A stretch of 24,982 nt of DNA from a virus, in the IMG/VR virus record IMGVR_UViG_3300008459_000357, positions 1 through 24,982 of that record; one strand, written 5' to 3'. How positions within the stretch are numbered: the first letter of the stretch is position 1; each line of letters opens with the position of its first letter. A program made the position numbers and the translations under genes. The notes under the pieces were generated by a model. It saw nothing but the letters and a program-made list of their open reading frames with translations, was not told the origin of the DNA and did not search any database. Of the stretch, positions 1-24,982 are shown piece after piece.

Positions 1-567
1 AATATCATTCATACTTTTAAGTTTTACTATACAGAAGTTGATACAATCCCTGAGCTCCAACATGAAGTAGTAGCGTTTTTACTTGAGAAATTACATTTAT
101 ATAACCCTGAGAAAGGCAAGGCATTTAGTTATTTTGGAACTATTGCTAAACGTTATTTAATTTTATATAATAATGCTAACTATAAAAAGCTGAAAGATAA
201 AGCTGATGTAGCTGCTGTAGATGAGGATAAAACAATATTAGTTGACTTACTTAATACTTTTGAAGGAACTGATAATGTTGATAAACAACCTACATTCTTA
301 CAACAGTTTACTAAGTATGTTGATGCTAATTTATTTGAATTATTTCCAAAACAACGTGATGCTCAAATAGCAGATGCTATTGTTGAGTTATTTAGAAAAA
401 GTGAGAATATTGATATTTTTAATAAAAAAGCTTTATACATTTATATAAAAGAAATGACTGAAGCTTCAACACCTCAAATAACTAAAATTATCAAGCGTCT
501 AAAAGTAATATACGTTAAAAAATATAACGAATATTATGATAACGGACATATAACTATGAGTATTTAA
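1..567 (+). CDS. Probable gp55-like late-transcription sigma factor (5' end outside window)
   Basis: The frame is open from base 1 to the TAA at 565-567, giving 188 residues without the true start. Residues 34-53 (YNPEKGKAFSYFGTIAKRYL) have the look of sigma region 2, where 'NPEKG.AFSYF.TI' is the usual signature of phage gp55-type and other small sigma factors. The C-terminal part (residues about 140-175) is basic and helical and could be a helix-turn-helix. In T4, gp55 directs host RNA polymerase to late promoters with the help of the sliding clamp. The next gene starts 45 bases downstream behind a TATTTATA element, so this gene appears to end a unit ahead of the tail genes. The family call rests on motif recognition only; a different small sigma-like regulator is possible. 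Confidence 0.6.
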   Translation, partial: NIIHTFKFYYTEVDTIPELQHEVVAFLLEKLHLYNPEKGKAFSYFGTIAKRYLILYNNANYKKLKDKADVAAVDEDKTILVDLLNTFEGTDNVDKQPTFLQQFTKYVDANLFELFPKQRDAQIADAIVELFRKSENIDIFNKKALYIYIKEMTEASTPQITKIIKRLKVIYVKKYNEYYDNGHITMSI

Positions 568-583
568 CTTCTTGCACTTTCCA

Positions 584-591
584 TATTTATA
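584..591 (+). promoter_or_regulatory. TATTTATA element, candidate late promoter
   Basis: The octamer TATTTATA lies in the 45-base gap between the sigma-like gene and the gene starting at 613, ending 21 bases before that ATG. The same octamer precedes genes at 4301, 7702, 14095 and 19016. It is the reverse complement of the T4 late box TATAAATA, yet it is always read in the direction of the downstream gene here. Function is inferred from position and recurrence. Confidence 0.4.
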
Positions 592-612
592 TACAACATT
601 ATATAAGATAAT

Positions 613-978
613 ATGGATTTTAATCAAGTTTTATTTAAAGACAAAACCTTTTCAAGTTTACTAGAAGATATATACAAAAACGCAACTCGTAAAGAAAAGG
701 AAATTAAAGCATTAATCGATCAACTGAAACCTATGATACAGGAGCCAGGTGACGCGATGATGCTTGTTCCTTTGTTAAAGGAATATATGGAAATAGCTGT
801 TAAGAATGATGAAGCCTTAATTAAAATGGCTGGTATTGTTCAACGTGCTATGTCAACAGGTCCTGGTGATGGAGCAGATGGTGGTTTATTAAGTGATAGA
901 GATAAAGAACTTTTGTTCCAAGAAATTAGTGGTATTAAAATTGAAGAACCAAAACAGTTAAGTGATGGGAACAGGTAA
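613..978 (+). CDS. Small helical protein at head of tail-tip cluster, function unknown
   Basis: 121 residues, soluble, no signal peptide or membrane segment. Residues 1-85 read as amphipathic helices with many Lys/Glu; a Gly-rich stretch (residues about 83-92, GPGDGADGG) separates them from a short C-terminal helix. I do not recognise the family. Its place, first gene after a candidate late promoter and overlapping the next gene by 14 bases, suggests a baseplate or hub assembly component made together with its neighbours. The ATG at 613 has no Shine-Dalgarno sequence; the leader is AT-rich. Confidence 0.7.
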   Translation: MDFNQVLFKDKTFSSLLEDIYKNATRKEKEIKALIDQLKPMIQEPGDAMMLVPLLKEYMEIAVKNDEALIKMAGIVQRAMSTGPGDGADGGLLSDRDKELLFQEISGIKIEEPKQLSDGNR

Positions 979-1411
979 TACAATATCATATAATAGTAAA
1001 AATACAAAAACAACTAGTGGAAGTGTAAATACAAAAAACACCCCCGCTATATCTCCTTTCTTTTTTGGTGTTGTTACTTATGTGAACACTGAAACTAGAG
1101 CTATACAGTTCACAACATTAAAAAATAATGTTGGACCTGTTAAAACAGGTGACGCTGTTCCTTCATATAAAGATAATATTACATTACCTCAACTTGATGA
1201 TGTAGTTCCTTTATTTATAGGACCTAGCTTTGAATCAGGTATGTTAGGTGAATCAGATACATCAACTGTTTATTATTTAAATCCAATATCTAATTTACAA
1301 GAATTAGATAAAAATGGACTTATAAGATCAAATAAAGTTTCTGCTTCACCAGATAATGTTAATCCAACAAATTTAGATTATAAAAAAGCTTCAAACGGCT
1401 TTACAAGATAA
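965..1411 (+). CDS. Probable baseplate hub protein with OB-fold-like domain
   Basis: 148 residues from the ATG at 965; a GTG one codon earlier (962) is possible but less likely. After a Ser/Thr/Asn-rich start of about 30 residues comes a compact beta-rich region (residues about 32-88, FFFGVVTYVNTETRAIQFTT onward), ending LPQLDDVVPLFIGP. The pattern resembles the OB-fold segment of gp5/VgrG-type spike proteins, in which a small beta barrel sits at the top of the cell-puncturing needle. The next two genes encode a CHAP enzyme and a spike-like protein, which supports a hub role. It overlaps the upstream gene by 14 bases. The OB-fold assignment is a visual judgement; the tail-tip location is firmer. 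Confidence 0.6.
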   Translation: MGTGNTISYNSKNTKTTSGSVNTKNTPAISPFFFGVVTYVNTETRAIQFTTLKNNVGPVKTGDAVPSYKDNITLPQLDDVVPLFIGPSFESGMLGESDTSTVYYLNPISNLQELDKNGLIRSNKVSASPDNVNPTNLDYKKASNGFTR

Positions 1412-1412
1412 T

Positions 1413-2726
1413 ATGAGTACTAAACAATATTATAACAATACTAAACCAGGTGAAACTTCTATTGAATCTAGAAGTGGAGCTAAAATTGTTATGGATACTA
1501 ATGGTGGTACTACTATTACTTCTAATATACAAGAACAATTTATAAATCAGTTACGTGATGATAATTTTAAAGGAAATATAGCTCCTAATCCAGATCAAAA
1601 TAATTCATTTGTTTATATAGGAAAAGGAAATGTAGAAATTAATGATCAAGGAAATACTAATCAAGACTCTACAGGTTTAACAGCATCAACTGATGAAAAC
1701 ATAGTACAACCTGTTCCTGTAGAATCACCCACAGAGTCTTTACCATCAGTAGAACCAACACCAACTCCATCAGTTACTCCTCCTGTGACAGAACCAGTAG
1801 TTGAAGAAGGATTTATTTTTGAAGAAGAATTACCTGAAACTGAATTTAATAGTCAACAACAATTTTATGTAAATACAGGTGTTCCTGAGGATGGATCTGG
1901 TTTAGAAAAACCATTAACTGTTAGACAAGAACAACAATTATTATATGAAATATCTGGTAAAAAATTCACTGTTAAAGGTAAAGCTAATGTTTATGTAGTT
2001 GATAAAACAGGTAAATTAACAGCTGAATCTCAATTATTATTAGATTCATGTAAAGCAGATAACGCTGTTAACTCAGCGATTAAAATGAATCCAACTAACT
2101 ATAAAACTATAGTAAATGATAAATTACCTCAATTTGTTTATAATGGAGTAACACATAATATTATATTAGCTGTAATGAAATGTCCTGCTAATCTTTTTTG
2201 TGCTAGTGGAATATCAGTTGCTTTTATAGCAGCAAATGGCAGTAATAAAGCAGGAGGATTTCCAAAATCAGCTTCATCCCAAGTAGCTAGAGATATACCT
2301 GGAGCTGTTATTATGAATAGAAATGTTGATTATGATAAAAATGGATTAACTCAATCTGGTATAAATAAATTTAATTCAACTTTAAATTTTACTGGTGCTG
2401 TTTTTTGTATTACTAAAAAAGATGGAACTGGTCATATAGGAATGGTTTTAGGTGCTGAGTTAATAGGTAAAGTAGGTTGGTTATATACATTAGAATATAA
2501 TACAAGTGCACCTGGTGGTGATCAACGTCAAGGAGGACAATTAGCTCTTAGAAAAAGACAAATAGGAGCTAGTTGGAGTAAAAAAGATCCTGAATCTGAT
2601 GTTGCTTTTACAATTGCTCCTACAAGTCAATATGGTGGAGGTAAATGGGCTCCTAATGGATTAAGTGGTAATAATAGTTATTTATCAATAGGAAGTTGGA
2701 TAACAAATAAAGCTTATTTTAAATAA
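1413..2726 (+). CDS. Tail-tip peptidoglycan hydrolase with CHAP/NlpC-P60-like domain
   Basis: 437 residues. Residues 15-45 (ESRSGAKIVMDTNGGTTITS) resemble the repeated beta strands of gp5/VgrG needles. A Pro/Glu/Thr-rich linker follows at about 98-145. The C-terminal 180 residues look like a cysteine peptidase of the CHAP/NlpC-P60 type: candidate nucleophile C263 in LFCASGIS, catalytic H341 in GTGHIGMVLG after the strand GAVFCIT, and E361 or N363 in LEYNTS as third residue. Such enzymes cut peptide bonds or the amide bond of peptidoglycan; on a tail tip it would open the wall during DNA entry. T4 uses a lysozyme domain in gp5 instead. The gene sits between the OB-like protein (TAATATG junction) and the spike-like protein (TAATG overlap). 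C257 is an alternative nucleophile. Confidence 0.7.
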   Translation: MSTKQYYNNTKPGETSIESRSGAKIVMDTNGGTTITSNIQEQFINQLRDDNFKGNIAPNPDQNNSFVYIGKGNVEINDQGNTNQDSTGLTASTDENIVQPVPVESPTESLPSVEPTPTPSVTPPVTEPVVEEGFIFEEELPETEFNSQQQFYVNTGVPEDGSGLEKPLTVRQEQQLLYEISGKKFTVKGKANVYVVDKTGKLTAESQLLLDSCKADNAVNSAIKMNPTNYKTIVNDKLPQFVYNGVTHNIILAVMKCPANLFCASGISVAFIAANGSNKAGGFPKSASSQVARDIPGAVIMNRNVDYDKNGLTQSGINKFNSTLNFTGAVFCITKKDGTGHIGMVLGAELIGKVGWLYTLEYNTSAPGGDQRQGGQLALRKRQIGASWSKKDPESDVAFTIAPTSQYGGGKWAPNGLSGNNSYLSIGSWITNKAYFK

Positions 2727-3172
2727 TGTACGATATAAAAACATATGACGGTGAACAAATAGTTTTATCATCAGGACGACTTGTATTTAACTCTCGTTCT
2801 GATAGTACTTTTATTAGTTCAAGACAATATATCAATTTATCAGCAGGTGATAAAGTAACAATTGATGTTGGACCTGTAGATAGTGATGATGAAGAAAATA
2901 TGTTCTTAGTTAATGCTCCTAGAATACAATTTGGATTAGATAAAAATGGCGTTCCTGAACCTATAGTTAAAGGTGAGCAATTAGATGATATACTAACTCA
3001 ATTAATGACAGCAATATCAACATATGCTGATTTAGTCCAAGCAGCTGCTATTGTTCCTGGTCCACTTATGGCAGCTATGTTAACACCAGCTACATCAATA
3101 TTAAAAGGTAAATTACAACAAATAAAGCTTAATTTAGATAACTTTAAATCAAATAATTCATTTACAATATAA
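2726..3172 (+). CDS. Spike-like baseplate protein
   Basis: 148 residues. The first 55 residues are short alternating beta strands rich in Ser, Asp and Gly (GRLVFNSRSDSTFISSRQYI), like the beta-prism or beta-helix repeats of gp5/VgrG needles. Residues about 63-150 contain a conserved-looking hinge, NGVPEPIVKGEQLDDILTQL, followed by a helical, Ala-rich tail; 'EP.V.G..L...L..L' is common at the end of phage spike/hub proteins. It probably extends or caps the puncturing needle formed with the two preceding proteins. It starts on the last base of the previous stop codon (TAATG) and its own stop overlaps the next start in the same way, implying coupled translation. The exact family is not identified. 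Confidence 0.6.
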   Translation: MYDIKTYDGEQIVLSSGRLVFNSRSDSTFISSRQYINLSAGDKVTIDVGPVDSDDEENMFLVNAPRIQFGLDKNGVPEPIVKGEQLDDILTQLMTAISTYADLVQAAAIVPGPLMAAMLTPATSILKGKLQQIKLNLDNFKSNNSFTI

Positions 3173-4284
3173 TGGCTGTAGGAGATAACATATCAAATAT
3201 TAACTCAAAAGCCGCTGATGTAGCTGCTAAAGCTCAAGCTGCTAAAGCTCAAGCGCAAGCTACAGTGGCTGAGGCTAAAGCTAAAGTAGACGCCGCTAAA
3301 GCTCAAGCTCGAGCTGCTAAGAAAAAAGCTCAAGAATTAGCTGATAAAGCTAAAAAAATTAAAGCACTAGCTGAAAAACAAAAAGCTAAAGCAGAACAAC
3401 TTAGAAAATCATTAGCTGATAAACAGAATTTCTTAAAAGACCAATCTAATATAAATTTAGCTGATGCTAAAGCAGCTTTAGCAGCTGCTGTTTTACCATT
3501 ATTAACTAAATTTGTTAACGCTGAAAAAGCAGCAAATATTGTATTAAATAAAATAGTAAATGATACTAAAAAGAAATTAAAAGATAAAGGACGTGTTGAA
3601 GTTGTAGATGGTGCTATTACTTTTATTCCTAAAGATAAAGCTAATTATGATCGATTTAAACAAAATTTTGATCGTAAAGTTAACAAATTAAAAAGAATAA
3701 TTCAAACAATTAAGAAAATTATTGACGCTTTAGTTACATTACTCAAAGTACTTAAAGCTGCTTTAATAGCGTTTAAATTATATTTAAAAATATTAAAAGC
3801 TAGAATGAAAGCAGCATCTGTAAAAGCCGCCGCTGACTTAGCCAGTATATCTCCTTCAAAACCAGCTGCAGCTAAATACACTATTGAACAACAAGCAATA
3901 GACGATATTATAAAACCTTTAGAAGATAAAATAGATAACTATCTATTAATGGTTACTTTTCTTCAAACTATATTAAAAATATTTCAAAAATTAGTAAATG
4001 CTATTAAAATAAAAATAGAAAAATTAAGTTTTACAATAGCAACAACACCATCACCTATAAGTTTTGATTTACAAGCAACTCTTAATATAGACGACGCAGA
4101 TGCAGAAACAGAATATAGTGATGGAGCTAAAAACTATACTATTAAAGTAATAACAACTCCATCAGGAGCTTTACAAGCAGTAGCTTACGATTCATTTAGT
4201 AAATTACCTATAACTCAAACCGCTCCAAGTAGATTCCGTAAAGCTGATGAATTAATTGATGAACTTAAACAAATACTAGGATAA
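3172..4284 (+). CDS. Lys/Ala-rich coiled-coil tail protein, function unknown
   Basis: 370 residues. Residues about 12-90 are an almost uninterrupted Ala/Lys/Gln/Glu helix (AAKAQAAKAQAQATVAEAKA and onward) with a strongly basic character. It is partly built from a 15-base tandem repeat at 3226-3255. Further long helices follow, including a hydrophobic Leu/Ile/Lys stretch at about 170-215 that could be a helical hairpin. A small beta-containing C-terminal domain (about 285-370) ends with a basic helix. The gene lies between the spike-like protein and gp25, so a central hub, tape-measure-related or hub-assembly protein is plausible. I cannot name a family. The Ala/Lys helix is low complexity, so database hits to other coiled coils would mean little. 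Confidence 0.65.
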   Translation: MAVGDNISNINSKAADVAAKAQAAKAQAQATVAEAKAKVDAAKAQARAAKKKAQELADKAKKIKALAEKQKAKAEQLRKSLADKQNFLKDQSNINLADAKAALAAAVLPLLTKFVNAEKAANIVLNKIVNDTKKKLKDKGRVEVVDGAITFIPKDKANYDRFKQNFDRKVNKLKRIIQTIKKIIDALVTLLKVLKAALIAFKLYLKILKARMKAASVKAAADLASISPSKPAAAKYTIEQQAIDDIIKPLEDKIDNYLLMVTFLQTILKIFQKLVNAIKIKIEKLSFTIATTPSPISFDLQATLNIDDADAETEYSDGAKNYTIKVITTPSGALQAVAYDSFSKLPITQTAPSRFRKADELIDELKQILG

Positions 4285-4289
4285 TAAAA

Positions 4290-4297
4290 TATTTATA
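4290..4297 (+). promoter_or_regulatory. TATTTATA element three bases before a start codon
   Basis: TATTTATA lies 6 bases after the stop of the preceding gene and ends 3 bases before the ATG at 4301. If it is a -10 type box, transcription would start at or inside the start codon, giving a leaderless mRNA. Otherwise this copy may be a chance match in AT-rich DNA. The other copies sit 14-21 bases from their ATGs. Confidence 0.3.
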
Positions 4298-4300
4298 AAC

Positions 4301-4756
4301 ATGAAGACTGATACATTTATTAAATTATTACGTAAGGTTATACGCGAAGAAGTACAAGCTGTTGTTAGGGAAGAGCTAGGAATATTGCTAGAGGCACCAG
4401 ACCCTAAGCCAGTAGTGGCAGAGGCCAAACAAACTACTGTTAAAAATTCCATGGTTGAATCAATAAAACCTGCCAAACCAACACAGCCAGCAAAACCAAT
4501 GGCGTTTACCCAAAATAATATTTTAAATGAAATATTAAACCAAACCGCTCAATCTGGAGATTGGAGATCAGTAGCTGAAATGAATTCAAATGATGCTATG
4601 GGATTTGGTGGAATAGCTGAACCAACTGTTGTTAATAGTGTTGATGCTATGTTAGCTAATACTAGACCAGCAGGTGATATTAATTCTGTAAGAATTGACA
4701 CAGTTCCTGATTTTACAGGATTAATGCAAACAATGAAAGCTAAAGGACAAATATAA
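4301..4756 (+). CDS. Small baseplate-cluster protein with IREEVQ N-terminus
   Basis: 151 residues. The N-terminus (residues 1-31) is a charged amphipathic helix with IREEVQ, ending LGILLE before APDPKP, then a Pro/Lys/Ala-rich linker to about residue 65. The rest is Asn/Met-rich with no recognisable enzyme motif. The same helix occurs in the unrelated small protein at 22334. LLE followed by Ala fits the (I/L)xE cleavage rule of the T4 prohead protease gp21, so the helix could be a removable capsid-targeting peptide; that is a hypothesis. The stop overlaps the start of gene 25 (TAATG), which ties it to baseplate expression. Function unknown. Confidence 0.6.
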   Translation: MKTDTFIKLLRKVIREEVQAVVREELGILLEAPDPKPVVAEAKQTTVKNSMVESIKPAKPTQPAKPMAFTQNNILNEILNQTAQSGDWRSVAEMNSNDAMGFGGIAEPTVVNSVDAMLANTRPAGDINSVRIDTVPDFTGLMQTMKAKGQI

Positions 4757-5175
4757 TGTTGAAAAGACCTACATACACTTTAAATCCTATAGACGTCGGA
4801 CAAAAACGAGGTATTGGAATTAATGTACTTTTTAATAATGATACAAGTGTATTTAATCAAACATTCACTACTAAAGATCAAGTTAAATCTAATTTAGTAA
4901 ATTATATATTAACAAATAAAGGTGAACGTTTTTTTGATCCTAACTTTGGAGGTGACTTAAGAGCAGCTTTATTTGAACCAGATTCAAATTTTGAAAATGT
5001 AGCTGCTAGATTAGAAACTGAAATATATGCTTATGTTCCTAATATTATAGTTAGAAATATAACTATCAAACCATACTCAGACAGTAATTTAGTAAATATA
5101 GTTCTAGATTATTCTATTAATAATCAAGATGATAATTTAGTAATAAATGTCTCAACAATCGATTTAACTAAATAA
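4756..5175 (+). CDS. 25: Baseplate wedge subunit gp25 (GPW/gp25 family)
   Basis: 139 residues, close to the usual 130-140 of gp25-like proteins. The segment TNKGERFFDPNFGGDLRAAL (residues 55-74) with FEP soon after is the family's signature: 'GER...P.FG..L...LFEP'. A final beta region with TIKPYSDSNLVNI is also typical. gp25 is a lysozyme-fold-like sheath-initiating wedge protein without enzymatic activity; it binds gp6 and starts sheath polymerisation. The neighbouring gene downstream, separated by two bases, is gp6, the same order as in T4-type phages. The ATG overlaps the preceding stop by one base. Confidence 0.92.
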   Translation: MLKRPTYTLNPIDVGQKRGIGINVLFNNDTSVFNQTFTTKDQVKSNLVNYILTNKGERFFDPNFGGDLRAALFEPDSNFENVAARLETEIYAYVPNIIVRNITIKPYSDSNLVNIVLDYSINNQDDNLVINVSTIDLTK

Positions 5176-5177
5176 TA

Positions 5178-7052
5178 ATGGCAAACGTACCTGATATAAA
5201 ATATTTTGATAAAGACTTTAGTACCTTAAAACAGGACTTAATCAATTATGCAAGAACCTATTTCCAGAATAGCTATATGGACTTTAGTCCATCTGCTCCT
5301 GGTAATATGTTTATGGAAATGGCTGCTTATGTAGGTGATATTTTATCATTCTACACTGATACTCAGTTACAAGAAACATTATTATTATATGCTCAAGAAC
5401 GTAAAAATATAATCGCTCTAGCATATGCTTTAGGTTATAGACCAAAAATAACTTCAGCTGCTTCAGTAATGTTAGATGCTTATCAATTAGTACCATCAAC
5501 AGGTACTCCTGATTATAATCCTGATTACAAATATGCTTTAAGAATAAATGCTAATTCTTCTATTAAATCTATATCTAAACCAGATATTACTTTTTTAACA
5601 CAAGATTTAGTTGATTTTAAATTTTCATCATCATATGACCCAACTGATGTTGTTATATATCAATATTTTACAGGTACTACTAATCCACAATATTATCTGC
5701 TTAAAAAACAAGTAGAAGCAATATCAGGACAAATTAAAACAACAACATTTACTTTTGGTAATCCTGAACAATTTCCAACAGTCACTATTAATGATGTTGA
5801 TATTATTGAAGTTATTAGTATAACAGATAGTGATAATAATCAATGGTATGAAGTACCATACTTAGCGCAAGATACTGTGTTTGATGAGTCGCTTAACCTG
5901 CCTGTAAACGAGCCTAACTACTATGATCAAGATAATGCCGCTCGTTTCTTATTACGTTTAAAAAAAGTAGATAGACGTTTTACAACACGTTTTAATGATG
6001 ATAATAATTTAATATTAGAATTTGGTAGTGGTGTAACATCATCACCTGATGAAGTTATTATTCCAAATCCTGATAACGTAGGTATAGGTTTAGTGGATGG
6101 TATAAGCAAAATGAATATGGCTTATGACCCATCTAACTTTATGTACACTAATGAATATGGTATTGCTCCTTCAAATACTACTTTAACAGTAACTTATTTA
6201 GTTGGAGGTGGATCAACAGCTAACTTACCTAGTGATGATATTGGATTAAATGATAATGTTAGTGTTGTTATAGACACTTATAATTTAGATCCTGCCCTAT
6301 TAACAACAGTAGAAGGATCAGTTAGATTTAATAACTCACAACCTTCATCTGGTGGTGGACCTGGTGAAACAACTGAGCAGATAAGATTACAAGCTTTAGC
6401 TAACTTCCCTACTCAAAATAGAAATGTAACTAAAGCAGATTATTTAGTTAGAACACTTTCAATGCCTGCTAAATATGGTTATATAAGTAAAGCTTATGTA
6501 ACACAAGATTACTTAGTATCTAATGATACTGATAAACAGAATTTTATTAATAATAATCCATTAGCACTTTCAGTTTATATTTTATCAAATAATATTGATG
6601 GTAAAATAACTAGAGCATCCAATGTTATTAAACAAAATTTAAAAACATACTTATCATATAATAAAATGATGAGTGATGCTATTTTAATTAAAGATGCTTA
6701 TCATGCTAATATAAAAGTTAATTTTGATATAACCATTTTACCAGCTTATAACTCACAAGAAGTATTAACTAAATGTATTGATATATTAAAAGATTACTTT
6801 GATATATCTAAATGGCAAATTAACCAACCAATAATTTATTCAGATATTTACAACCTAGTAGGCTCTGTTCAAGGTGTTCAATCAGTGATTAAAGTAGATA
6901 TTATAAACTTAGCCGGTGGAAATTATTCTCAATATAGCTATGATATCTTCTCAGCCACTAAACAAGGTGTTATTTATCCTTCACTTGATCCTATGATTTT
7001 TGAAGTAAGATATCCTGAATCAGATATTTATGGTAGAATTGTAACTTACTAA
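5178..7052 (+). CDS. 6: Baseplate wedge protein gp6 (Baseplate_J-like)
   Basis: 624 residues, near the 660 of T4 gp6. The N-terminal part has the typical gp6 segment SAPGNMFMEMAAYVGDILSF (about residues 38-57), followed by LLYAQERKNIIALAYALGYR. The middle holds the J-like core, with GPGETTEQIRLQALANFPTQ and NRNVTKADYLVRTLSMPAKY (about residues 393-432) as in baseplate J proteins. gp6 forms the inner ring of the baseplate and clamps the wedges to the hub and gp25. The gene starts after a TAATAATG junction and is followed after 10 bases by the GH19 gene. Confidence 0.92.
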   Translation: MANVPDIKYFDKDFSTLKQDLINYARTYFQNSYMDFSPSAPGNMFMEMAAYVGDILSFYTDTQLQETLLLYAQERKNIIALAYALGYRPKITSAASVMLDAYQLVPSTGTPDYNPDYKYALRINANSSIKSISKPDITFLTQDLVDFKFSSSYDPTDVVIYQYFTGTTNPQYYLLKKQVEAISGQIKTTTFTFGNPEQFPTVTINDVDIIEVISITDSDNNQWYEVPYLAQDTVFDESLNLPVNEPNYYDQDNAARFLLRLKKVDRRFTTRFNDDNNLILEFGSGVTSSPDEVIIPNPDNVGIGLVDGISKMNMAYDPSNFMYTNEYGIAPSNTTLTVTYLVGGGSTANLPSDDIGLNDNVSVVIDTYNLDPALLTTVEGSVRFNNSQPSSGGGPGETTEQIRLQALANFPTQNRNVTKADYLVRTLSMPAKYGYISKAYVTQDYLVSNDTDKQNFINNNPLALSVYILSNNIDGKITRASNVIKQNLKTYLSYNKMMSDAILIKDAYHANIKVNFDITILPAYNSQEVLTKCIDILKDYFDISKWQINQPIIYSDIYNLVGSVQGVQSVIKVDIINLAGGNYSQYSYDIFSATKQGVIYPSLDPMIFEVRYPESDIYGRIVTY

Positions 7053-7062
7053 AAACTAAAAT

Positions 7063-7656
7063 ATGGACTTAAATAAACTTAAAGGACACGTTCCTGACAA
7101 TGTAATTGCTCAAATTCCTGATGTAATGGCTAAATTCAAAATTGATACAGCTGTTAAATTATCTCATTTCTTAGCTCAATGTGGACATGAATCAGGTGGA
7201 TTTAAAGTAGTAAATGAAAACTTAAACTATGGAGCTAAAGGTTTAAATACTATTTTTAAGAAATACTTCCCAACAGAAGAAAAAGCTAAATTATACGAGC
7301 GCAAACCAGAAAAAATTGCTAACTTAGTTTACGGTAACAGAATGGGTAATGGCCCTGAAACATCAGGTGAAGGATACAAATTCCGTGGTCGTGGTTATAT
7401 TCAATTAACTGGTAAAGCTAACTACACTGAATTTGACAAAGTAGTAACTGAAAACATAGTTGAAAATCCTGATTTAGTAGCAACTAAATATCCATTATTA
7501 TCAGCTGCTTGGTTTTTCCATAAAAACTGCTTAGGTAAATGTGTTGATGCTTCTGACGCATCTGTATTATCTGTGACTAAATGTGTTAATGGTGGAACTA
7601 TTGGTTTAGAAGACCGTAAAAAACACTTTAAGGAATATTACGCTTTATTAGCTTAA
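7063..7656 (+). CDS. Glycoside hydrolase family 19 (chitinase-type) endolysin or virion lysin
   Basis: 197 residues, one complete GH19 domain without signal peptide or membrane segment. The motif FLAQCGHESGGFKVVNENLNY (residues 36-56) carries the catalytic Glu (E43, with E52 as candidate partner), and FRGRGYIQLTGKANY (residues 107-121) is the substrate-cleft signature. GH19 phage enzymes hydrolyse the glycan strands of peptidoglycan. The gene lies inside the baseplate operon, 10 bases after gp6 and before a TATTTATA element, rather than beside a holin, and no holin is visible nearby. It may be the lysis endolysin, or it may ride on the baseplate and act at entry with the CHAP enzyme encoded at 1413. 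Confidence 0.9.
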   Translation: MDLNKLKGHVPDNVIAQIPDVMAKFKIDTAVKLSHFLAQCGHESGGFKVVNENLNYGAKGLNTIFKKYFPTEEKAKLYERKPEKIANLVYGNRMGNGPETSGEGYKFRGRGYIQLTGKANYTEFDKVVTENIVENPDLVATKYPLLSAAWFFHKNCLGKCVDASDASVLSVTKCVNGGTIGLEDRKKHFKEYYALLA

Positions 7657-7673
7657 TTTCTATAATCGCCTAA

Positions 7674-7681
7674 TATTTATA
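7674..7681 (+). promoter_or_regulatory. TATTTATA element, candidate late promoter
   Basis: TATTTATA in the 45-base gap after the GH19 gene ends 20 bases before the ATG at 7702, in the context TAATATTTATA that recurs at 18991. It marks the likely start of a new unit covering 7702-14066. Role inferred. Confidence 0.42.
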
Positions 7682-7701
7682 CTAGAATAATACTAATATA
7701 A

Positions 7702-8817
7702 ATGGGTGTTTATAAAATATTTCCATCACAGGATACAACAATTTATACTGATTACGGCACATTAAATGCTGGTTTAGATGAGATTTTAGATTTATCTAAA
7801 AATGCTCCAGTTCTATATCCATCATCATCAACTAGCCGTATATTAATTAAGTTTGATAACTCTGATATAGCGGATGCTGTAAGTAAGGCAGGAGCCAACT
7901 ATACAGCATCCCTAAAACTTTACAACGCTAACGTTCAATCAATCCCAACTAACTTTAATATTGATTTTTATCCAGTATACCAAAGTTGGGATATGGGTAC
8001 AGGACGTTTTAATAATATTCCTGAAATAACTGATGGCGCTGGATGGACTTATAGAAGTGCAAATGAAACAAATGCTTGGACAGTATCAGGATTACCAGGT
8101 GGTGTAGCTTCATCTTACTATACAGGAAATGAAGGTGGTGCTGCTTGGTATACATCTTATAAAGTTACTCAATCATTTAATTATTTCTCAACTAAAGATA
8201 TTAATGTTAATGTTACCCCATCAGTTTATGCTTGGGTAAATTCAGTAATAACTAATAATGGTTTCATTATAATGAATGATACCTCTGCCTCTCCAACAGG
8301 TACAGGTTCATTTGAGTTTGATCCAAGTTATCAATACACATTTAATTTCTTTTCTAGAGATACTAATACTATTTATCCTCCTTGTTTGGAATTTAAATGG
8401 GATGATAGTACCATTAACCCGGGTACAACCCCATATATACCAAATGAAGAAATAAATGTAGCTATATCTAATAATAAAAATGTTTTCTATGATAATGAAT
8501 ATGTAAGATTTAGAGTGTATGCTAGAGAAAAATACCCACAACGTGTTTATGCTACATCTACTCTTTATAAGTATAATAAGTTATTACCTACAGCTTCATA
8601 TTACTCAATTATAGATTTACAATCAAACAATGTTATAGTTGATTTTGATAATGTAGCTACTAAATTAAGTAATGATGTTACAAGTAGTTTCTTTAGATTC
8701 TATATGAATGGTCTAGAACCTGATCGTTATTATAAAATACAAATTAAGTCTATCATTGATGGTGGTACTTATATTTTTGATGATGATTACTATTTTAAAG
8801 TATTACAAACTGTTTAA
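7702..8817 (+). CDS. Tail/baseplate protein with DNRLRE-like adhesion domain
   Basis: 371 residues. Residues 1-60 (FPSQDTTIYTDYGTLNAGLD, then SRILIKFDNSDI), the strand ASLKLYNA, and later DINVNVTPSVYAWVNSVITN with NGFIIMND follow the pattern of DNRLRE beta-sandwich domains, which occur in bacterial surface proteins: 'D..l....N.G....L', 'r.li.FD.s.i', 'DVT..V..W....N.GF.l'. The C-terminal 120 residues form a second beta-rich domain (FRVYAREKYPQRVY). The likely role is a wedge-associated or fibre-attachment protein at the baseplate edge. It is followed after one base by a small coiled-coil protein and then the very large LamG protein, and a candidate promoter precedes it. T4 has no obvious counterpart. 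Confidence 0.6.
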   Translation: MGVYKIFPSQDTTIYTDYGTLNAGLDEILDLSKNAPVLYPSSSTSRILIKFDNSDIADAVSKAGANYTASLKLYNANVQSIPTNFNIDFYPVYQSWDMGTGRFNNIPEITDGAGWTYRSANETNAWTVSGLPGGVASSYYTGNEGGAAWYTSYKVTQSFNYFSTKDINVNVTPSVYAWVNSVITNNGFIIMNDTSASPTGTGSFEFDPSYQYTFNFFSRDTNTIYPPCLEFKWDDSTINPGTTPYIPNEEINVAISNNKNVFYDNEYVRFRVYAREKYPQRVYATSTLYKYNKLLPTASYYSIIDLQSNNVIVDFDNVATKLSNDVTSSFFRFYMNGLEPDRYYKIQIKSIIDGGTYIFDDDYYFKVLQTV

Positions 8818-8818
8818 A

Positions 8819-9163
8819 ATGAGCGAACAAGTTAAAGTACAAAAAGTTATTTATAGTTTACAAGAATTTAATAATGTTGTAAATACTCAATTTTCACAGT
8901 TAGCTAAACCAATAACTGAACAACAGGTTGATTTAGATAAAACTGTAGCTGAGTTTTTTGATGATTATAATACATTATTCTATGACATTCCTTTATCAGG
9001 TTCAGATGAATCTCATTTAGGTTTAGCTACTAGAAGTTTAGAATACTTAGATATATCATTAGAAGATTTACAAACAGAAATAGATACTTTACGTGAAGAA
9101 AATATTGATTTAAAAAATCAAATTTTAGTATCCTCTCAAATCAATATAGGAACACAAATATAA
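8819..9163 (+). CDS. Small coiled-coil baseplate-cluster protein
   Basis: 114 residues from the ATG at 8819, one base after the preceding stop. An upstream in-frame ATG at 8756 would overlap the previous gene by 60 bases and is less likely. The last third (LEDLQTEIDTLREENIDLKN) is a clear leucine-heptad coiled coil, suggesting a dimer or trimer. The N-terminal part has no recognised domain. Packed between the DNRLRE-like protein and the 1633-aa protein, it may be a connector or assembly factor of the wedge. Function unknown. Confidence 0.65.
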   Translation: MSEQVKVQKVIYSLQEFNNVVNTQFSQLAKPITEQQVDLDKTVAEFFDDYNTLFYDIPLSGSDESHLGLATRSLEYLDISLEDLQTEIDTLREENIDLKNQILVSSQINIGTQI

Positions 9164-9164
9164 T

Positions 9165-12100
9165 ATGTCTACAACAGTTTCAAAAATATCTAGAAATAAT
9201 AATATCCTTACTGGATCTGCTTCTCAGTTAGTTGCAACTAGAAATATGATCCGTAACTTTGGATCAACTGAAGACTATGTTGAATTACATGTGTCTGATC
9301 CATCAGGAAAAAATCTTTATTCACTTGTTCCCTTCACTAATTATCAAGTACCTGGAACATTCCAACCATCTACAACTTATACTATACAGGAATTAATATT
9401 TGATCCTGCTACTGATGTTAAGAATTTAGGTATTCAATTTGGTGAGTATATTTTAACTTATAATGTTTTAAGACCTAAAATAGTCAAAACTAATGTTAAG
9501 TCATTTTTCATTAAAGAAATATCTGGTGATAGAACTGAACTTAGATTAGTTACTAATAATGTTTCAAATATTGATGTTGAAAACGGAACTTATGATTTTA
9601 TTAATGAAATACAAGGTTTAAGTTATTTTAAAGAATTCTATTTAAATTTTGGTAATAATAATTTATTACCTGCTATTAATATAGCATTAGATAAAAATAC
9701 TAATCCATACTCAGTACTAATTAAACTGTTAAATCCATTACCTGTAAATTATAAGGTTAATGATACATTATTAATAGTTGATGAGATAGCTAACCCTCAA
9801 GTATTTGAAGTTAGTACAACTGTTGATCCTACACCTACTGTTTTTCCTACTTTACGTGGACCTAACTTTGATTTAGATTTAGATAATTTAAGAGTAGGAC
9901 CTACACCATATTATAATTTCAATCAAATAACTACTTTTAGTGGTTCATTTGCTCCTCAATTACAACAATTACTTAGTCAATTAAGTGCTTCAAATTTTGC
10001 TATTAATGTTGACTACACTGATTATGAAAACTTTGTTCATTTCTCTTCTGCAGCTCGTAGATTAGAAGGATTCAAATATAAATTAACTAACATTGAGTCA
10101 TATACTAAAGCTAAAACATCAGCTTCACTTAGTACATCTCCAACAGCTCAAATTGATGTTCAAAAATATCAAAACCAAATAAACTCAACAATTCAAAGTT
10201 TTGATGGATGGGAGCAGTATTTGTATTATGAAACTGGTTCATATTCTTGGCCTAAACAAAACTCAACCAAACCATATATTATTCAATCAGTAACTTCTTC
10301 TGAATCATCAACTTGGTATAGTGGTAATTATGATTCTGCTTCATTATATGATGATAATAATCAGAATTATTTACTTTATGCTATGCCTGGTTACATAGCT
10401 GAAAATACAGATAATGAACTAGCATTTAAGTTTGTAGCTTCAATTGGACAAATGTTTGATGATGTTTGGATTCATATTAAAGCTATTTCTGATTTATATC
10501 AAGCTAAAAACTCATTAACACAAGGTATATCTAAGGATTTAGTATATTTCGCTTTACAATCAATGGGTGTTAATGCCTATACTGATGAAGATGGAAATAA
10601 TCAATTCCAATACTTGTATGGTGTTAATGATGATGGTACTTATAAACCTATAACTGGTTCTTATGATACGTTAATTAGTGCTTCTAATTATCAAATGTCT
10701 GGACAAGACCAGCAAAAAGGAATTTATAAACGTTTATATAGTAACTTACCTTTATTATTAAAGTCAAAAGGTACTACTCGTTTTAATCAATATTTAAACA
10801 CTATATTTGGTATTCCAACTACAATAATGGGATCATTAGAGTATGGTGGTGTAGACAAAGTAACATCTTCATTTGAATATGAATATGATAGATTCACTTA
10901 TGCTTTACAAATATCAGGTAGTGAAAATGTTGTCACTATACCTTGGGTTTACACTTCACAAAGTTTAGCTAGAACAGGATATAGTGATATTGCTCCTAAT
11001 GGTATTGAGTTTAGATTTAAATCTCAACAATTACCTTTATCATATACTACTCAATCTTTATTTTATAAAGGTTCTGATTTTCAATTAGATTTAATATATA
11101 AAAATACAGGATCTAATGACTCAATTTATTCAGGAAGTGTAGGTAACTTTGGTTATCTTAAGTTCACTTTAGGTAACGCTGTAGTTACATCATCTACTGT
11201 TCCTGTTTATACAACTGGTTCAAATCATGATACTAGTTGGTATTCTGTATTAGTTCAAAGAACAAATCCTGATTTAAGAATAGGACAAACAAGTACTTCT
11301 CAAACATATAACATTTATATTAAAAATAATGTTTGGGGAGAAGTAGGACACGTTGCAAGTGCTAGTTTAACTACTAATAACTCAACTAACAATGGTAAAT
11401 GGTATAGTGAAGGTGTATTATCATTTGGTGATGGAGGTGTTTATCCATTCTCAGGTTCACTACAAGAAGTAAGATTATGGTCTAACTATGTTTCTGAATC
11501 TACTTTTGATTCACATGTATTAAATCCTGAATCAATTGAAGGTAATTATACAACATCTTCATTTAATGATTTATCAGCTAGATTTCCATTAGGAAATAAC
11601 TTATACACTTATAACCATACAGTTGATTATCAAATAGCTTCAGTAGCACCTGATCAAAATATACAAGAATGGACTGCTTCATTCTCTCAATTCCCTAATG
11701 AAAATAATTATATTTCATTTACTGAAACATATTATGCTGATGTTGCTAACTCAGGATATGCTAACCCAGTAACTGATAAAGTTAGAATTGTAAGTGGTAG
11801 TGAATATGGAACTCAATTATTACCTAATAAGAGTATTGAGATAACACCTAATATTCCTTTAACTAAAGATATTCACTTATTTGACGCTAGTTTATCTCCA
11901 CAAGATGAAGTTGATAGAGCTATTATCGCTCAATTTGGTTCTACTTATAACTTAGATGAAATTATAGGTAATCCATCAGGTTCATATGATGAATTAAGAT
12001 CATTACAATATGAGTTCTTTAAGAAATTTGATAGCAAATACAACTATAAAGATTATATTCGTTTAATTGAATTTTTCCATAACTCATTATTTAGAACACT

Positions 12101-14066
12101 TAAAGATTTTACACCTGCTAGAACTAATTTATCTACAGGTATTGTAATTAAACCTCACTTACTTGAAAGACCAGTTGTTGAAAGACCAGGTCCTTATGTT
12201 ACACACCAAGAAGAAACAGCATCTATTGACACTGCTTTTATTAGTGCTAGTAACGGAGGTAATTACAGTCAATCATTATATCCTATAACTGTTTATGGTA
12301 AATTAGGTGATGTTACTTTTACATCAGATGCTAGAGATTTCTTTACAGGAGAATTACCAAGTGCATCTGTTCAAGTTTATTATACTCAATCAAATCCATT
12401 CACAACATTCTCACCTACAAATACAAGTTCATATTCTGAGTCTATTTGGGCTTATGATTATGATGCTTTATTAAATAATGTTAGTGGTTCTAGATTTTCA
12501 ACTTTAAGAAAAAGAGCTGAATATATAACTAGCGAAAGTAGATTAGTACAAATATTATCTACTGCTTCTATTGAAGATTTTACTTATAATTATGAGCGTC
12601 ATATAAGACCAAGATATGAAGGTTCAACTACAAATGGAACTGAATATAACTTCTATAATGATAATGACTTTGATTTTAATAAAAACGCAGTTGGACCTTT
12701 TGGTAAAAACGCTGTTATAGATCAAAATACAATTAATTTCGCTTATTTCCAAGAGGCTGTAGCTATAGGTTCTCAACTTATAGCTATGCCTGAGCGTACT
12801 AACTTATATTTAAGATATTTAGTTAATAATTCTGGCTCATTAACTGAATTAACTCAACGTGATTATGCTAATGTTAGTAATAATCAACTTTGGAATTTAT
12901 ATCAAACTCAAAATATATTTAAAGGAAGTGATGTTTATAAAAAAAGCGGATCTGTAAATATTGCTTTATTTGATAATCAAAGTCCATCTGATCAAAAAAC
13001 ATTAGATGGTAATAAAGCAATTTGGAGTGGTGGTTATAAATTTTATCCAATACTTTGGAAAACTATAACTGGTAATAGTCAACTCTACAGTGTACCTAAT
13101 GGTATATCAACATCTGCTTATTTAAATAAGTCAAATTACGCCGCAAATATCACTAGAAGAAGAGTAATAGTCCATTATGGTTGGTCTGAATATAGTACTG
13201 AAGGTGTAGTTTCATATGGTCCAGGTGGTCTTTTACCTTATGATATTGAAGCCACTGTAAGAATTACATATTGGAATCTTCTTGGTTACACTACAAGCAC
13301 TACATCAACTGTTATAAGTAGACTTAATCCTGATGGTACTCCAAACTTTACTTCATGGTGGAGATATGATAGAGGACAATTTACTGGATTACAAGCATTA
13401 TACGCTGAAGTGATAGCTGTTAGACCATATAATGCTACTGACCCAGGATTTGAATTTACTAAAACTGATCAAAATGCTTTCTTAAAAGTACACTCAGAAT
13501 CTATTGGTGGTGTTTATCAACCAACAAATGTTATCTCATTATCTGCTGATATGAGTACTTTATATAAAACTAACCCATCTAATCCATTTTTCTTTTCAGG
13601 AAGTATATTAACATCTATAGTACCTTCTTTAACAGCTTCTATAAATTTATATAATACTTATTGTCCACCTCCATTTCCATTCACAATCACTGTTGGTGAT
13701 ATAGTTAGATTTGATAGTGGTTCAGCTATATCAGCCTCATTAAATTTTAAACCAGATAGTGAGTATGTAATAACAAGTTTGGATACATCAGGATCTCATG
13801 TTACATTCACCGTAGACAGAAAAGTAGCTCCAGCTAATTTATCAAATACAGCTTCAGTACCAGATGCTTTCCGTATTGAAAGATATATTTTTTCAAAACG
13901 TGTAGCTGATGAAACTAATGTTATTATTTTACATACTAAACAACCAGGACAAACCTCAGGTGGTATAGTTAAAAATGTTAACTTACAATTAGCGATTAAT
14001 GATAATATAGCAAACATTGTAAGTGAATTGAAGAGTAAAATATTTAGCACAGTTCTTACTCCATAA
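9165..14066 (+). CDS. Giant baseplate/tail protein with LamG-like domain
   Basis: 1633 residues, the largest gene in the window. Residues about 560-790 look like a LamG/concanavalin beta-sandwich: HDTSWYSVLVQRTN near 687, then FSGSLQEVRLWSNYVSES near 762 and RFPLGNNL after it. The rest is long, beta-rich, Tyr/Ser/Asn-rich sequence. A helical region near 955-1000 (EFFKKFDSKYNYKDYIRLIE) resembles structural cores of phage wedge proteins. By position after gp25 and gp6 it may replace gp7/gp10-type wedge proteins. The lectin-like fold suggests glycan binding at the host surface or an embedded decoration domain. No frameshift or internal stop was found. The start at 9165 follows a TAATATG junction. 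Confidence 0.75.
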   Translation: MSTTVSKISRNNNILTGSASQLVATRNMIRNFGSTEDYVELHVSDPSGKNLYSLVPFTNYQVPGTFQPSTTYTIQELIFDPATDVKNLGIQFGEYILTYNVLRPKIVKTNVKSFFIKEISGDRTELRLVTNNVSNIDVENGTYDFINEIQGLSYFKEFYLNFGNNNLLPAINIALDKNTNPYSVLIKLLNPLPVNYKVNDTLLIVDEIANPQVFEVSTTVDPTPTVFPTLRGPNFDLDLDNLRVGPTPYYNFNQITTFSGSFAPQLQQLLSQLSASNFAINVDYTDYENFVHFSSAARRLEGFKYKLTNIESYTKAKTSASLSTSPTAQIDVQKYQNQINSTIQSFDGWEQYLYYETGSYSWPKQNSTKPYIIQSVTSSESSTWYSGNYDSASLYDDNNQNYLLYAMPGYIAENTDNELAFKFVASIGQMFDDVWIHIKAISDLYQAKNSLTQGISKDLVYFALQSMGVNAYTDEDGNNQFQYLYGVNDDGTYKPITGSYDTLISASNYQMSGQDQQKGIYKRLYSNLPLLLKSKGTTRFNQYLNTIFGIPTTIMGSLEYGGVDKVTSSFEYEYDRFTYALQISGSENVVTIPWVYTSQSLARTGYSDIAPNGIEFRFKSQQLPLSYTTQSLFYKGSDFQLDLIYKNTGSNDSIYSGSVGNFGYLKFTLGNAVVTSSTVPVYTTGSNHDTSWYSVLVQRTNPDLRIGQTSTSQTYNIYIKNNVWGEVGHVASASLTTNNSTNNGKWYSEGVLSFGDGGVYPFSGSLQEVRLWSNYVSESTFDSHVLNPESIEGNYTTSSFNDLSARFPLGNNLYTYNHTVDYQIASVAPDQNIQEWTASFSQFPNENNYISFTETYYADVANSGYANPVTDKVRIVSGSEYGTQLLPNKSIEITPNIPLTKDIHLFDASLSPQDEVDRAIIAQFGSTYNLDEIIGNPSGSYDELRSLQYEFFKKFDSKYNYKDYIRLIEFFHNSLFRTLKDFTPARTNLSTGIVIKPHLLERPVVERPGPYVTHQEETASIDTAFISASNGGNYSQSLYPITVYGKLGDVTFTSDARDFFTGELPSASVQVYYTQSNPFTTFSPTNTSSYSESIWAYDYDALLNNVSGSRFSTLRKRAEYITSESRLVQILSTASIEDFTYNYERHIRPRYEGSTTNGTEYNFYNDNDFDFNKNAVGPFGKNAVIDQNTINFAYFQEAVAIGSQLIAMPERTNLYLRYLVNNSGSLTELTQRDYANVSNNQLWNLYQTQNIFKGSDVYKKSGSVNIALFDNQSPSDQKTLDGNKAIWSGGYKFYPILWKTITGNSQLYSVPNGISTSAYLNKSNYAANITRRRVIVHYGWSEYSTEGVVSYGPGGLLPYDIEATVRITYWNLLGYTTSTTSTVISRLNPDGTPNFTSWWRYDRGQFTGLQALYAEVIAVRPYNATDPGFEFTKTDQNAFLKVHSESIGGVYQPTNVISLSADMSTLYKTNPSNPFFFSGSILTSIVPSLTASINLYNTYCPPPFPFTITVGDIVRFDSGSAISASLNFKPDSEYVITSLDTSGSHVTFTVDRKVAPANLSNTASVPDAFRIERYIFSKRVADETNVIILHTKQPGQTSGGIVKNVNLQLAINDNIANIVSELKSKIFSTVLTP

Positions 14067-14068
14067 TA

Positions 14069-14076
14069 TATTTATA
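14069..14076 (+). promoter_or_regulatory. TATTTATA element, candidate late promoter
   Basis: TATTTATA begins two bases after the stop of the 1633-aa gene and ends 18 bases before the ATG at 14095, within the 28-base gap. The extended form TATATTTA also approaches the Bacteroidota -7 box (TAnnTTTG). It is a candidate start for the tail/adhesin unit. Confidence 0.42.
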
Positions 14077-14094
14077 TTAAATAACAATTAACAA

Positions 14095-14763
14095 ATGGCG
14101 TATTTAAATAACCAATATGTAACAATTGATGCGGTCCTAACAAAGAAAGGCCGTGAATTGTTAGCACGTAATGATGGTTCGTTCCAAATTACACAATTTG
14201 CATTAGCAGATGATGAAATTGATTATACTTTATATAATCCAAATCACCCATCTGGTTCAGCTTTCTTTGGTGAAGCAATTGAAGCTATGCCTTTATTAGA
14301 GGCTTTCACTGATGAAACTCAAATGATGAAATACAAATTAGTTACTTTACCAAGAGGTACAAGTAAATTACCTGTATTAAACCTTGGATATTCAGCTATA
14401 TCATTACGCCAATCAGCTGCTATTAATATTACTCCTCAAACATTAAACTACTTAGGTGCTGTTTCAACATTTGAACCATCAGGTTATTTAATGACTATTG
14501 GAGATTCAAGATATGTAAGTACATTCGCTGGTACTGGTATTGATACAACAGGATTAAACATTACTAATCCAACACCAAATGCAAGTGGTGCAAGTTTATC
14601 AGCTAGCCAAATTGGTACTTCATTTACTATTATAGCTACTACTTTAAACACTCTATACCCATCCAACTCAGTTGCTGGAGCTACTATTACAACTACAATA
14701 ACAGCTATTGGTAGAGACAGTGGTGCTAGAATAACAATTCCTTTAACTATAATTAAAACCTAA
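14095..14763 (+). CDS. Tail structural protein, family unnamed
   Basis: 222 residues. The N-terminal 45 residues (VTIDAVLTKKGRELLARNDG, then ITQFALADDEIDYTLYNP) form a compact segment that I associate with structural proteins of T4-like environmental phages, though I cannot give a T4 equivalent. Residues about 150-222 are a Thr/Ser/Ile-rich beta domain that could be an Ig-like or fibre-tip module. It heads the third block of tail genes behind a candidate promoter, with eight bases separating it from the next gene. A wedge/fibre-adaptor or short tail fibre role is plausible. Confidence 0.65.
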   Translation: MAYLNNQYVTIDAVLTKKGRELLARNDGSFQITQFALADDEIDYTLYNPNHPSGSAFFGEAIEAMPLLEAFTDETQMMKYKLVTLPRGTSKLPVLNLGYSAISLRQSAAINITPQTLNYLGAVSTFEPSGYLMTIGDSRYVSTFAGTGIDTTGLNITNPTPNASGASLSASQIGTSFTIIATTLNTLYPSNSVAGATITTTITAIGRDSGARITIPLTIIKT

Positions 14764-14770
14764 TTAAAAT

Positions 14771-15847
14771 ATGTCTTTTGGAGCATACCAACCTGAAGAT
14801 CAGGTACTTAGTTCAGACACCCTTATAGCCCCAATGTGGAGTGGAGACCTTACTTCATTGACTACTTTCTATAGTCAATCAGCTCAAGAAATTAATACTA
14901 CATCTGGTAAATTCTTTTTAAATGTTTATAAAGATGATGTCAACAGTAATTCTTCTTACCCGTCTCAATTCTCTGTAGCATATGGTCATATAAGTGGATC
15001 TGGATCGTCTTATTTTAACGCTTTAGTACCTTCTAAAACACCAACAAGAGACGTTTATGGTCAATTTAGATCATTAATTTATGGTGATGAAAATACTTCA
15101 TTCCAATTTGGTGGTTCATCATTTGTAGCTGAAGATATTGTTGTTATATCTATAGATAGAGCTAGATTTAAAGAATCAATGAATCCAGGTTCATTTTTCT
15201 TACTTTTAAAAAGTGGATCTAACTCAATAGGTTTAGTTGATGACTCAACTGTAACTACAACTTCTACTTATATTGGCACATCTCGTGTTTACCAATTATT
15301 AAGTGGTTCTTATGATAACTCAACAGGTGTTTCAACTCCATCATCTTCTAACTACACAGTTAGTGGATCTTATGGTATTATGATCCCAGATGAAGGATTA
15401 ATTATATTAAATCCAAGAGCTTTAGCTTTATCAGCTGGACCTTTAGGTGGTATAGCAGCTTTATTCTATACAGGTAGTTCAGCTCAAGCAGCAGCTACTT
15501 TTTCATCAGCAGGTTACACATGGAATATTAATAATAGAATGGTATTCCAAATGATGAGTGCTTCAACTGCTCCAACTTTTAGTTTACAAAGTTCAGAAAC
15601 TATATCATCACGTTTTTTCTTTACACGTGTAAAAAATAGTGAGTTTAATTATACTACCAACCCAACAGTAATTGATTCAAACGGTAATCTATTATATACT
15701 CAATTAATTTACAACCCTCAAACTTATATCACTACAGTAGGTATGTATAACAACGCTGGTGATTTATTAGCGGTTGCTAAATTAAACAAGCCATTAGTTA
15801 AAGATTTTACTAAGGAGTTGTTATTGAGAGTTAAATTAGACTTCTAA
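14771..15847 (+). CDS. Tail structural protein with C-terminal GDLLA module
   Basis: 358 residues, beta-rich, Ser/Gly/Thr-rich. The last 78 residues (281-358) form a module with EFNYTTNP, TTVGMYNNAGDLLAVAKLNK and the ending ELLLRVKLDF. A clearly related module occurs at residues 27-131 of the protein encoded at 18064 ([34 protein letters not shown]). In this gene the module ends the protein; in the other it precedes an adhesin tip. This suggests a common attachment or oligomerisation domain for tail fibres. It lies between the 222-aa tail protein and the first Thr/Pro-linker adhesin. The ATG at 14771 follows AATTAAAAT with no Shine-Dalgarno sequence. Confidence 0.65.
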   Translation: MSFGAYQPEDQVLSSDTLIAPMWSGDLTSLTTFYSQSAQEINTTSGKFFLNVYKDDVNSNSSYPSQFSVAYGHISGSGSSYFNALVPSKTPTRDVYGQFRSLIYGDENTSFQFGGSSFVAEDIVVISIDRARFKESMNPGSFFLLLKSGSNSIGLVDDSTVTTTSTYIGTSRVYQLLSGSYDNSTGVSTPSSSNYTVSGSYGIMIPDEGLIILNPRALALSAGPLGGIAALFYTGSSAQAAATFSSAGYTWNINNRMVFQMMSASTAPTFSLQSSETISSRFFFTRVKNSEFNYTTNPTVIDSNGNLLYTQLIYNPQTYITTVGMYNNAGDLLAVAKLNKPLVKDFTKELLLRVKLDF

Positions 15848-15856
15848 TGTTACGAT

Positions 15857-17344
15857 ATGTCAGCAAATGCATTCAAAAGACTTAACATATCTGATACTTT
15901 TGTAGTTCCTTATACGGCGAACAAAAGTTGGGATATTTCATCATCATCATTTGCTGCCCATCAGATTAATACTAATATAGGGGTTAATTATAGTGGAACT
16001 ATATTCAGCCCTAACACAGAATATTATACTAATGGTCAGTACGATAGATTAGTGTATGAATCTGTTAACACAGTTTATTACCCAACATTTTTATCTAAAG
16101 TAGTAAGTACTCAATCATTACAAAATACAATTTATAATGATGGTACTTTAAGTACCTCTTCTTATTGGAAAGGAGCTAATGCTCTTGATCCAGGTAACCT
16201 AGACACTATTAAATTCTTTCCAACAGGATATGGTGATGTTATTTATGTATTAAATATACCTAAAAATTTAACTGGTGATAAGATTTTACCTGCTACATTT
16301 GAAGTTTCATTTGCTAGTGGTTCTGACACTTATAAAATATATGATGATGGGAACTACAACTTATTTTTTAGTGGTAGTGATGTAAGTTCTTCTATTAATA
16401 CAGTATTATCTCAAAGTTCATATGTTGGTAATATCTTCTATGAACAAAACGTAGCTATTTTAACTATTATACCTAATAGTGTTAGATTAAGAGGATGGAG
16501 ACCAATTAACCCATATTGTGTTCAATTATCTCCTTCAGCTACTCCAACAGCTACTCCAACAGTTACTATTACTCCAAGTAATACAGCAACACCAAGTATA
16601 ACAGCTACACCAAGTATTACTCCTACAAATACTCCAACTAATACTCCTACAAACACTGTAACTCCAAGTAATACAGCTACACCTAATACTAGCTTAAGTA
16701 GTACACCAACACCAACAGTTACACCTAGTGTAACTCCAAGTGTCACACCAAGTGAAACAGCTACACCTAGTGTAACTCCAAGTGTTACTCCATCTACATC
16801 TTGTACTTGTGGTACACCAACAATTACTAGTATAGTAGATACAGGTAGTGGAACAGTTGATATATATTTTACATTACCAAGTTGTGGAGTATGTGGTATA
16901 ACAAATCTTCAATCTTCAACAGATAATTCAACATGGAGTAATAGTACATCAGGATGTACATCTCCAAGATCAGCTAATTTAATAGGTGGAGGTCCAACAT
17001 ACTTTAGAATAAATCAAAGTGGAACTTGTGGAACAAGTGGATACTCAACTAGTGTTTATCATACTCCTTCATCACCAACACCTACTCCAACAGTAACTAT
17101 AACAGCAACACCTACACCAACACCTACCGCAACACCACCATGTGATACTTATTGGATGTTTACAGGCGGTACAACAGGTACAGGTGGACACACAACATTT
17201 AGTTACACTGATTGTACTGGTAATATTGATTATATTGTTGTAGGAAATGGATTAACAGAATACCGTTGTGGTTTCTTATCTCCATCACCTCAAGTAACTA
17301 ATGATGGTGATGGTACTTTTGTTAATACAGGAGCTTGTCCATAA
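15857..17344 (+). CDS. Modular tail adhesin with Thr/Pro-repeat linkers
   Basis: 495 residues. Residues 1-224 are a beta-rich base domain ending in RPINPYC. A Thr/Pro repeat (TPS, TPT, TVTPS units) spans about 225-314. A Cys-rich beta domain follows (about 315-404, [10 protein letters not shown] then [20 protein letters not shown]), with the spacing of a fibronectin-type III-like repeat. A second short Thr/Pro linker (405-428) leads to a C-terminal domain (429-495) ending TGACP. The arrangement is that of a fibre: base, extended stalk, exchangeable binding tips. It is the first of three consecutive proteins with this design. The last nine coding bases plus stop and the AT-rich sequence after it are repeated at the end of the gene at 18064. 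Receptor binding is inferred. Confidence 0.65.
16530..16798 (+). repeat. Degenerate Thr/Pro-coding tandem repeat
   Basis: About 270 bases of ACTCCA/ACACCA-type codon pairs with GTT/GTA, AGT and ACA between them, encoding TPS, TPT and NTPT units. Units are synonymous variants rather than identical copies, so protein-level selection for a stiff, extended linker seems to maintain them. A shorter stretch of the same kind lies at 17071-17139 in the same gene. Confidence 0.8.
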
Positions 17345-17347
17345 AAA

Positions 17348-17355
17348 TATTTAAT
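17348..17355 (+). promoter_or_regulatory. TATTTAAT, degenerate copy of the TATTTATA element
   Basis: TATTTAAT lies in the 16-base gap between the 495-aa and 232-aa adhesins and ends 5 bases before the ATG at 17361. The preceding bases (agcttgtccataaaa) match those before the TATTTATA at 18994, so it may be a decayed duplicate of that element. Weak evidence for activity. Confidence 0.22.
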
Positions 17356-17360
17356 AATAG

Positions 17361-18059
17361 ATGAGTAATACAGGATATAAAGCATACGCAGATTTAGAGC
17401 AATATTATTTAGATAATGGTATTGCTACTGGCGTCACTAAAACTAATAGTATTAGTGATCCTGACTACGTTGCTCCTGTATGGGATCCATTTTATTGTCC
17501 TTTACCATCAATTACTCCATCTATAACAACAACACCAAGTGCGACTCCAACAGTTACACCTACTGTTACACCATCAACAACACCTACACCTACACCTACT
17601 CAAACACCAGTTTCTGCTACACCAACACCTACTGTAACAACAACTGTAACACCAACACCTACTAACACACCAACTAATACACCTACTCAAACACCTACAC
17701 CAACACCAACTCCAACTCCAACAGTGGGTACTACTATAGAAGTAACAGGATTTAGCGCTGGTTTACAACCATGTATTGGAGGTTCTTGTGATGATTATAT
17801 GTCATATACTGTTTATTTAAGTACTACAACACCAGTTGATGTTCAGTATACTTTAAGAGTACAATTACAATTCTATGGTGGACCTGTATATTACCAATAC
17901 TTTAGTGGTACTATCCCAGCAGGATATAGTTATGACTATGATAATAACACTCCATGTGATGGAGGAGGTTCTTATATAGGATGTGGATATACTGTATTAA
18001 GTGCTTGTATTGATTATATTGACGCAACTGTAACAATAGACCCTGGTTATCAATGTTAA
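17361..18059 (+). CDS. Short modular tail adhesin with Thr/Pro linker
   Basis: 232 residues. A short N-terminal domain (1-48; [20 protein letters not shown], ending [10 protein letters not shown]) leads into a Thr/Pro repeat at about 49-122. A C-terminal Cys-containing beta domain follows (123-232; [20 protein letters not shown], ending DPGYQC). The tip differs from those of the neighbouring adhesins while the linker is nearly the same, including a 57-base block shared with the gene at 18064. It is separated from the upstream adhesin by 16 bases and from the downstream one by 4. The likely role is an alternative receptor-binding or accessory fibre protein; it could also be a decoration protein. 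Confidence 0.65.
17505..17725 (+). repeat. Thr/Pro-coding repeat in the second adhesin
   Basis: About 220 bases of ACACCT/ACACCA/ACTCCA units encoding TPT, TPTVT and TPTQTP. It contains the 57-base block (17601-17657) that recurs at 18607-18663. The +3 frame through it is open only because the repeat lacks stops, and should not be read as a gene. Confidence 0.8.
17601..17657 (+). repeat. 57-base direct repeat, copy 1 (copy 2 at 18607-18663)
   Basis: Bases 17601-17657 match 18607-18663 with one difference (position 17640 A, 18646 C). The first 39 bases are identical. Both encode the same linker peptide ([13 protein letters not shown]). Synonymous codons are free to vary in the rest of the linkers, so near-identity here points to recent duplication or recombination between the two genes. 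Confidence 0.85.
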
Positions 18060-18063
18060 AATT

Positions 18064-18993
18064 ATGGGAATAAATAGAATATTAAATACTAACATTACTA
18101 ATATAAAGTTTAAGAATAGTCTTACAACTTATGAAAACTTTATCAAATGTACTGTTAAGGACTATGAGTTTAATTTAAGCTATAATCCCACATTATTATC
18201 AGGATCACAAGGTTTATTAACTCCATATAGTGCCTCAAACGGTGGTGACATATTCTATATCAACTCAGAAACTAATTACGGTACATTAAAAGATTTCGCT
18301 ACTGGTTCTACTTCAGGATCAGATTTTTCACCATATGTTGGATCAATAGGATTATATAATGATTCTGGTGATTTATTAGCTATAGGTAAAATGGCAGCCC
18401 CAATGCCTATAGCAGCTAACACAGACATGACTTTCTTGGTTAAGTATGATACTAAATGGGAAAATAAACCATTCTTTACTCCACCACCATCATGGACTGC
18501 TACACCAAGTGTAACACCATCATTTACACCATCGATATCTGTTACTGCTACACCTTCAGTTACTCCATCAGTAACAGCAACTGTTACACCAACACCTACA
18601 CCAACACAAACACCAGTTTCTGCTACACCAACACCTACTGTAACACCAACTGTAACACCAACATCAACAACAACCCCTACACCTACCCCATCTAGAACTC
18701 CAAGCGCTACACCTCCAGCTGTAGTTTATACTTATGCGGGTGGATCTAGTTTTTGGGCTACTGATACTTTAGCTTGTACTAATAAAACTTGTGCTAGACC
18801 TTGGTATAGAACAGCTCCAACATTTGCTAATGGTCAAATAGTTTATGATGACTCTGCTTGTACAACACCATATAATGGAGGAGGTAATTGGGTAGCTATA
18901 TCTACTACAACAGGTACATACTGTGGTGGCAGTTGGAGAGCAATTCAAATTGATACTAATGGTGTTATCTTAGCTAGTACAGCTTGTCCATAA
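18064..18993 (+). CDS. Modular tail adhesin: GDLLA module, Thr/Pro linker, Cys-containing tip
   Basis: 309 residues. Residues 27-131 are the module shared with the C-terminus of the protein at 14771 ([18 protein letters not shown]). A Thr/Pro linker occupies about 140-218. The last 90 residues form a tip domain with [40 protein letters not shown] and the ending TACP. Small domains of this look, 'VY.....TTPYNGG..W..I', occur in surface proteins and phages of Bacteroidota as far as I recall. The gene is the last of the adhesin triplet; its stop is followed directly by a TATTTATA element. It probably forms a fibre or tip for receptor recognition. The tip assignment is from pattern only. Confidence 0.65.
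18499..18712 (+). repeat. Thr/Pro-coding repeat in the third adhesin
   Basis: About 215 bases of Thr/Pro/Ser/Val codons forming the linker between the GDLLA module and the tip. It includes copy 2 (18607-18663) of the 57-base block found in the second adhesin. Confidence 0.8.
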
Positions 18994-19001
18994 TATTTAT
19001 A
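18994..19001 (+). promoter_or_regulatory. TATTTATA element, candidate promoter
   Basis: TATTTATA starts immediately after the TAA of the third adhesin and ends 14 bases before the ATG at 19016. It stands where the structural genes give way to the endonuclease and replication genes, so it may start a new unit. Confidence 0.42.
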
Positions 19002-19015
19002 TAAAATAATTTGTT

Positions 19016-19450
19016 ATGCTAAAATGGAAAACATGGGATGTAATTGATCCCACAAAATATTACGGTTTTGTTTATAAAATAACTAATAAAATCAATGGTA
19101 AGTTTTATATCGGTAAAAAAGTTTACTGGAATAATAAGAAACACAAACTTACTAAAAAACAACTAGCCGAACTTCCCCCAACTCCAGGTCGTAAACCAAC
19201 TCATGAAGTAGTTCAAGTTGAGAGCGATTGGAAAACATATTGGGGTTCTAATAAACAGCTTTTAGCTGACATTAAAGAGTTCGGAGCTGAAAATTTCGAT
19301 TGTTGGATATACGTCCAATGTAAAACTAAAAAACAACTTACATACTACGAGATGCAATATCAATGTAGTGAACAAGTACTTATTGGGAAAGACAGATCAT
19401 ATAACGATAACATATTAGGTAAGTTTTTTACCAAAGATTTGGTAGACTAG
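19016..19450 (+). CDS. GIY-YIG family endonuclease (homing type)
   Basis: 144 residues, a stand-alone GIY-YIG nuclease domain. The two signature strands are GFVYKITN (residues 17-24) and FYIGKK (30-35). The candidate metal-binding Glu is E112 in TYYEMQY, and the candidate Asn is near residues 130-132 (YNDNILGK). The segment SDWKTYWGSNKQLLADIKEF is shared with T4-like phage GIY-YIG proteins as I recall them. The usual catalytic Arg after YIG is not obvious; Lys residues stand there. No DNA-targeting C-terminal domain is present, so it resembles free-standing Seg-type enzymes. It stands between the adhesin and replication genes, a common place for inserted homing endonucleases. It could instead act in host DNA breakdown. 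Confidence 0.75.
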   Translation: MLKWKTWDVIDPTKYYGFVYKITNKINGKFYIGKKVYWNNKKHKLTKKQLAELPPTPGRKPTHEVVQVESDWKTYWGSNKQLLADIKEFGAENFDCWIYVQCKTKKQLTYYEMQYQCSEQVLIGKDRSYNDNILGKFFTKDLVD

Positions 19451-19474
19451 AATATCATCGTTATATTATTCGTT

Positions 19475-20410
19475 ATGATTAATAAGGCCCTAGTAAATAC
19501 TGTTACTTCTGTATTAGGAAGAGGTAAAGAAACTAGTAATAACAATTACGCGTTTAGTTGCCCTTTTTGTAATCATCATAAACCTAAACTAGAAGTAAAC
19601 ATGGTGCCAAATAAGAAAAATGAAAATTTCTGGCACTGTTGGGTATGTAATGCCAAAGGTAAAACGTTATTAGGACTATTTAAAAAAATAAAAGTAACTC
19701 CTGACAAAATATCCGAGCTAAAATCTATACTCGGTTTTACAACTAAAGAAGAAGTAGAATCAACAGTTGTAAAAGTATCACTTCCTAAAGAATATAAACC
19801 ACTAATTAACTTATCTCGTACAGATATTATGGCTAAACACGCTTTAATGTATTTAAAAAAACGAGGTATTAGTAAGGCAGATATACTTAAGTATAATATA
19901 GGTTATTGTGAAGAAGGCAGGTATGCAGGTAGAGTTATAGTACCATCATATAATGCTGATGGTGAATTAAATTATTTTATTGCTCGAGATTTAAATCCAG
20001 ACTCAAAGAAAAAATATGATGCTCCTAAATGTAATAAAAATGAAATTATAGGATTAGAATATTTTGTAAACTGGAACGTACCAGTTATATTATGTGAAGG
20101 AATATTTGATGCTATTGCTATTAAACGTAACGCAATACCATTATTAGGTAAAACAATACCTAAAGCACTAATGATGAAGTTAGTACAAAACAATGTTAAA
20201 ACAGTATACGTGTCTTTAGATAGGGACGCCTTAAAAGATGCTCTTAAATATGCAGAAGAATTACTCAACTTAGGTAAAGACGTTTATCTGATTGACTTAA
20301 ACGATAAAGACCCTTCAGAAATGGGCTTCGAAAAATTCACCAAATTAGTTCATGAAGCCGATCAACTCACACTAGGTGAACTAATTTATAAAAAACTAGA
20401 ATTAGCATGA
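19475..20410 (+). CDS. DnaG-type DNA primase (T4 gp61-like role)
   Basis: 311 residues. A zinc ribbon lies at the N-terminus: C29-P-F-C32 and C55-W-V-C58, the CHC2-type four-Cys version. The primase core follows, with GRVIVPSYNADGELNYFIAR (residues 152-171). The Toprim motifs are VILCEGIFDA (E208, D212) and SLDRDA (D249, D251), which bind the catalytic Mg2+. The protein is shorter than cellular DnaG and has no helicase-binding C-terminal domain or fused helicase, as expected for a phage primase working with a separate helicase. It would make RNA primers for lagging-strand synthesis. Its stop overlaps the start of the nuclease gene (ATGA), implying coupled translation. Confidence 0.9.
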   Translation: MINKALVNTVTSVLGRGKETSNNNYAFSCPFCNHHKPKLEVNMVPNKKNENFWHCWVCNAKGKTLLGLFKKIKVTPDKISELKSILGFTTKEEVESTVVKVSLPKEYKPLINLSRTDIMAKHALMYLKKRGISKADILKYNIGYCEEGRYAGRVIVPSYNADGELNYFIARDLNPDSKKKYDAPKCNKNEIIGLEYFVNWNVPVILCEGIFDAIAIKRNAIPLLGKTIPKALMMKLVQNNVKTVYVSLDRDALKDALKYAEELLNLGKDVYLIDLNDKDPSEMGFEKFTKLVHEADQLTLGELIYKKLELA

Positions 20411-21186
20411 GTATAGATAAACACTCAAACATTATTCACGATCCTAAAATTAAAAGAATTGTAGAATATAGTGCCGACAACAAACAAGTAAATGTTTTAG
20501 ATCAAAGATTTTATAGACGAGATGGTAAATATTATCCTTCTATTACTAGTATCTTAAATTACTTTCCTAAAAATCAATTTTTCCATAACTGGCTTAAAGA
20601 TGTAGGACATAATAGTGATATTATAGCCGCTAAAGCAGCAGCTGAAGGTACTCAAGTACACAATGCATGTGAAGAACTTATGTTAGGTAAAGAAGTAACA
20701 TGGATGAATGAAGATGGAAAAGTAAATTATTCACTTGATGTATGGAAAATGATTTTAAAGTTTGCTGATTTTTGGAAACAAACAAAACCAGAATTAGTAA
20801 CAACTGAATATCATTTATTTTCAGATGAGTATCAGTATGCAGGTACAACAGATATTATTTGCCGTATAGATGGTAAATTATGGTTAATAGATATTAAAAC
20901 ATCTAATTCAGTTCATACATCATATAATTTACAATTAGCTGCTTATGCTAAAGCTTGGAATGAAACACATAATGAACCTGTAGAAGGAATAGGTATTTTG
21001 TGGTTAAAAGCAAGTACACGTGGTGAAAAAAAAGATAAAATACAAGGTAAAGGATGGGAACTTAAAGTCATAGATGATATTGATTCTAATTTTGAAATGT
21101 TTCTTAAAATATACGATGTATATAAACTTGAAAATCCTGACGCAAAACCGAGTACAGAAACTTTACCTATATCTGTGAAGATCTAA
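20407..21186 (+). CDS. PD-(D/E)XK (RecB/Cas4-like) nuclease
   Basis: 259 residues. The nuclease motifs appear in order: GTQVHNACEELM (H85), E134, YAGTTDIICRID (D149), WLIDIKTSN (D162 and K164), and the QLAAYAKAW motif (Q176, Y180). This is the RecB/Cas4-like exonuclease arrangement. No iron-sulphur cysteine cluster is visible, which argues against a true Cas4. The gene overlaps the primase stop by four bases, so it probably serves phage DNA replication, recombination or end processing; degradation of host DNA is another option. The start ATG at 20407 is supported by the ATGA junction. Downstream, the gene ends at the first TGACCGC element. Confidence 0.82.
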   Translation: MSIDKHSNIIHDPKIKRIVEYSADNKQVNVLDQRFYRRDGKYYPSITSILNYFPKNQFFHNWLKDVGHNSDIIAAKAAAEGTQVHNACEELMLGKEVTWMNEDGKVNYSLDVWKMILKFADFWKQTKPELVTTEYHLFSDEYQYAGTTDIICRIDGKLWLIDIKTSNSVHTSYNLQLAAYAKAWNETHNEPVEGIGILWLKASTRGEKKDKIQGKGWELKVIDDIDSNFEMFLKIYDVYKLENPDAKPSTETLPISVKI

Positions 21187-21228
21187 GCTAGACTGACCGC
21201 GACTCCATTCGTATCTTTATTATATAAG
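21183..21228 (+). promoter_or_regulatory. TGACCGC promoter-like element, copy 1
   Basis: The stretch from the stop of the nuclease gene, ctaagctagactgaccgc, recurs with few changes at 21431, after the next gene. CTGACC at 21193-21198 could be a -35 box, with the AT-rich TTTATTATATAA at 21216-21227 as the -10 region. The ATG at 21242 follows 14 bases later. Such an arrangement would give the small genes their own promoter, different from TATTTATA. Confidence 0.4.
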
Positions 21229-21241
21229 AAAATTGAAAGAT

Positions 21242-21433
21242 ATGAATACACAAGAATTAATGAATAAGGAAGTTTTAACCGCTGAAGAGCGTGATTTTTT
21301 AAACTCAACCAATCCGGAATGGGTTAAGGAGTATTTATTTCATAATTCATGGAATAATACATATCTTAATTTAGACGTATATTCAGAAGTTGAACATCAT
21401 GAACGTCAATACAGAATGGAAATTGGTTTCTAA
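21242..21433 (+). CDS. Small hypothetical protein
   Basis: 63 residues from the ATG at 21242; the TTG three codons upstream is a less likely start. Acidic, helical N-terminal half (LTAEERDFLNSTNPEWVKEY) and a Tyr/His-rich C-terminus. No signal peptide, membrane segment or motif that I recognise. It stands alone between two copies of the TGACCGC element, so it is probably transcribed from its own promoter. Small genes in such positions in T4-like phages often take over host functions early in infection; there is no direct evidence for that here. Confidence 0.65.
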   Translation: MNTQELMNKEVLTAEERDFLNSTNPEWVKEYLFHNSWNNTYLNLDVYSEVEHHERQYRMEIGF

Positions 21434-21477
21434 GTTAGATTGACCGCAATTCATTTACTATATTTAATATATAAATA
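21431..21477 (+). promoter_or_regulatory. TGACCGC promoter-like element, copy 2
   Basis: ctaagttagattgaccgc (21430-21447) repeats copy 1 with C/T exchanges. TTGACC at 21440-21445 is a near-consensus sigma70 -35 box, and TATTTAATAT at 21461-21470 a possible -10 region. The exact T4 late box TATAAATA also occurs at 21470-21477, 6 bases before the ATG at 21484, though at that distance it may be chance. AAAGG just before the ATG is the only Shine-Dalgarno-like string noticed in the window. Confidence 0.42.
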
Positions 21478-21483
21478 AAGGTT

Positions 21484-21645
21484 ATGAGATACGTAGTTAA
21501 ATTATTCACTGAAGGTCAAATCAAAAATGTATTTTCCACTAATGATGCTGATAAAGCATATCAAAAGGAACGTGAATTAAGACAAATTTATGGAGTAGAT
21601 AATGTTTGGACTGCAGACGCGGTAATTGAAATATTAGTAGGTTAA
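21484..21645 (+). CDS. Small hypothetical protein (53 aa)
   Basis: Reading from the ATG at 21484 gives 53 residues (MRYVVKLFTEGQIKNVFSTN onward) and a TAA at 21643-21645. The alternating strand-helix-strand look (YVVKLF, then DADKAYQKERELRQIYG, then WTADAVIEIL) suggests a compact single-domain protein. No family recognised. It follows copy 2 of the TGACCGC element, and the next gene begins 10 bases later, so the two are probably co-transcribed. Confidence 0.6.
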   Translation: MRYVVKLFTEGQIKNVFSTNDADKAYQKERELRQIYGVDNVWTADAVIEILVG

Positions 21646-21655
21646 AAATAAAAAT

Positions 21656-21817
21656 ATGCAAGTAAAAGAATCAAAAACTAATAGTCACTTTTATGTGAGT
21701 TTAGTTAAATCAGGAGTTAGAATTGCAGCTGGTATTATGTTATGTCTAGGTGACATTTGGGAAGCCGGTGCATTATTGATAATTGCCGAAATATTAGGTA
21801 TTATTGAAGAACTATAA
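21656..21817 (+). CDS. Small putative membrane protein (53 aa)
   Basis: Reading from the ATG at 21656 gives 53 residues and a TAA at 21815-21817. After a polar N-terminus (MQVKESKTNS) the sequence is mostly hydrophobic (VRIAAGIMLCLGDIWEAGAL, then LIIAEILGII), compatible with one or two short membrane segments broken by DIWE. No lipobox or cleavable signal peptide. It could be a membrane-acting phage protein, such as a holin-like or superinfection-related factor, but the sequence does not decide this. It lies 10 bases after the previous small gene and 10 before the AT-hook gene. Confidence 0.55.
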   Translation: MQVKESKTNSHFYVSLVKSGVRIAAGIMLCLGDIWEAGALLIIAEILGIIEEL

Positions 21818-21827
21818 AAAATAATTT

Positions 21828-22304
21828 ATGAAAGTAATTGAAATCGAAGCAAAAGTTGCTAATCGTAAAGCATACGAAATTGAAGCTGATGAGCAAGAAT
21901 ACCTAAACTTTAGTGCAGGTGTTGAAGTACTCCCAGCTCAATATTTCGATAATGATTACGGATGTAAGTTCTATTATAGAAAACGTCATGAGCCAGGTAC
22001 AACACATTGGGCTGATGGTGGTTATGAATGTGTAGAAGAAAATGGCGCTATACGTGCGTTTCATTTAGACTCACTTATTGTCCACCCACGTTACTTTAAA
22101 AAGAAAGCAAAAGCTGCTCAAAAAGCTAAAACAGGTGGTAAACGTGGTCGTCCAAAAATGGACCCATCACTTAAAAAAGCACCTGTAGTTTATGTTAAAA
22201 CTGGTGGTAAGCGTGGTCGTCCTAAAATGGATCCGTCACTTAAAAAGTCAACAGTGTATGTTAAGACTGGTGGTAAACGTGGGCGCCCAAGAAAGGATGC
22301 TTAA
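21828..22304 (+). CDS. AT-hook DNA-binding protein with three tandem AT-hooks
   Basis: 158 residues. An N-terminal domain of about 95 residues (acidic, with HWADGGYECVEENGAIRAFH) of unknown family is followed by a Lys/Ala segment and three AT-hook repeats: GGKRGRPK at 103-110 and 126-133, and GGKRGRPR at 148-155. The R-G-R-P core inserts in the minor groove of AT-rich DNA. The repeats are spaced 23 and 22 residues apart by MDPSLKK and a short YVKT strand. In this AT-rich genome it may coat or condense phage DNA, act as a transcription regulator, or target host DNA. It belongs to the small-gene block after the TGACCGC elements and is followed immediately by a TATTTAT element. The AT-hooks are clear; the role is inferred. 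Confidence 0.75.
   Translation: MKVIEIEAKVANRKAYEIEADEQEYLNFSAGVEVLPAQYFDNDYGCKFYYRKRHEPGTTHWADGGYECVEENGAIRAFHLDSLIVHPRYFKKKAKAAQKAKTGGKRGRPKMDPSLKKAPVVYVKTGGKRGRPKMDPSLKKSTVYVKTGGKRGRPRKDA
22128..22304 (+). repeat. Tandem AT-hook coding repeat (2 full units and a partial third)
   Basis: Units start at 22128 (69 bases), 22197 (66 bases) and 22263 (partial, to the stop). Each codes for KTGGKRGRPKMDPSLKK plus a short spacer, the third stopping after the hook. Several synonymous differences between units show that the duplication is not very recent or that the protein is under selection. Such a repeat can gain or lose hooks by slippage. Confidence 0.85.
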
Positions 22305-22312
22305 TATTTATC
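22305..22312 (+). promoter_or_regulatory. TATTTATC, variant of the TATTTATA element
   Basis: TATTTATC follows directly on the TAA of the AT-hook gene (TAATATTTAT, as at 18991) and ends 21 bases before the ATG at 22334. It differs from the other copies only in the last base. It is a candidate promoter for the kinase/multidomain unit. Confidence 0.35.
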
Positions 22313-22333
22313 GGTAGTAAATACTCTATAAAA

Positions 22334-22564
22334 ATGAAAAAATCTCAATTAAAAGCAATTATTCGTGAAGAAGTTCAATCAGTAATGAAAGAACGATACA
22401 CTGAGGAAGGATACGTTGAAATGATGGGTCCTGAATTTGATCAAGCTGTCAAAATGATAGAAAAAGCTTGGTATAACTGGAAAAGTGCACCTATGACTAG
22501 TCCAAAAGACAAATTACCAGCTAAACAAGATTTATTGAATTACTTTAGTATGATATTAGATTAG
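22334..22564 (+). CDS. Small IREEVQ protein
   Basis: 76 residues. The N-terminus KKSQLKAIIREEVQSVMKE is a charged amphipathic helix sharing IREEVQ.V with the protein at 4301, although the rest is unrelated. The remainder (YVEMMGPEFDQAVKMIEKAW, then LPAKQDLLNYFSMILD) is helical and acidic. In marine and freshwater phages, as I recall, such N-termini head many otherwise unrelated small proteins. It may be a targeting or packaging signal, or only a favoured helix. The TAG stop is one base before the kinase start, so it is translated with the kinase. Function unknown. Confidence 0.6.
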   Translation: MKKSQLKAIIREEVQSVMKERYTEEGYVEMMGPEFDQAVKMIEKAWYNWKSAPMTSPKDKLPAKQDLLNYFSMILD

Positions 22565-22565
22565 T

Positions 22566-23327
22566 ATGAAGATTAGAATTAAAGAAGCACAACGTGTACC
22601 TAAAGCGATATTTTTAGCTGGTCCCGCGGGAGCTGGTAAGTCGTTTGTTGCTAAATCTTTACCTATTTCTACTTTTCATGTTATAAATGTCGATGATACT
22701 TATGAAGAATTGCTTAAAGCATCTGGATTAGGTATGAAACAAAAGGATTTTGATCCTGAACAATTATCTCAAGCGGCTAAATTAATGGGTCAAGCCCAAA
22801 AAGCAACTAAAGAAAAATACGCTAAGGCACTTGAAAATTTACATGACATCATTATTGATGGAACTGGTGCTGCATCTCGTCCTTTACTTAAGAAAAAGGC
22901 AGAATTAGAGGCTTTAGGATACGAAACAATGATGTTAATGATTTATGTTTCACCAATTACTTCACTTGAACGTAATGTTAGCAGAGGAGAAAGTGGTGGT
23001 CGCTCATTAATGCCTAGTATTGTTTTAAGAACATGGAGAGATATTAATAAAAATATAAACACATATAAACAAGCATTTGGTGATAATTTTATTTTAATAA
23101 ATAATGATCCAAAGAATGCTAATAAAAGTTTTGATGTGGAAGATATTAAACGTAGATTTTTTGACACATCTAAAGCTAAAGGTAAACCAAAATCACCTGA
23201 AGAATTAGCTAAGTTAAAAGCAGACAGAGAAGAATTAAATAAAGATATTAAATTAGCATTAACATTAGAACCTAAATTCACACCAGCTGATACTGCTAAA
23301 TCAAAAATACAATCATTTATTAGATGA
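22566..23327 (+). CDS. P-loop kinase (zeta-toxin/PNK-like)
   Basis: 253 residues. The Walker A motif is GPAGAGKS at residues 19-26 (K25, S26), preceded by the strand AIFLA. DIIIDGTGA (about residues 96-104) is the usual Walker B-like strand of the AAA_33/zeta-toxin/polynucleotide-kinase group, and RNVSRGESGGRS (about 138-149) supplies the Arg-rich lid. The substrate cannot be told from the sequence: nucleic-acid 5' ends, nucleosides and UDP-sugars are all used in this superfamily. The Lys-rich C-terminus (about 205-253) is an extra helical tail. The stop overlaps the next start (ATGA), so the kinase and the nucleotidyltransferase-containing protein are made together. The P-loop is encoded by an unusually GC-rich palindrome, TCCCGCGGGA at 22622-22631. 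Confidence 0.78.
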   Translation: MKIRIKEAQRVPKAIFLAGPAGAGKSFVAKSLPISTFHVINVDDTYEELLKASGLGMKQKDFDPEQLSQAAKLMGQAQKATKEKYAKALENLHDIIIDGTGAASRPLLKKKAELEALGYETMMLMIYVSPITSLERNVSRGESGGRSLMPSIVLRTWRDINKNINTYKQAFGDNFILINNDPKNANKSFDVEDIKRRFFDTSKAKGKPKSPEELAKLKADREELNKDIKLALTLEPKFTPADTAKSKIQSFIR

Positions 23328-24982
23328 TAGATTTAAATACAATATTAAACGAATTAAACGAGGAAGAAGGTACTGTTTCCGCTGTATGTTACTACCCAGG
23401 AGGTTTTAAACCACCACATGAAGGACATTTTGAAGTAGTTAAAGACTTAGCTTCACGCACTTATATCACTAAAGTTATAGTTTTAATTGGTCATAAGACT
23501 CGTGATGGTATAACTAAGGAAATGAGTAAACGTATTTGGGATTTATATTTAGCTACTAACCCAATGGCTAAAGTAAGTGTAAGAATAAGTGATGATCCAT
23601 CTCCAATTTCAAATATATTTTCATCAATGGATTCTGATTTAGAATTAAAAGCATATGTTGCTGGAGCTAAATCAGAAGTAGAAGATCAAAATTATTTTAG
23701 TTCATTAAAGAAAGCATTTGGTGATAGAGTAATGCCTATTTCTGTTGATGAGAAAGTAATAACAGGAAACAAACGCTTATCAGGAACTCAAGTTCGTGAT
23801 TTAATCACTCAACTTAAAAAATCAGTATTAGAATTACGCTCAGTATCTGATAAATCATCAACTGAATATTCTAAAGCTAGAAACAACTATTTAAACACTT
23901 ATGAAGAATTAAAAGGTTGTTTTCCAGAATCAGTAATACAAAAAGGTGGGTTTGAAGATATACTTAAAATATTAGGTATTCCAATATTAAATGTAGATCA
24001 ACTTCAAGAAAATCAAGAAGATGGTAATTTAATTATACGTGTACCTTATCAATTAACACCTAAAATTGAGAACTATTTAAATACAATGTTAATACCATTT
24101 GAGTATTCTCAACAAGCATTTGGTGGTAATGAGCGTCGTATGTTAATTCCTAATTTAGGAGATTCAATTGATCAAAAAGAAAAAGTACTTAATTATTTAA
24201 GTAAACATAATATATCTGTTAATGTTGAAGAAGATTTATTCACTATCAATTGGTGGAAAGAATCATTAACTGAGTTTAAACTTGATGTTGAACCAACTAT
24301 TGGAGAAGATGATGTTGATCCTAAAGAATTAGAATTAGGTATTAAAACAGAAAAAGAACACACAAGTGATTATGAAACAGCTAAAAGAATAGCTTTAAAT
24401 CACCTAGGTGAAAATCCAAAATATTATTCTAAATTAAATAAAGCAGGATTAGAAGAAACATTATCTGAACCAGAAGAAAAAACAGATGATGTATTAAGTG
24501 ATTTTATTGATTTTGCTATTCAAGCTCTTGAATTAAAACAATCACCAAAAATTACTTTTACTGATGATGAGGAATTAGCTAAAAATATGCACTCATTAGG
24601 TGCTTATCAACCTAAAACTGATGAGTTATTAGTAGTAAAAGGACCAAGATTAACAGCTGATATTTTAAGAACATTAGCTCATGAATTAGTTCATCGTAAA
24701 CAAGATGAATTAGGACAATTAGAACCAGGTTCTGGTGCTACAGGATCACCTGTTGAAAATGAAGCTAATTCAGCTGCTGGTATATTATTAAGACAATTTG
24801 GAAAATACAGACCAGAAATATTTGAAACACTAACTGAAGAAGATAGAGAAGATAGATTTAAAATCTACTGTGATATGGATGGTGTTATAGTTGACTTTGA
24901 TAAAGGATATTTTGATTTAACAGGTGAAAGAGCTAGTTTTGGAACTGATCCTGAAAAATTCTGGGCTCCAATTACTAAAGCA
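23324..24982 (+). CDS. Multidomain protein: HxGH nucleotidyltransferase, HELVH metallopeptidase, HAD phosphatase (3' end outside window)
   Basis: Open from the ATG at 23324 to the window edge, 553 residues so far. Domain 1 (about 18-165) is a HIGH-type nucleotidyltransferase: GGFKPPHEGHF with H32/H35, and the second motif SGTQVRDLI near 150-160. A poorly defined region follows. At about 345-380, GIKTEKEHTSDYETAKRIAL with NHLGENPKYY resembles a small domain found in phage polyproteins (DUF5661-like as I recall). Domain 3 is a zinc peptidase: HELVH (453-457) with E480 in NEANSAAGILL, the HExxH...E pattern of ImmA/IrrE-like peptidases. Domain 4 begins IYCDMDGVIVDF, HAD motif I with D517 and D519. 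The chain is coupled to the upstream kinase by ATGA. Overall it resembles a polyvalent protein; the substrate of each part is unknown. Confidence 0.75.
   Translation, partial: MIDLNTILNELNEEEGTVSAVCYYPGGFKPPHEGHFEVVKDLASRTYITKVIVLIGHKTRDGITKEMSKRIWDLYLATNPMAKVSVRISDDPSPISNIFSSMDSDLELKAYVAGAKSEVEDQNYFSSLKKAFGDRVMPISVDEKVITGNKRLSGTQVRDLITQLKKSVLELRSVSDKSSTEYSKARNNYLNTYEELKGCFPESVIQKGGFEDILKILGIPILNVDQLQENQEDGNLIIRVPYQLTPKIENYLNTMLIPFEYSQQAFGGNERRMLIPNLGDSIDQKEKVLNYLSKHNISVNVEEDLFTINWWKESLTEFKLDVEPTIGEDDVDPKELELGIKTEKEHTSDYETAKRIALNHLGENPKYYSKLNKAGLEETLSEPEEKTDDVLSDFIDFAIQALELKQSPKITFTDDEELAKNMHSLGAYQPKTDELLVVKGPRLTADILRTLAHELVHRKQDELGQLEPGSGATGSPVENEANSAAGILLRQFGKYRPEIFETLTEEDREDRFKIYCDMDGVIVDFDKGYFDLTGERASFGTDPEKFWAPITKA

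Follow-up and report, generated by a model that had tools for sequence, protein, structure and literature searches.

A probable head-packaged cargo polyprotein in a T4-like phage, with prohead-protease-type sites at its domain junctions

The window analysed here is an entire virus record of 24,982 bases, and its last gene (23324–24982, plus strand) encodes a multidomain chain, a putative cargo polyprotein. The reading frame runs for 553 codons without interruption and is open at the contig end, which cuts the gene; the 3' end lies beyond the contig, about 660 codons are expected, and because the window is the whole record its own genome cannot supply the rest. The complete gene was found in related IMG/VR contigs, namely L004 (661 aa, 77% identity with the window protein), L002 (627 aa), L007 (601 aa) and L003 (599 aa). 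In these full-length relatives the chain terminates just past the HAD domain and the domains are not split by any stop, which removes the objection that a stop or an assembly error just outside the window separates them. The motifs of the original prediction (GGFKPPHEGHF, HELVH, a downstream Glu in ENEAN, and CDMDGVIVDF, in one uninterrupted frame running past the window) are all confirmed.

The ATG of the polyprotein gene overlaps the stop codon of the upstream gene (ATGA), which encodes a zeta-toxin/PNK-like kinase (22566–23327, plus strand) with the leader MKIRIKE↓A (arrows mark candidate cut sites). Further upstream on the plus strand are a 158-aa ORF (21828–22304) that has three C-terminal AT-hook-like repeats, KTGGKRGRPKMDPSLKK, and is conserved in L003, L004 and L007; a GIY-YIG-like ORF, a DnaG-like primase and a RecB-like exonuclease (19016–21186), directly upstream of the cluster and with a primase-exonuclease order that matches the Flavobacterium phage immuto; and tail-fibre-like ORFs with long TPTPTPSVTPS repeats (15857–18993). 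On the G002 contig a 1092-aa ORF (L024, 6404–9682) resembling Bacteroidota TonB-dependent receptors stands between the exonuclease and the cargo cluster. A scan of bacterial genomes matched one MAG contig, and for this reason no host is named.

The domain order is leader, HxGH nucleotidyltransferase, small alpha/beta domain, DUF5661 (in some members), zincin peptidase and HAD 5'-nucleotidase, all on the plus strand. The nucleotidyltransferase (23381–24001) carries conserved HxGH and SxTxxR motifs on a Rossmann-like fold, as in NMNAT-like members of the HIGH superfamily; the CTP_transf_like profile matches it in five of seven members, and its best Foldseek matches are NMNAT/NadD folds (E 3.7e-5). 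That structural match is the only result taken from a whole-protein AlphaFold model built with six sequences, which was poor (pLDDT 53.6). A small alpha/beta domain, recognized from secondary structure, follows (24035–24262), and then a DUF5661 module (24314–24442; PF18905, E 2.6e-9). The latter is present in the window protein and L004 and absent from L002, L003, L006 and L007; in relatives without it, the flanking sequence is joined at an L-x-E position.

The predicted zincin metallopeptidase domain (24473–24823) has HELVH at 24680–24694 and the third ligand Glu in ENEAN; HExxH and the downstream Glu are invariant, with the proviso that the search patterns partly selected the HExxH and CDMD residues. 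Its matches to DUF6782, M78 and Tox-MPTase3 are weak. Of the HAD 5'-nucleotidase domain the window holds the start with motif I only (24857–24982), the remainder being supplied by the full-length relatives, which have all four HAD motifs (DxDG, S/T, K, DD); the later ones were not selected by the search patterns. NT5C was matched in 24 of 82 rows. A model of peptidase plus HAD, folded with 82 sequences, has a mean pLDDT of 94 and a flexible stretch at about model residues 119–128, where the IFE and LTE sites lie. Foldseek matched it to solved HAD phosphatases; as regards the zincin fold, the matches listed all fell on the HAD half. A PDB sequence search gave almost no matches. The nucleotidyltransferase, HELVH and HAD domains originally listed thus hold up to profile and structure searches, the peptidase by weak matches; the leader, the small second domain, DUF5661 and the junction sites had been missed.

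The chain opens with a capsid-targeting-like leader, MIDLNTILNE↓LNE↓ (23324–23362, plus strand), which contains two candidate cut sites and is conserved in all relatives. Genes downstream in the relatives share a recurrent start, typically MIKLxDILKE, MKIRIKEA or MKKSELKQLIREA, in front of unrelated proteins. A short N-terminal leader ending in L/I-x-E and common to otherwise unrelated proteins recalls the internal proteins of T4, which have a 10-residue capsid-targeting sequence (CTS) cleaved by gp21 after L/I-x-E (PMC9026906) and are diverse defence proteins joined by the CTS only (PMC3012670). The leader cluster is on the same strand as, and adjoins, terminase, portal, prohead protease, scaffold and capsid genes. 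Across five contigs a fixed leader motif was found in 32 of 86 cluster genes versus 6 of 373 elsewhere. Since these contigs are related, the single 180-kb contig G001 gives the cleaner figure (6/14 in the cluster versus 2/214 for other genes, p = 4e-7); the motif was defined after leaders had been seen, which makes its strictness post hoc but leaves the contrast with the other genes of that genome unaffected. No clear leader was seen on some HADs and some polyproteins, including that of immuto. Stand-alone HAD genes that start at the domain and have no leader occur in L056, L062, L067, L083, L093, L099 and L115, and several such genes directly follow a peptidase ORF ending in IYQ.

Could the protein simply be a cytosolic fusion of nucleotide-metabolism enzymes that is made during infection and not packaged, its leader being only a short N-terminal helix? 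The NMNAT-like and 5'-nucleotidase domains fit metabolism and some HAD genes lack a leader, but unrelated proteins share the leader, and do so only within a single late cluster of virion genes, and a leader-bearing nucleotidyltransferase has been detected in virions. We regard such a fusion as very improbable. The virion protein comes from cyanophage S-SM1: mass spectrometry of purified particles found 'a putative citidylyltransferase (T4-GC190)' (PMC3037559). This protein, S-SM1_190, is an HxGH nucleotidyltransferase that starts MKKFSAFLNEA, a leader similar to that of the window protein, but it is a single enzyme with no peptidase or HAD. Since BLAST found no significant similarity between the two proteins, S-SM1_190 is a class precedent and not a test of the window protein; the passages of that paper examined here contain no discussion of a targeting leader. 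Together, leader, gene cluster and virion precedent lend indirect support to the earlier proposal that the product is delivered with phage DNA. That it is made early, as was also suggested, is unlikely because the gene lies within a same-strand run of virion genes.

The L/I-x-E motif recurs along the chain. With domain boundaries drawn by eye, nine of the ten such sites in the window protein are in the leader or between domains, and the tenth is in DUF5661. The junction sites, all on the plus strand, are LQE after the nucleotidyltransferase (24002–24010), LTE and IGE before DUF5661 (24266–24307), LEE and LSE before the peptidase (24449–24469), and IFE and LTE in the flexible linker before HAD (24818–24838). 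LQE, and likewise LEE and LSE, are conserved in all six polyproteins.

A wider comparison did not depend on hand-chosen boundaries. Each of the 477 stand-alone leader ORFs in the viral loci retrieved was split at its leader site, and the cargo that followed was searched against all 2,649 proteins. A junction was counted where the start of a cargo aligned at an internal position of a longer protein, and the preceding sequence was inspected. Among 173 junctions with <40% identity upstream, 45 have [LI]xE ending precisely where the cut is projected, against a background of 2.3 per position (maximum 8). One apparent leader family, INWNxPIILCE, proved to be a truncated primase and was removed, although one similar primase row is left in the 173-junction set; a rerun without this false family, and with a slightly different redundancy filter, gave 40 exact sites in 146 junctions. 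In a strict set (non-redundant, alignment from cargo residue 1–2) the exact motif was found at 33 of 94 junctions, where 1.1 were expected, and [LI]xD and [LI]xK were each found at none. Single-linkage clustering of the cargo collapsed because of chimeric chains, and family counts from it were not used.

At fused junctions E occupies position -1 in 49% and L/I position -3 in 45%, while L/I at -7 is at background (14%); in stand-alone leaders L is at -7 in 426 of 477. Of the leader, then, only P1 = E and P3 = L/I persist and the other positions do not, a pattern that favours a retained cut site over a leader in decay. The 'IGEG' module illustrates this best: it occurs alone as MIKLVDILKE↓IGEG and in longer chains as NPLNE↓IGEG, GNQLNE↓IGEG, SKLNE↓IGEG, VRVLNE↓IGEG and NVLKE↓IGEG. 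HADs fused to peptidase, zeta-like kinase or other partners have [LI]xE within 30 aa upstream in 46 of 48 cases versus 15% and 22% in control windows, a count that, like those for leaders and junctions, is inflated by relatedness among the sequences. I-[FY]-E before HAD was rejected as evidence in its own right: stand-alone peptidases end in IYQ, IYE or IFE, so the motif may be a conserved peptidase end and is not used alone.

An exact L/I-x-E is missing at most junctions (113/173), as it would be if the protein were packaged and trimmed of its leader while its enzyme domains stayed joined as one injected multifunctional protein; the virion RNA polymerase of N4, which has a zincin, is packaged unprocessed (PMC5512222). 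Against this stand the marked concentration of the cut motif at the exact junction position, with no other part of the leader retained, and the occurrence of the modules as separate genes elsewhere. We think it rather unlikely that the domains stay joined.

If the chain is cut, which protease does it? An S77 (gp21-type) prohead protease gene is present in 16 related contigs (3 of 14 mostly short ones and 13 of 15 long ones). The window contig, itself a fragment, lacks it. All ten long contigs with typical leaders have the protease gene, and L157 and L159, long contigs without it, have no typical leaders in the stretch examined, a co-occurrence that comes from a small sample of possibly incomplete contigs. 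The protease of the related phages has LIE at residue 8 (T4 gp21 has LIE at residue 9), and their scaffold has 12–15 L/I-x-E sites.

The original prediction instead suggested self-processing. On this reading HELVH would cut its own chain and set the effectors free, either ahead of packaging or once injected. Polyvalent proteins contain zincins more often than any other domain, and self-processing has been proposed for them (PMC5512222); exact junction sites are commoner in proteins with HExxH (22/53) than in those without (18/93). Both proportions are far above background, however, so sites also occur in chains that have no HExxH. The peptidase is often encoded as a separate small gene, and the junctions carry the motif of gp21, the same site at which, judging from sequence, the leaders of stand-alone proteins would be removed. 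Self-processing by HELVH is unsupported on these grounds and we consider it unlikely, while the multi-effector, polyvalent-like nature of the chain stands. HELVH is probably an effector, not the processing enzyme.

We accordingly consider it likely that the gene encodes a head-packaged cargo polyprotein of a T4-like phage, processed by the prohead protease. From the domains, the leader and its enrichment in the late cluster, the junction sites and the relatives' protease gene, we infer packaging, cleavage and injection as follows. The leader, which resembles the T4 CTS, would direct the chain to the core of the prohead. As the head matures, the S77 protease would cut after L/I-x-E, removing the leader, and the same cuts would separate nucleotidyltransferase, small domain, DUF5661, metallopeptidase and 5'-nucleotidase. 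Like T4 Alt and IPI, the freed pieces would be retained in the head and pass into the host together with the DNA. The combination of NMNAT-like enzyme, 5'-nucleotidase and kinase suggests that the cargo handles nucleotides or NAD as infection begins; a part in host take-over may be an alternative. NAD handling could possibly act against NAD-depleting defences, and NAD+ reconstitution by phages is known (e.g. PMC12774641). For T4-like phages at large we lean towards a scheme in which a leader is followed by a chain of exchangeable enzyme modules, separated in the head by the prohead protease at L/I-x-E; modules would swap between stand-alone and fused forms, with the cut site as the selected boundary.

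The system resembles T4 IPI, IPII, IPIII and Alt in its short N-terminal L/I-x-E leader, late context, S77 protease and diverse cargo that has only the leader in common. It differs in leader sequence (MIKLxDILKE here, MKTYQEFIAE in T4) and in that T4 cargo consists of single proteins, whereas here, as known from sequence, enzymes lie in one chain with L/I-x-E between them. Polyvalent proteins (Iyer et al. 2017, PMC5512222) likewise combine several enzymatic domains with a zincin in a single phage protein for which delivery along with DNA is predicted, and the present chain has at least two effector domains, including a predicted zincin, in one phage polypeptide. Unlike them, it has junctions that fit the prohead protease, a capsid-targeting-like leader and an HxGH-nucleotidyltransferase/NT5C-HAD set, and its modules are found as individual leader genes too. 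It looks like a cross between T4 internal proteins and polyvalent proteins, a head-cargo system of T4 type with its cargo strung into polyproteins; the open-access literature yielded papers on the T4 CTS and on polyvalent proteins, and none on this leader cluster or on polyproteins with prohead-protease junctions. If the reading is right, the release of such multidomain phage proteins is explained by the head protease and not by self-cleavage, a T4-like phage would have a means of sending in a ready-made enzyme set along with its DNA, and an anonymous late cluster becomes a predicted list of head-packaged effectors, readable from leader and cut sites.

The cultured phage immuto (MW353176, L125) is a natural test organism for these predictions. 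It has a syntenic primase, exonuclease, 907-aa 'NadR' nucleotidyltransferase/peptidase polyprotein and HAD; no virion proteomics for it was found in the literature. Its polyprotein (7122–9845), which unlike the window protein has no clear leader, adds an N-terminal Pol-beta-like nucleotidyltransferase and a second HExxH motif, HEIEHLTH. The HAD 5'-nucleotidase of immuto is a separate gene with the leader MKKVMGNLADLLLE, and several neighbouring genes have leaders. Lastly, Melnitz (L126, 4590–6539) and HTVC008M (L127, 3022–4809) have a common 'TGHRPGTTPQQW' domain in otherwise different chains; it is preceded by LDE in Melnitz and by IDE in HTVC008M, the same junction pattern in Kyanoviridae.
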